64,000 nucleotides of DNA from Pusillimonas sp. DMV24BSW_D. GTDB lineage: Bacteria; Pseudomonadota; Gammaproteobacteria; Burkholderiales; Burkholderiaceae_B. The stretch's first letter is position 1. Every line of letters begins with the position of its first letter. The notes under the pieces were generated by a model. The model did no database searches and was not told the DNA's origin. It was given only the letters and a program-made list of their open reading frames with translations. Positions 1-64,000 of this stretch are shown piece after piece. Where the stretch lies: the NCBI RefSeq assembly GCF_011388195.1, contig NZ_CP049990.1, positions 2,108,001-2,172,000 of the forward strand, in the 5' to 3' direction. Both the position numbers and the translations under genes were made by a program.

Positions 1-48
1 CTCGAAAGTCATAAAGATGCCTACCACGCAGAATGTAAGTTGAAGTAG
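1..48 (+). CDS. 3' end of an unidentified gene (partial)
   Basis: Frame 1 is open from the first base to a TAG at 46-48 and encodes only 15 residues, ending HAECKLK. It lies 22 bases upstream of the FAD monooxygenase, in the same direction, so it is probably the tail of the preceding gene of the same catabolic operon. The other two frames close in different places and one of them could instead be coding. The fragment is too short to name. Confidence 0.35.
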   Translation, partial: LESHKDAYHAECKLK

Positions 49-70
49 GCTTTATTGGCTGGAGAAACGA

Positions 71-1228
71 ATGAAAATCAGAATCCTTGGTGCAGGTCCT
101 GCCGGATTGTATTTTGCCGCGCTCATGAAGCGTTTGGATCCTGTTCATGATATTGCGATTTATGAGCGCAACCCCAAGGATGCAACGTGGGGGTTTGGCG
201 TTGTATTCTCGGATAAGGCGCTGGAATTTCTGCGGACTGACGACGATGCGTTGTATCAATATTTAAGTCGGCACCTTGAAAATTGGCCTGAGATAACCAT
301 TGTTCATAACGACACGGCGATACCGGTCGCGGGTAATGGTTTTGCGTCAATCGGGCGCTTGGAGCTGTTGACGCTTTTATACGATTACGTTGAGGCGCTT
401 GGGGTCAAGTTGCATTTTGAAACCGAAGTGACGGCTTTGTCGCAGATGGGCGACGCCGATTTGTATGTTGGTGCTAATGGGGCGTTTTCCTGGCTTCGAA
501 CGGAAAACGAAGCCAATTTTGAGACAACCACCGATTGGCGTTCGAATCGTTTTATCTGGTACGGCACCACCAAGGCATTCAACAGTCTTACATTAACCTT
601 TCGGGAGACAGGGCACGGCGTATTCTGTGCCCACCACTATCGGTACAGGCCAGATCGAAGTACGTTTCTCGTAGAGGTTGAGGAGGACACCTGGCAGCGT
701 GTCGGGTTTGAGTCCATGAGTGCTGAAGAAACTGTGCGGTATTGCGAAAAGGTCTTTGCGAAAGACCTGGAAGGACATCCCATCATTTCCAACCATTCAT
801 ATTGGCGGCAGTTTCCGGTTATCTGGAATGAACGTTGGAGTTTCGATAATGTGGTGTTAATTGGTGATGCTTTGCGTACTGCCCATTTTTCAATTGGTTC
901 TGGAACCCGTTTAGCAATGGAGGACGCGGTTGCGTTGTACAAAGCCTTTAAAAATGCGGGGACAACTGATATTACATGTGCGCTTACGGAGTTTCAGGCC
1001 TCCCGTTTGCCTCCTATGAAGAAAATATGGGATGCGGCTAACACCAGTATTGACTGGTATGAGCAAATGGATAAATTGGTTCATGATTTAACGCCCGTTG
1101 AGTTCGCGTACAGCTATATGACGAGAACAGGGCGGGTGAGTCATGCCGATATCAAAAAGCGTGACCCTGTTTTGGCGCAAGCGTATGAAAAATTACATCC
1201 GGAAGTGGCGTTAACTGTCCACGGGTGA
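71..1228 (+). CDS. FAD-dependent aromatic-CoA monooxygenase (salicylyl-CoA 5-hydroxylase-like)
   Basis: A flavin hydroxylase of 385 residues. The N-terminus carries the Rossmann FAD motif GAGPAG followed by an acid (YER) at the end of the second strand. A second FAD motif, LIGDALRTAHFSIGSGTR, lies near residues 262-280. The phrase WGFGVVFSDKAL resembles the monooxygenase half of salicylyl-CoA 5-hydroxylase and 2-aminobenzoyl-CoA monooxygenase/reductase. Those bifunctional enzymes run to about 750 residues; here only the hydroxylase half is present. It starts 15 bases after a GGAGAAACGA ribosome site and is followed by CoA ligase, dehydrogenase and hydratase genes, so hydroxylation of an aryl-CoA thioester is the likely role. 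The substrate cannot be fixed from sequence. Confidence 0.72.
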   Translation: MKIRILGAGPAGLYFAALMKRLDPVHDIAIYERNPKDATWGFGVVFSDKALEFLRTDDDALYQYLSRHLENWPEITIVHNDTAIPVAGNGFASIGRLELLTLLYDYVEALGVKLHFETEVTALSQMGDADLYVGANGAFSWLRTENEANFETTTDWRSNRFIWYGTTKAFNSLTLTFRETGHGVFCAHHYRYRPDRSTFLVEVEEDTWQRVGFESMSAEETVRYCEKVFAKDLEGHPIISNHSYWRQFPVIWNERWSFDNVVLIGDALRTAHFSIGSGTRLAMEDAVALYKAFKNAGTTDITCALTEFQASRLPPMKKIWDAANTSIDWYEQMDKLVHDLTPVEFAYSYMTRTGRVSHADIKKRDPVLAQAYEKLHPEVALTVHG

Positions 1229-1272
1229 TATGGCAAAAACAAAGTAGTACCGATTTTGAAGAGGCCGTATTG

Positions 1273-3249
1273 ATGGGATTGAGTCCGGTTGTGTGGCAGC
1301 CCGGGAAGTATCTGAGTGAGAAATGCAAATTAGCGCAGTTTAGGCGCTATTTGGCTACCACGGGGTACGGACCGTTTTACGATTATCAGTCTTTACATCA
1401 TTGGTCGGTATCCGAACCTCAAGCCTTTTGGCGTGCCGTGTGGGATTTCTGCGGTTTAACGTCTGTTGAGCCGGCCTCTGCGGTTCTGGGCAGTCACGCT
1501 ATGCCCGGCGCGCAATGGTTTCCCGGCATGACTTTGAACTTCGCCGGGAACCTGCTCAGGTTGGCCGAAGGCGAGCAGGCCAATGATGAAGCGGTCGTGG
1601 CGTATTGCGAAACCCGTCCGGTATTGCGTCGCACGTATGCGCAATTAAAAGCAGACGTGGGCGCCCTGGAGGCCTATTTTAAAAGTCAGGGCGTTGTTAA
1701 AGGCGATCGGGTTGCCGCTATTGTGACCAATGGCTATGAAGCGCTCGTGGCCATGCTGGCCACGAGCAGTATGGGCGCGATTTTCAGTTCGGCCTCACCC
1801 GATTTCGGTGTGGGTGCTATTTTGGATCGGTTCTCGCAAATTGAGCCGGCCATGCTGGTGATCGTGAACGGGTATGGGTACGGTGGCAAGGTGTTTAGCC
1901 GCACTGAGGATTTTCAGGCGATCCGCCAGGGTTTGCCAACCCTAAAAGGGGTGGTGGCCATTGAACAGGTACCCGGGCAGGCCATGCCGCAAGGTCCCGG
2001 CGTGGTGTCCTGGGAGGCAGCTTTGCAGGCGGGGGCAGGCCAGGCGCCCAGTTATACACCCGTGCCGTTTGATCATCCGGTCTACATTCTGTTTTCTTCC
2101 GGTACCACCGGTAAGCCCAAGTGCATTGTGCATGGCACGGGCGGCATCTTGTTGAACCATGCCAAAGAGCTCATGCTGCATGGAGACATCGGGCCGGGCG
2201 ATAGCCTGATGTATTTCACCACTTGCGGCTGGATGATGTGGAATTGGCAGGCGTCGGGCCTGCTCACGGGCGCGCGCCTGGTGACGGTTGATGGGTCTCC
2301 GGGGTATCCGAATTTAAGTTATCTGTGGGAACTGGCCGCGAACGAGGGCGTGACCCACTTTGGGACCAGTGCTCGTTTTATTGCCGGGTGTCGCAAAGCC
2401 AATTTAACGCCTACGCAAACCCATACCCTGCAAAAGCTGCGGGTGGTGTTCTCTACGGGCTCCCCGTTGTTGCCTGAAGATTATGACTGGTTTTATGCCG
2501 ACGGGGTACCGCAGGCATTATTAGGCTCCATTGCGGGTGGCACCGACATTTGCGGCTGCTTTGTCGGGTGTGTGCCCACCTTGTCGGTACGCCGGGGCGA
2601 GATTCAGGGCAAGATGTTGGGGGCCGATGTGACGGCATTTGATGACCAGGGTCATGAGGTGCAGGCCGGGCGGGGTGAGCTGGTGTGCAGGCAGCCCTTG
2701 CCGTCGATGCCGGTGGCGTTCTGGAACGACCCCGAGGGCAGCCGATATCGCGATGCGTACTTTGATACTTACCCAGGTGTCTGGGCGCATGGTGATTTTA
2801 TCGAATTCACTGATACGGGCGGCGCCATCATTTATGGTCGTTCCGACGCCACGTTGAACCCCGGCGGGGTGCGCATTGGCACCGCAGAAATCTACCGTCA
2901 GGTTGAAACGGTGGATGCTGTAAAAGACAGCTTGGTGGTGGGGCGTCAGGTGGATGGTGATGTGGAAGTGGTGCTACTGATTGTTCCCGCCCCAGGCCAT
3001 GACTTAAATGATGCCTTGATAAAGGAGTTACGCACCCGTATTCGTGAAGGGGCCAGCCCACGACATGTGCCGCGTCATATTCTGGCCGTGCCCGATATTC
3101 CCTACACCCGCAGCGGCAAGAAAGTGGAGTTGGCGGTGGCGCGCCTGGTGAATGGGTCGGCTCGCAGCGACAATCGCGATGCGTTGGCCAATCCGCAGGC
3201 TCTGGATCAAATTGGTGAATGCCTGCGCGCGCTTGGGTTGAAAGCCTGA
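1273..3249 (+). CDS. aacS: Acetoacetyl-CoA synthetase
   Basis: An ANL-superfamily ligase that activates acetoacetate (or a similar short acid) to its CoA ester with ATP. The P-loop-like motif YILFSSGTTGKPK is near the middle and a C-terminal lysine region SGKKVELAV is present. The N-terminal ACAS_N-type region (FWRAVWDFCG, then WFPGMTLNFAGNLL) is characteristic of acetoacetate-CoA ligases, and the whole length matches the family (about 650 residues). The ATG at 1273 aligns with the usual family start and gives 658 residues. A GTG at 1225 overlapping the upstream stop is also open and would add 16 residues. The neighbours are beta-oxidation enzymes, so it may feed acetoacetate into the same pathway. 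Confidence 0.85.
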   Translation: MGLSPVVWQPGKYLSEKCKLAQFRRYLATTGYGPFYDYQSLHHWSVSEPQAFWRAVWDFCGLTSVEPASAVLGSHAMPGAQWFPGMTLNFAGNLLRLAEGEQANDEAVVAYCETRPVLRRTYAQLKADVGALEAYFKSQGVVKGDRVAAIVTNGYEALVAMLATSSMGAIFSSASPDFGVGAILDRFSQIEPAMLVIVNGYGYGGKVFSRTEDFQAIRQGLPTLKGVVAIEQVPGQAMPQGPGVVSWEAALQAGAGQAPSYTPVPFDHPVYILFSSGTTGKPKCIVHGTGGILLNHAKELMLHGDIGPGDSLMYFTTCGWMMWNWQASGLLTGARLVTVDGSPGYPNLSYLWELAANEGVTHFGTSARFIAGCRKANLTPTQTHTLQKLRVVFSTGSPLLPEDYDWFYADGVPQALLGSIAGGTDICGCFVGCVPTLSVRRGEIQGKMLGADVTAFDDQGHEVQAGRGELVCRQPLPSMPVAFWNDPEGSRYRDAYFDTYPGVWAHGDFIEFTDTGGAIIYGRSDATLNPGGVRIGTAEIYRQVETVDAVKDSLVVGRQVDGDVEVVLLIVPAPGHDLNDALIKELRTRIREGASPRHVPRHILAVPDIPYTRSGKKVELAVARLVNGSARSDNRDALANPQALDQIGECLRALGLKA

Positions 3250-3443
3250 ATAACGAAGGTTGTTATATCGTTTTTTGCCTATGCTGAAAAGTGATGTGCT
3301 TGTTTTTTAGTTATCCATAAATTGGTTAACTCTTATAAGCCTTCTGCATTATTCAAATAATCAGTCAAGCTCTAAACTGTTTTCATGGGTTTCTGAGATG
3401 CGAAACAGTCTGCACTGAGTCTGTTGCAGATAATTGGATATAC

Positions 3444-4406
3444 ATGGATAACATTATTTATAAGAAAATCGATGAAATAGGTGTTGTTGCCGTATTAGGC
3501 ACGGGGTCGGTGGGTGCCAGTTGGATTGCACTCTTCCTGGCTCACGGTCTGGAGGTCATTGCATATGACCCGTCACCCAATGCACCTGAAAATGTGAATG
3601 ATTTTGTTTCCAATGCCTGGCCTGCCTTGTGTGAGTTGGGTCGCACCAAGTTGCCGCATCCCCCACTTGATCGGATACGTTTCGTCTCTTCGGCGGGAGA
3701 GGCTGCCCGCATGGCGGATGTGATTCAAGAGAATTGTCCGGAGCATTTGGAGATAAAGAAACAACTTTTATATGAGGTTGAGGCTGTCGCGGCTCCCAGC
3801 AAAATTATTCTTTCAAGCACGGGCGGAATTCCACCTAGTGCCATGCAAGAGGCCTGCACGTATCCTGAGCGGTTAGTCGTTTTACATCCATTTAACCCTA
3901 CCCATTTAATTCCGCTTGTTGAAGTGGTGGGCGGGCGGAAAACTTCTCCGGTTGTGGTTGATTGGGCAATGGATTTCGCCCGTTCTCTGCACAAACAACC
4001 GATTTGTTTGCATGCTGAAACCAATGGTCATATGGCCAATCGTTTGCAGTTTGCATTAATGCGCGAAGCGGTGGCGTGTTTGCAAGATGGAATCGCAAGC
4101 GCACGCGATATCGATGCCGCCGTTCGTTGCGGTTTGGGGCCGCGGTGGGCTTTAATGGGCGGATTGCTAACGTTGCATTTAGCAGGAGGTGACAAGGGGA
4201 TGCAAGGCATTCTGGATCATGCCGGCCAGGCCATTCAGGAATGGTGGACGCCATCTGCGTCGGTGACGCTTACGCCTGAGCTTGTTCAAAAACTGGTTAA
4301 TGCTGCGCAGGAAGTATCGCAGGGCGAGTCGGTTCAGCATTGGGTTAAATGGCGCGATGAGGGTTTGGTCGACGTATTGAAGTTACAGGAAAAACTAGGG
4401 GCATGA
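3444..4406 (+). CDS. 3-hydroxyacyl-CoA dehydrogenase family protein
   Basis: An NAD-dependent 3-hydroxyacyl-CoA dehydrogenase-type enzyme of 320 residues. The Rossmann motif GTGSVG is near residue 19 and the acid of YDPSPNA follows the second strand. The catalytic-histidine motif HPFNPTHLIPLVEVV is typical of the family, and the C-terminal helical domain contains NRLQFALMREAVACLQDG. The size and layout resemble the short relatives (L-carnitine dehydrogenase, lambda-crystallin/L-gulonate dehydrogenase, 3-hydroxybutyryl-CoA dehydrogenase), so the substrate is open. A 194-base gap precedes it, but its stop overlaps the next start, so it is translationally coupled to the crotonase gene. Confidence 0.8.
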   Translation: MDNIIYKKIDEIGVVAVLGTGSVGASWIALFLAHGLEVIAYDPSPNAPENVNDFVSNAWPALCELGRTKLPHPPLDRIRFVSSAGEAARMADVIQENCPEHLEIKKQLLYEVEAVAAPSKIILSSTGGIPPSAMQEACTYPERLVVLHPFNPTHLIPLVEVVGGRKTSPVVVDWAMDFARSLHKQPICLHAETNGHMANRLQFALMREAVACLQDGIASARDIDAAVRCGLGPRWALMGGLLTLHLAGGDKGMQGILDHAGQAIQEWWTPSASVTLTPELVQKLVNAAQEVSQGESVQHWVKWRDEGLVDVLKLQEKLGA

Positions 4407-5245
4407 CGTGTCCCTCCAACTATGAAGAAATGATGAGTGAATCTTATAAGTGGCCCGTTCCATTACCTGAAAGTTTATCGGTTAAGTTGGATGACACCAT
4501 TGCTGTTTTAACTTTAAATCGTGCACATAAACGCAATGCACTCTGTGATGAGTTGGTGCTGGGTATGCAGATCTTTTTTTCAAGCATTCCAGCACATGTG
4601 CAGGGTGTGGTGGTGCACGGTGCCGGCGGCGATTTTTGCGCCGGTCTTGACTTGAATGAACTGAAAGAAACCTCTGTCGCCGAGAGTTTTGATACGTCAA
4701 TTATTGGGCAGCGCCTGAATGACACTGTGCAGTTTTGTAAAGTGCCGGTTATTTCGGTGCTTCATGGTGCTGTTATCGGGGGTGGGCTGGAGTTTGCGGC
4801 TTCAACACATATTCGCGTTGCCGAGCGGAGTGCCTATTACGCTCTTCCCGAGGGTACGCGCGGCATTTTTCTGGGCTCAGGAGGGTCTGTTCGCCTGCCT
4901 CGTCTTATCGGAGCTGCGACGGTGATCGATATGATGCTGTCAGGACGGGTGTACGAGGCTGAAGAGGCACATCATATTTTGCGACTCTCTCAATATCTGG
5001 TTGACCCTGGCCAGGGATTGCAGAAAGGGATTGAACTGGCCAAACGTATTGCAAAAAACGCGCCATTAGCGAATTTTGCCGTTATCCAATCCATCCCTCG
5101 TATTTGCGAGCAAGATCCGCAAACAGGGCTGTTTACCGAAATGCTGATGGTTGGCATTGCTCAAGGAGACGATGAAGCCAAGCAGCGTTTGCGCGATTTT
5201 CTGGAACGTAAGGCCAATAAGGTTCAACGCCATTCTCAGGGGTAG
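4403..5245 (+). CDS. Enoyl-CoA hydratase/isomerase (crotonase family)
   Basis: A crotonase-fold protein of 280 residues. The oxyanion-hole strand GAGGDFCAGLDLNEL and the second active-site segment GAVIGGGLEFAASTHIRVAE are visible. The usual second catalytic glutamate position is occupied by ALPEGTRGIFLGSGGS, where the glutamate is retained. The start overlaps the upstream stop as ATGA; a later ATG at 4430 or 4433 (MSESYKW) is also possible because the first residues look dispensable. It would hydrate or isomerise an enoyl-CoA produced by the downstream acyl-CoA dehydrogenase and pass it to the upstream dehydrogenase. Confidence 0.82.
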   Translation: MTCPSNYEEMMSESYKWPVPLPESLSVKLDDTIAVLTLNRAHKRNALCDELVLGMQIFFSSIPAHVQGVVVHGAGGDFCAGLDLNELKETSVAESFDTSIIGQRLNDTVQFCKVPVISVLHGAVIGGGLEFAASTHIRVAERSAYYALPEGTRGIFLGSGGSVRLPRLIGAATVIDMMLSGRVYEAEEAHHILRLSQYLVDPGQGLQKGIELAKRIAKNAPLANFAVIQSIPRICEQDPQTGLFTEMLMVGIAQGDDEAKQRLRDFLERKANKVQRHSQG

Positions 5246-5301
5246 ATAACCCTTGCTGATAATGATGTGTATGAGTAACCCCAAGCGAAAGGGATAAACC
5301 A

Positions 5302-6480
5302 ATGAGTTCCGCACCTTTACGAACCGATTTCAGTCGAGACGAGTTAGAAGCCGAGGCGAACGAATTTCGACATCATATTGCGCGTTGGGTCGACGAGCGG
5401 CTGTGTCCCCAGGCGGAGGCGCTCGATAATGCGAACGATTTTTCTCATGAACTGTTCAAAGAGTTGGGTGATCTGGGTTATTACGGAATCATGTATCCGG
5501 AAACGGTTGGCGGTAGTGGCTTGAAGTATCCCTTTACCTGTTTCTCCGTATTATGTGAAGAGCTGGCACGAGGCTCTATGAGTTTCGCTGCGGGTGTGTG
5601 TATGCAAGGCTCAACGGCAACGCACACCGTTTTTCAGTGGGGTAATGAGAACTTACATAACAAGTATTTGAAACCGGCTTTGCTGGGTGAGAAAGTCGCA
5701 GCGTTTGCAATCACCGAGCCTAATTCGGGTTCCGATGCCGCCTCTTTACGTACACGTGCCACTCGCACAGAGGGCGGCTTCCTTCTTAACGGTTCCAAAA
5801 TATTCACGACCAATGGTACGGTCGCCGATTTTATTACCGTAGTGGCAACCACAAATCCAACGCAGGGGTTAAAAGGGCTCGATCTCTTTCTGGTTGATAC
5901 CAATACCCCCGGGTTCTCGGTAGGGCGTAAGCTGGACAAGTTTTCAGTACGAAGCTCCGATACGGCTGAATTGGTTTTTGAGAATGTTTTTGTGCCTGAT
6001 GAATGCTATTTAAACAATGGTGCACCGAGCAGTTTTCTGAACGCTTATAAGTCATTAACAGTCGATCGTATTTTTACTGCTGCTTTGGCATTGGGCGGTG
6101 GTCGGGCTGCATACGACTCCGCTTTGCGTTATGCCAAAGAGCGAGAGCAATTTGGTCAACCTATCAGCAAGTTTCAAGCCATTCAATTTCGGTTGGTCGA
6201 TATGCTGGCCAAGCTCGAGCAAAGCAGGTTGTATACCTATCATGCCGCAGCACTGGCCGACCAGAATGCATCCATTACTACCGAAGCGGCGCTGGCAAAA
6301 ATCGTCGCGGCCGAAGGGTGTCATGAGGTTTGTGAAATGGCTATGTCGGTTTATGGCGGTTATGGATTAATGAATGAATATCCTGTGCAACGCTTTCTAC
6401 GAGATTCGTACTTTCCTATGATCGGTGGCGGTACCGGCGACATCATGCGGCATATTGTTTCAAGGCAATTAGGCTTGTAA
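5302..6480 (+). CDS. Acyl-CoA dehydrogenase
   Basis: A flavin acyl-CoA dehydrogenase of 392 residues. The first signature, FAITEPNSGSDAASLRT, and the second, GGYGLMNEYPVQRFLRDS, are both present. The glutamate of the NEYPVQR segment sits at the usual catalytic-base position of short-chain enzymes. Its ribosome site (AAAGGGA) is clear. It follows the hydratase by 56 bases, completing a beta-oxidation-like set (dehydrogenase, hydratase, 3-hydroxyacyl dehydrogenase). Chain length or aromatic specificity cannot be read from the sequence. Confidence 0.88.
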   Translation: MSSAPLRTDFSRDELEAEANEFRHHIARWVDERLCPQAEALDNANDFSHELFKELGDLGYYGIMYPETVGGSGLKYPFTCFSVLCEELARGSMSFAAGVCMQGSTATHTVFQWGNENLHNKYLKPALLGEKVAAFAITEPNSGSDAASLRTRATRTEGGFLLNGSKIFTTNGTVADFITVVATTNPTQGLKGLDLFLVDTNTPGFSVGRKLDKFSVRSSDTAELVFENVFVPDECYLNNGAPSSFLNAYKSLTVDRIFTAALALGGGRAAYDSALRYAKEREQFGQPISKFQAIQFRLVDMLAKLEQSRLYTYHAAALADQNASITTEAALAKIVAAEGCHEVCEMAMSVYGGYGLMNEYPVQRFLRDSYFPMIGGGTGDIMRHIVSRQLGL

Positions 6481-6574
6481 AACCTCTTGCCATCTACAAG
6501 CTGCACCATAAGCAGCAGAACAAAGGCCGTAAATCGGTCATTTTTAAATAAATCGAATTACAGGAGACATTAGA

Positions 6575-7717
6575 ATGAAGAAAAGCATACTTGCATTTAC
6601 GTTGGCTACTTTAATCCCGCTGTCCAATGCTTTTGCCGAAGGCGTTAAGGTTGGCGTTATTACCGGCGCTACCGGGCCGGGGGCGTCGTTGGGTATTCCT
6701 TATAAGAATACTTTTGAGGTCGTACCCAAAACCTTGGGTGGTGTACCGGTTGAATACATAATTGTTGATGATGCAACTGACACCACAACCTCGGTAAAAC
6801 TGGCCCGAAAGCTTATTCAGCAAGATAACGTTGACCTGATTATCGGCTCAAGCAGTGTGCCCACTGCGCTGGCAGTCAGTGAGATTGTGGCTGAACAGAA
6901 AGTGCCTCAGATCTCGCTTTCCCCTTTGCCGGTTAAGGCTGAGGATAACCCTTGGTCGTACGCGGTGCCGCAGCCTATTAATATCATGATGGCCGCGGTG
7001 GTCAAAAACATGAAAGAAAAAGGGATTAAGAGCGTTGGTTACCTGGGCTTTTCGGATTCCTGGGGTGAACTGGTGTTGGCGGGGCTAAAAGCAAATATCG
7101 AGGGAACCGATATAAAGCTGGTGGCGAGTGAGCGTTACGGCCGTATTGACACTAGCGTAGCTGGTCAGGTGCTTAAGCTAATGGCCGCTAAACCGGATGC
7201 AGTTGTTCTGGGTGGTTCCGGGACGCCGGGTGCATTACCTCAAGTGAGCTTGCGAGAGCGCGGGTACAAAGGCCCTATTTATCATAATCATGGTGTGATT
7301 AACAAAGATTTTTTGCGTGTTGGAGGTAAGGCGCTCGAAGGCGCTTACGCACCCACGGGACCAGTCATGGTGGCCGAGCAATTGCCCGACAGCAACCCGA
7401 TTAAGGCGGAGGCCATGAACTTTACCGAAAACTATGAGGCCAAATTTGGAGATAACACACGCAATGCATTTTCAGCCTACTCGTGGGATGCTTACTTATT
7501 GGCAGACCAGGCTGTGGAGAAGGCGTTGAAAGTCGCCAAACCCGGCACGGCTGAATTCCGTGCCGCACTTCGGGATGCACTGGAAACAAGTAACGAGGTC
7601 GTGGGTACGCATGGTGTATATACCATGAGTAAAACCGATCATACAGGGCTTGATGAGCGCGCCAGCGCGTTAGTGCAAGTGGAAAATGGCGACTGGAAAC
7701 TGGTGACAGCTAAATGA
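6575..7717 (+). CDS. Branched-chain/aromatic ABC transporter substrate-binding protein (LivK-like)
   Basis: A periplasmic type I binding protein of 380 residues. The signal peptide is clear (MKKS, a hydrophobic core, cleavage at AFA|E) and the mature protein begins VKVGVITGATGPGASLG, the pattern seen in LivJ/LivK and HbaE-type aromatic-acid binding proteins. A good ribosome site (CAGGAGA) lies in front. No permease or ATPase genes are adjacent in the window, so it is an orphan that must use components encoded elsewhere. Its position after an aryl/acyl-CoA cluster suggests that it captures the substrate of that pathway. Confidence 0.85.
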   Translation: MKKSILAFTLATLIPLSNAFAEGVKVGVITGATGPGASLGIPYKNTFEVVPKTLGGVPVEYIIVDDATDTTTSVKLARKLIQQDNVDLIIGSSSVPTALAVSEIVAEQKVPQISLSPLPVKAEDNPWSYAVPQPINIMMAAVVKNMKEKGIKSVGYLGFSDSWGELVLAGLKANIEGTDIKLVASERYGRIDTSVAGQVLKLMAAKPDAVVLGGSGTPGALPQVSLRERGYKGPIYHNHGVINKDFLRVGGKALEGAYAPTGPVMVAEQLPDSNPIKAEAMNFTENYEAKFGDNTRNAFSAYSWDAYLLADQAVEKALKVAKPGTAEFRAALRDALETSNEVVGTHGVYTMSKTDHTGLDERASALVQVENGDWKLVTAK

Positions 7718-7763
7718 CAGTGATGTAATTTAGCTGTGAATCGGTTTGCGATTTTGTTTTATT

Positions 7764-7840
7764 TGGTAGGCAGTACTGGATTCGAACCAGCGACCTCTAC
7801 GATGTCAACGTAGCGCTCTAACCAACTGAGCTAACCGCCT
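7764..7840 (-). tRNA. tRNA-Val (GAC)
   Basis: Reverse-strand cloverleaf of 77 nt including an encoded CCA. The acceptor stem AGGCGGT pairs with ACTGCCT and the D-arm has TTAGCTCAGTTGGTTAGAG. The anticodon stem CTACG/CGTAG encloses TTGACAT, giving anticodon GAC, and the T-arm contains GGTTCGAATCC. It lies between the binding-protein gene and the thrS leader, opposite in direction to both. Confidence 0.96.
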
Positions 7841-7937
7841 TTAAAGAAGAACGCAATAATAGCCTGAATTGTGGCTGCGTGTCAAAGCCGTTTGCCGGGA
7901 TTCAATGTTACACTAGGTGGGCTAATGTTTTGTTTGG

Positions 7938-7962
7938 AAACGCGGCAAATGCCGCGTTTTTT
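7938..7962 (+). terminator. Intrinsic terminator-like hairpin in the thrS leader
   Basis: The 9-base stem AAACGCGGC / GCCGCGTTT encloses an AAAT loop and runs into six Ts on the plus strand. No plus-strand gene ends just before it, since tRNA-Val is on the other strand, and it lies 60 bases before the thrS start. It may therefore be an attenuator of thrS rather than the end of a gene. The rest of the 180-base stretch between tRNA-Val and thrS holds no convincing ORF. Confidence 0.6.
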
Positions 7963-8020
7963 GTCGTAGCGTGTACGGTATCGGTGGGTATTTGTACGCT
8001 TGTTAATGTCAGGATGCTAT

Positions 8021-9961
8021 ATGGTTCAAATTACACTGCCCGATGGATCTCAGCGCGAGTATCCCGGCCCGGTGTCTGTTAACGACGTCGCTTTTTCCAT
8101 TGGGTCGGGGTTGGGTAAAGCTGCTCTGGCTGGGAAAGTGTCGTTCGAGGGCCAGGAAGATAGGTTGGTGGATACCAGCTACGTCATTAATCAGAACGCA
8201 CAACTGGCTATCGTAACCGCCAAAGACCCCGAAGGGCTTGATCTCATTCGCCATTCCACTGCACACTTGCTGGCCTACGCGGTGAAGAGTTTGTTTCCAG
8301 AGGCCCAAGTCACTATCGGCCCGGTTATCGATAACGGCTTTTATTACGATTTTTCTTACAAGCGTCCGTTTACGCCCGAAGATTTGGAAGCCATTGAAAA
8401 GAAAATGGTGGAATTGGCCAAAAAAGACGAGGTGGTCACGCGCGAAGAATGGACGCGAGACGATGCGGTTGCATTTTTCAAAAGCATTGGCGAACAATAT
8501 AAAGCGGAAATCATTGCGTCTATTCCGTCGAACGAGAACATTAGCCTGTATCGTGAAGGTGATTTCATCGATCTTTGCCGGGGGCCGCACGTTCCCTCCA
8601 CCGGCAAACTGAAGGTGTTCAAGCTGACCAAAGTGGCTGGGGCCTACTGGCGTGGCGACAGCAACAATGAAATGTTGCAACGTATTTATGGCACGGCCTG
8701 GGCCACAAAAGAAGACCAAGCCGCTTATTTGCACATGCTGGAAGAGGCTGAAAAACGGGATCACCGCAAACTGGGTCGCGAATTGGACTTCTTCCATTTC
8801 CAAGATGAAGCGCCCGGGCTTATTTTCTGGCACCCGAAAGGCTGGACGGTTTGGCAACAGGTCGAGCAATACATGCGTGCCGTGTACCGCGACAACGGTT
8901 ATCAGGAAGTAAAGGCGCCGCAAATCCTGGACCTTTCACTTTGGAAGAAAACCGGCCACTGGGATAACTACGCCGAAAACATGTTCACCACAGAGTCGGA
9001 GAGTCGCACTTATGGTTTGAAGCCCATGAATTGCCCCGGACACGTGCAGATTTTTAACGCTGGTTTGCATTCGTATCGCGAACTGCCCATTCGCTATGGC
9101 GAGTTCGGTCAATGCCACCGCAATGAACCGTCCGGTTCTCTGCACGGCATGATGCGTGTGCGGGGGTTCACCCAAGACGACGGCCACATTTTCTGTACGG
9201 AAGATCAGTTGCAAGACGAGTGTGCGGCGTTTACGGCTTTGTTGCAGAACGTGTATGCCGACTTCGGCTTTACAAAGATTCTGTATAAAGTGGCGACCCG
9301 CCCGGAAAAACGTATTGGCTCCGATGAGGTTTGGGACAAAGCGGAGCAGGCGTTGATGGAAAGTTTGAACCGTACAGGGTGCGAGTATGAAGTCAGTGAA
9401 GGCGAGGGTGCGTTCTACGGCCCTAAGATTGAGTACACGCTAACGGATGCCATTGGCCGTCACTGGCAGTGCGGCACAATTCAGGTTGATTTTTCCATGC
9501 CGGAGCGCCTCGGCGCCGAATATGTCGATGCGAACGATCAACGCAAAACGCCGGTGATGTTGCATCGTGCTATTTTGGGTTCCTTCGAGCGTTTTATCGG
9601 TATTCTTATTGAAAATCATGCGGGTGCACTACCGCCATGGCTTGCTCCTGAACAGGCTGTGGTGTGCTGTATTTCCGAGAATTCTGCCGATTATGCAGCT
9701 GAAATCGCTCAAAAGCTGAAAAAACAAGGGTTTAGAGCCGGGGCAGATTTGCGCGGTGAAAAAATCAACCGTAAAATCAGAGAGCATAGTTTGAAGAAAA
9801 TGCCCTACATTCTGGTTGTCGGCGAAAAAGAACGCGAAGCTGGAACGGTTGCAGTACGTAGCCGGGGCGGTATTGATCTGGGTGTCATGAGTACCAACGA
9901 CTTTATCGAGCGTTTGCACGAAGATATTCAGCAACGTCGCAGTGTAGGGCAAGACCATTAA
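8021..9961 (+). CDS. thrS: Threonyl-tRNA synthetase
   Basis: A class II aminoacyl-tRNA synthetase charging tRNA-Thr, 646 residues from the ATG at 8021. Domains in order are TGS ([11 protein letters not shown]), the editing domain with [13 protein letters not shown] and the SAD zinc motif, the catalytic core (motif 2-like [20 protein letters not shown]) and the C-terminal anticodon-binding domain. The zinc-ligand cysteine segment [11 protein letters not shown] is intact. The start is chosen because family members begin MVQI and an AGGA lies 6 bases upstream; an in-frame ATG at 8000 is less likely. infC follows 20 bases later. Confidence 0.97.
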
Positions 9962-9981
9962 TATTTATAGGAGTTTTAGAT

Positions 9982-10527
9982 ATCGCAACCGATAAATCCC
10001 ATCGCATCAATGGCGAAATCCGTGCCACAGAGGTACGTTTAATCGGCATCGAAGGTGACCAACTGGGTATCGTCAAGCTGGCTGACGCACTCGGGCTCGC
10101 TGAAGATCATGAAGTAGACTTGGTTGAAATTGCGCCCAATGCATCGCCGCCTGTCTGTCGTTTAATGGACTACGGCAAGTTCAAATATCAAGAACAGAAG
10201 AAACAGGCGGAAGCCAAAGCCAAGCAGAAAGTTATCCAGGTTAAGGAAGTGAAGTTCCGCCCGGGTACCGATGAGGGCGATTATCAGGTTAAATTGCGCA
10301 ATTTGCGTCGTTTTATCGAAGACGGTGACAAAGCCAAAGTTACGTTGCGTTTCCGTGGCCGCGAAATGGCCCACCAAGAGTTGGGCATGCGTGTATTGGA
10401 GCGTGTTCGCGACGACCTTAGCGAGCTTGTCCAGGTTGAGGCTATGCCTAAGCTGGAAGGGCGACAAATGGTTATGGTTTTGGCGCCACGCAAGAAACCT
10501 GCGGGTAAGGGCGATTCGGCCTCCTGA
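9982..10527 (+). CDS. infC: Translation initiation factor IF-3 (ATC start)
   Basis: IF-3 binds the 30S subunit and checks the start codon. The reading frame is open from an ATC at 9982, preceded at 8 bases by AGGAG, and gives 181 residues beginning (M)[19 protein letters not shown], the full family N-terminus. The N-domain motif [15 protein letters not shown] and the C-domain [14 protein letters not shown] are present. No ATG or GTG start is available in the right place. Rare start codons (AUU in Escherichia coli) are the known basis of infC autoregulation, because IF-3 discriminates against them. The gene is separated here from rpmI-rplT, which normally follow it. Confidence 0.95.
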
Positions 10528-10543
10528 TTCTTGTTTTTCTTAT

Positions 10544-10579
10544 CTATCCCCACCAGGATATCCTGGTGGGGATAGTTTT
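10544..10579 (+). terminator. Rho-independent terminator after infC
   Basis: A perfect 32-base palindrome, CTATCCCCACCAGGAT and its complement, is followed by TTTT. It lies 16 bases after the infC stop and 11 bases before gshB, so thrS-infC should end here as a unit rather than run into ribosomal protein genes. Confidence 0.85.
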
Positions 10580-10590
10580 CGCAGGTCGTT

Positions 10591-11550
10591 ATGCACATAC
10601 TATTCATTATTGATCCTTTGTCGTCGTTGAAGGCCTACAAAGACTCCTCAGTTGCCATGATGCGCGCCCTGTGCAAGCGTGGCCACGTAATTAGTGTGGC
10701 CTTGCAAGGCGATATTTACATCGATGAGGGTGTGGTAAAAGTGACGGGTCAAGCGATCAATCTGATCCAGGAAGCCGACTTGCATGGCCCAAATTGGTGG
10801 CAAGCATCCGGGGATTCGGTTGATCAGGCCTTGTCGCGCTACGATGCCGTGGTAATGCGTAAGGACCCGCCGTTCGACATGGAGTATGTGTACTCCACAC
10901 ATTTGCTCGATTTTGCCCAAGCGCAAGGCGCTCGGGTTTTTAATGCGGGGCAAGCGATCCGCAACCACCCCGAAAAGCTTGCCATTACCGAGTTCGCTGA
11001 ATTTACCTCGCCGACGCTGGTCAGTCGGAACATAGCTCGCTTACGGGCATTTCACGCCAAATATCACGATATTATTTTGAAGCCGCTTGACGGCATGGGT
11101 GGTACCGGCATTTTTCATGTGCGTCCCGATGGCGCGAATCTTGGCGCTATTCTGGAAACGCTTACTGATAATGGTGCCCGCACCATTATGGCGCAGCGCT
11201 ATATTCCAGAAATAAAACAAGGTGATAAACGTATTTTGCTGATCAACGGTGAGCCCGTACCGTACGCGTTGGCGCGTATACCCTTAGCGGGTGAAACAAG
11301 AGGGAATTTGGCCGCAGGAGGTCGAGGTGTGGCGCAACCACTCACCAAGCGTGATCGTTATATCGCTGAGACAATCGGTTCCAAGCTGCGGGAAAGAGGG
11401 CTTCTTTTGGTGGGATTGGACGTAATCGGCGATTACCTGACAGAAGTGAATGTAACCAGCCCAACGTGTTTTGTTGAAATCACCGAGCAAACTGATTTTG
11501 ATGTCGCCGATTGTTTTGCTCAGGCGCTGGAGCAGGCGGTAAGGGGGTAG
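10591..11550 (+). CDS. gshB: Glutathione synthetase
   Basis: An ATP-grasp ligase joining glycine to gamma-glutamylcysteine in the cytoplasm; 319 residues, the usual bacterial length. It begins MHILFIIDPLSSLKAYKDSS, typical of the family. The MRKDPPFDMEYVYSTHLL segment, the flexible-loop region PLDGMGGTGIF and the metal/substrate region LTEVNVTSPTCFVEI are all visible. It sits at the head of a group with three PTS genes, spaced 2 bases before the EIIA gene. Confidence 0.96.
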   Translation: MHILFIIDPLSSLKAYKDSSVAMMRALCKRGHVISVALQGDIYIDEGVVKVTGQAINLIQEADLHGPNWWQASGDSVDQALSRYDAVVMRKDPPFDMEYVYSTHLLDFAQAQGARVFNAGQAIRNHPEKLAITEFAEFTSPTLVSRNIARLRAFHAKYHDIILKPLDGMGGTGIFHVRPDGANLGAILETLTDNGARTIMAQRYIPEIKQGDKRILLINGEPVPYALARIPLAGETRGNLAAGGRGVAQPLTKRDRYIAETIGSKLRERGLLLVGLDVIGDYLTEVNVTSPTCFVEITEQTDFDVADCFAQALEQAVRG

Positions 11551-11552
11551 AC

Positions 11553-11948
11553 ATGGTGCGGGTTGTTCTGGTTATGCATCAGCCATTGGGAAGTGCTTTT
11601 GCGCATTGCGCAGGGCATGTTCTGGGCTGTGAGCCAGATATTGTCCTTATGGATATCACGCCGGCTGATTCGCCGGAAGATAAAGTTATCCAACTACAAG
11701 CAATTCTTGCCGAAGCGCCGGCAACGTTGGTTTTAACGGATATTTTTGGTGCCACCCCATTCAATATTGCACGTAAAGCGGTTGAAGCGACACAGGCACA
11801 AGGGGCGCGCGCCGAGCTGGTGACCGGGACGAATTTGTGTATGATCATCAAGGCGCTTACCGGCCCGCGTGATAACCTTCAAGAATTGGTGGAGTTGGTG
11901 CGCGCAAGCGGCGCCAAGGGGATCGTAAGTGCCTGTTGCACGACTTAA
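11553..11948 (+). CDS. PTS EIIA component, mannose family
   Basis: A fructose/mannose-type EIIA domain of 131 residues. The phosphorylated histidine is expected at His9 in VVLVMHQPLG, and the segment TDIFGATPFNIARK is the family's second conserved block. It starts two bases after the gshB stop, with AAGGGGG overlapping the end of gshB as its ribosome site. No sugar permease (EIIB/C/D) is nearby. Together with ptsH and ptsI it forms a short phosphorelay typical of betaproteobacteria, thought to be regulatory rather than for sugar uptake. Confidence 0.9.
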   Translation: MVRVVLVMHQPLGSAFAHCAGHVLGCEPDIVLMDITPADSPEDKVIQLQAILAEAPATLVLTDIFGATPFNIARKAVEATQAQGARAELVTGTNLCMIIKALTGPRDNLQELVELVRASGAKGIVSACCTT

Positions 11949-12005
11949 AGATGCTTGATGGTCTTGGGTGTGTTGCGGCAATTTCAAATAGAACAAGAAA
12001 TTAAT

Positions 12006-12278
12006 ATGTCTTCAATTGATATTACTATTACCAATAAACTTGGCTTGCATGCACGGGCGGCAGCCAAGCTCACGCAATTGGCGTCTCGTTACACTGATAC
12101 ACAAATTTTCATCGCGCGTGGTTCACAGCGTGTGAACGCCAAGAGCATAATGGGCGTCATGATGCTGGCGGCGGGTCTGGGGGTTACCGTAACCGTTGAT
12201 GCCGAAGGCCCTCAAGCCGATGTGGCGCTTGAAGAAGTCCGCCAGCTGTTTAATGACAAATTTGGTGAAGCTGAATAA
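12006..12278 (+). CDS. ptsH: Phosphocarrier protein HPr
   Basis: A 90-residue HPr that carries phosphate from enzyme I to EIIA. The active-site His15 lies in KLGLHARAAAK, and a regulatory-type serine (Ser47, in NAKSIMGVMML) sits where HPr kinase would act. The start at 12006 (MSSIDITITN) matches family length. The ribosome site is weak, and a longer frame upstream is not supported. Enzyme I follows after 8 bases. Confidence 0.95.
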   Translation: MSSIDITITNKLGLHARAAAKLTQLASRYTDTQIFIARGSQRVNAKSIMGVMMLAAGLGVTVTVDAEGPQADVALEEVRQLFNDKFGEAE

Positions 12279-12286
12279 TACGATTC

Positions 12287-14041
12287 ATGACTGCCGCTGC
12301 GCCTGCCATACCTCATACATTTAATTCCATGCTGTGCCTTCGCGGCCAGGGTGTGGTGAAAGGTTATGCCATTGGTCGGGCCGCCGTGATGGGTGCGGCA
12401 GCCCTAGAGGTCGTGCACTATCGTATCCAGCCCGAAGCGGTTGAGGAAGAGTGTGCCAGATTGAAGGCGGCGCTGGCACAAGCTCGCGATGAGTTGCAAC
12501 ATATGGTGGCAAACCTGCCCGATGATGCTCCGCGGGAAATGGGTGCACTGCTTACTGTGCATAGCATGCTGCTAGACGACCGTATGTTGTCGGAGCAGGC
12601 GTGTAACCTTATTATCGAGCGTCACTACAATGCCGAATGGGCGTTAACCACCCAAGGGCAAGTATTGGGCGAGCAATTCGCTGCGATGGAAGATGAGTAT
12701 CTGCGCGAGCGCGGCACAGACATTCGCCAGGTTATTGAGCGGGTGTTGCGAGTATTATCCGGCACACCTGTTGCCTTACCTCAGTTTGACTCGGGTTATT
12801 CGGGAGAACTGATTGTGGTGGCTCGGGATATTTCACCGGCCGACATGTTACGTTTGCGTGGTGCACGATTTGGGGCGTTTCTAACGGATCTGGGCGGGCC
12901 TACCTCGCATACTGCCATTGTTGCTCGCAGTATGAATGTGCCGGCTGTTGTCGGCATGGGCAATATTCGCACCCTGGTGCGCGATGGCGACCTGCTCATT
13001 GTCGATGGCATGAGTGGGGCGGTGTTGGTTAACCCGCCCGATTTTGTTCTGGAAGAATATCGTCGACGCCAGTCTGCCTATGCAGATGACCGTGCCGAGC
13101 TTGGGCGCCTGAAATATGCGGAAGCGGTTACGTTGGACGGCGTTCAGGTTAAGCTTGAAGCCAATATTGAGTTACCGGAAGAGGCCGAGCAGGCGTTGGC
13201 CGCGGGTGCCGATGGCATTGGTCTGTTTCGCAGCGAATTTCTGTTCATGGGCCGTCGCGATCTACCGGGTGAAGAGGAGCAATACGAAGCCTATGCCACA
13301 GTCGTTAAAGCGATGCAGGGTCGCCCCGTAACGATTCGTACATTGGATATTGGTGCAGATAAAACGTTAGACGGTGATGCCACCGTCGCAACCAATCCGG
13401 CGCTGGGTCTGCGTGCCATTCGCTATTGTCTGGCTCATCCTGAAATTTTTCAAACGCAATTGCGTGCTTTGTTACGCGCATCTGTGCACGGGAAACTTAG
13501 AATTCTGGTTCCCATGATTGCTCATTTGCATGAAGTACGGGCGGTACGCCAGGCAATTGCCGAGGCATGTCAGCACCTGGAGTCACGAGACATTTCTTTC
13601 GATCGAAACGTTGAAGTGGGGGCCATGGTGGAAATTCCTGCTATTGCCATTGCCATAGAACCGTTTGTCGAACAGCTGGATTTTTTGTCGATCGGTACCA
13701 ACGATTTGATTCAATATACATTGGCGATCGATCGTGGTGACAACGATGTTGCCGATTTATACGACCCTATGCATCCGGCGGTATTGCGGCTTATTTCACA
13801 TACCATTAATGCGGCGCAACGTTATGGAAAGTCGGTGGCGGTTTGCGGTGAAATGGCGGGCGACGCCCAGGTTACGCGTATGTTGCTTGGCTTGGGTCTA
13901 CGAGAGTTTTCCATGCATCCCCAGCAACTGCTCGATGTTAAAAAAGAAGTGCGTCAGTCTCATACCAACGCACTTCGGGTTAAGGTCGCATCGGCTCTAA
14001 ATAGAGCGGAACGAATTAATCTCGATGAACTGGCCGGTTAA
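12287..14041 (+). CDS. ptsI: PTS enzyme I (phosphoenolpyruvate-protein phosphotransferase)
   Basis: Enzyme I takes phosphate from phosphoenolpyruvate and passes it to HPr; 584 residues. The phosphohistidine motif GGPTSHTAIVARS places the active His at 208 with this start. The PEP-binding TIM-barrel shows GIGLFRSEFLFMGR, NPALGLRAIRY and the C-terminal cysteine motif VCGEMAGDA. The first 14 residues are extra compared with the usual start, so the ATG at 12329 (MLCLRGQGV) is an alternative. It is the last gene of the gshB-EIIA-ptsH-ptsI group and converges on amtB. Confidence 0.95.
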   Translation: MTAAAPAIPHTFNSMLCLRGQGVVKGYAIGRAAVMGAAALEVVHYRIQPEAVEEECARLKAALAQARDELQHMVANLPDDAPREMGALLTVHSMLLDDRMLSEQACNLIIERHYNAEWALTTQGQVLGEQFAAMEDEYLRERGTDIRQVIERVLRVLSGTPVALPQFDSGYSGELIVVARDISPADMLRLRGARFGAFLTDLGGPTSHTAIVARSMNVPAVVGMGNIRTLVRDGDLLIVDGMSGAVLVNPPDFVLEEYRRRQSAYADDRAELGRLKYAEAVTLDGVQVKLEANIELPEEAEQALAAGADGIGLFRSEFLFMGRRDLPGEEEQYEAYATVVKAMQGRPVTIRTLDIGADKTLDGDATVATNPALGLRAIRYCLAHPEIFQTQLRALLRASVHGKLRILVPMIAHLHEVRAVRQAIAEACQHLESRDISFDRNVEVGAMVEIPAIAIAIEPFVEQLDFLSIGTNDLIQYTLAIDRGDNDVADLYDPMHPAVLRLISHTINAAQRYGKSVAVCGEMAGDAQVTRMLLGLGLREFSMHPQQLLDVKKEVRQSHTNALRVKVASALNRAERINLDELAG

Positions 14042-14069
14042 GGCGCAAATTCGCTTTGTGTCCTATTGG

Positions 14070-14101
14070 AAAACAAGCCGTGCTGGTGCACGGCTTGTTT
14101 T
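14070..14101. terminator. Bidirectional terminator between ptsI and amtB
   Basis: The 14-base perfect stem AAAACAAGCCGTGC / GCACGGCTTGTTTT has a TGGT loop, with A/T tracts on both sides. It lies between the convergent genes ptsI and amtB and can terminate in both directions. Confidence 0.85.
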
Positions 14102-14104
14102 GTG

Positions 14105-15331
14105 TTAGCGCTGGTAGGCGGTTTCGCCGTGGGTGCTAATATCAAGGCCCTCACGTTCTTCTTCGTTGCTAACGCGTAAACCGCACAGTTTGTCGGCAAT
14201 GAAGTAAGCAACCCATGCAACGACCCCGGTCCAGATAACCGTAATCAGGATGCCTTCGATTTGGATCCAGAGTTGCGGGAATATGTCGGCGGCGCTTTCC
14301 AGACCGGGTCCACCCAATGCCTGTGCGTTAAATACACCGGTGAGGATCGCACCAATGATCCCGGCGACACCGTGAATGCCGAATACATCGAGTGAGTCAT
14401 CGGCTTTAAGCAACCGCTTCAGACCGTTTACACCCCAAACGCATACGATGCCGGAAACAACACCAATAATCAGTGCGCCAAACGGACCGACAAGTCCCGC
14501 TGCCGGCGTAATGCCGACCAAGCCTGCAATGGCACCGGAGACAGCACCCAGTAACGAGGGCTTGCCTTTAACGGACCATTCCGTAAACAACCAGGCCATG
14601 ACGGCACCGGCCGTGGCAATAAGCGTGTTGAAGAAAGCCAAGGCGGCGGTTTCATTTGCGCCTAGCGCTGAGCCGGCATTGAAACCGAACCAGCCTACCC
14701 AAAGTAATGATGCACCAATCATGGTCATGGGCAGGTTGTGAGGCGGCATGGCTTCGCGACCATAACCCAGACGCGGGCCCAGATAATAGGCGCCGACCAG
14801 CCCGGCGACACCGGCATTAATATGGACGACAGTGCCGCCTGCAAAATCCAGGGCGCCACGCTCGAACAGGAAGCCGCCGGACGCCCAAACCATATGTGCA
14901 ATGGGCAGGTAGGCAAAGGTGACCCAAATCAAAGTAAACACTAATACCGCTGAAAAACGGATACGTTCAGCAAACCCACCCACAATCAAGGCGCAGGTGA
15001 TTCCGGCGAAAGTTGCCTGAAACGCGGCAAAACTGATCTCGGGAATACTGCCCGCCAACGCATACTCACCTGTAGTGAAATTGGCGATACCGTTCAGGAA
15101 AACACGGGAGAAATCGCCGAAAAAAGCATTGTTTTCGGTAAACGCCAGCGAATAGCCATAAACAAACCAAACGACGATGGCTAACGAAAAGGTGCATAAA
15201 ACTTGCGCCAAAACAGATAAAACGTTTTTGGATCGCACCAGGCCACCATAGAATAAGGCCAGTCCCGGGACAACCATCATTAAGACGAGTAGGGTGGATA
15301 CGGTCACCCAAACAAAATCAGCTGCATTCAT
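14105..15331 (-). CDS. amtB: Ammonium transporter
   Basis: An inner-membrane Amt/Rh channel for ammonium, 408 residues from the ATG at 15331 (AGGAG 8 bases upstream). About eleven hydrophobic segments are visible, starting VWVTVSTLLVLMMVVPGLAL. The family motif with the FYGGLVRSKNVLS segment, the pore region WLFTEWSVKGKPS and the twin-histidine region FGIHGVAGIIGAILTG are present. It follows glnK by 11 bases as a glnK-amtB operon, in which GlnK blocks the channel when nitrogen is plentiful. A longer frame upstream overlaps glnK and is not supported. Confidence 0.95.
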   Translation of the reverse strand: MNAADFVWVTVSTLLVLMMVVPGLALFYGGLVRSKNVLSVLAQVLCTFSLAIVVWFVYGYSLAFTENNAFFGDFSRVFLNGIANFTTGEYALAGSIPEISFAAFQATFAGITCALIVGGFAERIRFSAVLVFTLIWVTFAYLPIAHMVWASGGFLFERGALDFAGGTVVHINAGVAGLVGAYYLGPRLGYGREAMPPHNLPMTMIGASLLWVGWFGFNAGSALGANETAALAFFNTLIATAGAVMAWLFTEWSVKGKPSLLGAVSGAIAGLVGITPAAGLVGPFGALIIGVVSGIVCVWGVNGLKRLLKADDSLDVFGIHGVAGIIGAILTGVFNAQALGGPGLESAADIFPQLWIQIEGILITVIWTGVVAWVAYFIADKLCGLRVSNEEEREGLDISTHGETAYQR

Positions 15332-15342
15332 GTTTATTGCTC

Positions 15343-15693
<351 letters not shown>

Positions 15694-15719
15694 TTAAGAG
15701 GACAATCATTTCTCTTAAA

Positions 15720-15734
15720 GCAAAAAGCATGCCA
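15720..15734 (-). promoter_or_regulatory. Predicted sigma-54 promoter of glnK-amtB
   Basis: On the minus strand the sequence reads TGGCAT-GCTTT-TTGC, with the essential GG and GC dinucleotides at the -24/-12 spacing of RpoN promoters. The transcription start would fall near 15708, leaving a leader of about 27 bases. Farther upstream, near 15816-15832, TGCACCGACTTGGTTCG partly matches the NtrC site (TGCACC-N5-GGTGCA). Confidence 0.72.
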
Positions 15735-16150
15735 GTTTTTTTGTTTCTCGAGGTCGCTGTATTTGAAGCCATGATGGGTAATGCACCATGATGACAATGA
15801 CGGTACTCAAAAATTGCACCGACTTGGTTCGTTCAGGGTGTTTTTGGTGCGGCCGGCACTATTGATGTACGTAGGGGCGACTAAAAAAGTAACTAAAAAT
15901 GAATGCGCGACATGAATTGTGTCGATTTATTGCGTGAGAATCTGCGCATGAGATTGTTGGCGGGGCCGTTTTATGCGGCTCTTGGAAGGTTGGCCGTCAC
16001 CCAAGGTGTGATGGGTGTGTAATCAGGGTTTACACTAATTGAGACTGTGTTGATTTTGACTCGATAGAATTGTAACTGCGAACTCACCAGGCAAGCGTGT
16101 CTTTAGCAATCTTCTGGATGAGTGATTTAAACGCAAGTAGGGAGGTCAAA
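15735..16150. other. Divergent intergenic region, glnK / lipoprotein genes
   Basis: This 416-base stretch holds no convincing gene. The left part carries candidate NtrC-type half sites around 15791-15832 that belong to glnK-amtB. The right part should contain the promoter of the small lipoprotein gene at 16151, whose strong ribosome site AGGGAGG is at 16139-16145. No further repeat or RNA gene is evident. Confidence 0.5.
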
Positions 16151-16360
16151 ATGAAGTCGCAATATAAATCATTTGCTGCAGCATTCTTGTTGGTTTCTGC
16201 AACCGCTTTGGGCGCTTGTTCCAATGAAGAGGATATGGCCGGCCCACCTCCGGGCGGTGGTGGAGCCATGAGCCAACCAGGGGGGGCTGCAACACCGGCC
16301 CCTTCACCAGCCCCGGCTCCCCAGGGAAGCCAGTCCTCATCGGGTAGCGGTAGTTATTAA
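16151..16360 (+). CDS. Small proline/glycine-rich lipoprotein
   Basis: A predicted lipoprotein of 69 residues. The signal peptide starts MKSQYKSFAAAFLL and ends with a lipobox, TALGAC|SNEED. The mature part is only about 45 residues, low in complexity and rich in glycine, proline, alanine and serine (PPPGGGG, APSPAPAPQ). It starts after a strong AGGGAGG site. The next gene encodes a second lipoprotein whose mature start is almost the same (ACSNEDD), suggesting a local duplication followed by divergence of the tails. Function unknown. Confidence 0.65.
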   Translation: MKSQYKSFAAAFLLVSATALGACSNEEDMAGPPPGGGGAMSQPGGAATPAPSPAPAPQGSQSSSGSGSY

Positions 16361-16419
16361 TATCAGTGTTTCCCATTTTTTGGCGGCGTTATGCCCGTTG
16401 ATAACAATAAGGAGTTCTT

Positions 16420-16827
16420 ATGAAGATTTATAAAACCCGATATGCTGCATTAGCATTAGTGGCTTCAATGTCTGTACTGGCTGCGTGTTCGAATGAAGAC
16501 GATACTGCTCCGGCGGCATCGGATTCCAGCAGCACAATGGAGTCACCCCCCATGACGACGCCGCCTACGCCGACTCAGCCACCCGCTGAATCTGCACCAC
16601 CTGCTCAAACAGGGTCTGTTACGACTGATACTGATGCAAAATCCACACAGGATGCAGTAGCGGAAAAAGCTGCTGAGATTCGTGATGATGCGGTTGAAGC
16701 GGCCAATCGCGCCGGCGAAGCAATTAAAGAAGGTGCTCGCGAGGCAAATGAGGCGATTCAGGATACGTTGTCCAAAGGCACACCCCCTGAAAACTCTCCT
16801 GAAGCCGAGCAGCAAGCCGGACAGTAA
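16420..16827 (+). CDS. Lipoprotein with proline-rich linker and helical tail
   Basis: A 135-residue predicted lipoprotein with signal peptide MKIYKTRYAALALVA and lipobox VLAAC|SNEDD. A proline/threonine-rich linker follows (about residues 40-65). The tail is a charged alanine-rich helix (EKAAEIRDDAVEAANRAGEA) with heptad-like spacing, resembling the apolipoprotein- or LEA-like helices of envelope stress lipoproteins. It sits 59 bases after the smaller lipoprotein and shares its first mature residues. A terminator follows at 16856. Role unknown; the helix may lie along the membrane or peptidoglycan. Confidence 0.7.
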   Translation: MKIYKTRYAALALVASMSVLAACSNEDDTAPAASDSSSTMESPPMTTPPTPTQPPAESAPPAQTGSVTTDTDAKSTQDAVAEKAAEIRDDAVEAANRAGEAIKEGAREANEAIQDTLSKGTPPENSPEAEQQAGQ

Positions 16828-16855
16828 TCGGGTTCTGGTTGCAGCTTTCGTATAA

Positions 16856-16878
16856 GGGCGCCAATCGGCGCTCTTTTT
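16856..16878 (+). terminator. Rho-independent terminator after the lipoprotein pair
   Basis: The stem GGGCGCC / GGCGCTC (one G-U pair) with loop AATC is followed by TTTTTC, 29 bases after the lipoprotein stop. Confidence 0.8.
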
Positions 16879-16915
16879 CTTTACACTGACGGTAAATCAT
16901 TGTCAGGAGAAAATA

Positions 16916-17158
16916 ATGGCGAATCGTAGCGACTGGATGGAAGATCTCCAGAAGAATATGTCTGATTTAATTAAAAACAGCCCTGCGGCCGATATCGAGC
17001 GCAATGTCCGCGCCATGATGACACAAACGTTTTCGCGGCTCGATTTGGTGACTCGGGAAGAGTTTGACACGCAGGCGGCGGTGCTTGAGCGTGCTTTGGT
17101 TCGTTTGGGAGAGTTGGAGGCGCGTGTGCGCGAATTGCAGCAAAAGCAAGAGTTGTAG
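16916..17158 (+). CDS. ubiK: Ubiquinone biosynthesis accessory factor UbiK (BMFP domain)
   Basis: An 80-residue protein of the UbiK/YqiC family, an accessory factor of aerobic ubiquinone synthesis. The N-terminal part contains the conserved DIERNVRAMMTQTFSRLDLV block, and the C-terminal half is a coiled coil of leucine heptads (VLERALVRLGELEARVREL) used for trimer formation. A strong AGGAG lies upstream. It precedes comM, as in many betaproteobacteria. Confidence 0.85.
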   Translation: MANRSDWMEDLQKNMSDLIKNSPAADIERNVRAMMTQTFSRLDLVTREEFDTQAAVLERALVRLGELEARVRELQQKQEL

Positions 17159-17246
17159 TTTTACGGCTGATGGGTTTATCCATTTAAGCAGCCTTGTTTG
17201 AGGTCGTGCGGTCATACTGGTGCATGGTCTGGAATAGGGGAAGGGT

Positions 17247-18776
17247 ATGTCGCTGGCGGTGGTTGAGAGCCGGGTCACGTTAGGCTTTGAGTCGGTGGCA
17301 GTGCGGGTTGAGGTCCATGTAGGTAGTGGGCTACCTACTTTTTCAATTGTTGGGCTGCCGGATGCAGGTGTGCGGGAAAGTCGCGAACGTGTTCGTGCAG
17401 CCATTGTAAGTAGTGGTCTCGATTTTCCGGCCGGTCGTATCACGGTAAATTTGGCGCCGGCAGACTTCCCCAAGGCTTCTTGCGGGTTCGATTTGCCCAT
17501 CGCATTGGGTATCCTCATGGCATCGGGGCAGGTGGCAATTGCCGGTGCACAGGGGCACCCCGGCAAACCAGTCGATATTCAGGGTTGGATATTTGTCGGT
17601 AATCTTTCGTTAACCGGTGCAATCCCGCCGGCCAATGATCCTCTTTCCGTTGCGTTGTCCATAGCGCGTCACTATCCGTCTGCACGGTTGGTCATGGGAT
17701 GCGAAAGTGCCAGGCTTGCCGCAGCGGTTCCCGGTGTTCAGGTTTATGAGGCGCATTCTTTGAGTCAAGTCGTGGCGGGTCTGTTGGGTGACGTGCAATG
17801 GCAGCCGGTTGATGCTGTATCGGGCGTTATCGATGTTACCGATTCTGATTATGTCGGGTGCCTAAGCGACGTAAGAGGCCAAACTTTTCCCAAAAGGGCA
17901 TTGGAGGTCGCGGCTGCAGGCGGCCATAGTTTGCTCATGGTCGGCTCTCCTGGAACGGGGAAAAGTATGCTGGCCGGTCGTCTTCCGGGTTTGTTGCCGG
18001 CGTTATCCCATTCTCAGGCACTTGAGGTTGCGGCATTGCGTGCACGCGACAAAGCGGGGCTTTATTTAAGTTCTGTTGCGCCCTTTCGGGCGCCGCATCA
18101 TAGTGCCTCTTCTCCTGCGTTGATTGGTGGTGGGGCTGTGCCACGGCCTGGTGAAATAACGCGTGCGCATCATGGTGTGTTATTTCTTGACGAGTTGCCC
18201 GAATTTGAGCGCCGCGTTATCGAGTCGCTTCGTGAACCTTTGGAAACGGCTCATATAACCATAGCCCGAGCCCGGCATGCCGTTCGTTTTCCGGCCGATT
18301 TTCAACTCGTGGCGGCAATGAACCCTTGTCCGTGCGGTTGGGCGGGGCATCCTCGGCACAGTTGTCGTTGCACGCCTGAACGGGTGGAGCAATACCGGGC
18401 GCGGTTGTCAGGCCCGTTCCTGGATAGGCTTGATTTGCAAATCGGTGTTGCGCCGGTGCCTGAAGGCTGGCTCGAGCTTCCCGAAGGGGAAACGTCGGCG
18501 CAAGTTAAGGTGCGCGTGGCTCGGGCTCGCTCCACTCAGATAACGCGTCAGGGTATGGTAAATGCCAAATTGCAAGCTAGCGATTTGCAAAAACATATTG
18601 GCCTGAACGAAGGCGCACGTGCCCTGTTGTTGCAGGGGGCTCAGCAATGGGGTTGGTCGGCGCGGGTCCTTCATCGTCTTATGCGCGTCGCCCGAACTGT
18701 AGCCGATTTGGCCGGATGTGAGCAGGTTGATGGGGCGCATGTCGCCGAAGCCGTACAGTTTCGTCAGGCTTGGTAG
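17247..18776 (+). CDS. comM: YifB/ComM family AAA+ ATPase (Mg-chelatase-like)
   Basis: A 509-residue cytoplasmic AAA+ protein. ComM homologues are hexameric helicases that extend branch migration during natural transformation. The N-terminal Lon-like fold is visible (GLPTFSIVGLPDAGVRESR), followed by Walker A GSPGTGKSMLAG, Walker B GVLFLDELPEF and a cysteine pair in AMNPCPCGWAGHP, all family marks. The C-terminal helical lid contains WSARVLHRLMRVARTVADL. Its 3' end overlaps the -35 region of the likely rpmI promoter. Confidence 0.92.
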   Translation: MSLAVVESRVTLGFESVAVRVEVHVGSGLPTFSIVGLPDAGVRESRERVRAAIVSSGLDFPAGRITVNLAPADFPKASCGFDLPIALGILMASGQVAIAGAQGHPGKPVDIQGWIFVGNLSLTGAIPPANDPLSVALSIARHYPSARLVMGCESARLAAAVPGVQVYEAHSLSQVVAGLLGDVQWQPVDAVSGVIDVTDSDYVGCLSDVRGQTFPKRALEVAAAGGHSLLMVGSPGTGKSMLAGRLPGLLPALSHSQALEVAALRARDKAGLYLSSVAPFRAPHHSASSPALIGGGAVPRPGEITRAHHGVLFLDELPEFERRVIESLREPLETAHITIARARHAVRFPADFQLVAAMNPCPCGWAGHPRHSCRCTPERVEQYRARLSGPFLDRLDLQIGVAPVPEGWLELPEGETSAQVKVRVARARSTQITRQGMVNAKLQASDLQKHIGLNEGARALLLQGAQQWGWSARVLHRLMRVARTVADLAGCEQVDGAHVAEAVQFRQAW

Positions 18777-18802
18777 ACGTAGGCAAGAAAACATTCTATA
18801 AT
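18774..18802 (+). promoter_or_regulatory. Sigma-70-type promoter for rpmI-rplT-pheST
   Basis: A perfect -10 hexamer TATAAT at 18797 is preceded at 17 bases by TAGACG (four of six to TTGACA). Transcription would begin near 18809 and give a leader of about 170 bases before rpmI. It would serve the ribosomal genes, which are separated here from thrS-infC. Confidence 0.62.
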
Positions 18803-18840
18803 CAAGGGCTTTGCAAATTATTGCAGAAGTATTTTCCAAG

Positions 18841-18868
18841 CATTTATTAAAGTATTTGTTAATAAATG
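18841..18868 (+). promoter_or_regulatory. Hairpin in the rpmI leader
   Basis: Perfect 10-base inverted repeat CATTTATTAA / TTAATAAATG with an 8-base loop inside the predicted rpmI leader. No T-tract follows, so it is not a simple terminator. L20-binding leaders of this operon are known in other bacteria; whether this structure does that job is inference. Confidence 0.45.
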
Positions 18869-18979
18869 ACCTGTGGGTTTGCGGTGCTACTTTTTCCGGG
18901 CTTTTGGCAGAGGCAAGGTAGCGGCAAAGAAGTCCCAGTAAATTTGGGCACCTGCAGTCATAAATCATAGGGTTTAAAC

Positions 18980-19177
18980 ATGCCAAAAATGAAAACCAAA
19001 CGGGGCGCTGCCAAGCGTTTCCAGGTTCGCGGTAGCGGTTCTATTAAGCGCGGTCAGGCGTTCAAGCGCCACATTCTTACCAAGAAAACCACTAAGAACA
19101 AGCGCCAGTTGCGCGGTTCCACAGCGGTTCACAAGTCTGATGTTGCGTCTGTTCGCAGCATGATGCCCTACGCTTGA
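18980..19177 (+). CDS. rpmI: Large ribosomal subunit protein bL35
   Basis: A 65-residue basic ribosomal protein starting [20 protein letters not shown], the classic L35 start, and ending RSMMPYA. Ribosome site AGGG 8 bases upstream. rplT follows after 17 bases. Confidence 0.97.
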
Positions 19178-19194
19178 ATTAACGGAGATTAACT

Positions 19195-19554
19195 ATGCCA
19201 CGCGTAAAACGCGGCGTTACCGCCCGCGCCCGTCACAAGAAAGTTCTTAAAGCAGCCAAAGGTTATCGCGGTCGCCGCGGTAATGTATTCCGGGTTGCCA
19301 AACAAGCGGTCATGCGTGCAGGGCAATATGCCTATCGCGACCGTCGCAACAAAAAACGCACATTCCGCGCACTCTGGATTACACGTATCAATGCGGCTTG
19401 CCGTGAGCTCGGTGTATCCTACAGTGTGTTTATTGCCGGTACTAAGAAAGCATCCATTGATCTCGACCGTAAGGTTCTGGCCGATATGGCCGTGAACGAC
19501 AAGGCTGGTTTTGCCGCAGTGGTTCAACAGGCAAAAGCTGCCTTGGCTTCGTAA
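19195..19554 (+). CDS. rplT: Large ribosomal subunit protein bL20
   Basis: A 119-residue L20, an early assembly protein of the 50S subunit and often the translational repressor of its own operon. It starts [19 protein letters not shown] and contains the conserved [17 protein letters not shown] and [14 protein letters not shown] blocks. The ribosome site is CGGAGA. pheS follows after a 75-base gap with a hairpin. Confidence 0.97.
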
Positions 19555-19580
19555 GCTTTTACGTCAACGGTATTGCACTA

Positions 19581-19606
19581 AAACGGGGCTCGGTTGGGCT
19601 CCGTTT
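19581..19606 (+). terminator. Hairpin between rplT and pheS
   Basis: The 9-base stem AAACGGGGC / GCTCCGTTT (one G-U pair) lies between rplT and pheS. Only a weak T-rich stretch follows, so it may be a partial terminator that sets the ratio of ribosomal to synthetase mRNA. Confidence 0.45.
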
Positions 19607-19629
19607 GCATTTGGAAAAACGGTTAACCC

Positions 19630-20652
19630 ATGACTTCGTCCGATGAAGACCTGATTTCTCAGGCAACCGAGGCGTTTCAGCAGGCAACAGATGCCAATGC
19701 GCTGGAGAACGCAAAAGCCCGTTTTATCGGCAAACAAGGCTTGCTCACTTCTATGTTGAAAGGGCTGGCCAAGCTCGAGCCGGCCGAAAAGAAAACCGAA
19801 GGCGCGCGTATTAACCAGCTTAAGCAGCAAATTGAAGCATTGCTTACCGAGCGCCGCCAACAATTGGCGCAGGCAGAGCTGCAACGTCGGCTGGCATCGG
19901 AAACGATCGACGTCACTTTGCCGGGCCGGGGCTACGCAACGGGGGGGATTCATCCCGTGATTCAATCGTGGCAACGTGTCGAGGCAATTTTTCGTTCCAT
20001 TGGGTTCGATGTTGCCGATGGGCCTGAAATTGAAGACGATTGGACAAATTTTACCGCGCTGAACAATCCGGAAAATCATCCGGCCCGTTCCATGCAGGAT
20101 ACTTTCTATGTCGACATGAACGACAGCAAAGGTCTGCCCATGTTGTTGCGCACGCACACCAGCCCTATGCAAGTCAGGTATGCGCGCATGCACAAACCGC
20201 CTATTAAGGTTATTGCACCGGGTCGTACCTATCGTGTCGACAGCGATGCAACCCATTCTCCTATGTTTCATCAGGTGGAAGGTTTATGGGTGGCTGAGAA
20301 TATTTCGTTTGCCGACTTGAAAGGGGTCTATACGAATTTCTTGCGGGCTTTTTTCGAAACCGACGATCTTGTCGTTCGTTTTCGCCCGTCGTTTTTTCCC
20401 TTTACCGAGCCGTCCGCTGAGATCGACATGATGTTTACATCGGGCCCCAACCAAGGGCGGTGGCTGGAAATATCCGGTTCCGGGCAGGTTCATCCTCAGG
20501 TTATCCGGAATTTTGGCCTCGACCCCGAACGTTATATTGGTTTTGCGTTCGGCTCCGGTCTGGAACGCTTAACCATGCTTCGGTACGGCGTGAATGATTT
20601 GCGCCAGTTTTTTGAAGGCGATCTGCGTTTCCTGCGTCAGTTCAATCGTTGA
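19630..20652 (+). CDS. pheS: Phenylalanyl-tRNA synthetase alpha subunit
   Basis: The catalytic alpha chain of the (alpha-beta)2 PheRS, 340 residues. The N-terminal coiled coil is followed by the class II core: motif 2-like FHQVEGLWV, the phenylalanine pocket [16 protein letters not shown] and motif 3 [17 protein letters not shown]. The alanine at the A294-type selectivity position is not mutated as far as can be seen. It is encoded immediately before the beta subunit. Confidence 0.97.
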
Positions 20653-20661
20653 AATCGCTGT

Positions 20662-20692
20662 GATTCGGGGCGCTTCAGTGCGCACCCGAATC
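20662..20692 (+). terminator. Hairpin between pheS and pheT
   Basis: The perfect outer stem GATTCGGG / CCCGAATC, with an inner GCG/CGC, is followed shortly by TTTTCC. It lies in the 78-base pheS-pheT gap and could partly terminate or protect the pheS mRNA. Confidence 0.5.
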
Positions 20693-20730
20693 CGGTTTTC
20701 CAGACACTTTAATCGAATTCAGACACCATT

Positions 20731-23145
20731 ATGCAATTTCCAGAATCGTGGTTGCGCAGCTTTGTGAATCCGGATATTGATTCCGATGCGTTATCTCATC
20801 AACTCACCATGGCGGGCCTTGAAGTTGAGGAAGTGGGTCCGGTTGCGCCGCCGTTTGAGCAGATCGTCGTTGCCCATATTAAAGAAATCTCTGCGCATCC
20901 CGATGCCGACAAGTTGCGCGTGTGCCAAGTGGATGACGGTTCGGGCGATTTGCTTCAGGTTGTATGTGGTGCGCCGAATGCGGCCGCAGGTTTAACCGTG
21001 CCGTTTGCGCGTATCGGTGCCAAGTTGCCTGACGGCATGAAAATTGGCAAAGCCAAGATGCGTGGTGTTGAGTCGTTCGGTATGTTGTGTTCGGCACGCG
21101 AGTTGGGTTTATCGGAAGACCACTCTGGTTTGCTCGAGCTTGATTCCGGCTTGTCGGCAGGGCAGTCAATCCGCGAAACGCTCAGTCTTGATGATACGGT
21201 TTTTACATTGAAATTGACCCCAAACAGGGCTGATTGTCTGTCAATTTTGGGTGTTGCACGTGAGGTGGCAGCCCTGAGTGGCGCTGTTATGACGCCAACA
21301 CAAACAGAGCCAGTGGCTGTGAGTATTAATGATCGCTTGGCTGTTGAGGTCAAAGCGCCGGATCTTTGTGGCCGTTTTGCCGGTCGTGTTATTCGAGGGG
21401 TGAATGCAAAAGCCAAGACCCCAGATTGGATGCGTGCACGTTTGGAGCGTTGTGGCCAACGTTCTATCTCGGCCTTGGTTGACATTTCCAACTACGTGAT
21501 GCTTGAGTTGGGACGTCCGACTCATGTGTTTGATCTAGCCAAAGTTAATGAGGGTTTAACGGTGCGCTGGGCCCAAGAGGGCGAGCAACTTGAATTGTTG
21601 AACGGCCAAACCGTCACCTTGCAATCCGATGTGGGGGTCATCTCATCGGGGAACGAATTGGAAAGCCTGGCGGGCATTATGGGGGGCGAGGCCAGTGCGG
21701 TAACCCTCGATACTACCGATATCTATCTCGAAGGGGCGTTTTGGTGGCCCGAGGCCATTATGGGCCGGGCCCGGCGTTTCAAGTTCAGTTCCGAAGCCAG
21801 CCATCGCTTTGAGCGCGGCGTTGATTTTGCAAATATCCCGCAAGATCTCGAACGTATGACGCAACTCATACTGGAAATTTGTGGCGGGCAGGCCGGCCCG
21901 CTCGACGACCAAATTATTAATTTGCCTGAACGACCTGTTGTTGCTTTACGCGTCGATCGTTGTCGGCGCGTGCTGGGTATCGATGTTTCCGAACAGGAAA
22001 TTGGCGAAATTTTCACCCGGTTGAATTTGCCCTATCAACTGGAAAACGGTGTTTTCAAGGTCAGTCCACCCAGCTACCGATTCGATTTGACCATTGAAGA
22101 AGATCTGATTGAGGAAGTCGCCCGTATTTATGGGTTCGAACGCATTCCCGATTTGGTCCCAGTGGCGCCCGCGATGATGACAATGCCCGCGGAAACCCTG
22201 AAAGGCCCTCATGCCCTTCGTGCGGTGATGGCCTCGCGTGATTATCAGGAAGTGATCAATTTTTCATTCGTTGAAGAAGGTTGGGAAACGAACTATTGTG
22301 CGAATAGCAATCCGATCCGCTTGTTGAACCCCATTGCAAGTCAACTGGCCGTCATGCGTTCCAGTTTGATTGGTGGTTTGTTAGCCAATATCGTGCACAA
22401 TGCCAATCGTAAACAGTCGCGTGTGCGGGTTTTCGAGCTGGGCCGCGTATTTGAGCGCGACGACTCCGTTGAAGAAGGTGATTTGGTTGTGCAAGGTGTA
22501 CGGCAGCCACAGCGGTTGGCGGCAGCAGCCTGGGGGCCTGCCATGCCTGAGCAATGGGGCGTACCCGATAAACCCGTCGACTTTTACGATATAAAAAACG
22601 ATCTTGAGGCTTTACTGGGTAGCAGGGCAAATGAGCTGGTTTGCGAAGCTGCTGTTCATCCGGCCTTGCACCCTGGGCGCAGCGCCCGCCTGCTGCTCGG
22701 CGGTACGCCGATCGGCTGGCTTGGCGAAGTGCATCCACAGTGGGTTCAACAACTCGAGTTGGCGCGTGCACCGGTGGTTTTTGAAGTGGACGTTGAGGCA
22801 ATCTCTTATGTTAATCTGCCCGCTCCAACTGAAATTTCGCGGCAGCCGGTCGTCATCCGTGATTTGGCCATTTGGGTGGATCAAGGTGTGTCGTATCAGG
22901 GTTTACTCGATACCTTAAAGCAAAGTATTGTTTCTGATGCTAAGCTAAAGATTGTTAAGGATATTCGCTTGTTTGATGTATGGCGTGACAAAAATGCTGA
23001 CGGCGCTTCGGCGCAAACCAGCCTGGCCTTGCGTTTTTGGTTGCAGGATCCGGTGGTTACTCTGGATGATCAGCAGGTTGAAGATTGCATGAAGGTGTTG
23101 CTGGCGGCGCTGGTCGATCAGCATGGCGTTCGGCAACGAGCATAA
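20731..23145 (+). CDS. pheT: Phenylalanyl-tRNA synthetase beta subunit
   Basis: The beta chain of PheRS, 804 residues. It has an N-terminal tRNA-binding OB fold ([20 protein letters not shown]), the B3/B4 editing domain with HVFDLAKV, the B5 domain and a C-terminal ferredoxin-like anticodon domain ([12 protein letters not shown]). Standard length and complete. ihfA follows 7 bases after its stop. Confidence 0.97.
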
Positions 23146-23152
23146 GAGAGAC

Positions 23153-23473
23153 ATGATGAATCAGGAAGCACGCACACTGACTAAAGCCGAATTGGCCGAG
23201 TTATTGTTCGATCGGGTGGGCTTGAATAAGCGGGAAGCTAAAGATCTGGTCGACACTTTTTTCGAAGAAATTCGTGAGTCGTTGGCCAATGGTATTGAAG
23301 TCAAGCTTTCGGGTTTTGGTAATTTCCAGGTTCGCGATAAGCCGCCACGCCCGGGGCGGAATCCAAAAACGGGTGAGGTCATCCCCATTGAAGCGCGTCG
23401 GGTCGTTACGTTTCATGCCAGCCAGAAACTGAAAAGCGCGGTTGAGCAAGCACCTGATGAACCTGTACTTTAA
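23153..23473 (+). CDS. ihfA: Integration host factor alpha subunit
   Basis: A DNA-bending protein of the HU/IHF family, 106 residues from the ATG at 23153 (a second ATG follows at 23156). The helix-turn-helix base [22 protein letters not shown], the strand [21 protein letters not shown] and the intercalating-proline loop are complete. IHF would also serve the predicted sigma-54 promoter of glnK. The order pheT-ihfA-merR is conserved in proteobacteria. Confidence 0.95.
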
Positions 23474-23497
23474 TGTTTTCATTGCCAGAACAAAGCC

Positions 23498-23899
23498 ATG
23501 AGTTCAAGCCAAACGACGGTTAATCTGCCTCCTATCCCCGCCAAGCGTTATTTCACGATTGGTGAGGTCAGCGAACTTTGTGCGGTCAAGCCGCATGTCC
23601 TGCGTTATTGGGAACAGGAATTCACGCAGCTCAAGCCCGTTAAACGGCGTGGGAACCGCCGTTATTATCAGCACCATGAAGTCTTGCTTATTCGCCGAAT
23701 CCGCGATTTATTGTATGAGCAGGGTTTTACGATTAGTGGTGCGCGGAATCGTCTGGGCGATGCACGTGACGTTCCCCACGATGCCGATGCAGCGGTACGT
23801 CTTACCGGCCAGGAGTTTCAATCAATGCGAAACGAACTCATCAATATTCGTGATCGCCTCGATCAGGCACTTGGGGCACAGTCTGAAACGGCCGTTTAA
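23498..23899 (+). CDS. MerR family transcriptional regulator
   Basis: A 133-residue protein with an N-terminal MerR winged helix: YFTIGEVSELCAVKPHVLRYWE followed by the wing KRRGNRRYYQHHEV, and a short C-terminal helix that could form the dimer coiled coil. No metal-binding cysteine pattern is visible in the C-terminus, so the ligand is unknown. This MerR gene typically follows ihfA. Its stop overlaps the next start as TAATG. Confidence 0.9.
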   Translation: MSSSQTTVNLPPIPAKRYFTIGEVSELCAVKPHVLRYWEQEFTQLKPVKRRGNRRYYQHHEVLLIRRIRDLLYEQGFTISGARNRLGDARDVPHDADAAVRLTGQEFQSMRNELINIRDRLDQALGAQSETAV

Positions 23900-24699
23900 T
23901 GCGTGCTGCGGCTTTACATGCTTTATGCTTGCCTAACCCCGACCAAAAAGTTTGGGCAGTACAGGCAATAGATAAGCAACTTGATCAGGTTGATCCTAAC
24001 CAGAACTTGTCTATGCCGGAAAGCGCGTCTATTCCCGGACGCCCCAACCGTCCCGAGTTGGTCGGCCCCTTTAAGGTGAAACAGCGGTCGGTTCATACGG
24101 AACAGGGGCGGGCGGCACTGATTCACTCTTTGGCGCATATTGAATTTAACGCCATTAATCTGGCGCTGGATATGATTTGGCGCTTTCCAGGCATGCCGTC
24201 TGAGTTTTATGAAGACTGGCTGATTATCGCGAAAGAAGAGGCTTACCATTTTTCTTTGCTAAGCAAGCATTTGCATGGAATGGGATATACCTATGGCGAT
24301 TTTCCCGCACATGATGGACTGTGGGAAATGGCGCAACGCACCACCGATAATTTGCTTGCCCGATTGGCCTTGGTTCCTCGAACACTTGAGGCCCGAGGTC
24401 TGGATGCCTCACCGGTTGTTCGCACAAAATTGGCAAACGCCAACGACAATGAGGCGGCGCAAATTATTGATATTATCCTGCGTGATGAAATTGGCCATGT
24501 GGCGATTGGCAATAAGTGGTATCGCTACCTGTGCCAAAAAGAAAACCTTGACCCTGTGGCACATTACGCTGAAATGGCGCGCGTTTATCGGGCGCCGCGT
24601 TTGAAGGGGCCTTTCAACATCGAGGCCCGGTTGGCCGCTGGATTTACTGAGCAGGAACTGGAGGTGCTTCAGGCTCAGGATCAGGTACTTCCAACCTGA
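23899..24699 (+). CDS. DUF455 family ferritin-like protein
   Basis: A 266-residue member of the DUF455 family. The four-helix diiron pattern is visible: SLAHIEFNAINLALDM, then IAKEEAYHFSLL, then DEIGHVAIGNKWY, giving glutamate and histidine ligands in ExxH-like pairs. The function of the family is not established; a non-haem diiron oxidase or storage-like role is inferred. It is coupled to the MerR gene (TAATG). The last 56 bases overlap the 3' end of the opposite gene. Confidence 0.83.
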   Translation: MRAAALHALCLPNPDQKVWAVQAIDKQLDQVDPNQNLSMPESASIPGRPNRPELVGPFKVKQRSVHTEQGRAALIHSLAHIEFNAINLALDMIWRFPGMPSEFYEDWLIIAKEEAYHFSLLSKHLHGMGYTYGDFPAHDGLWEMAQRTTDNLLARLALVPRTLEARGLDASPVVRTKLANANDNEAAQIIDIILRDEIGHVAIGNKWYRYLCQKENLDPVAHYAEMARVYRAPRLKGPFNIEARLAAGFTEQELEVLQAQDQVLPT

Positions 24700-26068
24700 A
24701 ACTCTGCCCAATAAAGGCAATATCGCCTTGTGGCTCAACCAATTCGGCGGCGTTTTGTTCAATGGTGATTTCGTATAGCATTGGCTCGACGACTGAAAAA
24801 CCGCTTGTCAGGCGAATTTGACTGGGTGCGGAGTCGTCTATGACGCCAAGTTTCTGAGTGGTGGGCGAATTGGGCTTTCGCCGCCATAAAACCAGCACCT
24901 CGTCGTTTGCCAACTGGCTTTTCAACAGGGGCTCAAGATGCAGAACGCCTGGATCACGCGAGACAATTAACCAGCCGGGCGTGGAAGTGCTGCCGGGCGG
25001 TTGCATAACAACGGTGTGTAAAGACAATGGCTCTGGAGGTGTATTTTCAGCATTCTTAGCCGTATTGTGGGCGGCCAGTTCAGGCTGGATGGGTACTAGC
25101 CATACATAAAGACCGGCGGCCAATATCAGCAGAAGTATGCTGGTTACCAATAGGCGTAATTTGCCGCCTTTTTGTGGCCGTGTAGGTGTTGATTCGGAAC
25201 GTTTTTCGTTAAGGGAGGGCGCTGAGTTGGTTGCCGCTTGAGTCGTTGTCGCTTTGGTTTCGCCTCTGGTTGCAGGAGGCTCCGGCCGGGTACTTTTTTC
25301 AGGTGTTTTTAACGGTTGCGGAATAATCGTAAGCTTGAGTGTATTCTGAATTTTTTCCCATGCTTGTTCGTCGGGCGCGTTTGTGGCCAGAAGATGGGTT
25401 AACTGAAAAAATAGCCCTTCCCAATAAAGCGCTTGCTTCAAGGCATTGTCGTCTTCGGCAATCGCCGCTTGAGCTGTGTTCGCTTGGTTGCCGTTAAGTA
25501 GGCCAAGCACATAAAAGGCAATCGTGGCATTGTCGACCTGGCTGCTCGGCAGGGGAGCGCTCGGGGTTTGGTTGAACGCCGCGGTTAGGTTCGTCAGTAC
25601 TATATTAGCGTCAATACTTAAGACCGATTCAATGTTGAAGCTGTTTAAACCTTTGCAATAGGCCAGGGCAATGAATTGAGCGCTTTCTTCGGTTAAGTGT
25701 TCCCTTAGCGGTGCTTCAAAGTGATCAAGGCAAGGGCCTATGTCGTTCAACCAGCTTTTGGCTGCAATAATTCGATCGGGGTGGTTTACAGTGGTTTGCC
25801 GCTGCAAGGCCTGCAGGCGATAGCGAAAAATACTGAAGATCCAGGCGTAACCCGAGCCATGAACAGGGTGGAAATGGTTTGCGTGTTGCCAGACCATCAC
25901 CATACTGTCGTGCAATGCTTGTTGAGCCAGTGCTTCGTCATTCAAGACGTGTTGTGCCAAAGCCTTTATCGGCGGTGCAATTTGCCGGTAGATTTGTTCC
26001 AGGCTACTCGTTTCTTTTTTCGCACAACGTTGCAGGGCGGGGTCAAGTGAGGGAAGAGTAGCAGGCAT
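24644..26068 (-). CDS. ECF sigma factor-like / RskA-type anti-sigma fusion protein
   Basis: A 474-residue protein. Residues about 25-90 look like ECF sigma region 2 (ALHDSMVMVWQHANHFHP, then GYAWIFSIFRYRLQALQRQ). Residues about 120-170 look like a degenerate region 4 (LREHLTEESAQFIALAYCKG). Residues from about 180 resemble the RskA anti-sigma N-domain (FYVLGLLNGNQ, later QAWEKIQNTLKL). A proline/threonine-rich linker is followed by one membrane helix (LLVTSILLLILAAGLYVWLV) and an RskA C-terminal periplasmic domain (WLIVSRDPGVLHLEPL, QKLGVIDDS). In most bacteria these are two genes, sigK and rskA. The domain assignment is by eye. Confidence 0.68.
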   Translation of the reverse strand: MPATLPSLDPALQRCAKKETSSLEQIYRQIAPPIKALAQHVLNDEALAQQALHDSMVMVWQHANHFHPVHGSGYAWIFSIFRYRLQALQRQTTVNHPDRIIAAKSWLNDIGPCLDHFEAPLREHLTEESAQFIALAYCKGLNSFNIESVLSIDANIVLTNLTAAFNQTPSAPLPSSQVDNATIAFYVLGLLNGNQANTAQAAIAEDDNALKQALYWEGLFFQLTHLLATNAPDEQAWEKIQNTLKLTIIPQPLKTPEKSTRPEPPATRGETKATTTQAATNSAPSLNEKRSESTPTRPQKGGKLRLLVTSILLLILAAGLYVWLVPIQPELAAHNTAKNAENTPPEPLSLHTVVMQPPGSTSTPGWLIVSRDPGVLHLEPLLKSQLANDEVLVLWRRKPNSPTTQKLGVIDDSAPSQIRLTSGFSVVEPMLYEITIEQNAAELVEPQGDIAFIGQSFRLEVPDPEPEAPPVPAQ

Positions 26069-26186
26069 GCAAGCTCCGGGAGTGCAGAAAAAGATTGTCT
26101 GTTGTCGTTAGGTTTAGCGGGTTTATTTTCTCACAGTAAAATGACCCATGCGTCATGGACCGGTTCCTGATTGCTCATAACAGAAG

Positions 26187-27998
26187 ATGTCCATGAAATT
26201 CTCTAATCGGGGCCCGGCGCCCACCAATCGTAACGATCTTCAAACCATTCGCTCCTTGTTGCCTTATGTATGGCAATTCAAATGGCGTGTCATGTTGGCC
26301 ATGGCCTGTTTGGTGGGAGCGAAAGTCGCCAGTGTCATTGCTCCACTGTATTTGAAAGATATTGTCGATCAACTTGACATGCCGCCGACGGCTTTGGTGG
26401 TGCCCATTGGGGCGTTGCTGGGGTATGGCCTGGCGCGATTGAGCACGAGCATATTCGGCGAGTTGCGCGACGCGTTGTTTGCCCGGGTAACGCAAGGTTC
26501 GGTGCGCACCATTGCCACACGCGTCTTCCGGCATTTGTTTGCCTTGTCGCTTCGTTTTCATTTGCATCGCCAAACGGGCGGGCTGAGCCGTGACATTGAA
26601 CGGGGCACCAAAGGGATCGGCTTTTTACTGAACTTTACCGTGTTCAACATTTTGCCGACGCTGCTTGAAATAACGATGGTTGCGGCTATTCTGTTTTGGC
26701 GTTATGACTTCTTGTTTGCTGTGGTTACGCTTTCAACTATTGCAACGTATATTGCTTTTACGCTGATTGTGACGGAAAAGCGCATGGTTTATCGGCGCAG
26801 CATGAATGATCTCGATAGCAAAGCCAATAGCAAAGCAATCGATGCGCTAATCAACTACGAAACGGTAAAGTACTTTGGTAATGAAAAGTACGAAATCGAC
26901 CGCTATGACACCAATCTGGGCAAGTGGGTTGATTCAGCCGTCAAGAACCAGGTCTCATTGAATTTTCTGAATATGGGGCAAGGGGTCATAATTACGCTGG
27001 GTATTACCCTGCTTTTGTGGTTGTCGGCCCAGGGGGTTGTGAATCAAACCATGACGGTTGGCGATGTGGTTTTGGTATCGGCTTATTTAACGCAGCTCTA
27101 TGCGCCGTTGAATTTTCTTGGGTTTGTTTATCGCGAGATAAAGCATGCTTTGGCTGACATGGAACGCATGTTCGGCTTGATATCCGAAAACCGTGAAGTT
27201 CAAGACCGGCCGGATGCCAAGGTTTTGGATACGCGCGCCGCCGCCGTCCGGTTTGAGTCGGTTAGCTTTTCTTACGAGGCTAACCGGCAGATTTTGTTTG
27301 ATGTGGATTTGGCGATTCCCGCAGGTAAAACGCTGGCGGTGGTAGGGGCGTCGGGCGCTGGCAAGAGTACGCTTTCTCGTTTGTTATTTCGCTTTTATGA
27401 CGTAACGCAAGGCGCAATTCGAATTAACGGCCTGGATATTCGTGATTTGACGCAAGACAGTTTGCGTCATCATATCGGCATTGTGCCTCAGGATACCGTT
27501 TTGTTTAACGATTCCATTTTGCATAATATTGCGTACGGCGATCCCAACGCGTCTTTCGACGATATTGTGCAAGCGGCCAAGGCGGCCCGCATCCATGACT
27601 TCGTTTCGCGGTTGCCTGACGGTTACGACACCCAGGTGGGCGAGCGTGGTTTGAAGTTGTCGGGTGGCGAGAAACAACGTGTGGCAATTGCGCGAACCTT
27701 ATTGAAGAATCCGCCTATTCTCATTCTGGATGAAGCAACCAGTGCATTAGACACCCGCACGGAAAGGCAGATTCAGGAAGAGTTGAATTTAATTGCGCGT
27801 AATCGCACGACTTTGATTATTGCGCATCGCCTCTCGACAATTGCCGACGCCGATATTATTGCGGTAATGGATCATGGAAAGGTGATTGAACAAGGAACGC
27901 ATCGCGAATTGTTATTGCATAACGGACGCTATGCGCAAATGTGGCAAATGCAGCAGGTGGCTGAAGAAAGCGGGGAGCCGTTCAGCCAAGGAAGGTAG
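26187..27998 (+). CDS. Atm1-type ABC exporter (fused permease-ATPase)
   Basis: A half-size ABC exporter of 603 residues. Six membrane helices (about residues 30-310) are followed by an ATPase domain with Walker A GASGAGKSTLSRLLF, the signature LSGGEKQRVAIART, Walker B ILILDEATSALD and the H-loop AHRLST. The transmembrane motif YETVKYFGNEKYE is a mark of the Atm1/HMT1 branch, which exports glutathione conjugates or glutathione-bound metals/persulfide. This agrees with gshB elsewhere in the window. The start may be the second ATG at 26193. A convergent hairpin follows the gene. Confidence 0.9.
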   Translation: MSMKFSNRGPAPTNRNDLQTIRSLLPYVWQFKWRVMLAMACLVGAKVASVIAPLYLKDIVDQLDMPPTALVVPIGALLGYGLARLSTSIFGELRDALFARVTQGSVRTIATRVFRHLFALSLRFHLHRQTGGLSRDIERGTKGIGFLLNFTVFNILPTLLEITMVAAILFWRYDFLFAVVTLSTIATYIAFTLIVTEKRMVYRRSMNDLDSKANSKAIDALINYETVKYFGNEKYEIDRYDTNLGKWVDSAVKNQVSLNFLNMGQGVIITLGITLLLWLSAQGVVNQTMTVGDVVLVSAYLTQLYAPLNFLGFVYREIKHALADMERMFGLISENREVQDRPDAKVLDTRAAAVRFESVSFSYEANRQILFDVDLAIPAGKTLAVVGASGAGKSTLSRLLFRFYDVTQGAIRINGLDIRDLTQDSLRHHIGIVPQDTVLFNDSILHNIAYGDPNASFDDIVQAAKAARIHDFVSRLPDGYDTQVGERGLKLSGGEKQRVAIARTLLKNPPILILDEATSALDTRTERQIQEELNLIARNRTTLIIAHRLSTIADADIIAVMDHGKVIEQGTHRELLLHNGRYAQMWQMQQVAEESGEPFSQGR

Positions 27999-28000
27999 GA

Positions 28001-28024
28001 AATTGCGTCCCGAAGGACGCAATT
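28001..28024. terminator. Hairpin between the convergent exporter and luxR-type genes
   Basis: The 10-base perfect stem AATTGCGTCC / GGACGCAATT with a CGAA tetraloop fills the gap between two convergent genes. T-tracts are short, so this is a probable rather than certain bidirectional terminator. Confidence 0.6.
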
Positions 28025-28782
28025 CATGCCCGCTGCGCTTCTTTGGTTTTCATGTCAGTGTCGAAGGTGTTGCCGGCAAGGCTTGCCCAACCCAATTTTG
28101 CGCCGCGTGAAACAGCGGCATAAACCGCAGCATTGCGATTATGCACGTTCAAACGTTGGTAAAGCGTTTCAGTATGGGCTTTTGCGGTGGCAACTGAAAT
28201 GTTTAATTTACGACCGATCGTTTTCATAGGGTGGCCTTGTGCCAACAGCACTAAAACCTCATATTGGCGCGGGGTTAGGCCCAGCATTTCATGCTCGCGC
28301 CGTGATTTTGGCGGGCGGGCCGATAGCTCAATGGCAGGGGGCCAGCGTGTAGGTGAGTAAGCGGTGACGATAGGGTCGGGTTTTAATTCAACTGTCGTTG
28401 CAACATCGGCTTTTCTTGGAAAACATGTTCCGCCTGCCAGAACCAGACGAACCGCTGCCTGTAGTACTTCTGATGGGCTGGAACTAGCTATATAGCCGGC
28501 AACTGCGGATGAGGTTTTGATAATCTCAACAGGCATGGTCGTAGCTTCACCCATGAGCAGGATGGCATTGGGTGTGAACAACAACTCAACTTTTTGAATT
28601 TGGTTGCCGGCATTTTTTTCGTCTAGCGACATTAATACCAGGTCGTAATGTTCCGCTGGGGCGTTATTCTCAGTGAGGCTGCCCTGGCTATGCAGTATGG
28701 TGTCGGGGCCTAACCCGGACAATAATTGAACAAGGCCCAGCCGAAGCAGCGGGTAAGGTTCCAGAATCATGATGCGTGCCAT
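28024..28782 (-). CDS. LuxR-type regulator with a degenerate receiver domain (CsgD-like role inferred)
   Basis: A 252-residue regulator. The C-terminal NarL/LuxR helix-turn-helix is clear: LTPRQYEVLVLLAQGHPMKTIGRKLNIS and ATAKAHTETLYQRLNVHNR. The N-terminal 120 residues have the receiver fold outline (MARIMILEPYPLLRLGLVQLL), but the acidic pair is replaced by EP, the phospho-accepting aspartate by serine (LVLMSLD) and the switch lysine by serine (GYIAS). It is therefore expected not to be controlled by phosphorylation, like CsgD and other atypical receivers. It lies downstream of the curli genes in the same direction, so it is a candidate curli/matrix regulator. A near-consensus FNR box lies upstream. 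Confidence 0.75.
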   Translation of the reverse strand: MARIMILEPYPLLRLGLVQLLSGLGPDTILHSQGSLTENNAPAEHYDLVLMSLDEKNAGNQIQKVELLFTPNAILLMGEATTMPVEIIKTSSAVAGYIASSSPSEVLQAAVRLVLAGGTCFPRKADVATTVELKPDPIVTAYSPTRWPPAIELSARPPKSRREHEMLGLTPRQYEVLVLLAQGHPMKTIGRKLNISVATAKAHTETLYQRLNVHNRNAAVYAAVSRGAKLGWASLAGNTFDTDMKTKEAQRA

Positions 28783-28894
28783 TTGCGATTTCCTTATAGT
28801 AGAAAGAGTTAACGACTCTTCGCGACCGACAGCACAGGCGGTGACTTATCCTACCGCCCGGCTTGATTTACAGCAAGCTGAATATGAGTATTTA

Positions 28895-28908
28895 TTGATA
28901 TAAATCAT
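28895..28908 (-). promoter_or_regulatory. FNR/Anr-like box upstream of the luxR-type gene
   Basis: TTGAT-ATAA-ATCAT matches the FNR consensus TTGAT-N4-ATCAA at nine of the ten defined positions. It lies about 113 bases before the regulator start, in the 147-base gap after the CsgH-like ORF. No clear -10/-35 pair was settled, so activation or repression cannot be said. Confidence 0.4.
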
Positions 28909-28929
28909 CCTGTTACCTTACTTTTGCGG

Positions 28930-29250
28930 TCATTGCTTGCATTCAAATTGAAATGTTTTGTGATGCCCCTGAACGTTTTCGATCACGATAGTGATGTTGC
29001 AGTACTCGCTGTCGTTACGCGATATGACTAGCTGAGTGAGCGCCTGGGGTTGATTTGCCGTTACGTTTACGTGGCCTGATTGGGCGGTGCGACTTGTTCC
29101 CGAGCGTCCTTTATTGACCGCTTCAATCAGATACTGAAGCGCCTGGCTTTCGGTACTGCGGATATAAGGCACGATGACGGCGGGTTTGTTCTGGTCATAA
29201 GTCCCTAACCAGATTTCAAAGTTCAGATCGGTATCCATGGGCTGACTCAT
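28930..29250 (-). CDS. csgH: CsgH-like curli chaperone/inhibitor
   Basis: A 106-residue protein from the ATG at 29250. The middle part (VNKGRSGTSRTAQSGHVNVTANQPQALT pattern, alternating strands) resembles CsgH, the CsgC-like immunoglobulin-fold protein that stops curlin from forming amyloid in the periplasm. Two oddities: no signal peptide is visible, although CsgC/CsgH proteins are normally exported, and no clear ribosome site precedes the ATG. The frame is open upstream to the curlin stop codon and is the same frame as curlin (a GTG at 29271 would also be possible). It is separated from curlin by a strong hairpin. Confidence 0.62.
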   Translation of the reverse strand: MSQPMDTDLNFEIWLGTYDQNKPAVIVPYIRSTESQALQYLIEAVNKGRSGTSRTAQSGHVNVTANQPQALTQLVISRNDSEYCNITIVIENVQGHHKTFQFECKQ

Positions 29251-29265
29251 TATGCGTTGCGCGTG

Positions 29266-29299
29266 CCCCACAACATCAGCTGACGCGGATGTTGTGGGG
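29266..29299 (-). terminator. Strong hairpin between curlin and csgH
   Basis: The 12-base perfect stem CCCCACAACATC / GATGTTGTGGGG has a 10-base loop. It has no T-tract on the minus strand, so it is more likely an mRNA-stabilising or attenuating hairpin that lets curlin be expressed above csgH. Confidence 0.65.
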
Positions 29300-29310
29300 A
29301 TTGGATTAGA

Positions 29311-30072
29311 TCAATGTTGGATGACATTGGCCTTGTTGAAATAACCCACTTGTGTGACCGTTGCAGTTTGGCCTGAATGCCTTTGCATCACGTTGGCAAC
29401 GTTGTAGCCGCCAGTTTGTGATACGGTTGACGTCAGGTCTTTGCCGTATTGGTCGACTGAAGCGAAGTTATGGCTTCCCGATTGGGTGATGATGGAGCTG
29501 TCGGGATCACCGCCGGTACCACGCTGCACGCTAACGGCTTTGTTGCGATGGCCGCTTTGTGTGATGGTGGATGACACGTTATGGCCTGTTTGGCCAATAT
29601 AGGCGTCATGCCCCCAGCCGCTGAGCTGATTCACAGCGGCAACCTGGTTGGTGCCGTCAACGGTAACGGGATAGCCCGGCCAGCAGCCGAACCAACCACA
29701 ACCACCGCCAACCAGGGCAGTTGTGCCACCCTGTTCGATTACGACTTTACTGAAGTCAGCGCTTTGGAAAACGTCGGCACTGGAATTCTGTACGTTTTCC
29801 TGGTTAATGTAGTTGTCGTTGTTATTACCCCAACTGGTCAGAATATTGGCGGTTGTAGACTGGGTGTCTTGCTGGATCACCACGTTGTCATTGAAACTGC
29901 CATAAGTTGTAACCGTTGCCGCCGCATTCTGATTGTCATACTGCTCAATCGATGAATCGTTGCCGAAACCATTTTGGTAGATGGTGGCGGTATTTTCAGC
30001 CATTGCTGATGACGCGACGCCAAATGCAAGGGTTAACCCGCAGGCTAATGAAGTCAGTTGATAAATACGCAT
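29311..30072 (-). CDS. csgA: Curlin repeat protein (major curli subunit)
   Basis: A secreted amyloid subunit, 253 residues from the ATG at 30072 (AGGAG upstream). The signal peptide ends near SSAMA|ENTA. Four regular curlin repeats fill the C-terminus (e.g. STITQSGHRNKAVSVQ, STVSQTGGYNVANVMQ, ATVTQVGYFNKANVIQ), with the Q-x-G-x-x-N-x-x-x-x-x-Q pattern. The N-terminal half has four or five looser repeats. Between them lies an unusual glycine/aromatic insert with two cysteines (GGGCGWFGCWPGYP). It is exported through CsgG and forms surface fibres. No second curlin (CsgB nucleator) is seen, so this protein may do both jobs. Confidence 0.85.
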   Translation of the reverse strand: MRIYQLTSLACGLTLAFGVASSAMAENTATIYQNGFGNDSSIEQYDNQNAAATVTTYGSFNDNVVIQQDTQSTTANILTSWGNNNDNYINQENVQNSSADVFQSADFSKVVIEQGGTTALVGGGCGWFGCWPGYPVTVDGTNQVAAVNQLSGWGHDAYIGQTGHNVSSTITQSGHRNKAVSVQRGTGGDPDSSIITQSGSHNFASVDQYGKDLTSTVSQTGGYNVANVMQRHSGQTATVTQVGYFNKANVIQH

Positions 30073-30159
30073 TGCTACTCTCCTGAATAAAAGACCAGAT
30101 TTGCTGCACCAGGATTCTGCCGGTCTTGGTAGCAGGCCTGGTTTGCCCGAAGGCAAGCT

Positions 30160-31110
30160 TTATTGCGATTGCGGGAAATTGGCGGTGTCCGGGCCGGTAT
30201 TTGCGACTGCGTCGGCTGTCTGTATTGGGACGGAGTAGTTGGTTTCTTCGCGCAGATAGTCCTGGATAATCGGCGAATTCCAATCCGTTTCATTAAGCAG
30301 AGTCCATTGGCCGTCTTTCAAACCCTTCACCGTCAGATAAATAACGGCCGACTCAATGGCTTCCTTCACGGCTAATTGCGCGGGTTCGTTGCGGGTAATG
30401 CCGCCTTCAATTTCCAGAAGGTCTTTAAAGTTCACGAACTTGAAAACGCTGGGGCGCACCTCATACGAGAAAATGGTTTTGGTTGTAGATACCGACTGCA
30501 GAATTTGGCCTGACCGGATGTCAACGCTACGCAGTGCAATCGTGACTTGATCCACCCGATACTGTGTCGAGAGACCAACGCCCAGAAAGCGCGCGCCCAG
30601 GCCGCCGGTTCTGACATTACTTTCATAGGCGATAACGCCACCGTCGATGAGAATCGAGGCGGGAACGAGTGCTGGAATTTGGATGGCGGGCGCGTTTTTG
30701 TCTTGTGATCCATCCAGGGCACGAACAATACGGCGTTCGGTTAGGAGCTCTTGAAGGCTTTCGCGCTCAACGGGTGTGAACCAGCCTGAGTCTTTCAAGG
30801 CTTTAATCAGAATGGCCGCCGCACCTTGTGTGACCGCTGTCGAAAATGAGCTGTCGGGCGCGGCTTTGTACTGACCGGTTTGATCTCTGAACCCATAAAC
30901 GGCCACCACGATTTTTCCTTTGGGCGGTGGCAACTTGAACAAGTCGTGTGTCGACGGCGTGGCAGGCGTGAGTTCGGCCTGGTTGGCCACTTCAGCCGGT
31001 TTTTGTAGCGGGGCGCAGGCGCTTAGAGCGAGGCAAAGCAAAGCCAAGCCAAGTTTGGCGCCTTTCGGGAATGATGTGCGCGCTTGGGCATGAAGTGCTT
31101 GGGTATTCAT
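30160..31110 (-). CDS. csgG: Curli secretion channel lipoprotein CsgG
   Basis: The nonameric outer-membrane pore for curlin subunits, 316 residues. The lipobox is LALSAC|APLQK near residue 32. The CsgG core follows: KIVVAVYGFRDQTGQYK, then the constriction/transmembrane hairpin regions with GWFTPVERESLQELLTERRI, and RTGGLGARFLGVGLSTQY. Its start overlaps the csgF stop (ATGA) and has GAGGTG upstream, so it is translationally coupled to csgF. The C-terminal extension after residue 290 is longer and less conserved. Confidence 0.95.
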   Translation of the reverse strand: MNTQALHAQARTSFPKGAKLGLALLCLALSACAPLQKPAEVANQAELTPATPSTHDLFKLPPPKGKIVVAVYGFRDQTGQYKAAPDSSFSTAVTQGAAAILIKALKDSGWFTPVERESLQELLTERRIVRALDGSQDKNAPAIQIPALVPASILIDGGVIAYESNVRTGGLGARFLGVGLSTQYRVDQVTIALRSVDIRSGQILQSVSTTKTIFSYEVRPSVFKFVNFKDLLEIEGGITRNEPAQLAVKEAIESAVIYLTVKGLKDGQWTLLNETDWNSPIIQDYLREETNYSVPIQTADAVANTGPDTANFPQSQ

Positions 31111-31559
31111 TGTGTCACCTCGAAAGTTGTGCTGCTGCCGGTGGTTTTGTCCAGCGTATTAATGGCTAACGTGCCATTCCCCGTATCGCTGATGGTGATA
31201 ATGAAACTGCCTGTCTCTACCGTGCCGGGCACCAGTTTTCCGGTGACCGGATCAAATAAGTTCGAGGTCGCGGCGGAAGTTAATCGCGATAACACCGCCC
31301 GTTCGAGACTTTCCTGGAAGGCCTGTAGAGGCGTTTGCTGGCCTTCTAACGGTGATTGGTCGTCCAGGTCAGGGTCAGTGTGTTTATTGGTTGCCAGCGC
31401 GGAGTTAAGCAACACCGAGCCGTTCAACGGGTTTCCGCCAAAAGAGGGGTTGAGGGGGTAGTACACCAGCTCAGTCGCGTTACCGCCGACATGCGTGGTG
31501 CATGCCATTACGGCGAAGAGGGCGGCGAGATGACGTCGACGGTGGATTTTGGTGTTCAT
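31107..31559 (-). CDS. csgF: Curli assembly protein CsgF
   Basis: A 150-residue secreted protein from the ATG at 31559 (CCGGAG upstream). After the signal peptide comes the conserved mature start ELVYYPLNPSFGGNPLNGS, the segment that plugs into the CsgG pore and couples secretion to nucleation. The C-terminal strand-rich part (GSFIITISDTGNGTLAIN) completes the family. Cotranscribed with csgE and csgG. Confidence 0.95.
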   Translation of the reverse strand: MNTKIHRRRHLAALFAVMACTTHVGGNATELVYYPLNPSFGGNPLNGSVLLNSALATNKHTDPDLDDQSPLEGQQTPLQAFQESLERAVLSRLTSAATSNLFDPVTGKLVPGTVETGSFIITISDTGNGTLAINTLDKTTGSSTTFEVTQ

Positions 31560-31576
31560 GATGTTTTCTCCGGGGT

Positions 31577-32068
31577 TCACAACTCTTCGTCGGCGAGATC
31601 CTGGCTTTGTATTAGCGCTTTGCGAATCTCGTTTTCGATAATGTTTCGATGCACAATCTCGGCCGCTTCCTCACTAATTTTTCTAGCGGCCTGGCGTGCA
31701 GGGGACAAGAAAATACGGAACATCTGATTGCGTTGATACTCAATCCAGATTTCGCTTCCCCAGCGTGCCGAGGGCCGCTCGTATACGGTTAGCGTGTAGC
31801 GGTTGTCACCATCCTTATGTCTCCAGGCGGTCACAAAGTAGTGATAAAAATCTTTTCCCAGTACCGTCACTGTTCTATTAATTACAATGCCGGTTAGAGG
31901 GTCCTCCAAAAGGCGCCGGCTTTCTTTTTCGGCGTCCGTACTTCCGTTAAGGCGGCCATTGCCGTTTTCAGGCGTATCGTTTGTCGCCCACGCGGCAGAA
32001 GTCGCCAGACACAATGTCAGCGCCAGTAATGTGGGCGAAAGAAGCAGCTTTGCGTGTGCGGCTTTCAT
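31577..32068 (-). CDS. csgE: Curli specificity chaperone CsgE
   Basis: A periplasmic adaptor that caps CsgG and directs curlin to it; 163 residues from the ATG at 32068 (AAGGA upstream). Signal peptide MKAAHAKLLLSPTLLALTL. The family block LTGIVINRTVTVLGKDFY and ERPSARWGSEIWIEY are present. The N-terminal linker is longer than in Escherichia coli. It is the first gene of the csgEFG-curlin-csgH group. Confidence 0.93.
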   Translation of the reverse strand: MKAAHAKLLLSPTLLALTLCLATSAAWATNDTPENGNGRLNGSTDAEKESRRLLEDPLTGIVINRTVTVLGKDFYHYFVTAWRHKDGDNRYTLTVYERPSARWGSEIWIEYQRNQMFRIFLSPARQAARKISEEAAEIVHRNIIENEIRKALIQSQDLADEEL

Positions 32069-32299
32069 TTCAATAGTCCTTAGAGGCAAATGTTTCAAAG
32101 GTCCGAGCAAACTTACAAACATTCAAACTTTGCGCATAATTTGAAATTCGCTTTTACATTTATGATTTCATGATAAGGATCCGCGCGGCCTTACACATTC
32201 GGTAAAAGAACTAGAACGGGAAAGTTTTTAGACGTACGCGGATTGAATTAAGGAATTAGTTCAAATGGCCGATTGAGAGTGTGTCGGGCACGCAGGTTG

Positions 32300-32725
32300 T
32301 CAGGCAATCAAACGCAGGTTCGGTGGGGGTGATAGCGGTGTTTGTACTTCGCTGATTTCGCCGTTCTCTTCGTGATGTATGACCGAAAGCGCACTGTCTT
32401 GCAGTCTTATTACGTCGTGCGAAGGAAGATGAAAGGATGAGGACAACGCTTCGCTGGTAATCGGCTTTCCCGAGGCTGTTTGGCGAGGGCAATACCGACT
32501 TTTGTTGTAGAGCGACCAGGACGTCAGGGCCACGACAGTAATCAGGAAAATTTCAACGAACCAGAGAAAGGCGGTTGGATTTGACAAATTTGAAAGCGGT
32601 GGCGGAGTGACTGCGCGGGCATCGTTTATGCAGAGATAGAGAAAACCTGTCCATCCCAAAGCGGTTAGTGTGCTGTCAACGATCCGCGTTACGCGTGAAC
32701 ACCGGGTGTGTAATAAAGTAATCAT
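32300..32725 (-). CDS. pgaD: Poly-N-acetylglucosamine synthesis protein PgaD
   Basis: A 141-residue inner-membrane partner of PgaC; in Escherichia coli c-di-GMP stimulates the PgaCD complex. Two membrane segments are visible (LGWTGFLYLCIND and WFVEIFLITVVALTSWSLYN). The rest is poorly conserved, as usual for PgaD, so the call rests partly on its place after pgaC with an ATGA overlap. The start at 32725 has AAGGAG upstream. The 231-base gap to csgE should hold the csg promoter. Confidence 0.82.
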   Translation of the reverse strand: MITLLHTRCSRVTRIVDSTLTALGWTGFLYLCINDARAVTPPPLSNLSNPTAFLWFVEIFLITVVALTSWSLYNKSRYCPRQTASGKPITSEALSSSFHLPSHDVIRLQDSALSVIHHEENGEISEVQTPLSPPPNLRLIA

Positions 32726-34053
32726 GGTTGCTCCTTGATTCCGCGATCCGGGCTGGTCCAACGGGCACGTTGACGCCGGAGTCGCAGCATGACGTTGGGG
32801 AAACTGCAAATAGTGGTGGTAAGGCTGATCAGCCAATACACAAACGGGTACCAGACAATCCAATAAAGAGAATGTGTCAGGCCCGGCTCATAGCGCCGGT
32901 CGATCAGGGTACTGATGCCAAACTGAAACAAGCAGACAAATGCCAGGATCAAACCGGTGTAGGAGGGGGGGAGTAATTCTGCGACGCTTAATTGCGATGG
33001 CAGACCGAATACCTGCCCCCAAAGCCAAAGCACGGCCAGAACGGCTAGCGAAAAGGCCCAAAATGTTGAGAGGGCGTATTCAAGCATCAGAAGCCACATG
33101 CGATGATGCTTCCAGTTGAACAATATCGGTAAGTTTTTAAGAAAGACTTCAGCGCCGCCGCGAGCCCAGCGTAAGCGTTGCTTCCAAAGTCCACGCAGCG
33201 TTTCGGGCATCAGGATCCAGCAAAGGGCGCGAGGCTCGTAAAATACGCTCCATCGTCCTAACTGCAGCTTCCAGGTGATGTCGATATCTTCGGTGATCAT
33301 ATCCAGACTCCAGTAGCCTACGTCGTGCAAGGCACTGCGACGGAACGCAGCCACTACTCCCGAGACACTGAAGAGCCGGCCGTAAATGCGCTGGGTGCGT
33401 TTAATTAACCCGATGATTGACGAGAACTCTCCAACCTGTATGCGGCCGATCAGCGTTGAGCGTGTGCGGATACGGGGGTTGCCGGTGACGGCACCGACGG
33501 TGTCTTGTTGAACCAGGGGTGCCACCAGGTACTGGCAGGCGTCCGGCTCAAGCATGGCGTCGCCGTCAATGCAAACCAGATATTCGCTTTTGGCGGCCAA
33601 AGCACCCATACGCAACGCCATTGCCTTACCCTGGTTGTGCGCCAAATGGATAACGCGAATTTTGGTATTGAGCGTGGCATAGTGCTCACATAGTGCCCCT
33701 GTGTTATCGGTTGAGCCGTCATCGATGACGATAATTTCGATGTTTTGGTAACGCTGACCGATTGCGGCATCCAGGGTATCCAGAATATTGTCACTCTCGT
33801 TGTGACAGGGAATCAGGATGGAAATGAGAGGCTCACCCTTGAGCACAGGGGGCGGGGCGCCGGGGCCCCATTTCCAATGTCGCTCCCATTTCCACCAGAA
33901 GAACAATCCTCCGGCGACCCAAATCCCTGACATAGTCAACGGATAATAGAAGACGAAACTGCTTAAATATTGGCTTGTGGCTGCAAGAATGACGCCGGCG
34001 GGCGCGCCGAGCATAATGAGCAGGATGCCAAATGCGATTATTCGTTCAGTCAT
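32722..34053 (-). CDS. pgaC: Poly-beta-1,6-N-acetylglucosamine synthase PgaC
   Basis: A processive family 2 glycosyltransferase in the inner membrane, 443 residues from the ATG at 34053, which overlaps the pgaB stop as ATGA. Motifs are IDDGSTDNT (UDP site), CIDGDAML (DxD), MITEDIDITWKLQ (catalytic acid) and QRLRWARGG (QxxRW). Two N-terminal and at least two C-terminal membrane helices are visible. It polymerises UDP-GlcNAc to the biofilm polysaccharide PNAG. Confidence 0.95.
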   Translation of the reverse strand: MTERIIAFGILLIMLGAPAGVILAATSQYLSSFVFYYPLTMSGIWVAGGLFFWWKWERHWKWGPGAPPPVLKGEPLISILIPCHNESDNILDTLDAAIGQRYQNIEIIVIDDGSTDNTGALCEHYATLNTKIRVIHLAHNQGKAMALRMGALAAKSEYLVCIDGDAMLEPDACQYLVAPLVQQDTVGAVTGNPRIRTRSTLIGRIQVGEFSSIIGLIKRTQRIYGRLFSVSGVVAAFRRSALHDVGYWSLDMITEDIDITWKLQLGRWSVFYEPRALCWILMPETLRGLWKQRLRWARGGAEVFLKNLPILFNWKHHRMWLLMLEYALSTFWAFSLAVLAVLWLWGQVFGLPSQLSVAELLPPSYTGLILAFVCLFQFGISTLIDRRYEPGLTHSLYWIVWYPFVYWLISLTTTICSFPNVMLRLRRQRARWTSPDRGIKEQP

Positions 34054-35888
34054 TTCAGTGGGTACCATGCGTTGGAGAAAACGGGGCGAATCACGTCCAT
34101 TCGAGGGCGATCACGCAGGAAATCGTCATAGCTGTATCCGTAACTCATGTGTCCTCGTAGTTGGAGCTGACGCATGGCTTGGGCAAGGTAGGTGCTTTCG
34201 TGATCCGCGCTTGCTCCTGCGTCGGCGCCGCTTGAGTGACGGTTAACCTGTTGGTTTGCGGTAATGAAGCTGATAATGAGCCGTTGCGCTGAAATGGGAG
34301 ACAGGTTCAGCTGCCGGGATATCTGTTGAATGAGCTGCGCAGACTCGTTTTTTTGACCGGTTATAGACGCGAGCTCCAGTACTACCCAGTCATGTTGTTC
34401 CAACATTGAAGATAGAACGCTGAGTGTTTGAGGTTGAAGCTGTTGAGTCGTGTCGTGGTAGCCTGCCTCGGCCGTTGCCGCGGTTTTCAGTTCTTGCCCC
34501 CGAATCGCACGCATTCTTTGTGTGATGGTTTGTGTAAGCTGCGTGTCTGCGTTATCGCGATAATGGATTCCGGCAAAAATGGCGTTACGTGCCAGGTCTT
34601 CAAACAGGGTTAGGGTGTCGAAATCGTTGCGTGCCACCTTTCTGACTGCGTCAGGCGAAAGCGATGCATAGACGTCAACAAATGCTCGGCTACGCAGTTG
34701 CCAAGCTGTGCGGTTAAGCAAGTCGGCGCGAAGGGGAAGCAAATGGTTGGGAAAGTAAAGTGCGTCCGGATTCCCATCGAAATTGGTGTCGGCGTCGGCA
34801 TCCAGAAAAATGGTGGTAATTTGCAAGTCGGCGATACGTTGAATCAGTTGGCCCAGTTTTTGGTTCATTCTGTCTGGATCGGTGTCATACACATCATCCA
34901 GACGCACGTGGGCTACACGCATTATTTGCGGCTTTTCCTGCGCAACGACAGCGTTTGCAAAGCTGGGTAGCACAGGATCATTTGAAATGAGCAAACGGGG
35001 AACATGTGTGAGATTGCTCGTGTTTCCAAGCCCATCTTCCAGCGTCAGCAGCATTGAGTAGCCGCCGTTCTGAATTTCTTGCGCGGCTAACCCGCTACTG
35101 GTTCCGTAGGGCCATACCCATACTCTTGGTGGGCGACCGGTGGCGCGGGTAATCTTTTCTGAAATGGCGGCAACATCTTTGGAAATACGTGCCCGGTAAG
35201 CTTTGTCTGATTCGTAAGTTGACGTGAGCGGGTTGTAAAAGCGGGCGGCTGCGGCCGGTTGTAAATTTCCCTGCGGATTGGCTTGTATTCCGAAATGCAG
35301 ATTATTCGAGTGTGCCGCAACTTCAACCAGTCCGGAGCGAGACATTTCCGTTATCTGAGCCCAGGTCAGGAAGCGCTCCCGTGGCACATCGAGATCACCG
35401 AAGCGCACACTGGCTCCCGGAGGCGGATCCGTCCACACGCCAACGGGGGCGACAACCGCCGGCCACTGATAGGCTTTCAGAAGAGGGTAAACATACTGGT
35501 AAAAGCTTTGATAGCCGTCGTCGAACGTCAGCAGAACCGCTTTGTCGGGAAGAGAGGTTTTGCCGGCCTTTGCGTCTAGTATTTGGTCGATGCTAACCGG
35601 AACGTAGTTGTTTTCTTGCAGCCAGGAAAACTGTTGCCTTAAATGCTCGGTTAGAACGCTGACGAAGGTTTGATCCGGGCTTGTGTCTTCAACGTCGTGG
35701 TAGGCAAGTACCAGAAAATGATTTTTGGGCCAGGGGGCTTCGGTAACTGCTCGTGTGCGTTGAGCCGGGGGCGTGTACTCGATGTCGCTTTGTTTTTCAA
35801 AGTTCTGGCACCCACCTGCAAATGCCAGTACACAGCTTATAAAAGCAGCCTTAATAGCAGGGCGATAGGTTGAGAATAGTTTCATCAT
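34050..35888 (-). CDS. pgaB: PNAG N-deacetylase lipoprotein PgaB
   Basis: A periplasmic outer-membrane lipoprotein, 612 residues, that removes part of the acetyl groups of PNAG. The lipobox is LAFAGGC|QN. The N-terminal carbohydrate-esterase 4 domain shows LAYHDVED, LTFDDGYQSFY and the metal-site motif AAHSNNLHFG. The C-terminal half is the GH153-like PgaB domain (AHVRLDDVYDTDP, then the long helical tail). It is encoded between pgaA (8 bases upstream) and pgaC (overlapping). Confidence 0.95.
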   Translation of the reverse strand: MMKLFSTYRPAIKAAFISCVLAFAGGCQNFEKQSDIEYTPPAQRTRAVTEAPWPKNHFLVLAYHDVEDTSPDQTFVSVLTEHLRQQFSWLQENNYVPVSIDQILDAKAGKTSLPDKAVLLTFDDGYQSFYQYVYPLLKAYQWPAVVAPVGVWTDPPPGASVRFGDLDVPRERFLTWAQITEMSRSGLVEVAAHSNNLHFGIQANPQGNLQPAAAARFYNPLTSTYESDKAYRARISKDVAAISEKITRATGRPPRVWVWPYGTSSGLAAQEIQNGGYSMLLTLEDGLGNTSNLTHVPRLLISNDPVLPSFANAVVAQEKPQIMRVAHVRLDDVYDTDPDRMNQKLGQLIQRIADLQITTIFLDADADTNFDGNPDALYFPNHLLPLRADLLNRTAWQLRSRAFVDVYASLSPDAVRKVARNDFDTLTLFEDLARNAIFAGIHYRDNADTQLTQTITQRMRAIRGQELKTAATAEAGYHDTTQQLQPQTLSVLSSMLEQHDWVVLELASITGQKNESAQLIQQISRQLNLSPISAQRLIISFITANQQVNRHSSGADAGASADHESTYLAQAMRQLQLRGHMSYGYSYDDFLRDRPRMDVIRPVFSNAWYPLK

Positions 35889-35896
35889 AATGCCCT

Positions 35897-37927
35897 CTAG
35901 AAGCGTAAACTGATGTTCAAAGCCAGGCGGAGTTCTTTTTCTTGTTTGCCGTCATACGGTCGTCGAATGCCTAAAATGGACGACGAGATCTCCAGGTTGC
36001 GATTGGCGCGCCAACTGATGCCGTATCCAATGGCTGCCATCGGTCCGGTGCCGAAGTGTTTCTGGCTGTATGAACCTCCCAGTAATTGCACGTAGTGCTC
36101 CAGCCGGGATTCATATCGTTGTTCAAGCAGGTGCGTGAGTCGCACCCCGGCGAGAACGCCAAAATCGGCTTTGGGGTTGTAATAAGGTGTGTTCTCTTTG
36201 GTGTTCGACGAGGCGGATACTTCTATTTCCCCGTCCAGACGTACGGTGGACCATTGTTTGATCGGCTCTTTGCCGTATATACGTAGTTCAACCCGGCGGT
36301 TCCCATCGCTGAAGCGTGAGGGCGCCACACTGAATGTCCATTCCCGGTAGGTATTGGGGGCCCAGCGTATCCAGGCTTGTGCCGAGTTGGTGCTAATGTT
36401 GTCGGCAAGGGCGCGCAGCGGTGTTGCCGGGGTGCGCCACGCAAGGGCGCCGCCCACTGTCCAGGCGTCGCTTAGTTTTTGTTCGAAATTGCCGTATGCC
36501 CCTGTTTTTTGGCCATAACCGTAACGCTGGCTGATCAGGCCGGCTTCGATTGTTGTATTGCCGGCGCGCCATTGCGCACCGCCTTTAACCCATCGATTAC
36601 GTAAGGGTTCGTCATTGAACGTTGCGTTGGTTTGACCCGCGCCAACCAATGCGCGCCAGTTCGATGCGATTGGAGGACTGTAAAGGGTGGTTTCCAACGC
36701 GTGCTCACCGCTGCCGGACACGGGGCTGTCGGAACTGAAGGTCTTCTGCGCGCCAATAAGCAATTCCCATTTCTCATGGGTCGCCCAGTCCTCTTGCAGG
36801 TGCTGGGTGGTTTTGAGTTCGGGGTAATGCTTTTGGGTGAATGCAACCAGCTCTTGCGCTTGGTCCCATTCTTGAAGGGAAAGGGCGGTTTGTGCCTGGG
36901 CGGCGAGTAAGTCAGGGTTCAGTGGGGCAAGGGCTTCCGCCTGCTTTAACGTAAATTGGGCGGCTCGGGGGTGCCCGTATGCACGCTGCGTGTTAGCCAA
37001 CTCTATTTTTAAGCCGGCATCGCGGGGAGCGCTTTCGGTTAAAGTCTCCAGACGCTCAAGGGCCAGGCCTGGGTCGTTATGAAATAAGGGAGCAACCGCC
37101 CACGTGCGCGCAACTTCAAGGTATGAATCGTTGGGCAGGGGCTGGCTTACCCCAGGCAATCGACGCCAGGGCGGTTCTTCGGTATAGGTGGTTTCAATCA
37201 GCGCATAGGCTTCCGTCCAGCGGCCTTGCTCCTGCAGCGCATAATAGCGCCCGATTTTTTCTTTGATGACCTCGGAACGGTCACGAGGAGCAGCCGCATT
37301 CGTTATCAGGCTGGTTTGGTAAAGTGTGGCGGCTTTTTCGGGTTGCTCAAGGTAAAGATAGGCATCACCAATTTCATTTAGAAGGTAGGCCGGTATAACG
37401 ATATTTTGTGCACGCAATTGTTCATAAGATTGAACCACCTCGACCATACGTTTTCTGGCGTGCAGGGCCTGGATGCGGTCAAAAAAGATTCTGTGATTTG
37501 TTGTTTCCGTAACCGATATTTCATTGTTGGCTTCAAGTAGCGCGTCGTAGATTTCCAAAGCGCGATCGGCAAGCCGATATCGCTCTGCTTCACTTCGTGC
37601 TGGAGCCAAAGAGAGTCTTGTCAGTTCCGCTGCGTAATCAACTGTCAGTTCGCGCAGCAGGTCGGCGGAAATCGAGTCGCGATGCTGTTGCGCCAGTGCA
37701 TACGCAACGCTTGAAAGGCGTGCCGCGCGCAACGTTGCAATGTAGGTTAGAAGTGTGTTGTTGTCTGCGGGCTTTTGTTCATAATCATTTTGAGCGCGCA
37801 ATAATGCAGGTATGTCTGACTGAGCGGGGCTCTCTTGCTGGTCGGCAATAGAAACTCCGATGCTTTGAGCGCCGACGGATTGCGTTATCAGTGCACCAAG
37901 AACAAACCATAGTAAGGGGCGGAGCAT
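35897..37927 (-). CDS. pgaA: PNAG export porin PgaA
   Basis: The outer-membrane exporter of PNAG. The start at 37927 (MLRPLLW) is preferred because AAGGA lies 9 bases upstream; an ATG at 37933 is also possible. Signal peptide, then tetratricopeptide-like helices (about residues 30-390; DAYLYLEQPEKAATLYQTSL), then a beta-barrel with aromatic-ended strands finishing ALNISLRF, the terminal phenylalanine needed for BAM. At 676 residues it is shorter than the roughly 800-residue Escherichia coli protein, mainly in the helical part. First gene of pgaABCD. Confidence 0.9.
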   Translation of the reverse strand: MLRPLLWFVLGALITQSVGAQSIGVSIADQQESPAQSDIPALLRAQNDYEQKPADNNTLLTYIATLRAARLSSVAYALAQQHRDSISADLLRELTVDYAAELTRLSLAPARSEAERYRLADRALEIYDALLEANNEISVTETTNHRIFFDRIQALHARKRMVEVVQSYEQLRAQNIVIPAYLLNEIGDAYLYLEQPEKAATLYQTSLITNAAAPRDRSEVIKEKIGRYYALQEQGRWTEAYALIETTYTEEPPWRRLPGVSQPLPNDSYLEVARTWAVAPLFHNDPGLALERLETLTESAPRDAGLKIELANTQRAYGHPRAAQFTLKQAEALAPLNPDLLAAQAQTALSLQEWDQAQELVAFTQKHYPELKTTQHLQEDWATHEKWELLIGAQKTFSSDSPVSGSGEHALETTLYSPPIASNWRALVGAGQTNATFNDEPLRNRWVKGGAQWRAGNTTIEAGLISQRYGYGQKTGAYGNFEQKLSDAWTVGGALAWRTPATPLRALADNISTNSAQAWIRWAPNTYREWTFSVAPSRFSDGNRRVELRIYGKEPIKQWSTVRLDGEIEVSASSNTKENTPYYNPKADFGVLAGVRLTHLLEQRYESRLEHYVQLLGGSYSQKHFGTGPMAAIGYGISWRANRNLEISSSILGIRRPYDGKQEKELRLALNISLRF

Positions 37928-38129
37928 GCTCATTTTTCCTTGTTTTTTATGACAACTTGATACAGCTTGTATGAAGCAAACTATAGGTATCAAAAGAGCA
38001 TGGTGAAATGCGCAAGATGACGTACACCATTGCGCGGTAATGCTTGATATAAAAGGGTTAATTTGTTTGGCGGAGGCCGAACCGATTAGCCGGAAAAATG
38101 AGGAAAAATCTATGCTAAAATCACGTTCT

Positions 38130-38208
<79 letters not shown>

Positions 38209-38214
38209 AATATG

Positions 38215-38252
38215 AAAAAGGGTTACAGCATTGTTGCTGTAACCCTTTTTTT
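38215..38252. terminator. Bidirectional terminator after tRNA-Pro
   Basis: The 16-base perfect stem AAAAAGGGTTACAGCA / TGCTGTAACCCTTTTT has a TTGT loop and extra Ts. It serves the tRNA on the plus strand and the phnD-like gene on the minus strand, whose TAA stop lies in the T-tract. Confidence 0.9.
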
Positions 38253-39117
38253 ACTTTTTAAGCACGTTTTCGTAGTTTGAGTGGTTCACTGGCGCAAAGC
38301 CAAGAGCTTGTTGAGAATCAAGAAAGCGGCTCAATTTTTGCCCGCTGTTAAGTAATAGATTCTTTATTTGAGTTTTCAGGCTTTCACATATCGACGCACT
38401 GAAAACATAGGGGTCATAGTGCAGCGGCGCCGATTTCCACAAAACGGTTAGCTGCTCTTCGCGCATTTTTCCTTTTTTGATATAGTCGTCGGCGCGTACG
38501 CTTGCAACAAATGCAGCATCGACGCGGTTATCCAGCAGGGCGTCGATTGAGCGGTCATGTGAGCCTGTGTAAATAAGAGACCCAAAGAAACGCTCCAGAT
38601 TGCCATTGCCAAGGTTTGAAAAAACACGCCGTGGCAGGATAGCCCCGGAAGTGCTGGACGGTTCGCTGAAGGCAACATCTTTGCCTTCCAATTGGCTGAT
38701 TGTTTCAATGTTGCTGTCGCTGTGCACCAATAGTATCGAGTAATAGTAATTTCCGGCAGGCGTAAAGCGTCCTTGTTCAATGGTCAGGCTGGCGAACGCT
38801 TCAATACGTGGTTCTTGAGCATGCGCCATTAAATAGCCTGCCGGACCCAGCCAGGCAATATCGATGCCGCCTGAAATCAACGCTTGAATGACACTGTCGT
38901 ACGATTCTGCATGAACCATTTCAACCGGAAGATTCAGGTGTGCACTTAAATACTGAATGAGGGGTTGATATTCTCGGGTGAGCGTTTCCATGGGTTTTTT
39001 TGGAATAACGCCGATGCGAATATGCTCTTGGGAACAATAAGGGGGCGTTGCTCCGGCGGCAGGCGTGATGCCTAGATGAAAGAACAATAATACAAATAGA
39101 GTCAGCTGCTTTAACAT
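38251..39117 (-). CDS. PhnD-like periplasmic substrate-binding protein
   Basis: A 288-residue protein with a signal peptide (MLKQLTLFVLLFFHLGI). The mature part, IRIGVIPKKPMETLTREYQPL then YDSVIQALISGGIDIAWLGPAGYLMA, is typical of phosphate/phosphite/phosphonate (PhnD-type) binding proteins. No ABC permease or ATPase is adjacent. It is encoded 24 bases after a membrane GGDEF-EAL protein with a periplasmic domain, so it more likely acts as a ligand-sensing partner of that protein than in transport. The ligand is unknown. Confidence 0.8.
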   Translation of the reverse strand: MLKQLTLFVLLFFHLGITPAAGATPPYCSQEHIRIGVIPKKPMETLTREYQPLIQYLSAHLNLPVEMVHAESYDSVIQALISGGIDIAWLGPAGYLMAHAQEPRIEAFASLTIEQGRFTPAGNYYYSILLVHSDSNIETISQLEGKDVAFSEPSSTSGAILPRRVFSNLGNGNLERFFGSLIYTGSHDRSIDALLDNRVDAAFVASVRADDYIKKGKMREEQLTVLWKSAPLHYDPYVFSASICESLKTQIKNLLLNSGQKLSRFLDSQQALGFAPVNHSNYENVLKK

Positions 39118-39141
39118 TGCGTTAGAGGGTGAAAGGATTTT

Positions 39142-41430
39142 TCAGGATAGCGTGGCGTGCTCGCCGGCGAAGGAAGTCTCAAGGGCCAGTATGGCGTTTG
39201 GTTCCAGTGGTCGACTGAAGTGATAACCTTGCGCAAGGTCGCACCCCGCCAGTTTCAGATACACAACCTGCTCCAGCGTTTCAACGCCTTCGGCGACAAC
39301 CTGCAAGTTCATTTTTTTTGCCAGTGCAATCGTGGACGACACGATGGGGCTGTCGTCGTGACGATTCGATAGTGGCGCAATCAGTTTGCGATCAATTTTG
39401 AGTTTCGTGATAGGCAGGTTGTACAGATGTGCAAAACCTGCATAGCCATGCCCGAAGTCGTCCAAACTGATTCCGATGCCGTGACGGCGCAAGCGCTCAA
39501 GGTGATGAAGCGCTTTTTCGGGGCGGTTTAGGATGGCGGTTTCCGTAATTTCCAGCTCAATTGTTGAAGGAGAAATTTGGAAATGCTCCAATGAATCAAG
39601 CACCATGCTGCTGAAGTTGTCGGAGGCAAGTTGTAATGCCGAGACATTGATGCTGATGTGTCTTTCATAACCTTCTTGCCGCCAGGCTTTCAGTTGTTCG
39701 CAGGCCAAACGCAGTACTTCTTCACCCATTTCGATAATCAGCCCGCTGCGTTCGGCGATTGTGATGAATCGGTCTGGGTAGATCATGCCGTGGTCCGGAT
39801 GTTGCCATCGAACGAGCCCTTCATAGCCTACGATGCTCATTGTGTCCAGGTCGATCATCGGTTGGTAATGCAACACAAACTCGTGTTTTTTCAGCCCTTC
39901 AATCAATGATTGCTCAATTTGAAAGGCTTCCAGACTGCTTGTATTCAATGAGGGGTCGTAGAATCGATATTGCCCGCGTCCGGATTGTTTTGCGGAATAC
40001 ATGGCGTTGTCGGCGCTACGTATCAACTCGTCGATATTTTGAGCGTCGCGTGGGCATATTGATACGCCTATGCTTGGGCTGGTATTGAGTTCAGTACCAT
40101 CAAGTGCATAGGTGTCGGAAAGGCGTGCAACCAGCGTTTGCACCCAGCTTGTAATCGTGTTCTCGGTGCGATCACCGGCCAGCAAGATCACGAATTCGTC
40201 GCCCCCGAACCTTGCAGCGTAATCGCCGGGCTCCAAAAGCCGCTTAATACGTCCGGCCACCGCCTGCAGAAGTAGGTCACCTGTTTTGTGGCCTAAGGTG
40301 TCGTTGATTGATTTGAAGCGATCAAGATCAATAAACAGCACGGCGAGTAATTTTCGACAGGCACGTTGTTGGGTAATGACGCGTGTGCCGATCTCCATAA
40401 GTTGACGGCGGTTGAAAAGGCCGCTTAGGTGGTCGGTCGACGCGGCGAGACTGCTGCGTCGATGTGCGGTTTCAAGCCGTTCAATTAGTGCCTGATTGTC
40501 GTCTTGTGCATGGTGCAGCGCGCTAATGGTTTTCTGTTGCTCGCTGATCATTTTCAATAACCAGGCCAGAACGCCGACCACGACACTGGTTAGTAATAGG
40601 TAAATCCATTTTTGTTGTTGTTCACGCGCTTCGATGGGAGCCAGAATATCGCGATATTGTTGGCTAACGGCCACTGTCCAGCCAAGTTCGGGTTTGCTGC
40701 TCAACAGGCTTTGATAACTTTTGGAATTCAACTGCGGTCCTGATGCCAACACCCCACTATGGTTGGTGCGGAGTCGTTCCACATTGTCGCGGTCCAATAA
40801 TTGAATAATGCCGCTTTGGCCCAAATGAATATCTTGATACAGACGCGTGAGGTATCCGACGTCCATTTCTATATATAAAACACCGGTTAAGGATTGAGCG
40901 TCTCCGTTGACAATGGGTAACAAAAGTGGAAGCTGCCATTTTGGCGGTGTTGACTTTCCCGACGCCTCAGTGGGGTCTTTCTGATGTGTTTGCGTCGGCA
41001 GGAAAACTGTGTCGCCGTATTGGCGCAATTGATTTTCAACTTGTGTCATCCACGTTGAGGGCAATGGTGCACGGTCCTGCTCATGACTGCTCAACCAATA
41101 ACGGCCCTGTTTATCATAAAGCGTCAACCTGTTGAAGATGGGATCTTGAGCGAGAATGCGCGATAAGTTACGTTGGAGCAGGATAGGTTGCCATTGGCCG
41201 CCTATGGCTGAGTGCCCCAAAGCCTCAGCGCGATCACCGATCTGTCGAAGGTGTTCGGTAATGATGATGGCCAGGTTTTTATGTTCAGTGGCACGGGTGT
41301 CCAGGGCTTCTTTGTAGGCGATCTCGTATTGGCGAATATGTGAAACCCAGAGAAACGACAAAAGCGATAGACCCAGAATAATAATGACCCAATGGATCGG
41401 GCTATTGGAAACAGCAAAAGAAGGGCGCAC
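39142..41430 (-). CDS. Membrane GGDEF-EAL protein (c-di-GMP turnover)
   Basis: A 762-residue inner-membrane protein. A membrane helix lies near residues 14-30, a Cache-like periplasmic domain spans about 35-270, and a second helix lies near 275-293 (IYLLLTSVVVGVLAWLL). A short coiled coil leads to GGDEF (RFGGDEF near 409, intact catalytic motif). The c-di-GMP inhibition-site RxxD is replaced by EPGD. The EAL domain has GYEGLVRW (EGL instead of EAL), EITETAIL and LDDFGHGY. It may therefore both make and degrade c-di-GMP. Upstream of, and probably cotranscribed with, the PhnD-like gene; close to pga and csg operons whose products are typical c-di-GMP targets. Confidence 0.9.
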   Translation of the reverse strand: MRPSFAVSNSPIHWVIIILGLSLLSFLWVSHIRQYEIAYKEALDTRATEHKNLAIIITEHLRQIGDRAEALGHSAIGGQWQPILLQRNLSRILAQDPIFNRLTLYDKQGRYWLSSHEQDRAPLPSTWMTQVENQLRQYGDTVFLPTQTHQKDPTEASGKSTPPKWQLPLLLPIVNGDAQSLTGVLYIEMDVGYLTRLYQDIHLGQSGIIQLLDRDNVERLRTNHSGVLASGPQLNSKSYQSLLSSKPELGWTVAVSQQYRDILAPIEAREQQQKWIYLLLTSVVVGVLAWLLKMISEQQKTISALHHAQDDNQALIERLETAHRRSSLAASTDHLSGLFNRRQLMEIGTRVITQQRACRKLLAVLFIDLDRFKSINDTLGHKTGDLLLQAVAGRIKRLLEPGDYAARFGGDEFVILLAGDRTENTITSWVQTLVARLSDTYALDGTELNTSPSIGVSICPRDAQNIDELIRSADNAMYSAKQSGRGQYRFYDPSLNTSSLEAFQIEQSLIEGLKKHEFVLHYQPMIDLDTMSIVGYEGLVRWQHPDHGMIYPDRFITIAERSGLIIEMGEEVLRLACEQLKAWRQEGYERHISINVSALQLASDNFSSMVLDSLEHFQISPSTIELEITETAILNRPEKALHHLERLRRHGIGISLDDFGHGYAGFAHLYNLPITKLKIDRKLIAPLSNRHDDSPIVSSTIALAKKMNLQVVAEGVETLEQVVYLKLAGCDLAQGYHFSRPLEPNAILALETSFAGEHATLS

Positions 41431-41546
41431 TGCATGAAACCTCTGGAATGGGCAGACCGTCGCGGTATGAATTCTCGATATTATTTCGTGACAGTGTGAC
41501 GCGCTTGTTAAAGCGCGTTATCTGTGTGACAAAAAAAAGAAATGAC

Positions 41547-42914
41547 TTACCCCACTTGGAAAGTGGTTTCAGGATAGCGGATGTGGCCCCGGCGTTTGGC
41601 GCTTAGGCTGTATATGAGGGCGAGCGGCCCTAATCGGCCGACGAACATCAACAAAATAACCAGAATCTGGCTTGCCGGTGAGAGTGTCGGCGTTAAGTCC
41701 CGGCTTAGACCTGTTGTGCTTATCGCTGAAACAACCTCGAACAGAATGCTGATGAAGGGCGCAGACTCAAAGAGGGTCATCAGCAGCGTGGCAAAGAAGG
41801 TCAATAATGACGTTATCAACAACAGTGCTAATGATTTTTGAACGGTGTCCTCAGAAATGGCGCGATTCAACAATGTGGGTTGAGCGTGTTGGAATATATA
41901 GGCTCGAGCCGCAGCCACTAAAACAATGAAGGTGCCTATTTTGATTCCGCTGGCCAAGCTAAGCGACCCGCCGCCAATAAACATGAAAAGCATCATCAAG
42001 ACGGTGGTGCTGTCGTTCAGCTCGCTTATGGCGACGCTATTGAAACCTGCAGTTCGAGTGGTAATGGTTTGCAGCCACGCCGCCAGTGCTTGATCGCCCA
42101 TGCTTAACTGGGCGAAGGTCGCCGGGTTGTTGCGCTCCATAAGCCAAATCAAACAAAAACCAATGATGTTCAACGCCAGTGTGCCAAGAATCACAATGCG
42201 TGTGTATGGCATAAGCCGGCGCCAACTTCGTTTTTGACGCACGTCGTGAATGACGGAGAATCCGATTCCGCCCAGGATAATGAGTATGGTTGTGCCCAGA
42301 ATAATAACGGGGTCACCGGCGTAGTCGATGATTTGTGTGGTTGAAATTGACATGCCGGCGTTATTAAATGCGGAAATGCCGTGAAAAATACCCTGGCCCA
42401 ATGCCTGCAGAAAAGGGGTGTTTTGCCACCACCAAAGTGTAAAGACGGCGATTCCGACTATTTCAATAACAAAGGTTATTTTGATAATAGCGTACGCAAT
42501 TTGCCTGACGGTTGAAACGCTTGTTTGATTGAATGCTTCCTGAGCCAGGGCCTGGTGTTGCAAGCTAATACGCTTACCCAATGCCAATGCCGCGGTGACC
42601 GAGAGCGTGACAAAACCCAACCCGCCAATTTGCACGAGCCCGATAAGGATTGCCTGGCCGACTGGTGTGTAGGTGGTGCCGATATCAACCGTTGTCAGCC
42701 CTGTAATGGTGACGGCGGAAACGGCGGAAAATAGTGCTGCAAGCGCAGAAACGCCCTGGTGTGTTGAAAAAGGCAATAACAACAGCCCCATGCCAATCAG
42801 GCTGAGTATGGCAAAGCCTGCGGTTAGAACGAGGGGCGGGCTGACATTGATGCGCCCCGTTTTCTTTACGCGCCGGTAGGTGTAGAGAGTGTGTCGTGGG
42901 TGCCAGTGTCGCAT
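41547..42914 (-). CDS. ktrB: Potassium uptake protein, KtrB/TrkH family
   Basis: An inner-membrane K+ channel-like transporter of 455 residues with four repeated M1-P-M2 units. The filter loops include VTITGLTTVD, GISAFNNAGMSI and TRTAGFNSVAI, all with the central glycine, and FEVVSAISTTGLSRD near the end. The length is that of KtrB rather than the longer TrkH. It is encoded 15 bases after ktrA, its regulatory ring subunit. Confidence 0.92.
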   Translation of the reverse strand: MRHWHPRHTLYTYRRVKKTGRINVSPPLVLTAGFAILSLIGMGLLLLPFSTHQGVSALAALFSAVSAVTITGLTTVDIGTTYTPVGQAILIGLVQIGGLGFVTLSVTAALALGKRISLQHQALAQEAFNQTSVSTVRQIAYAIIKITFVIEIVGIAVFTLWWWQNTPFLQALGQGIFHGISAFNNAGMSISTTQIIDYAGDPVIILGTTILIILGGIGFSVIHDVRQKRSWRRLMPYTRIVILGTLALNIIGFCLIWLMERNNPATFAQLSMGDQALAAWLQTITTRTAGFNSVAISELNDSTTVLMMLFMFIGGGSLSLASGIKIGTFIVLVAAARAYIFQHAQPTLLNRAISEDTVQKSLALLLITSLLTFFATLLMTLFESAPFISILFEVVSAISTTGLSRDLTPTLSPASQILVILLMFVGRLGPLALIYSLSAKRRGHIRYPETTFQVG

Positions 42915-42929
42915 GCAGGCTGATTATTT

Positions 42930-43583
42930 TCAGGTTAAGGCCGGGGCGATAAGTTTTAAAGCATCAAGTTGGCCTGCCAACACCATGACATCTTTGGTTT
43001 GCAAAGTGAAATCGTCGGCCGGATGTACGAAGATTTCCGCTTTGCGTTTGACCAGCAAAACATGTATTTTTTCAGGCTGAGCGCCCAGGAAATCGTTGAG
43101 TTCTGCGTTATTCAGCGTTTCGCCAATATGGACTTCAACCACGAATTGGCCGTTGCCTAGCGAAATGTAGTCATCCACCATCGGGTAGCTTAGGGTTTGG
43201 GCGGCTCGCACCCCCATTTCGTCTTCCGGATGAATAATTCGTTCCACTCCCAGTTTGCTAAGAATGGTGTGATGGGCCCGCGATGTGGCTTTGACCCATA
43301 TTCTTTTTACACCGGCGCTTTTTAAGTGGACAACACACAGCAGACTGGATTCGAGATCCGCCCCGATGCCGACCAGAACGACATCGTAGCCATCCAAGGC
43401 AAGTTCATCAATGGCTTTTCGATCAGTAGCGTCGGCAATAACGGCTCGGCTAAGCTGATCGGCATATTTATTAACCAGTTTTTCACTGGAATCGATACCA
43501 ATGACATCGTGACCCAGTTTCATTAACTCAAGCGCGGCTGCGGATCCGAACCGACCCAGGCCGATGACGGCGAATTGCCCCAT
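42930..43583 (-). CDS. ktrA: Potassium uptake regulatory subunit KtrA (TrkA/RCK)
   Basis: A 217-residue cytoplasmic RCK protein. The nucleotide-binding motif GLGRFGSAAALEL is followed by IGIDSSEKLV. The N-domain binds ATP/ADP or NAD(H) and the TrkA_C domain (EVHIGETLNNAELNDF) follows. It forms an octameric ring that gates KtrB. First gene of the ktrAB pair, which is divergent from the OYE gene (146-base gap, no gene). Confidence 0.92.
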   Translation of the reverse strand: MGQFAVIGLGRFGSAAALELMKLGHDVIGIDSSEKLVNKYADQLSRAVIADATDRKAIDELALDGYDVVLVGIGADLESSLLCVVHLKSAGVKRIWVKATSRAHHTILSKLGVERIIHPEDEMGVRAAQTLSYPMVDDYISLGNGQFVVEVHIGETLNNAELNDFLGAQPEKIHVLLVKRKAEIFVHPADDFTLQTKDVMVLAGQLDALKLIAPALT

Positions 43584-43729
43584 TTCTCCCCCTTGTTTAT
43601 TTGACCATTGTAAAGTGGTGAGTCAGTTCTAAGCGCACGAATGTGTCATTAGTCCCTATAAGTAGTGTGTCTTTTTTCAATTTGTGTTAATTTCATGGTA
43701 TTAGGGTAAACCATTATCGGGTTGAGTGT

Positions 43730-44809
43730 ATGAACTGTCTTTTCGAGCCTGTCCAGTTGGGCGGTCTTGCTTTAAAGAATCGTATTGTTATGGCGCCGCT
43801 TACGCGAACGCGTGCAGCACCGAACCGGGTTCCCAACGAACTCATGCGCCAATACTACTGCCAGCGGGCGGGGGCGGGTTTGATTATCTCCGAGGCCACT
43901 TCTGTTTCCGCTCAAGGGGTGGGTTACCCAAACACCCCCGGAATTTGGTGCAAATCGCAAATTGAAGGTTGGAAACGCATTACCAACACGGTTCATGCAC
44001 ATGGCGGGAAAATGATTTTGCAATTGTGGCATGTGGGGCGTGTATCCGACCCCGAGTTGCTCAACGGCGAAATTCCGGTGGCTCCCAGTGCCATTGCCTG
44101 CGAGGGTGATGTTAGTTTATTGCGGCCAAAACGGCCATACGCCACGCCACGGGCCCTGCATCAAGCGGAAATCGCAAGCATTGTTGCCGATTTTATGCAG
44201 GCGGCGCGCAACGCGCGTGAGGCCGGCTTTGACGGCGTGGAAATTCATGCGGCCAATGGTTATCTTATCGACCAGTTCCTGCACAATCATTCAAACCGCC
44301 GAACAGACCATTACGGCGGCTCTGTGGAAAATCGGGCTCGTTTTTTAATGGAAGTCGTGGAGGCCTGTTGCAGTGTTTGGCCGTCCAGCCGGGTGGGGGT
44401 GCATTTGTCGCCGCGAGGTGATGCGCACAGCATGGGTGATGACAACCCACAAGCGTTGTTTTCTCATGTGGCTGAAGCATTGGGCGAACAAGGCCTGGCG
44501 TTTTTGTGTGTTCGCGAAAGTGAAGGGCCGGATAGCCTGTTACCTAAAATTAAAGAATTATTCGGTGGGCCGGTGATTGCCAACGAGAACTTTAATTTTG
44601 ACACGGCTGACGCAATGGTTGCGTCGGGCCGGGCCGAGGCGGTGGCCTTTGGGCGCCCCTTCATTGCCAACCCCGACTTGGTTGAACGGTTCCGAAGGCA
44701 GGCCTCGTTAAATGAGCCGGTGACACAAACCTTTTATGGCGAGGGAGCCGGCGGATATATTGATTATCCGGCGTTGGAACCGCTGCGTTGTGATGAAGAG
44801 GCTGCCTGA
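43730..44809 (+). CDS. Old yellow enzyme family alkene reductase (NemA-like)
   Basis: An FMN- and NAD(P)H-dependent ene-reductase of 359 residues with a TIM-barrel fold. The N-terminus LFEPVQLGGLALKNRIVMAPLTR, the substrate-binding pair in GVEIHAANGYLIDQFLH (His and Asn) and DHYGGSVENRARF are family marks; the FMN phosphate site GRPFIANPDLVERFR is at the end. It reduces activated double bonds such as maleimides, nitro compounds or quinones; the physiological substrate is not known. The last 46 bases overlap the opposite thioesterase gene. Confidence 0.92.
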   Translation: MNCLFEPVQLGGLALKNRIVMAPLTRTRAAPNRVPNELMRQYYCQRAGAGLIISEATSVSAQGVGYPNTPGIWCKSQIEGWKRITNTVHAHGGKMILQLWHVGRVSDPELLNGEIPVAPSAIACEGDVSLLRPKRPYATPRALHQAEIASIVADFMQAARNAREAGFDGVEIHAANGYLIDQFLHNHSNRRTDHYGGSVENRARFLMEVVEACCSVWPSSRVGVHLSPRGDAHSMGDDNPQALFSHVAEALGEQGLAFLCVRESEGPDSLLPKIKELFGGPVIANENFNFDTADAMVASGRAEAVAFGRPFIANPDLVERFRRQASLNEPVTQTFYGEGAGGYIDYPALEPLRCDEEAA

Positions 44810-45219
44810 TCGGGGCGCGGCCATATAATTTTGAACGTGGCAGTGGCTGTAACCAGAACGTTACCCTTATCATCCACTGCCCGACCTTCGCAAAAAGCAA
44901 TTGACTTTCCCATTCGCAGGCAGCGAGCCTCGAAAACGACATCGCCGGTCGCCGGAGCAAGAAAATGCGTGGCCATATCGATGGTTGCCATGCTGGTAGA
45001 CGGATCGTTGGCACGCGCTGCTGCGCTAAGCGTAAGATCAAGTGCACTCATGAGTGTTCCGCCGTGAATATCCCCGCGGCTGTTGGTTAAGTCGGCACGC
45101 CAGGGCAGACGTGTGCGGGTGAGCTCCGGGGAGAACTTTTCGGGCTGCAGACCAATACACTGCATAAACGGTATATTCAGTCCGAAGTAGTCCACACTTT
45201 CTTTCGACGGGTTAGTCAT
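44764..45219 (-). CDS. PaaI-type hotdog thioesterase
   Basis: A 151-residue hotdog-fold protein. The motif SRGDIHGGTLMSALDLTLSAA carries the HGG segment of PaaI/YbgC-type acyl-CoA thioesterases. TIDMATHFLAPATGDVVFEA is the following strand. The start overlaps the yqeY stop (ATGA), so it is cotranscribed with yqeY and perhaps the SOS cassette above it. Substrate unknown. Confidence 0.85.
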   Translation of the reverse strand: MTNPSKESVDYFGLNIPFMQCIGLQPEKFSPELTRTRLPWRADLTNSRGDIHGGTLMSALDLTLSAAARANDPSTSMATIDMATHFLAPATGDVVFEARCLRMGKSIAFCEGRAVDDKGNVLVTATATFKIIWPRPDQAASSSQRSGSNAG

Positions 45220-45677
45220 TGTGCAAGCTTTTGTTTAACTTGTGCGGAAATGGCGCCCATTTCGGCCCGGCCGGCCAGTTCTGATTTAACTATTCCCATG
45301 ACCTTACCCATGGCCGCCGGCCCCTCAATACCTTGGCGGGTCACTTCGGCAATGGCCTTGTCGATGACGGCGTTGACTTCTTCCGCAGCAGCTTGTTTGG
45401 GCAGGAATTCTTGCAAAATGGAAAGCTCCGCCTGTTCTTGAGCAGCAGTTTCAGTGCGGCCGGCTTTTTCAAAAGCGGAGATTGACTCCCGCCGCTGTTT
45501 CACCTGCTTTTCAATAATAGCGAGAATCTCGGCATCGGTGAGCTCCCGCCGTTCGTCGACTTCCTTTTGCTTAACAGCGGCTTGTAGAAAGCGGAGTGTG
45601 CCCAGGCGGGCGCTTTCTTTGGCCTTCATGGCGGTTTTGATGTTGTCGGCAAGGTCTTGCTTGAGCGAGCGGCTCAT
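45216..45677 (-). CDS. yqeY: GatB/YqeY domain protein
   Basis: A 153-residue YqeY-type protein from the ATG at 45677 (AGGAAA upstream). It begins MSRSLKQDLADNIKTAMKAK and contains ELTDAEILAIIEKQVKQRRES and the C-terminal tail domain GPAAMGKVMGIVKSELAGRA, related to the GatB tail that grips tRNA. Its exact role is not established; in many genomes it lies between rpsU and dnaG. Here it follows dnaE2 by 56 bases. Confidence 0.9.
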   Translation of the reverse strand: MSRSLKQDLADNIKTAMKAKESARLGTLRFLQAAVKQKEVDERRELTDAEILAIIEKQVKQRRESISAFEKAGRTETAAQEQAELSILQEFLPKQAAAEEVNAVIDKAIAEVTRQGIEGPAAMGKVMGIVKSELAGRAEMGAISAQVKQKLAQ

Positions 45678-45733
45678 GGTCGTTTCCTGAAGATGGGTTG
45701 ACGAAGAGGTTATTTTAACGGCTTGTACACGCG

Positions 45734-48700
45734 TTAATGGAAGTCGCGACTTTTTACTGTTAAGCCTTGAATTAAGTGATTCAAATTCACCAGGCGATGA
45801 GCGATTAAATGACAGACTGTTTCTTGACGTTGCCATACGCCATAGACGCCCAACAACTGGGAGTCTAGTAACTCAGAGCGCTGTTTCCGGGCCAGTGCCG
45901 GCCTGACGACAACATTCACAATACCTGTTTCATCCTCGATGCTGACAAAAATGATCCCGTTTGCGGTTTGCGGCCGTTGACGAATGGTAATCAGGCCACA
46001 GGCGCGTGCCAGACGTTTGTTTGGGTAATGTTGGAATAAGTTCTTGGCGGTGGTAAAACGAGCGAGTTCGGGTTGCGCTCGTAATAGTGCAACAGGGTGG
46101 CGCCGTAAAGTTAAACCGGTGGCGGTATAGTCGCTTAGCACGTCCTCGCCTTCGTTTGGGGGCGTAAAAACGGGGGTGTTGTCTTCCAGAACAGGCGCAT
46201 GTTGCAGTAAATCGTGAGTGGGTAGCAAGGCGCCGGCCCAGCGTGCCTGGTAACGGTGGCCGGCCAGACTATTTAACGCATCGGCTTGCGCCAGTGCCTC
46301 AGTATCATGACGGGTAAGCCGTGCCCGGGTAACCAGATCATGGATGGAGGAAAAAGGGGTATTCCGGGCCGTCTCTATACGCCGGCCTGCATCATGGCTG
46401 AGCCCTTTTACCAGATGTAGCCCTAATCTGACGCCCTGCGATGATGCGTGCGTTTCCAAAGTACTTTCCCATTGGCTGTGTTGGATATCGATGGGTAGAA
46501 CAATGACCTGATGGCGCTGCGCGTCTTGCACTAATTGGCTGGGCGCATAAAACCCCAAAGGCTGCGCGTTCAGCAGGGCTACAAGGAAAATGGCGGGCTC
46601 ATGACATTTTATCCAGGCGCTGGCATAGGCTAAATTGGCAAAGCTGGCGGAATGGCTTTCAGGAAAACCATATTCACCGAATCCTTCCAGTTGCCGCAAA
46701 ATCAATTCAATAAAGTGGCTGTCGTATCCACGTGACAACATCCCGCTGATTAAACGCGGCCGAAAGTGGTTGATGCCGCCTTTGCGTTTCCAGGCGGCCA
46801 TGGCGCGACGCAGTTGATCGGCCTCGTCGGCGGAGAAGCCGGCGGCGGTCATGGCCAATTGCATCGCTTGCTCCTGAAAAATCGGGATACCCAGTGTGCG
46901 CGACAAGATATGTTCCACTTTCGGGTTGGGGTATTGAACCGGTTCCCGCTTCTGGCGTCGTCTTAGATAAGGGTGCACCATATCGCCCTGAATGGGGCCG
47001 GGCCGTACGATGGCAATTTGAATGACCAGATCATAAAAGGTGCGTGGTTGCAGCCGTGGCAGCATACTCATTTGCGCCCTGGATTCAATTTGAAAAACGC
47101 CGATGGTGTCGGCCTGGCTGATCATGTCATAGGTTGCCTTATCTTCCTGAGGAATACGGTGTAGGGGGAAGGGTTGCTGATATTTCCGGCTTAACAGTTG
47201 CAAGGCCTGTTGCAATGCCGACAACATGCCTAGAGCCAGTACATCGATTTTCAGTAAACCCATGGCATCAAGATCGTCTTTATCCCATTGAACAATACGA
47301 CGATTCGGCATGGTGGCATTTTCAATGGGCACCAGTCGGGTCAGGGTTTGATTGGCGATCACAAACCCGCCGGGGTGCTGCGACAAGTGACGGGGAAACC
47401 CCAGTAACGATTGCGCTAAAGAAGCCCAGGCCTGAACACGAGGCAAGTTAGGGTCGAGGCCTTGTTCAGCCAGTTTATCAATGAGCGTTTGTGTTTTATC
47501 CCAGTAGCGGCAAGACCGGCATACCTGGTTAATGATATCGGCTTCAAAACCCAATGCTTTACCGGTGTCGCGCAAAGCACTGCGATGCCGGTACGTAATG
47601 ACTACGGCGGTTAAAGCCGACCGATGTCGCCCATAGCGTTCATAAATATATTGAATGACTTCTTCCCGGCGCTGATGTTCGAAGTCTACGTCGATATCGG
47701 GTGGCTCATTGCGTTCGGCACTGATGAACCGAGCGAACAGGGCATTGCTGTGCGCAGGGTTGACCGCGGTGATACCCAGGCAATAGCAGACCGCTGAATT
47801 AGCAGCTGAGCCACGCCCCTGACACAGAATGTTGCGTGAGCGGGCAAACTTGACGATATCGTGTACGGTTAAAAAATAAGCCTCATATTCAAGTTGTTGA
47901 ATGATGCCCAGTTCGTGTTCCAGTTGTTGCTGAACGTTGTTGGGTATGCCGTTGGGATAACGTTGCTTTGCGCCCTGGTAAGTGAGTTCGCGCAGATGTG
48001 TTGCCGGATGACGGTTTGCAGGTATTGTGTCGCTTGGATACTGATAGCGAAGCTCATTCAAGGAAAATTGGCATTGCCGGCTGATGTGAATGGTTTGCGC
48101 CAAAGATGAGGCGGTAAAACGCAGCCCAAGCTGGAAACGTTGAAGCAGATAATGCTCGGCATTCTGGGGTAGGGCGTAGCCGCAATTTTCAATTGTTTTA
48201 CCCAACCGTATCGCGGTTAATAACTGATGCAACAGGCGTCTGGAGCGTTTGTGCATGTCGGCCTGTCCCAAAGCCACAAGGGGAACACGCCAATGCTGTG
48301 ATGCCTGGGTAAGTTGTTGCTGGTGTTCAGTGTCGTGGGCGGTTAACTGGTGGGTGAGGCCAAGCCAAAGCCGGCTTTGAAAAAGGGTGCGTAGTGTATT
48401 TAAGGTCTGCTGCCAGTTTGTTTCAGGTGGGTGCAGCCAGGGCTTAAAAACAAGCAGACAACCCGGCAAATGACGTATTTCCGGAAATTCAGGGGCACCG
48501 GCCGCCAAGTCATGCAAATTCAATTGATAGCCGACTTTTTTGTGTGCCCGGCTACGCGCAAGGGTAATAAGCTGGCACAGGTTGCCGTAACCTTCTTTAT
48601 TGGTCACGAGTACCAGCAATTCTCCACAGCGATGCTGGTTCTGATGCAACAGGAAACGACTGCCGATAATTAAATGCAAGCCGCATTCCTGCGCCTTTAT

Positions 48701-48877
48701 GTGCGCTCTGACAATGCCCGCCACCGAACACTCGTCGGCCAGGGCTAAGGCGCTGTAACCGGCTTGGTGCGCTTGTTGTACCAGCTCTTCGGGGTGGGAT
48801 GCGCCTTGCAGAAAAGTGAAATTCGATAGGCAGTCGAGTTCGGCATAATCGGGTAAGGTTGAGTGTGACGTTTTCAT
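45734..48877 (-). CDS. dnaE2: Error-prone DNA polymerase DnaE2 (ImuC)
   Basis: An alternative C-family polymerase that copies damaged DNA during SOS mutagenesis with ImuA and ImuB; 1047 residues from 48877, with a slightly longer ATG start at 48889. N-terminal PHP domain (AELDCLSNFTFLQGASHPEELV), then the polymerase core: GRGSAANSAVCYCLGIT, PDIDVDFEHQRREEVIQYIY with the catalytic aspartates, and LLKIDVLALGMLSAL. The C-terminal OB domain follows (GLITIRQRPQTANGIIFVSI). The gene begins 15 bases after imuB. Confidence 0.95.
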   Translation of the reverse strand: MKTSHSTLPDYAELDCLSNFTFLQGASHPEELVQQAHQAGYSALALADECSVAGIVRAHIKAQECGLHLIIGSRFLLHQNQHRCGELLVLVTNKEGYGNLCQLITLARSRAHKKVGYQLNLHDLAAGAPEFPEIRHLPGCLLVFKPWLHPPETNWQQTLNTLRTLFQSRLWLGLTHQLTAHDTEHQQQLTQASQHWRVPLVALGQADMHKRSRRLLHQLLTAIRLGKTIENCGYALPQNAEHYLLQRFQLGLRFTASSLAQTIHISRQCQFSLNELRYQYPSDTIPANRHPATHLRELTYQGAKQRYPNGIPNNVQQQLEHELGIIQQLEYEAYFLTVHDIVKFARSRNILCQGRGSAANSAVCYCLGITAVNPAHSNALFARFISAERNEPPDIDVDFEHQRREEVIQYIYERYGRHRSALTAVVITYRHRSALRDTGKALGFEADIINQVCRSCRYWDKTQTLIDKLAEQGLDPNLPRVQAWASLAQSLLGFPRHLSQHPGGFVIANQTLTRLVPIENATMPNRRIVQWDKDDLDAMGLLKIDVLALGMLSALQQALQLLSRKYQQPFPLHRIPQEDKATYDMISQADTIGVFQIESRAQMSMLPRLQPRTFYDLVIQIAIVRPGPIQGDMVHPYLRRRQKREPVQYPNPKVEHILSRTLGIPIFQEQAMQLAMTAAGFSADEADQLRRAMAAWKRKGGINHFRPRLISGMLSRGYDSHFIELILRQLEGFGEYGFPESHSASFANLAYASAWIKCHEPAIFLVALLNAQPLGFYAPSQLVQDAQRHQVIVLPIDIQHSQWESTLETHASSQGVRLGLHLVKGLSHDAGRRIETARNTPFSSIHDLVTRARLTRHDTEALAQADALNSLAGHRYQARWAGALLPTHDLLQHAPVLEDNTPVFTPPNEGEDVLSDYTATGLTLRRHPVALLRAQPELARFTTAKNLFQHYPNKRLARACGLITIRQRPQTANGIIFVSIEDETGIVNVVVRPALARKQRSELLDSQLLGVYGVWQRQETVCHLIAHRLVNLNHLIQGLTVKSRDFH

Positions 48878-48892
48878 GATGAAAAACAAAGC

Positions 48893-50227
48893 TTATGCAA
48901 AAACGCCATGCAGGAACCAATGGGCTTTTTGCTGATTGGTTTGAATGCCTTTATGTTCGCGAAAGATCCAGAAATGAATATGGTGTTGATTACGCGCAAT
49001 GAAATAATCGCGTGCCAGGTAAGGTTCAAGCCATTCGCTGCAGTCAATACGTTCAGGGCCTTGTAAAAGCGTTAAAACCTCGCCCTGATAAACGGGCTGG
49101 TGATTTCGAATGGCCAGAGCAATGGGCTTGGCGTACAGCCAGAAAGGACGAACCGGCCAACCGCCGGCAGGCTCGGCAGGTAAAGGTGTATACCCCTGAG
49201 TTGCCAGAGGGCGTAATGAAGTGTTTTGCCATTGATTGGCTTGTTCAGGACGGTGCAAAGCCTGAGGGTTGGGCGTTGATATTGCGTTAGGCCCCAGGCG
49301 GGCTTGGAGCAGATCGAACAAATGGGCTTCGTTTTGCTGCCATTGCGCCGGGTCGGGAAAAAGCGAAGGGGTGTTGTTCTGCGGCAAAGGGCATGTGGCG
49401 GGAATATGCAGGGTAAGTGCAATAACCGGAGCAGGCAGCTGTAAATTCAATAAAAGTTGTTGCAAGACTGCCTGAAAATGGTCTGTGTGCCAGCCGGGTT
49501 GCGTAATGCATACTTTTAAAAAGCCTGGTGGTTGGGCTTTACGGCCTTTTTCATGGTGCAGCAAAATATGCAAAACGGAGCTGGCGCAACGATGTTGTGC
49601 AAGCCACTGACAGGCCTGAGCCAAAAGTGCCGTAAGGGGGGGCTGTAATTGGGGTGCTTGTTGAACATGATAAGCAAGCTCATGGTGACATCGCCAGGTA
49701 CTGGCAGGCTGAATCCAGGTGAAGTGTTCCGTTGTGCGGGCATATGCGGCGTCGACTGCTTGAATGAGCGCCGGCGTTGTACGTTGTTGCAACCCTGCGC
49801 GTGGCAATTGACGTAATTGGCCAATCGAATAGCAGGCGATGCCGTGCAGCCAGCCCAGATACGGTTGAGCCTGTGGGATAACGGATACCGGCAATGTATT
49901 GAGTCTCCGGTTTAATTGCGATTGTTGCAGAATACGCCGGCGTGATGTGACTGTTTGCCATGTCAGCCATTGTGCGCCCGTAGCGGTGGGTGCCATGGCC
50001 AGAATCGGCCTGACAGGTGCCATACGACAGTGTTTTTGAAGCTTTCCGGCCAATGCGCGGGCACCGTTAAACAATGACAGACTGGCTTGCACATTAAGTA
50101 CAAGCGTGTGTGGCGCCGCCAGAGCCATGTGCGGCGTGTAACACTGCATTTCCTGTATTAACCAGTTCAGGGCCGTATGGAAATGCGGTGAATCAGGAGG
50201 TATGTACAGGCTGATCCAACACGACAT
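48893..50227 (-). CDS. imuB: Y-family polymerase-like protein ImuB
   Basis: A 444-residue protein from the ATG at 50227 (AGGG 8 bases upstream). It is related to DinB/Pol IV but, as in other ImuB proteins, the catalytic acids are missing: the strand that carries DxD in active enzymes reads HTLVLNVQASLSLFNG. It is thought to act as a hub linking ImuA, DnaE2 and the sliding clamp. The start overlaps the imuA 3' end by 35 bases. Confidence 0.9.
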   Translation of the reverse strand: MSCWISLYIPPDSPHFHTALNWLIQEMQCYTPHMALAAPHTLVLNVQASLSLFNGARALAGKLQKHCRMAPVRPILAMAPTATGAQWLTWQTVTSRRRILQQSQLNRRLNTLPVSVIPQAQPYLGWLHGIACYSIGQLRQLPRAGLQQRTTPALIQAVDAAYARTTEHFTWIQPASTWRCHHELAYHVQQAPQLQPPLTALLAQACQWLAQHRCASSVLHILLHHEKGRKAQPPGFLKVCITQPGWHTDHFQAVLQQLLLNLQLPAPVIALTLHIPATCPLPQNNTPSLFPDPAQWQQNEAHLFDLLQARLGPNAISTPNPQALHRPEQANQWQNTSLRPLATQGYTPLPAEPAGGWPVRPFWLYAKPIALAIRNHQPVYQGEVLTLLQGPERIDCSEWLEPYLARDYFIARNQHHIHFWIFREHKGIQTNQQKAHWFLHGVFA

Positions 50228-50924
50228 GGTTTGAACCCTGGGTTTGGTGAAGGGCTTCTTGCTTGAAGGTAAATGATGCTCCTTTCTTGAAGGATAAAGG
50301 CAGGAATAAAGGCGCGACATGCGTTGGCCCTTGCCGCTTGATAATGCTGATGTGAATACCGTCCGGTGCGCCTTGCAGGCTCAGGCGTAACGGCGCCGGG
50401 CTGGCACGTTGTTGCTGTTGTTTTTGGCCCAGACCAAAAAATAGTGCAGTACTGCGTTGTGCGGCCAAATGTAGTTTGCGCGCAGCAGCCAGGGAAATAG
50501 GTGAGGGCAGCCATAGCAAGAGTGCGGCACAAGCATCGTGGCGCAGAATTTGTTCGGCTGTCCATAAAACCTGACTGGGTTGGTTGGGATGTACCCAGAC
50601 CAGCTTGTTAGGATTTAATTGCCAGTGCAGCCAACACAGCGAATTTGGAACAAAGGGACAATTCAACATAATGATGCGTCTATGGGTGTTGTTTACAACC
50701 TGTTTTAAAGCCGGGGTTAACAAACTGATTTCACCCGAGCCTGTTTGCGTTGGCAGTATTTCAATGAATGTGCTGTTGGGCCAGCCACCGCCGGGCAACT
50801 CATCATTCAGTACGGTATAACCGGTTGACACAATGGGTTGACGGCCTTGCGCCAGTTGTGACGCACGCCAGAGCGCAGGGTGAATTTGAACGGGGGCCGC
50901 CTGAGCTTGAGATGCCGATTTCAT
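50193..50924 (-). CDS. imuA: SOS mutagenesis protein ImuA
   Basis: A 243-residue RecA-like protein without a normal Walker A. The N-terminal QIHPALWRASQL and STGYTVLNDELPGGGWPNSTFIEIL are the ImuA signature, then GSGEISLLTPAL and HRRIIMLNCPF. It assists mutagenic translesion synthesis by DnaE2. It is the first gene of the cassette, with a LexA box 13 bases before its ATG. No lexA gene lies within the cassette. Confidence 0.92.
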   Translation of the reverse strand: MKSASQAQAAPVQIHPALWRASQLAQGRQPIVSTGYTVLNDELPGGGWPNSTFIEILPTQTGSGEISLLTPALKQVVNNTHRRIIMLNCPFVPNSLCWLHWQLNPNKLVWVHPNQPSQVLWTAEQILRHDACAALLLWLPSPISLAAARKLHLAAQRSTALFFGLGQKQQQQRASPAPLRLSLQGAPDGIHISIIKRQGPTHVAPLFLPLSFKKGASFTFKQEALHQTQGSNHVVLDQPVHTS

Positions 50925-50936
50925 GTTTGCATTTTA

Positions 50937-50952
50937 CTGTATATATGTACAG
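50937..50952. promoter_or_regulatory. LexA (SOS) box of imuA-imuB-dnaE2
   Basis: CTGTATATATGTACAG fits the LexA consensus CTG-N10-CAG with the TATATA-rich centre and full outer symmetry. It lies between the divergent imuA and YpfH-like genes, 13 bases from the imuA start, where bound LexA would block transcription until DNA damage. Confidence 0.93.
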
Positions 50953-51051
50953 TAAATAAAGTGTCTGATTTATGCAAGAGGCGTTGCGGCTTTTCGGCCG
51001 GCGCAACGCTACGCATTATGAAAGCCGGCGGTTTTTTCGTATCATGTCTTT

Positions 51052-51795
51052 ATGAGTGAATATAAAGATACTTCCATTCCCGAGCCCTTGGTTTTTGCAC
51101 CGGCCCATCAGGCTGCACAACAGCTTTTTGTTTTACTGCACGACAATGCCGCCGATCCGGCTCAATTGGAGGTGTTGAAAAAAAATCTAATGAAAGCTTT
51201 TCCTCAAGCCGTTCTGGTATTGCCATACGGACCTTTACGGTCGGAAGAGGCCGTTCATCACTGGTTTGACCAGACTGAGCTAAGTGAATATAACTACATT
51301 GGGCGTGTAGAGCGTGCGCTACCCGATTTGATCCGTTATGTACAAGAGGTGCAGGCTCATTTCGAACTGACAGGCGAGGCAACTGCTTTGGCGGGGTTTG
51401 GGCAGGGCGCCACGATTGCGCTTGAAGCCTCGCTGGCACAGCCCGACCTGGCAGGTCGGGTGCTTGCTTTCTCTGGTTGTTATGCCCGCATGCCGACAGA
51501 AGCGCCGCCGGCTACCACATTGCATCTTCTGCATGGCGAAAATGATCCCATTGTGCCGAGCTCAGTCATGCAAAGTGTACATAATCAACTGGCAGGCCTG
51601 GGGGGTGACTCAACGTTGGATATTGCCTCATCAGTGGGGCATGAGTTGCATGAGGCGTTGGTAAAACAGGCGGTGTATCGCTTGCAAACTTGCGTGCCCT
51701 TAAGAAGCTGGAAAGATGCCTTAAATGAATTGCAGTCGCGTATGGCCTCCGATCAACCCGCATCCTCAGTGCCGCCCGGAACAACCCTTCACTGA
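51052..51795 (+). CDS. YpfH-like alpha/beta-hydrolase lacking the nucleophilic serine
   Basis: A 247-residue protein of the carboxylesterase/YpfH type. The fold marks are present: QLFVLLHDNAADP after strand one, the acid in LHGENDPIVPSS and the histidine in SVGHELHEAL. The nucleophile elbow, normally GFSQGA, reads GFGQGA, so residue 117 is glycine in place of the catalytic serine. The codon is GGG, at least two changes from any serine codon. Unless a sequencing error is present, the protein should not be a normal esterase; a binding or regulatory role is possible. The tail overlaps the opposite NRDE gene by 7 bases. Confidence 0.78.
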   Translation: MSEYKDTSIPEPLVFAPAHQAAQQLFVLLHDNAADPAQLEVLKKNLMKAFPQAVLVLPYGPLRSEEAVHHWFDQTELSEYNYIGRVERALPDLIRYVQEVQAHFELTGEATALAGFGQGATIALEASLAQPDLAGRVLAFSGCYARMPTEAPPATTLHLLHGENDPIVPSSVMQSVHNQLAGLGGDSTLDIASSVGHELHEALVKQAVYRLQTCVPLRSWKDALNELQSRMASDQPASSVPPGTTLH

Positions 51796-52568
51796 ATTGA
51801 CCAATGCCAATCGTGGCGTTCTGTTTCCAGGCCTTGCGGGTTATACGTTAGCTCACTGAATATCGCCCGCCCGTTACGATGAACGGCAATGACGCTGGAG
51901 CAGCGGGTGCCATAATTAGGGCTGATGATGAAGGGGCTGCTTAGAAGACGTTCTCGTTCAAGATCAAGGCCTGTATCGGGCAATAAATGATCGGGGGCGG
52001 GGGTTGTATCTTTCAATAATTCAAATACCCGGTTAATTGAGCGTTCCAGGTGCTCAATGGGGAAATGTCCCAGTAACTCACGTAGACGTTCAGTTTTGGG
52101 CCAATCCGTATCCAGTAAGTGGTTCGATAAAACATAACGCCCAGAGCCCAAGGGCTGAACATCGTGAGGATTGGCGGTTTGGTTACCCACGTAGACAGCC
52201 TGGGCTGCTTGGCCCACGATAAGGTTAAACCCTTGATATCGGTGGCCCTGTTGCGCGACGGCGCGTGCGTAGGTGTCGGCATGTTGGTTGCCGGTTAAAA
52301 AGTTTTTGACCAGTTCGCCGCGCGAAACGGGTTGTTCAGGCCCTTGCAGGCGTAAGTCACGAAAATTCGTTAATAGCGCAAAGCGGCCGGTGCGGCTAAT
52401 GCCCAGCCAGGTGCCCCCCGCCACTTCATCTTTACCCGCGATGACGTCCGGATGGCTCATCCAGGGTGCGGCGGTAAGTGTTGGTCGGGCATGAAGTTCG
52501 TCGCGATTGGCCGCAATGAATAACGGCCAATCGGGGTGGGCGTTTAACGCCAGGTAAGCAATGCACAT
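51789..52568 (-). CDS. NRDE family protein (TANGO2-like)
   Basis: A 259-residue protein from the ATG at 52568. It starts MCIAYLALNAHPDWPLFIAANRDE: the conserved Cys2 and NRDE tetrad define the family. GGTWLGISRTGRFALLTNFR and YGTRCSSVIAV are further family blocks, and an N-terminal-nucleophile fold is predicted for it. The human homologue TANGO2 is linked to haem or lipid handling; the bacterial role is not settled. It ends against the YpfH-like gene. Confidence 0.88.
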   Translation of the reverse strand: MCIAYLALNAHPDWPLFIAANRDELHARPTLTAAPWMSHPDVIAGKDEVAGGTWLGISRTGRFALLTNFRDLRLQGPEQPVSRGELVKNFLTGNQHADTYARAVAQQGHRYQGFNLIVGQAAQAVYVGNQTANPHDVQPLGSGRYVLSNHLLDTDWPKTERLRELLGHFPIEHLERSINRVFELLKDTTPAPDHLLPDTGLDLERERLLSSPFIISPNYGTRCSSVIAVHRNGRAIFSELTYNPQGLETERHDWHWSIQ

Positions 52569-52575
52569 AGGCCGG

Positions 52576-53409
52576 TTATAGCATGGCCAGATCGATGTTT
52601 TTTTCCAGATAATTACGCACCCGCACGGCATCACCTATACGGGAATAGCGCCCTTGAGAGTTCAGGAACACCATAGCGACATCCCGGCCGTCGATACGAG
52701 TAACCATGACCAGGCAACGACCGGCTTCATTAATGAACCCGGTTTTGGATAACTGCACCGCCCAATCATCGTTTTTAACCAGGCGATTGGTATTGTTATA
52801 GGTCAGCGAGCGCCCGTTTTTCAGCGTAACTTTATGGCGTTCATTGACGGTATAACGTTGAATGAGTGGGTTTTCGTTGACCGCTTCCAGCAGCTTGATT
52901 AAGTCGCGTGGAGTGGAAACATTATCGGCCGATAGCCCCGTAGGGTCGACAAAACGGGTGTGTCGCATCCCCAATTCCCGGGCTTTATCATTCATGGCCC
53001 GAATGAAAGCCGGCAACCCACCTGCATAATAGCGGGCTAATGCGTGTGCCGCACGATTTTCCGACGACATCAGTGCCAGTAAAAGCATGTCGTCACGGCT
53101 GAGGGTTGTGCCAACCGCCAGGCGTGAACGCGAATGGCGTAAACGGTCGATATCCTCGTCGCTAATTGTGATTTTGGTTTGCAGATTCTGCCCGGCTTCG
53201 GCCACAATCAGGGCGGTCATGAGTTTGGTAATGGAGGCGATGGGGCGGGTGTCCTCACTGTTCTTGTCGTAGAGTACTTTGGTACTTTTCAAGTCTTGTA
53301 CAAATACGGCCTCAGATCGCATAGGATCGGCCTGAACGGGCGTTGCGAAAGTAAAGCCACTGATCAAAAGCAGTAAAGCGGTGCAAAGTAGGTGGAAAGA
53401 TCGCAGCAT
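52576..53409 (-). CDS. pbpG: D-alanyl-D-alanine endopeptidase (PBP7/PbpG-like)
   Basis: A periplasmic serine peptidase of the S11 family, 277 residues. The signal peptide ends near VQA|DP. The three active-site motifs are SITK (residues 59-62, nucleophile serine), SEN (SSENRAAH) and KTG (LSKTGFINEAG). It cuts peptide cross-bridges of peptidoglycan. The length fits PBP7 rather than the larger DacA group. It ends 7 bases before the NRDE start and may share a transcript with it. Confidence 0.9.
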   Translation of the reverse strand: MLRSFHLLCTALLLLISGFTFATPVQADPMRSEAVFVQDLKSTKVLYDKNSEDTRPIASITKLMTALIVAEAGQNLQTKITISDEDIDRLRHSRSRLAVGTTLSRDDMLLLALMSSENRAAHALARYYAGGLPAFIRAMNDKARELGMRHTRFVDPTGLSADNVSTPRDLIKLLEAVNENPLIQRYTVNERHKVTLKNGRSLTYNNTNRLVKNDDWAVQLSKTGFINEAGRCLVMVTRIDGRDVAMVFLNSQGRYSRIGDAVRVRNYLEKNIDLAML

Positions 53410-53540
53410 AATGAGTTCAGGCCGGGTTTCGATGATGATCGAATCATATCAGAACAAACTCAAAATTTTCATTAAATTTAGTCACTTATAGGGTTTTCTT
53501 TAATAATATTTGAGGTTTTTTGGCTACGTAAGGAAGAACT

Positions 53541-54056
53541 ATGTCTCAAAAATCGGTTGAGCAGTTGGTAACAGGGCTCAATATGCAGCCGCACCCCGAA
53601 GGTGGGTATTACAGCGAGACCTATCGTGCGGCCGATCAGGTAACGCGTTTGTCCGATGGTGCGGTTCGTAGCAGTTCCACCGCTATTTATTACTTACTGA
53701 ATAATGGCGCCTATTCGGCATGGCACCGCATTGCGTCGGACGAAGTGTGGCATTTTTATGCCGGGGACCCTTTGTTGTTGCACGTATTGGCGGGTGATGG
53801 TGATTTGCAGACCCATCGTTTGGGCCACCCTTTGGCGCATGCGCAGGCGGTTTGCCAGGCTGTTGTGCCTGCGGGGAGCTGGTTTGCCGCGCAACTGGAG
53901 CAACCAGCCGGCTTCGCGCTTTTGGGTTGCACGGTTGCTCCGGGGTTTGAATTTTCTGAGTTTGAGTTGGCCAAAGCCGATGATTTGCTTATGCAGTATC
54001 CGCAACACGCTGAAATTATTCAGCCTTTGCTCGCTCATGGGGGCGCTCAAGCCTAA
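53541..54056 (+). CDS. Cupin_5 (DUF985) family protein
   Basis: A 171-residue cupin. The family start QPHPEGGYYSETYR is followed by SSSTAIYYLLNNGAYSAWHRI and DEVWHFYAGDPLLL, the usual DUF985 blocks, and the second cupin motif VPAGSWFAAQLEQP. The metal or ligand is unknown. Its stop overlaps the opposite DUF924 gene by 4 bases. Confidence 0.88.
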   Translation: MSQKSVEQLVTGLNMQPHPEGGYYSETYRAADQVTRLSDGAVRSSSTAIYYLLNNGAYSAWHRIASDEVWHFYAGDPLLLHVLAGDGDLQTHRLGHPLAHAQAVCQAVVPAGSWFAAQLEQPAGFALLGCTVAPGFEFSEFELAKADDLLMQYPQHAEIIQPLLAHGGAQA

Positions 54057-54595
54057 AAGCCCGATCCGGGTTGTTTCAGAAATTCGGTTTCTTCGGCGGT
54101 AGAGGGGCGCCCCAGCGCTTTATTCCGATGCGGATAACGTCCGAAGCGCTCCAGTATTTCCTTATGCTTTATTTCGAATTCGAAGTTGGTTTCAAGCCCC
54201 GGCTGGTCATACAGTTCCATTGCGATTTCGTGAATCCGGATCGATTCGCTGTGCATGTAAGGTAAATACAGGAAGCCCAGTTGTGGCGGCTTGAACTGCT
54301 TGTCGACTCCCTGTGCAACAGCCTCCTGCGCCAGCGCCAACGCCAGGGGGTCGCACGCAAAAGCACGCGACTGGTTACGGTAAATATTGCGTGAAAACTG
54401 GTCCAGTACGATGATTTCGGCTAAACGGCCTTGTGGTGTTTTGCGCCATTCATATAGCTCGCATAGTGCGGCCCGATGGTGCAGTTGACTGAATCGTTCA
54501 CGAACTTCAGCGTCCAGTGCATCGTCCTTATCGAACCATTGTTTTGGGGTAAGTTCGTGAAACCAAAAGCTCAAAACGTCGTGTGCGCTGTGCAT
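54053..54595 (-). CDS. DUF924 family protein
   Basis: A 180-residue helical protein. DVLSFWFHELTPKQWFDKDDALD, LAEIIVLDQFSRNIYRN and FLYLPYMHSES are the conserved DUF924 blocks; the fold is TPR-like. Function not known. It is a monocistronic gene divergent from the amidase. The 184-base gap between the two has no other gene. Confidence 0.88.
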   Translation of the reverse strand: MHSAHDVLSFWFHELTPKQWFDKDDALDAEVRERFSQLHHRAALCELYEWRKTPQGRLAEIIVLDQFSRNIYRNQSRAFACDPLALALAQEAVAQGVDKQFKPPQLGFLYLPYMHSESIRIHEIAMELYDQPGLETNFEFEIKHKEILERFGRYPHRNKALGRPSTAEETEFLKQPGSGF

Positions 54596-54779
54596 GATAT
54601 GTATTCCGAAAGCGGTTGAAAGTAACTATCTGATCCGTGTCAGGCCATCTTAGTCGCGATAATACGTGCTTACGCGTGTTTGTTCTACTTGAGCCTTTAG
54701 AGCCGGATCAGTACAGTAAGGCTTTAGGTTTACAAGTTTTCATGCGCTAGCGTGTTATTCGTTGAAAAGGAGCAGGGAT

Positions 54780-56273
54780 ATGGCTTATGTATTTCCGGGA
54801 ACGCAAGGTATTGGTGAAATTGGCGAGCAACTTGAGCTTGACCTGACACCGGAAGAGGTGTCTGAATACCACGCGTATTTGTCGGCGCTTACGCCGGCAT
54901 TTCATCTTATAGAACAATTGCCCGACGAAACGCCGCCGGTTAAGTACCCAAGAACGCCGGGTTATCGCCCTGAGGGTTCGGAAAACCAGCATAACGGCTG
55001 GGTTGTTAAATCCACCATTAAAGGGGCGACGAAAGGGAAGCTGAAAGGTAAAACACTGGCTATTAAAGACAGTGTGAATGTGGCAGGTGTACCCATGAGC
55101 AACGGGGCTTCCATTTTAGATGGCCATGTGCCCGATTTCGACGCCACAATCGTTACCCGTATCCTTGATGCTGGTGGTGAAATTCTGGGTAAAGCATCGT
55201 GTGAATATCTTTGTTTTGCAGGGAACAGTGTGACCGGGGTGAATGGGCCGGTTCAAAATCCGCGTGCGCCGGGGCGTAGCGCCGGCGGTTCCAGTACAGG
55301 CAGTGCCGCCTTGGTGGCCGCCGGCGATGTCGACATGTCGATCGGCGCCGATCAGGCTGGTTCCATTCGTATGCCGGCGTCGTTTTGTGGCATTGTGGGT
55401 TTAAAACCGACGTTTGGCCTGGTGCCCTACACGGGCGTAGCGGGAATTGAGTATACCTTCGATCACGTCGGCCCCATGGCGCGTACCGTGGCTGATTGCG
55501 CCTTGTTGCTTGAAGTCATCGCTGGAGAGGATGGTATTGATGGCCGCCAACGCAACGTAAAGGTTCAGCCCTATACCAAGGCGTTGGGACGCGGTGTGAA
55601 GGGCTTGAAAATAGGCGTGGTGAAGGAAGGGTTTGGGCGTCCCGAAACAGAGCAAGGCGTTGATGACGTTGTACGTGCTGAAATCAAGCGTCTGGAATCT
55701 TTGGGCGCTACCGTCGAGGAAATCTCCATCCCGTGGCATAACATCGGTTCGGCTTTGTGGTTGCCTATCGGTATCGAAGGCTCCTATCATAATATTGTGC
55801 GGGGTCATGGTGTGGGTTATGGCGGCATCGGCGCGTACTCTCTAACCTATATGAAAGCGTTCGAAAGCTGGCCGGCACATGCCGCCGAGTTGGCCGCACC
55901 GATAAAAGCTGTGTTGTTGTCGGGCCGTGTGCTGGAGCGCCACGGCGGCCGTCTTTATGCCAAAGCTCAGAATCTGCGTCGCCGCTTACGTAATGAATAC
56001 GACGCATGGCTGCAGAAATTCGATGTGCTGGTAATGCCCACCACTCCCATGACAGCCACACCTATGCCGGGGGCCGACGCCGGGCCGCAGGAAATAGTGC
56101 ATCGTTCGTGGGAAATGTTGCAAAATACCAGCCCGTTCGATTTAACCGGCCATCCTGCTATTTCGGTTAATTGTGGAGAGCACGACAGCCGACCGGTCGG
56201 CTTCATGGTAGTGGGGCGCCATTTCGATGAGCAAACGGTTTTTCAGGTGGCTGAAGCGGTGCATCGAGACTAA
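54780..56273 (+). CDS. Amidase (amidase signature family)
   Basis: A 497-residue amidase from the ATG at 54780 (AAGGAG upstream). The catalytic triad motifs are visible: lysine in LAIKDSVNVAGVPMSNG, the cis-serine in GRSAGGSSTGSAAL, and the nucleophile serine in GADQAGSIRMPASF. The N-terminal 70 residues form an extra helical part, like the Rhodococcus-type enantioselective amidases that accompany nitrile hydratase. No nitrile hydratase is nearby. Substrate therefore unknown. It is the last clearly chromosomal gene before the mobile region. Confidence 0.9.
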   Translation: MAYVFPGTQGIGEIGEQLELDLTPEEVSEYHAYLSALTPAFHLIEQLPDETPPVKYPRTPGYRPEGSENQHNGWVVKSTIKGATKGKLKGKTLAIKDSVNVAGVPMSNGASILDGHVPDFDATIVTRILDAGGEILGKASCEYLCFAGNSVTGVNGPVQNPRAPGRSAGGSSTGSAALVAAGDVDMSIGADQAGSIRMPASFCGIVGLKPTFGLVPYTGVAGIEYTFDHVGPMARTVADCALLLEVIAGEDGIDGRQRNVKVQPYTKALGRGVKGLKIGVVKEGFGRPETEQGVDDVVRAEIKRLESLGATVEEISIPWHNIGSALWLPIGIEGSYHNIVRGHGVGYGGIGAYSLTYMKAFESWPAHAAELAAPIKAVLLSGRVLERHGGRLYAKAQNLRRRLRNEYDAWLQKFDVLVMPTTPMTATPMPGADAGPQEIVHRSWEMLQNTSPFDLTGHPAISVNCGEHDSRPVGFMVVGRHFDEQTVFQVAEAVHRD

Positions 56274-56388
56274 GGATTGCGAGCGGGGCGGGCAGATTAC
56301 TCTATGTTCTGGGCCTGAACGTTGATTGGTAAATAAAAAACAATAAAAATCAATCAGTTAAATGTATTTTTCAGCCTATTTTTCAATT

Positions 56389-56410
56389 GTACCCACCAGT
56401 GTACTCACCA
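56389..56410. repeat. Paired short repeat (element-end candidate)
   Basis: GTACCCACCA followed by GTGTACTCACCA: two copies of a GTAC(C/T)CACCA unit at 12-base spacing in the 244-base gap between the amidase and the toxin-antitoxin genes. Such closely spaced CCAC/CCAAC repeats often flank the ends of tyrosine-recombinase islands. The gap holds no other evident feature. Confidence 0.35.
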
Positions 56411-56517
56411 TTTGGGTTGGGGCTTTAGCTGTCAGGCCTGTTTTTAGCACAGATAGGCTCACTTGCATGGTGCTATTTTTAGCTCTATATTTGTAGCTGA
56501 TTTAACGGGAGGTACCT

Positions 56518-56769
56518 ATGGACACCATTTACGCAGATTATTCGGTCAGCATGTCCGAGTTCAAAAAGAACCCCGCTCAGGTCCTGCGCACGGCGGGTGA
56601 GAAGCCCGTGGCGGTACTCAACCACAACCGCCCGGCGTTCTACATGATCACCCCCAAGCTCTTCGAAGCGCTGGTCGAGGAGCTGTCCGATCGTGACTTG
56701 GCGGAACTGGCCCGTCAGCGCCTGGCGAACAAGGGCGCAGCGGTCGAGGTGGACATTGACAGTCTCTGA
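56518..56769 (+). CDS. Antitoxin, StbD/RelB (Phd-like) family
   Basis: An 83-residue antitoxin. The N-terminal half has the Phd/YefM/StbD pattern (YSVSMSEFKKNPAQVLRTAGEKPVAVLNH), which binds DNA as a dimer. The C-terminal acidic helix (LAELARQRLANKGA then VEVDIDSL) would wrap the toxin. The start has a strong GGGAGG. The toxin gene overlaps its 3' end, as usual. The pair is more G+C-rich in appearance than the genes before it, in keeping with transfer. Confidence 0.87.
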   Translation: MDTIYADYSVSMSEFKKNPAQVLRTAGEKPVAVLNHNRPAFYMITPKLFEALVEELSDRDLAELARQRLANKGAAVEVDIDSL

Positions 56770-57082
56770 TGCCTCCCCGGCACCGGCGCGTTACCGTCTC
56801 AAGTTCTTGCCCGAGGCACTGGCCGAGTGGAACGCGCTGGACGGCAGTGTCAAGGCAGTCCTTAAAAAGTTGCTGTTGAAACGCCTGGAACAGCCACGTA
56901 CGCCAGGCGCTGAACTGCGCGGTGACTTGCGCGATTGCTACAAGATCAAGCTGCTCAAACAGGGGTACCGGTTGGTTTATCTGGTTGAGGATGACGTTCT
57001 GGTCGTCCTCGTGTTGGCGGTGTCCAAGCGCGAAGACATGGAGGTCTACCGGGCAGCAGTTGATCGCTTGCTTTCTGGCTAA
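56756..57082 (+). CDS. Toxin, StbE/RelE family
   Basis: A RelE/ParE-fold toxin. The recognisable part runs ARYRLKFLPEALAEWNALD, VLKKLLLKRLEQP, LRGDLRDCYKIKLLKQGYRLVYLVED and VLVVLVLAVSKRED, as in StbE/RelE ribosome-dependent mRNA interferases. The start is uncertain: a TTG at 56756, overlapping the antitoxin by 14 bases with GAGG upstream, gives 108 residues. A GTG at 56693 is farther inside the antitoxin gene. All the core strands and basic residues are present, so the toxin looks intact. Confidence 0.85.
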   Translation: MTVSDASPAPARYRLKFLPEALAEWNALDGSVKAVLKKLLLKRLEQPRTPGAELRGDLRDCYKIKLLKQGYRLVYLVEDDVLVVLVLAVSKREDMEVYRAAVDRLLSG

Positions 57083-57164
57083 CAGACGACAGACGTACAT
57101 GACAGGCTATTGATGTCAGGACAACGATTGCCTGAGTCACCGTAACCCAGTCAGGCAGGCACTT

Positions 57165-57186
57165 GTGCCAACAAATATACCAACAC
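57165..57186. repeat. Paired short repeat (second element-end candidate)
   Basis: GTGCCAACA followed by ATATACCAACA: two (G/A)CCAACA units at 11-12 base spacing. Sequences of this type are common just inside the attachment sites of P4-like integrase elements. A nearby inverted repeat TGCCTGA / TCAGGCA (57129-57157) lies on the toxin side. Confidence 0.35.
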
Positions 57187-57205
57187 GGCCGAATGTCCGC
57201 GTCAT

Positions 57206-58201
57206 CTAGTCAAATTTCTCGCGGATCTCGGACTCTAGTCGTCGGTACTCCTTATTGATCAAATCTGACAACACTTCGTTAATCTGGCAGCGATTGTAAC
57301 GCGCCAAAAGAGCCAACCGCTCTTTTACCTTAACGTCAACGTAGCTGTTGATGGCTTTTTTTTCCTTTTGATCTTGACGTCTTTGACGTTCCCGCCATGC
57401 CCTACTCATGTTTTTCAGCAGGAGGGTTTTCTCTGCCTTGTGAGCAGTCCAGTTTCGTAATACACCATATATCGCTAGAAATTTCTCATGATCGTTTATG
57501 GGGTGGAAAGAAAATAGAACGGGGATGCCAGGGCGGAAGTCCGAATTCTCTTTGCGGTGGTAGTCCTCCAAATAATTCCACGCCCATTCGCATTGCTCCC
57601 GTTCTGGTTTATTTAGCCAGTTTAGTGTTTTTACTTCGCTCAGCATGGACACCCAACGATTTTTGATGTTGTCCATGAAGAGCGATTTGCTGTAAGTCGA
57701 ATTCGGTCCAATGATCCAGGTGTCAAAGTACAGCTTGATGCAGGCAAACCGCTCAGCGTGCGAAGACGGCGTTGGGTTAAGACGAAGTTGGTGGTAGAGA
57801 ATCAACTGACGTTGATCGATCCAAGGCTCCTGGGTTTCTTGCCCGAAGAGAAAGTAATTGGCGGTGGTAGATAAATACCCCCAAATTGCCGAGCAGGCGT
57901 CTTGGTTCTCATTTAACCAATCAAACCGTTCATTGGGAATGATATTCCTGTTGCCCTCTGATATAAGCCAGTTTACCGCTCCCCATCTCGATTCGAGGTC
58001 GGGATATGTCGTGACGAGATGGTCAATAAGCGCCGATTTCAGCGTGTTTCTTTCGTTCGCGGCCAAGGCGCTTATGACTGGATGGTTGGCTGCGCTATTG
58101 AGTATATGGGCGAAACATTGGAGCGTGCGGAGATCACTGACTTCACGTATCAGGTCTTCCGGGTTCTTCTGTCGGTGATGAGGATAGATATGAACGGTCA
58201 T
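57206..58201 (-). CDS. Unknown protein with a C-terminal ribbon-helix-helix domain
   Basis: Not recognised as a whole. From the ATG at 58201 it has 331 residues; a GTG at 58240 would add 13. The first 240 residues are helical, rich in tryptophan and asparagine, with repeated W-N/W-L patterns and no known motif. After a basic stretch (RAWRERQRRQDQKEKKA) the last 45 residues look like a ribbon-helix-helix DNA-binding domain: SYVDVKVKERLALLARYNR then INEVLSDLINKEYRRLE. It lies just inside the presumed element end. The direct repeats at 58240-58313 overlap its start region and could be its operator. Confidence 0.55.
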   Translation of the reverse strand: MTVHIYPHHRQKNPEDLIREVSDLRTLQCFAHILNSAANHPVISALAANERNTLKSALIDHLVTTYPDLESRWGAVNWLISEGNRNIIPNERFDWLNENQDACSAIWGYLSTTANYFLFGQETQEPWIDQRQLILYHQLRLNPTPSSHAERFACIKLYFDTWIIGPNSTYSKSLFMDNIKNRWVSMLSEVKTLNWLNKPEREQCEWAWNYLEDYHRKENSDFRPGIPVLFSFHPINDHEKFLAIYGVLRNWTAHKAEKTLLLKNMSRAWRERQRRQDQKEKKAINSYVDVKVKERLALLARYNRCQINEVLSDLINKEYRRLESEIREKFD

Positions 58202-58239
58202 GTCTGAAAGAGCGCCAATGTTTCGCTTCAAGTAAGCCA

Positions 58240-58313
58240 CTACGTGGCCGGATGTGTCTTACATATGTCGATTTGTATCACAATATCACCTTGTTGTGGT
58301 GCGCCTACGTGGC
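58240..58313. repeat. Direct repeat CTACGTGGC, candidate operator
   Basis: CTACGTGGC occurs at 58240-58248 and again at 58305-58313, 65 bases apart (about six helical turns). Each copy is embedded in a partial inverted repeat (GCCACTACGTGGC; CCTACGTGGCTTAT against AAGCCAC). The pair straddles the region just upstream of the ribbon-helix-helix gene and may bind that protein. Confidence 0.45.
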
Positions 58314-58732
58314 TTATGGGTTAGCTATGCGTCCAGTCCACGTCGAGAAACCGTGTGATTTTTTAAGTTTTTGAGGTGTTATGTGAGTGATGCGGGAGTG
58401 TTCGGAGCAGCAGTATCTGGAGGCGGTTGTTAGCTCTGTTCGTAAACATGCCGGGGTAGATGCAGCGCTTACACCAACATGACCGATCGAGTTGGACCAC
58501 TAATCTCGGAGTTGGCGTGACCACCCGGTACCCACTGTTTCCGTCTTTCAATAATGGCCGTCGACCACGTTTCTAGCACTTTTCAAAATTGGTCCTTGTC
58601 GGTTTAGTAATAGAAGAAGAACGAGAAGACATTCTGTAGGATGCAGAGGCAGCAAGCCTCTGTGTGACGATGAGTCAGTAAAAATATATACATCACCTCC
58701 CTCTGTATGAAACCAACCATACGGAGAATGTG
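58314..58732. other. Long non-coding stretch before the YagK/YfjJ-type gene
   Basis: About 420 bases without a convincing gene; short open frames on the minus strand here have no ribosome site and no recognisable product. A small hairpin CAGAGGC-AGCAA-GCCTCTG is at 58644-58662 and an A/T-rich tract is at 58680-58690. It may hold the plus-strand promoter of the following gene or, given the Rep-like product, a replication origin. No iterons were seen. Confidence 0.4.
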
Positions 58733-59320
58733 ATGAACACACCCTTTACATACAACCCCTACTACCAAGCACGGATCGTCGAGACAGTGGACAAGGCGCT
58801 CATACGCCATCCTCGTACGACAGCTATCCGGGTGGACTTGAGAATTCCTAATGCCTACTGGTCTACATTCCCTTCCGCACTAATCACGAGATTTTTCGAG
58901 TCATTAAAAGCGAAGGTGGCAGTTGACCTACGGAAAAAGGAACTTTCATGGCAAAAAAAATTAGCCTGTAAGTTGAGCTATGTATGGGTTCGAGAACTTG
59001 GACCCATTAGCGGGAAGCTGCACTTCCATGTCCTTTTGATGCTGAACAAAGATATTTACCTATCACTTGGCGATTTTCGACAAGTGAGTGGCACGCTTGC
59101 CTCGTTGGTTCAGCAGGCTTGGTGCAGCGCCCTGGGTTTGCCGTACCCCGAGTATCGGCAGCTGGTGCATTTTCCCAGAGGCGGAGTGATGCACATGGAC
59201 AGTAATCATCCCGATTTCACGCAGCAGTGGCAGTTAGTTATGGGAAAGGCTGACTACCTGGCCAAGGAAGCCACCAAGCACTATGGGGATGGTCTGCGAT
59301 CCTTTGGGTGTAGTCGCTGA
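58733..59320 (+). CDS. YagK/YfjJ (inovirus Gp2-like) domain protein with HUH-Rep-like motifs
   Basis: A 195-residue protein from the ATG at 58733 (CGGAGA upstream). It resembles the YagK/YfjJ C-terminal domain family of islands and filamentous phages. Near the middle, SGKLHFHVLLMLN has a His-hydrophobic-His motif, and near the end DYLAKEATKHYGDGLRSFGCSR has a Tyr-x-x-Lys motif followed by FGxSR. These two motifs in this order are what HUH replication initiators use for metal binding and nicking. The family is normally annotated without function; a Rep-type role is inference. alpA follows after a 98-base gap. Confidence 0.65.
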   Translation: MNTPFTYNPYYQARIVETVDKALIRHPRTTAIRVDLRIPNAYWSTFPSALITRFFESLKAKVAVDLRKKELSWQKKLACKLSYVWVRELGPISGKLHFHVLLMLNKDIYLSLGDFRQVSGTLASLVQQAWCSALGLPYPEYRQLVHFPRGGVMHMDSNHPDFTQQWQLVMGKADYLAKEATKHYGDGLRSFGCSR

Positions 59321-59418
59321 GTAGTAGTTTTTTATCGCAACAGGCCATGTTGTGGAAGAGATGTCGGTTGACCTCGATCGACATCGACTTCTGCCTTTTA
59401 CCAAGACAGGAGAGCAAC

Positions 59419-59673
59419 ATGATCAACGCCGTCCCGACAAATGTACGTTCTGCAGTTTGCCCAAATGACGACTCTTTTCCTTTGATGCAGGATCAGTTCG
59501 TGGATATGGCGTTCATGACGGAATACACGGGATTAACCGACAAATGGTTCTACAAGCTGATTCAAGACGGAAAGTTCCCCAAGCCGGTGAAATTCGGGCG
59601 CAGTTCCCGCTGGTTGAAAAGCGAGCTGGAGACCTGGATACAGGAGCGTATCCAGGAATCACGGGCAGCATAA
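59419..59673 (+). CDS. AlpA family DNA-binding regulator
   Basis: An 84-residue protein from the ATG at 59419 (AGGAGA upstream). The AlpA/MerR-like winged helix reads FVDMAFMTEYTGLTDKWFYKL, then FPKPVKFGRSSRWLKSELETWI. AlpA proteins are excisionase-like or transcription regulators carried by P4-type prophages and integrative elements. Same direction as the YagK/YfjJ-type gene. Confidence 0.88.
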   Translation: MINAVPTNVRSAVCPNDDSFPLMQDQFVDMAFMTEYTGLTDKWFYKLIQDGKFPKPVKFGRSSRWLKSELETWIQERIQESRAA

Positions 59674-59711
59674 GCCGACATGGTCGTGTGGAGCCGTACT
59701 TTCCGCTTGCC

Positions 59712-59858
59712 TTAGGAAACGGCCTTATCTACACATTCCTTCCAGCGTTTTCGGAGACATGCGTTTTCCGCCTTGAGCCTTTGATATCGTAGGTAATGCT
59801 GGTAGCTGTAATGCACCACTACGGCGAAGCCCACGGTGGCAAGCAGGTTCTTCATCAT
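59712..59858 (-). CDS. Small membrane protein (48 residues)
   Basis: A short open frame with a good ribosome site: AAAGGA, 7 bases, then ATG-ATG at 59858 and 59855. The product starts MMKNLLATVGFAVVVHYSYQ, a single hydrophobic segment, and continues with a charged coil (YQRLKAENACLRKRWKE) that looks like a leucine-type coiled coil. It lies 52 bases after the metal-binding/RDF-like gene in the same direction and is probably the last gene of that transcript. Function unknown. Confidence 0.6.
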   Translation of the reverse strand: MMKNLLATVGFAVVVHYSYQHYLRYQRLKAENACLRKRWKECVDKAVS

Positions 59859-59910
59859 TGCGATTTTCCTTTATCGTCAGGGCGCTTGAATTGCTGGCGC
59901 TACCGAAACC

Positions 59911-60804
59911 TTAGACTGATGCCACTTCCGCTTCCGCTGCAATCCTTTCCAGCTTCGCGTTCAAAGACGGCGTCTGCACTGGCTTGGCGGTTTCTGCCGG
60001 TCGGTCTGGGTAGAACTCCTCCATCACATCCAATGCTTCGTCAGGATCATCTTCAAACGCGCCATTACCAAAACCGGCTCTGGCCACCGCATCCAGCGCC
60101 TGCTGGTCATAGGCCAATGCCTGGCGCTCCGCATGGGTCTGGCGAGCCTGCAACAAGGCCTGTTCAATCGTCATGCCTTCGCGCAGGGTGATATCGGCGT
60201 AGTAAATCGGGGTGCCACGCGATTGAGTGGTGCTTTTGCCGCGTAACCGAAGCTCCAGGGGTAGGCAGGCAAGCATGTCCCCTGAAATTGCCTTGAAGTA
60301 TTGCAGCCTGGCCGCCAATGTGCGAATGCTGTTGTATCCGGTCGTGCGAAATACAAAGGTCCCCAGCTCATCATCCTCACCGATCTTGACGTTTAAGCGT
60401 CCGTAGGGCTTGCAAGCGCCGCCTTGTCCCGTCTCGCAGTTGTCGGGCGATGGACAGGGCAGCGCTTGTACGCCACTGCTGGTCACGCGTCGGCAGGTTT
60501 CGCCGTTACCTACGCACATCGGTCGGCCAGTTGTTCTGTCAAACATCGAATATTCGGCCCGAAGGTTCAGGTCAGGGTCGTTAAACAGTAGGGTGATGGG
60601 GATGGAGCGCAACTTGCCGTTTGGGTTGTTCTTGCGCAAGGCCTCATCCAGTGGGTGCGGCAGCCAACCTTCTTTGGTCTGTATTTGGCTGGTGATGGTG
60701 AACTGGTCGTCTTTTTCAGGCAGACGCTTGCCGTTGCGTTCAATGACGCGACCAATTGAAATGCGTCCAAGAACGGGTGGGGTGATTGATAAACCTTTGA
60801 TCAT
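59911..60804 (-). CDS. Mobile-element protein with cysteine cluster (metal-binding or RDF-like)
   Basis: A 297-residue protein from the ATG at 60804 (GGAG 6 bases upstream). It begins MIKGLSITPPVLGRISIGRV. A cysteine group (CVGNGETC, then PCPSPDNCETGQGGAC) in the middle third may bind a metal or form a small knuckle. The C-terminal third is acidic and low in complexity. Similar proteins in integrative elements are annotated as hydrolase/metal-binding protein or as relatives of recombination directionality factors; I cannot decide between them. A terminator-like hairpin lies just before its ribosome site. Confidence 0.6.
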   Translation of the reverse strand: MIKGLSITPPVLGRISIGRVIERNGKRLPEKDDQFTITSQIQTKEGWLPHPLDEALRKNNPNGKLRSIPITLLFNDPDLNLRAEYSMFDRTTGRPMCVGNGETCRRVTSSGVQALPCPSPDNCETGQGGACKPYGRLNVKIGEDDELGTFVFRTTGYNSIRTLAARLQYFKAISGDMLACLPLELRLRGKSTTQSRGTPIYYADITLREGMTIEQALLQARQTHAERQALAYDQQALDAVARAGFGNGAFEDDPDEALDVMEEFYPDRPAETAKPVQTPSLNAKLERIAAEAEVASV

Positions 60805-60821
60805 GATGGACTCCAAAATAG

Positions 60822-60848
60822 AAAAAGCCCGCCGGGTGCGCAGCGGGC
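60822..60848 (-). terminator. Terminator-like hairpin abutting the RBS of the cysteine-cluster gene
   Basis: On the minus strand the stem GCCCGC / GCGGGC (10-base loop) is followed by TTTTT, then after 7 bases by GGAG and the ATG at 60804. It lies between radC and the next gene. Confidence 0.75.
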
Positions 60849-60887
60849 AGGGTGGTGTGGTGACGACGTGCGGTGAAGGTTGTGGCT

Positions 60888-61388
60888 TTACATCAGGCCT
60901 TTTTCAGCCAAGGAGGTACAACCCTGGGCTGCGACTACGATGTGATCCAGAACCCGGATATTGATCAAGGCCAAGGCTTGTTTCAGGTGCTTGGTCAATT
61001 GAATGTCGCTGCTACTTGGGGTTGGATCGCCCGACGGGTGGTTGTGTGCCATGATTAGTGCGGCAGCGTTGTGCTTGAGCGCCAGTTTCACGACTTCGCG
61101 CGGATGAACTGTCGTGGTGTCCAATGTGCCCTGAAACATTTCGTGGACACCGATGCTGCGCAGACGGGAATCGAGAAGGACTACGACAAAAACTTCGTGC
61201 TCGTAGTCTTGCAAAAGTGTCTGCATTTGCGATTGCACAGTGTCAGGATTGGACAGTTCCCGACCTTTGGCCAGACGTTGACGCGCAAATTGGTTGGCCA
61301 TGGTCAAAATGTCCGCTTCGGTGACCTTGGGTGATTGCATGATGTAAACACCAGGTTCGTCGCTGGCTTTAAGCTTGTGATAACGCAT
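60888..61388 (-). CDS. radC: RadC family JAB-domain protein
   Basis: A 166-residue protein with the JAMM metal-protease motif AHNHPSGDPTPSSSD. It begins MRYHKLKASDEPGVYIMQSP, and the RadC core FVVVLLDSRLRSIGVHEMFQG precedes the motif. It is the short form typical of mobile elements, without the N-terminal helix-hairpin-helix of chromosomal RadC. Its role in the element is unknown. The start has AAGGAG at 6 bases. Upstream is a terminator/antiterminator-like leader. Confidence 0.92.
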   Translation of the reverse strand: MRYHKLKASDEPGVYIMQSPKVTEADILTMANQFARQRLAKGRELSNPDTVQSQMQTLLQDYEHEVFVVVLLDSRLRSIGVHEMFQGTLDTTTVHPREVVKLALKHNAAALIMAHNHPSGDPTPSSSDIQLTKHLKQALALINIRVLDHIVVAAQGCTSLAEKGLM

Positions 61389-61394
61389 GTGATG

Positions 61395-61430
61395 CTCCTT
61401 GACGGCAAAAAAGCCGTCGCTATGGACGGC
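61395..61430 (-). promoter_or_regulatory. radC leader with two exclusive hairpins
   Basis: On the minus strand, GCCGTC-CATAGC-GACGGC-TTTTTT is an intrinsic terminator. It is followed at once by a second GCCGTC and then AAGGAG. The middle GACGGC can pair either with the first GCCGTC (terminator) or with the second (loop of six Ts, no terminator). The element ends at the radC ribosome site. Confidence 0.75.
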
Positions 61431-61492
61431 CTGATTTAGTAAGTGGAAATGAAAGGCGGGGAGGGGCTATGTGCTGGCGTAACTTGAGTCGC

Positions 61493-62494
61493 CTAGCCTT
61501 GAACCAGAAACCGACGACTTCCCGGTCGGGGTTGGCTGTACTTGGCAGCCAACTCGGGGTAATCAGCCTGCAGCTTCTTTGAGTCCAGCGTGATGCCGTC
61601 TTTGCTGCGCTTCCAGCTCACGGCCCCCGTTTCGAAGGTGGCGTGGCTGGCTTCGCCCATGGCTTGCTGTATTTGTTGCTTGAACTGTTCTTCCAGCAAG
61701 GTGTATTTTTCGACCTGAAAGCGGGCGTCCTGCAGATCGGTAAAGAGCGCTGACATCTGGCTGTCCTGGCTAAAGTCCAGACGTACCCCATTGTCTCTGG
61801 GGTAAAGGCACTGCAAGGCGGTAGCTGCTGAATCTGAACCATCGACCGGTGGCGGAGTATCGGTCGTGACGTAGTGCCAGAATCGCTCTTGCAGGGTAAT
61901 CAGACGGGCAATGAGCCCATCATCACGTTCAATGCGATAGACCTTCAAGGCTTGACCACACAAAAGCACGGCAACATCAGCGGCTTGTTTGCCCGTAACG
62001 GCCAGTTGATGCTGTACCTGAAGCTGCACGTATTCCGGTACGCCATCGCGCCAGAGCCGTGCGCCGAACTCCCCGGCTGTCTTACATTCCAGAATCTGTA
62101 CATCAGGCGACCCAACGACCTCCCGGTCAATGTTGGCCAACATCCAGGGGATGTTTGGGTGCTGCAGTACGGCGTTGACCTTGCGTACCTTGCGACCGGT
62201 TTGCTTGGTATAGGACGCGGCCACAATCGGTTCTAGCAGGGTTCCCCAGTAAACCGGGGCCGTGGTGTCGTCGGGATCAGGTTTGGGCAGGTCGGCATCC
62301 CGGCCGGTCTTTTCCAGCCAGAGGGTTAATTGGCTCTTATAGGGATTCAGGCCAACGGCAGCAGCGGCGTCGGAGCTACCAATGCCGTGTTTACGTACTT
62401 CTAGCCAATCGTCGCGGGTGATCGTGTTGGTCTTGACCAGGCGAAGGGCGGGGCGAAGCGGTTGAATGTGTTCGTGGTTTAAGGCGATAGCCAT
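61493..62494 (-). CDS. YqaJ viral recombinase family nuclease
   Basis: A 333-residue exonuclease-type protein of the YqaJ/lambda-exonuclease fold. The N-terminal motif DWLEVRKHGIGSSDAAAAVGLNPYKS is diagnostic. The catalytic region has WGTLLEPIV, the aspartate in SPDVQILECKTAG (D-ExK) and YVQLQVQHQLAVTG. It likely resects DNA ends for homologous recombination of the element, usually with a single-strand annealing protein that is not seen here. Ribosome site GGAG two bases after the U-tract of a strong hairpin. Confidence 0.9.
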   Translation of the reverse strand: MAIALNHEHIQPLRPALRLVKTNTITRDDWLEVRKHGIGSSDAAAAVGLNPYKSQLTLWLEKTGRDADLPKPDPDDTTAPVYWGTLLEPIVAASYTKQTGRKVRKVNAVLQHPNIPWMLANIDREVVGSPDVQILECKTAGEFGARLWRDGVPEYVQLQVQHQLAVTGKQAADVAVLLCGQALKVYRIERDDGLIARLITLQERFWHYVTTDTPPPVDGSDSAATALQCLYPRDNGVRLDFSQDSQMSALFTDLQDARFQVEKYTLLEEQFKQQIQQAMGEASHATFETGAVSWKRSKDGITLDSKKLQADYPELAAKYSQPRPGSRRFLVQG

Positions 62495-62507
62495 GATAGT
62501 GCTCCAT

Positions 62508-62552
62508 AAAAAAGCATAAGGCCCGGCGCAGTGAAGTCGCCGGGCCTTATGC
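62508..62552 (-). terminator. Strong intrinsic terminator abutting the RBS of the YqaJ gene
   Basis: A 15-base perfect stem GCATAAGGCCCGGCG / CGCCGGGCCTTATGC with a 9-base loop, followed on the minus strand by TTTTTT, two bases, GGAGC and the YqaJ ATG at 62494. It has the full form of a rho-independent terminator. Confidence 0.88.
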
Positions 62553-62661
62553 CGTGGTGGTAGAGATCAGGTTTTTCGTAAGGGGCTAACAGCAGGCCAT
62601 GGTTTGAGTGGCTTTGTCTTGATGCGTCACATTAATCAAGTTAGTTTGCAGTACATGGTCA

Positions 62662-62681
62662 GATATCACAATTGTGATATC
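62662..62681. promoter_or_regulatory. 20-base perfect palindrome, candidate operator
   Basis: GATATCACAATTGTGATATC is fully symmetrical and ends on the stop codon of the secreted-protein gene. It lies about 110 bases upstream of the YqaJ hairpin. The size and symmetry suit a dimeric repressor site. The 185-base gap to YqaJ also holds TTGAT-N11-ATCAA; no clear promoter was settled. Confidence 0.5.
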
Positions 62682-63342
62682 AGCAGCCAGGAACGCTTAA
62701 CTCATGACCGATCGTGACGGCGGTCACTTGAACGTTCTTGAACGCTTGAGCTGCAACGTCGTCGAAACGTGCTTCACAGTTAAAACGGGTATCCATGACA
62801 TAGTCCTCGCCAGCGGCTTTTGTCATGTGCTCGCCCCAGGCGCTGGCAGCAGCGTAGGCGGCATCCTCAACCAGCACCACTTCCAGCAAGACCTGCATAA
62901 AACCAGCCGCTCGAGGGCCTTCCCAATGCGCGTAAGCCGACGGATCGTAGGCGTTTCCACACATGGTTAAGCAATTGGCCAGGTACCGTAAATCACCGCC
63001 AGACGTCTGTGCAAATGCCCCAAAAGTAAGTTTTGAGGTCGCGGCCGGTGCGTAGTCGCCAATAAAGGATCTAAGGTCGGCGCGGCACGTATCGCTAAGT
63101 GGCATATGCAACGCAGAGACACTGCCGCCTTTGATGGTGGCTGTGATGTCGCACCCCTTGACCCGAAAGGTGTGATTTTCACCAAGAGACTGGCGAGGAA
63201 TGCCAGCAACGGACTCGAAATACCGCTGAGTCGTGCCAAGCATTTCACCGTTGAAAACTTCTTTGACGTCTGCCGCTATTGCTACGCTAGAAAAAACGCC
63301 AGTCAGAAGTGATGTGATGAGGGCGCGGAAAAGATACGACAT
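62680..63342 (-). CDS. Secreted protein of unknown function with six cysteines
   Basis: A 220-residue protein not recognised. It has a typical signal peptide (MSYLFRALITSLLTGVFSSV, cleavage near AIA|AD) and AAGGAA upstream. The mature part carries six cysteines (KGCDI, SDTCRA, ANCLTMCGN, RFNCEA and the last residue PGC), an even number as expected for disulfide bonds in the periplasm. Two halves are separated by HWEGPRAAGFMQ. It lies between the DUF932 and YqaJ genes of the mobile element; periplasmic proteins here may belong to conjugation or entry exclusion, but nothing in the sequence proves it. Confidence 0.6.
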   Translation of the reverse strand: MSYLFRALITSLLTGVFSSVAIAADVKEVFNGEMLGTTQRYFESVAGIPRQSLGENHTFRVKGCDITATIKGGSVSALHMPLSDTCRADLRSFIGDYAPAATSKLTFGAFAQTSGGDLRYLANCLTMCGNAYDPSAYAHWEGPRAAGFMQVLLEVVLVEDAAYAAASAWGEHMTKAAGEDYVMDTRFNCEARFDDVAAQAFKNVQVTAVTIGHELSVPGC

Positions 63343-63477
63343 AAGTGTGTTCCTTGTTTTTAGAGATCAATAAAGTTAAATGTTGATACATTTTGTATTG
63401 TGCCATTGTTGTCGGGCTGAAGTCCGAAGAGGGGCGACCGACATGACCGGCACTATGGGTTGTTGTGACACGCACGC

Positions 63478-64000
63478 TCATGCCAGCATCAGCAAAGTCC
63501 GATCCAGGGCCTTTTGTTTAAGGGCAGCCCCCTGACCGAACCAGGCAGAATCCAATCGGTAATCCGTGTTACGGGCACGACGCTCGTGGTCTACGAATTC
63601 GGTGATGGCATTAAGCAGCCCCAGGGCGGTGCCGCTTGACGTACCCAGTTCAGCCCCGCGGCCTCGCCCGTTGTAAAGCTCCAGAACTTTAGCCATGGCC
63701 GATTCGTTGGGTTGGATGCTTGCGCTTTGGCGTGGCTCGGAAAACAGATGGCGAATGAATGCTTCAGCTTCGACGTGTTTGACCTTGCGCTGGCTTAGGA
63801 CTTTCATGCGGTACATGAACGTATCCCAATTTGAGACAGAAATGCCCAGTTGCCGTTTAACTGCCTGTGCGTCGAAGGCAGTGCTGTGGGGCACCTTGAC
63901 GGCCCCTCTGCTGTCATCAATCGCCACGGCCAGGGTGTTGTTGCACACGACGCGAACGGCTGTGAATTGCGCGGTGGTCGCCAAGGTTCCATCGCAAGCG
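63478..64000 (-). CDS. DUF932 family protein (partial, 5' end outside the window)
   Basis: The frame is open to the window end, so the N-terminus is missing; 173 codons are seen. FTAVRVVCNNTLAVAID and the later AKVLELYNGRGRGAELG then TALGLLNAITEFVDHERRAR are the DUF932 (phage/plasmid-like protein, ArdC-neighbour) pattern. DUF932 proteins are standard in integrative conjugative elements and plasmids; function unknown. The 135-base gap to the next gene has no evident feature. Confidence 0.85.
   Translation of the reverse strand, partial: ACDGTLATTAQFTAVRVVCNNTLAVAIDDSRGAVKVPHSTAFDAQAVKRQLGISVSNWDTFMYRMKVLSQRKVKHVEAEAFIRHLFSEPRQSASIQPNESAMAKVLELYNGRGRGAELGTSSGTALGLLNAITEFVDHERRARNTDYRLDSAWFGQGAALKQKALDRTLLMLA

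Follow-up and report, generated by a model that had tools for sequence, protein, structure and literature searches.

Predicted terminators joined to Shine-Dalgarno sequences recur before the genes of a mobile recombination operon and may be passed by processive antitermination

Results

The operon and its predicted terminators

The window, by which we mean the whole stretch of 64,000 nucleotides of Pusillimonas sp. DMV24BSW_D that was analyzed, ends inside a minus-strand operon whose genes stand in the order A, B, DUF932, 220-aa open reading frame (ORF), YqaJ, RadC and Gp3-like, with genes A (86 aa) and B (128 aa) lying upstream of DUF932 on the same strand. The island that hosts the operon is approximately 50 kb long, carries a P4-type integrase at the opposite end and encodes a HerA-like protein with a weak TrwB-domain match. 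Gene B is zinc-ribbon-like and glycine-rich as judged by reading its sequence, and the 220-aa ORF is absent from the same position in the relatives compared. The features of the operon within the window, from upstream to downstream, are as follows.

63478..64000, minus strand: DUF932 / TIGR03299 gene, C-terminal part (whole gene L003:478-1437; PF06067, E = 1.6e-73 for the whole gene; TIGR03299)
62680..63342, minus strand: 220-aa ORF between DUF932 and YqaJ (0 matches in Pfam, PHROG and NCBIfam)
62514..62552, minus strand: hairpin of the predicted YqaJ terminator (15-bp perfect stem, -32.0 kcal/mol)
62508..62513, minus strand: T6 tract of the predicted YqaJ terminator
62502..62505, minus strand: YqaJ Shine-Dalgarno sequence GGAG, 2 bases after the T6 tract
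61493..62494, minus strand: YqaJ / lambda-exonuclease family gene, 333 aa, ATG at 62494 (PF09588, E = 6.7e-50; TIGR03033; phrog_434, RecE-like exonuclease)
61431..61492, minus strand: leader from the YqaJ stop codon to the RadC hairpin
61413..61430, minus strand: hairpin of the predicted RadC terminator (6-bp stem, -9.4 kcal/mol)
61407..61412, minus strand: T6 tract of the predicted RadC terminator
61395..61400, minus strand: RadC Shine-Dalgarno sequence AAGGAG, 6 bases after the T6 tract
60888..61388, minus strand: RadC JAB-domain gene, 166 aa, ATG at 61388 (PF04002, E = 1.2e-44)
60849..60887, minus strand: C-rich, G-poor leader from the RadC stop codon to the third hairpin
60827..60848, minus strand: hairpin of the predicted Gp3-like gene terminator (8-bp stem, -14.6 kcal/mol)
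60822..60826, minus strand: T5 tract before the Gp3-like gene
60811..60814, minus strand: Gp3-like gene Shine-Dalgarno sequence GGAG, 7 bases after the T5 tract
59911..60804, minus strand: Gp3-like (recombination-directionality-factor-like) gene with a cysteine cluster, 297 aa, ATG at 60804 (PF18897, E = 4e-47)

The first-pass annotation had placed a hairpin and U-tract directly before the Shine-Dalgarno sequences of YqaJ, RadC and the third gene; each of the three was confirmed on the minus strand at the positions given there, with the gaps of 2, 6 and 7 bases listed above. Judged by form, that is, a GC-rich stem followed by a U-tract, the three hairpins of the window are all putative intrinsic (rho-independent) terminators. 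A fourth stands before gene B just beyond the window (L003:1909-1884, minus strand, last T 31 bases from the ATG), so that four of the operon's six internal junctions carry predicted terminators (A to B, 220-aa ORF to YqaJ, YqaJ to RadC, and RadC to Gp3-like), while those from B to DUF932 (22 bases) and from DUF932 to the 220-aa ORF have none. The radC RNA motif is the name of an Rfam family. At the gathering score, Rfam returned one tRNA only for the window and nothing relevant, radC-type leaders included, and tRNA only for ten relatives; for positions 59,500-64,000 at E <= 10 it returned two mir-5985 matches and one Cobalamin match, all under the gathering score.

The third gene, earlier described by its cysteine cluster, belongs to the Pfam Gp3-like family of recombination-directionality-factor-like proteins. 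When its predicted model, which is of moderate quality (mean pLDDT 67.7), was compared with the PDB by Foldseek, the sole match at E < 0.001 was 9teh_I, a phiC31 integrase-RDF fusion chain (E = 1.2e-6, probability 1.00, TM 0.45/0.58). The model thus has the Gp3-like fold of phiC31-type RDFs, and by this likeness the protein is a putative RDF. The corresponding model of DUF932 is poor (mean pLDDT 58.5) and gave no PDB match at E <= 0.001.

Background within the same genome

A detector that required a hairpin of <= -7 kcal/mol and a T-tract whose last T lies <= 25 bases from the start codon was passed by 16 of 357 chromosomal genes (7/127 and 9/230), most of these sites being weak and a few equally strong, so that a single case of a near-start terminator is not rare. 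The comparison of the whole element with the chromosome that had been proposed for this DNA gave a divided answer: 5 of 49 island genes passed, a mild excess, but the two sites beyond those of YqaJ, RadC and Gp3-like are poor. The enrichment for this reason belongs to this one operon, the island as a whole being mildly enriched. The arrangement thus lies in one operon of the island, and no conjugation genes (relaxase or mating-pair genes) were found among the 27 island proteins scanned with Pfam (DUF932 scanned twice).

Recurrence in relatives

Relatives were found by YqaJ and Gp3-like searches, with the own genome counted in the family, order and class sets. Matches came from 23 of 268 genomes within the family and, at E <= 1e-30, from 18 of 399 within the order and 6 of 369 within the class, as well as from 33 loci of a species collection, 27 loci of a viral collection and 29 and 38 plasmid records (five stretches were taken from plasmid records); the phage record collection gave no Gp3-like match. 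The common gene order in these relatives is DUF932, YqaJ, Gp3-like, with RadC, if present, before or after Gp3-like, and we refer to DUF932, YqaJ, the optional RadC and Gp3-like as the cassette. Matches covering less than half of the query, duplicate sequences and the own copy (L085) were dropped, which left 186 distinct junctions, a junction being the gap between neighboring cassette genes: 32 shorter than 50 bases, 114 of 50-135 bases and 40 longer.

A near-start terminator, defined here as one of <= -8 kcal/mol with its stem end <= 35 bases from the start codon, was found in 81 of the 114 junctions of 50-135 bases, a set that leaves out 72 junctions of other gap lengths, in 14 of the 40 longer ones and in none of the 32 shorter ones, those of <= 30 bases being too short for the test (95 of 186 overall). 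Dinucleotide shuffles of the 114 junctions gave a mean of 7.6, and under one criterion applied to both sets, 75 of the 114 cassette junctions passed compared with 5 of the 41 junctions taken from elsewhere in these loci. Given these two comparisons, chance is excluded: the predicted near-start terminators are not confined to this locus and recur across many species, in line with the repeated architecture first described. Four of the five passing controls (L121, L122, L126 and L129) correspond, by reading, to the small gene with which the same operon begins, and in these four the terminator lies between the operon-start site described below and the first gene. Only a stem with a T-tract near the start was counted, because bare hairpins of <= -8 kcal/mol are common in controls (33 of 41).

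Terminators at any position were present in 96 of the 114 junctions; among the other 18, which are without a T-tract terminator, some retain a good stem minus the U-tract. When the 114 junctions were grouped at 65% identity, 35 of the 48 groups had a terminator, 27 of them near the start, and the groups with a terminator comprised 15 of 16 for DUF932 to YqaJ and 11 of 20 for YqaJ to Gp3-like. Gene B (7 of 32 within 60 bases) and DUF932 (13 of 41 within 40 bases) have a terminator less often than the other genes. A first scan for hairpins of <= -5 kcal/mol within 40 bases had given 27 of 49 for YqaJ, whose set included distant proteins outside the cassette, 10 of 14 for RadC, 24 of 42 for Gp3-like and the same 13 of 41 for DUF932. 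A scan based on a generic ORF caller with naive starts was positive for 85 of 235 cassette genes and for 36 of 627 remaining genes, but that caller misplaced starts and put part of the cassette genes into the latter group.

RadC is preceded by a comparable short stem, T-tract and Shine-Dalgarno sequence in all three of its positions, namely after YqaJ (the window, L046, L026, L027 and L048, with L047 weaker), after Gp3-like (L030, L061 and L072) and in first place (L073), so that the association with RadC holds across gene orders. By reading, 10 of 22 distinct RadC upstream regions have the hairpin, and of the 12 without it, 8 lie < 50 bases from the preceding gene or overlap it. Likewise, the YqaJ hairpin of the window adjoins YqaJ although the 220-aa ORF intervenes after DUF932. 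These arrangements support the view that the RadC hairpin, at least, goes with the downstream gene.

Anatomy of the linkers

The linker has three parts, namely a C-rich, G-poor leader after the stop codon, the stem, and T-rich bases with the Shine-Dalgarno sequence. The leader has a mean length of 32 bases and contains 38.5% C and 10% G, compared with 24% C and 23% G in the same segment before chromosomal terminators (Mann-Whitney p = 2.8e-15, an optimistic value for related sequences). Stem energy has a median of -20.1 kcal/mol (n = 96), and 95 of the 96 stem sequences are distinct, which bears out the earlier statement that no single repeat was duplicated to give these hairpins. The distance from stem to start codon is nearly fixed (median 24 bases, quartiles 22 and 26). 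In 136 hairpins picked regardless of T, the T frequency is 0.71-0.73 at positions +1 to +3 past the stem and approximately 0.2 at +12, and the bases beside the Shine-Dalgarno sequence are T-rich too. An A-tract before the stem is absent (mean 2.1 A of 8) and 18 of 96 also pass on the reverse strand; the predicted terminators are one-directional.

Six close YqaJ stems allowed pairing to be followed through sequence change. All 84 of 84 cells pair, and 4 of 14 pairs are changed on both sides (0 of 500 shuffles were as high), with pair types that are unexceptional (38/500). All four double changes occur in one row (L048), and what they document is therefore a single divergent stem that has stayed intact, as opposed to a series of independent changes. 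Leader-specific switching, as raised in the first-pass annotation, was tested as hiding of the Shine-Dalgarno sequence by the C-rich leader, and this candidate was rejected: anti-Shine-Dalgarno 4-mers numbered 23 against 39.0 expected in shuffles (of 100), and mean Shine-Dalgarno pairing was 0.70 against 0.72 with shuffled leaders (n = 99), such that the leader hides the Shine-Dalgarno sequence no more than shuffled leaders do.

A conserved site upstream of the first gene

The DNA before the first gene contains a conserved 38-base stretch with the consensus GATTCnAAAAAATTTCAGnCATATATCACCnnnATGAA, which in several Pseudomonas-type loci starts 51 bases before the first start codon. The copy that belongs to the window's own operon is a weaker one, at 21.1 bits, and begins 62 bases ahead of gene A. 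A 28-base matrix derived from such upstream sites was scanned over 2.3 million positions in 114 sequences, and at >= 16 bits it gave 51 sites in 50 of them, many of the remaining sequences having too little upstream DNA; all 51 are on the operon strand and precede the first cassette gene. Lowering the threshold to 12 bits gave 56 sites, 53 upstream, 3 elsewhere and none inside the cassette. As the matrix was trained on upstream sites, its scores and upstream counts are circular, but the absence inside the cassette is not. Because the cassette itself never contains the site, which precedes the first gene, it looks like one operon with internal terminators and hence a presumed single transcription unit.

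The exact pattern occurred once in 399 genomes, where it immediately precedes a B-DUF932 operon and the genome itself had given no YqaJ or Gp3-like match, and once in the viral contigs, before a different reading frame and with no cassette in the 6.3 kb of sequence covered. The 38-bp site contains no clear sigma-70 -35/-10 pattern, and positions 58,712-64,000 hold no minus-strand sigma-70-like match, a result of low power (14 in the whole scanned stretch compared with 14.4 by chance). A put-like RNA between the site and the first gene was considered and set aside with an argument from spacing, as 51 bases leave little room. The 38-bp site fits a loading site for a factor but could be just a promoter or operator.

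Search for an antiterminator

The proposal of processive antitermination came with a search for factors of the NusG/RfaH and Q types, which came back empty-handed. The own genome has one PF02357 match, at 727 kb and far from the island, and no matches to the phage Q families PF06530 and PF03589 at E <= 0.001; as candidates, the NusG-type proteins (RfaH, LoaP, UpxY) and the two Q families thus yielded nothing beyond one ordinary nusG. Processive antitermination remains a reasonable reading of a repeated architecture within one operon, and it does so with a single NusG and no PF06530 or PF03589 match to draw on. Among the 30 largest neighbor clusters of 92 loci, many of which are shadow ORFs of cassette genes, no non-cassette gene is common to most loci. 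Gene B is present in 46 of the 92, and the non-cassette neighbors recognized by reading included an XRE-like regulator (22 loci), an AlpA type (17) and a YagK/YfjJ type (8). The island's own 'AlpA' is a PF05930 excisionase-type protein whose phmmer matches to PDB sequences (E <= 10) were 8c3t, 1z4h, 8dgl and 2jxb only; as a candidate it was set aside, because it seems to have just the name in common with the P. aeruginosa antiterminator AlpA, to which that search returned no match, and the shared name is probably a coincidence. A factor encoded inside the cassette or in the host is possible.

Discussion

A proposed mechanism and its rivals

We propose that the genes form one mobile recombination operon with a single regulated start at the 38-bp site, in which stray transcription is stopped at the internal terminators and processive antitermination allows them to be passed, and we hold this proposal to be evenly poised between right and wrong. 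The operon would be transcribed from that one start upstream of the first gene, and most junctions of 50-135 bases would share the linker of leader, terminator and Shine-Dalgarno sequence at a near-fixed distance. Each terminator would belong to the gene that follows it and would stop every polymerase that had been loaded elsewhere than at the operon start. If the stems do terminate, up to four of them stand between a polymerase and Gp3-like, which it would reach only with assistance or by chance; licensed polymerases would pass, most likely by processive antitermination, through a dedicated factor recruited at or near the 38-bp site, which we infer to be a promoter or loading site. As the site could be only a promoter or operator and there is no candidate factor, our confidence in processive antitermination stops at the even mark, and that in leaky insulators stands well below it.

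Such insulation is the main rival, and we consider it somewhat unlikely. Terminators that leak without any antiterminator would produce a falling gradient of expression and insulate each gene from stray transcription. The empty antiterminator search (one NusG, two Q families and the neighbor clusters) agrees with this account, as do RadC hairpins that are weak (-8.5 to -16 kcal/mol in 7), some poor U-tracts, and the one-directional form of the terminators, for which insulation alone would account. Many stems, however, are strong, as the median over the 96 indicates, and after three or four of them in a row few polymerases would be left to transcribe the last gene.

The near-fixed distance from stem to start and the T-rich bases beside the Shine-Dalgarno sequence could also be read as a translation or RNA-stability module, in which the stem protects or marks the 5' end after cleavage and the U-rich stretch aids ribosome (S1) binding. 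Several junctions that combine a strong stem with a weak U-tract, e.g., L024 (the same junction as L046) and L061, point in this direction. Against it, the T frequency jumps at the stem base and then decays, as in a terminator, and the leader neither frees nor hides the Shine-Dalgarno sequence beyond what shuffled leaders do; we regard this module as quite unlikely.

That the hairpins are ordinary terminators of the upstream gene, packed near the next gene in a compact element, has a precedent in the chromosomal genes with a terminator <= 25 bases from the start, but it is highly improbable given the similar RadC hairpin behind different neighbors, the window's YqaJ hairpin that stays with YqaJ despite the ORF between it and DUF932, and a leader composition unlike that before chromosomal terminators. 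Least probable of all, and very hard to credit, are leader-specific attenuators each behind its own promoter and switched by ligand, RNA or ribosome, for which the hairpins are suitably placed as in a 5' leader, but which are opposed by a conserved upstream site that never occurs inside the cassette, by the low-power absence of a minus-strand sigma-70-like match, by upstream coding ends that are not AT-rich and by the Rfam result of tRNA only at the gathering score.

Relation to known systems

Operons in which antitermination works together with internal terminators have been described in phages, Gram-positive conjugative elements, a gene transfer agent and one P. aeruginosa pathway. The published solutions are either promoter-loaded factors (AlpA, Q, GafZ) or RNA and bipartite systems (conAn, canT). 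In the conAn system, the conjugation operons of the pLS20 family have one main promoter and > 20 intrinsic terminators inside, which are thought to limit stray transcription (PMC8955417). The cassette resembles it in having what looks like a single start and several predicted terminators inside the operon, and differs in that the conAn antiterminator is identified (the ConAn1 protein and conAn2 RNA) in a Gram-positive setting, whereas the cassette has proteobacterial hosts, a short operon and terminators fused to Shine-Dalgarno sequences; the terms Shine-Dalgarno and ribosome binding do not appear in the main text of that paper. With AlpA (alpBCDE of P. aeruginosa) and Q (phages 21, lambda and 82), a factor loads at a promoter site, after which the polymerase passes intrinsic terminators, some just before the first gene (PMC7969949, PMC9371919). 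The terminators between site and first gene in L121, L122, L126 and L129 are similarly placed. The published AlpA motif GGGACGN5GGTA is unlike the 38-bp site.

Three other systems offer further parallels. In the Caulobacter gene transfer agent (a phage-like particle) operon, a terminator is bypassed by the promoter-loaded factor GafZ (PMC11150451), but there the terminator is made up of 150-bp repeats that follow the first gene, and gene-by-gene terminators fused to Shine-Dalgarno sequences are not seen in the available account. The ESAS of cluster K mycobacteriophages are inverted repeats just before many translation starts and conserved gene by gene (PMC3203893); they follow a within-genome consensus, whereas the cassette stems differ and are followed by a T-tract. 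Antitermination by canT of Tn916 takes one promoter through the internal terminators of the element's operon (PMC11658703), and is RNA-based and Gram-positive, with four predicted terminators that are not at every gene start. In open-licence literature, where absence is weak evidence, we found neither a description of gene-by-gene terminators fused to Shine-Dalgarno sequences nor a joint treatment of processive antitermination, intrinsic terminators and genomic islands; DUF932 and YqaJ are mentioned together in one paper. The parts are thus of known kinds, and the gene-by-gene fusion of terminator and Shine-Dalgarno sequence together with a conserved start site appears new.

More tentatively, with the balance tilting against it, the cassette may represent an undescribed proteobacterial mobile-element system in which a factor, perhaps cassette-encoded, loads at the GATTCnAAAAAATTTCAGnCATATATCACCnnnATGAA site and carries the polymerase through the fused terminators, while genes move as terminator-Shine-Dalgarno-ORF modules that are silent unless placed behind the site. 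If true, mobile recombination genes would have a new and testable mode of control, in which only licensed polymerases read the whole set, and the 38-bp site would offer a specific handle with which to look for the missing factor. The layout recurs on plasmids and islands of many proteobacteria.

Operon-start sites and post-hairpin words in other loci

The conserved site upstream of the first gene of the recombination cassette was also found in other sequences. On the Pseudomonas plasmid pGRT1 (L079), both the operon-start site and the DUF932 gene are present twice, on opposite strands, and a motif match lies in a 218-kb viral contig:

L139:5332-5358, operon-start motif

The motif in this viral contig is preceded by a long hairpin and followed by a different reading frame, so use of the site may extend to other genes. 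Upstream of DUF932 in a Rhodanobacter contig (L078), ATGCCGTCTGAA comes after a hairpin and equals the 12-base DNA uptake sequence of Neisseria; ATGCCGTC likewise stands after hairpins in three further loci (L067, L074 and L075).

Genes within and around the operon

Features of the operon and its island (L003 and L004, stretches of the same genome)
window 62680-63342, minus strand, 220-aa ORF
window 57206-58240, minus strand, 344-aa ORF at the island edge
L003:6694-9892, minus strand, tyrosine-recombinase gene trio, copy 1
L004:9759-12957, plus strand, tyrosine-recombinase gene trio, copy 2
L003:2742-5537, plus strand, SIR2-like gene and HerA-like helicase gene (domain matches)

Neither the 220-aa nor the 344-aa ORF had a match in Pfam, PHROG or NCBIfam. 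The former begins with a stretch resembling a signal peptide and, among the loci compared, occupies the DUF932/YqaJ interval in this genome only.

The two recombinase trios, whose protein sequences were compared by reading, are identical in protein sequence and inverted relative to each other. Between them lie IS66 genes, genes for a ResIII protein and a DNA methylase, and others of aromatic-degradation type (Rieske, LigXa-like and dehydrogenase genes); together, the trios and the enclosed genes look like a composite element within the island.

The operon start is adjoined, on the opposite strand, by the SIR2-like and HerA-like helicase genes, which, from the domains observed, look like a Sir2-HerA defence pair.
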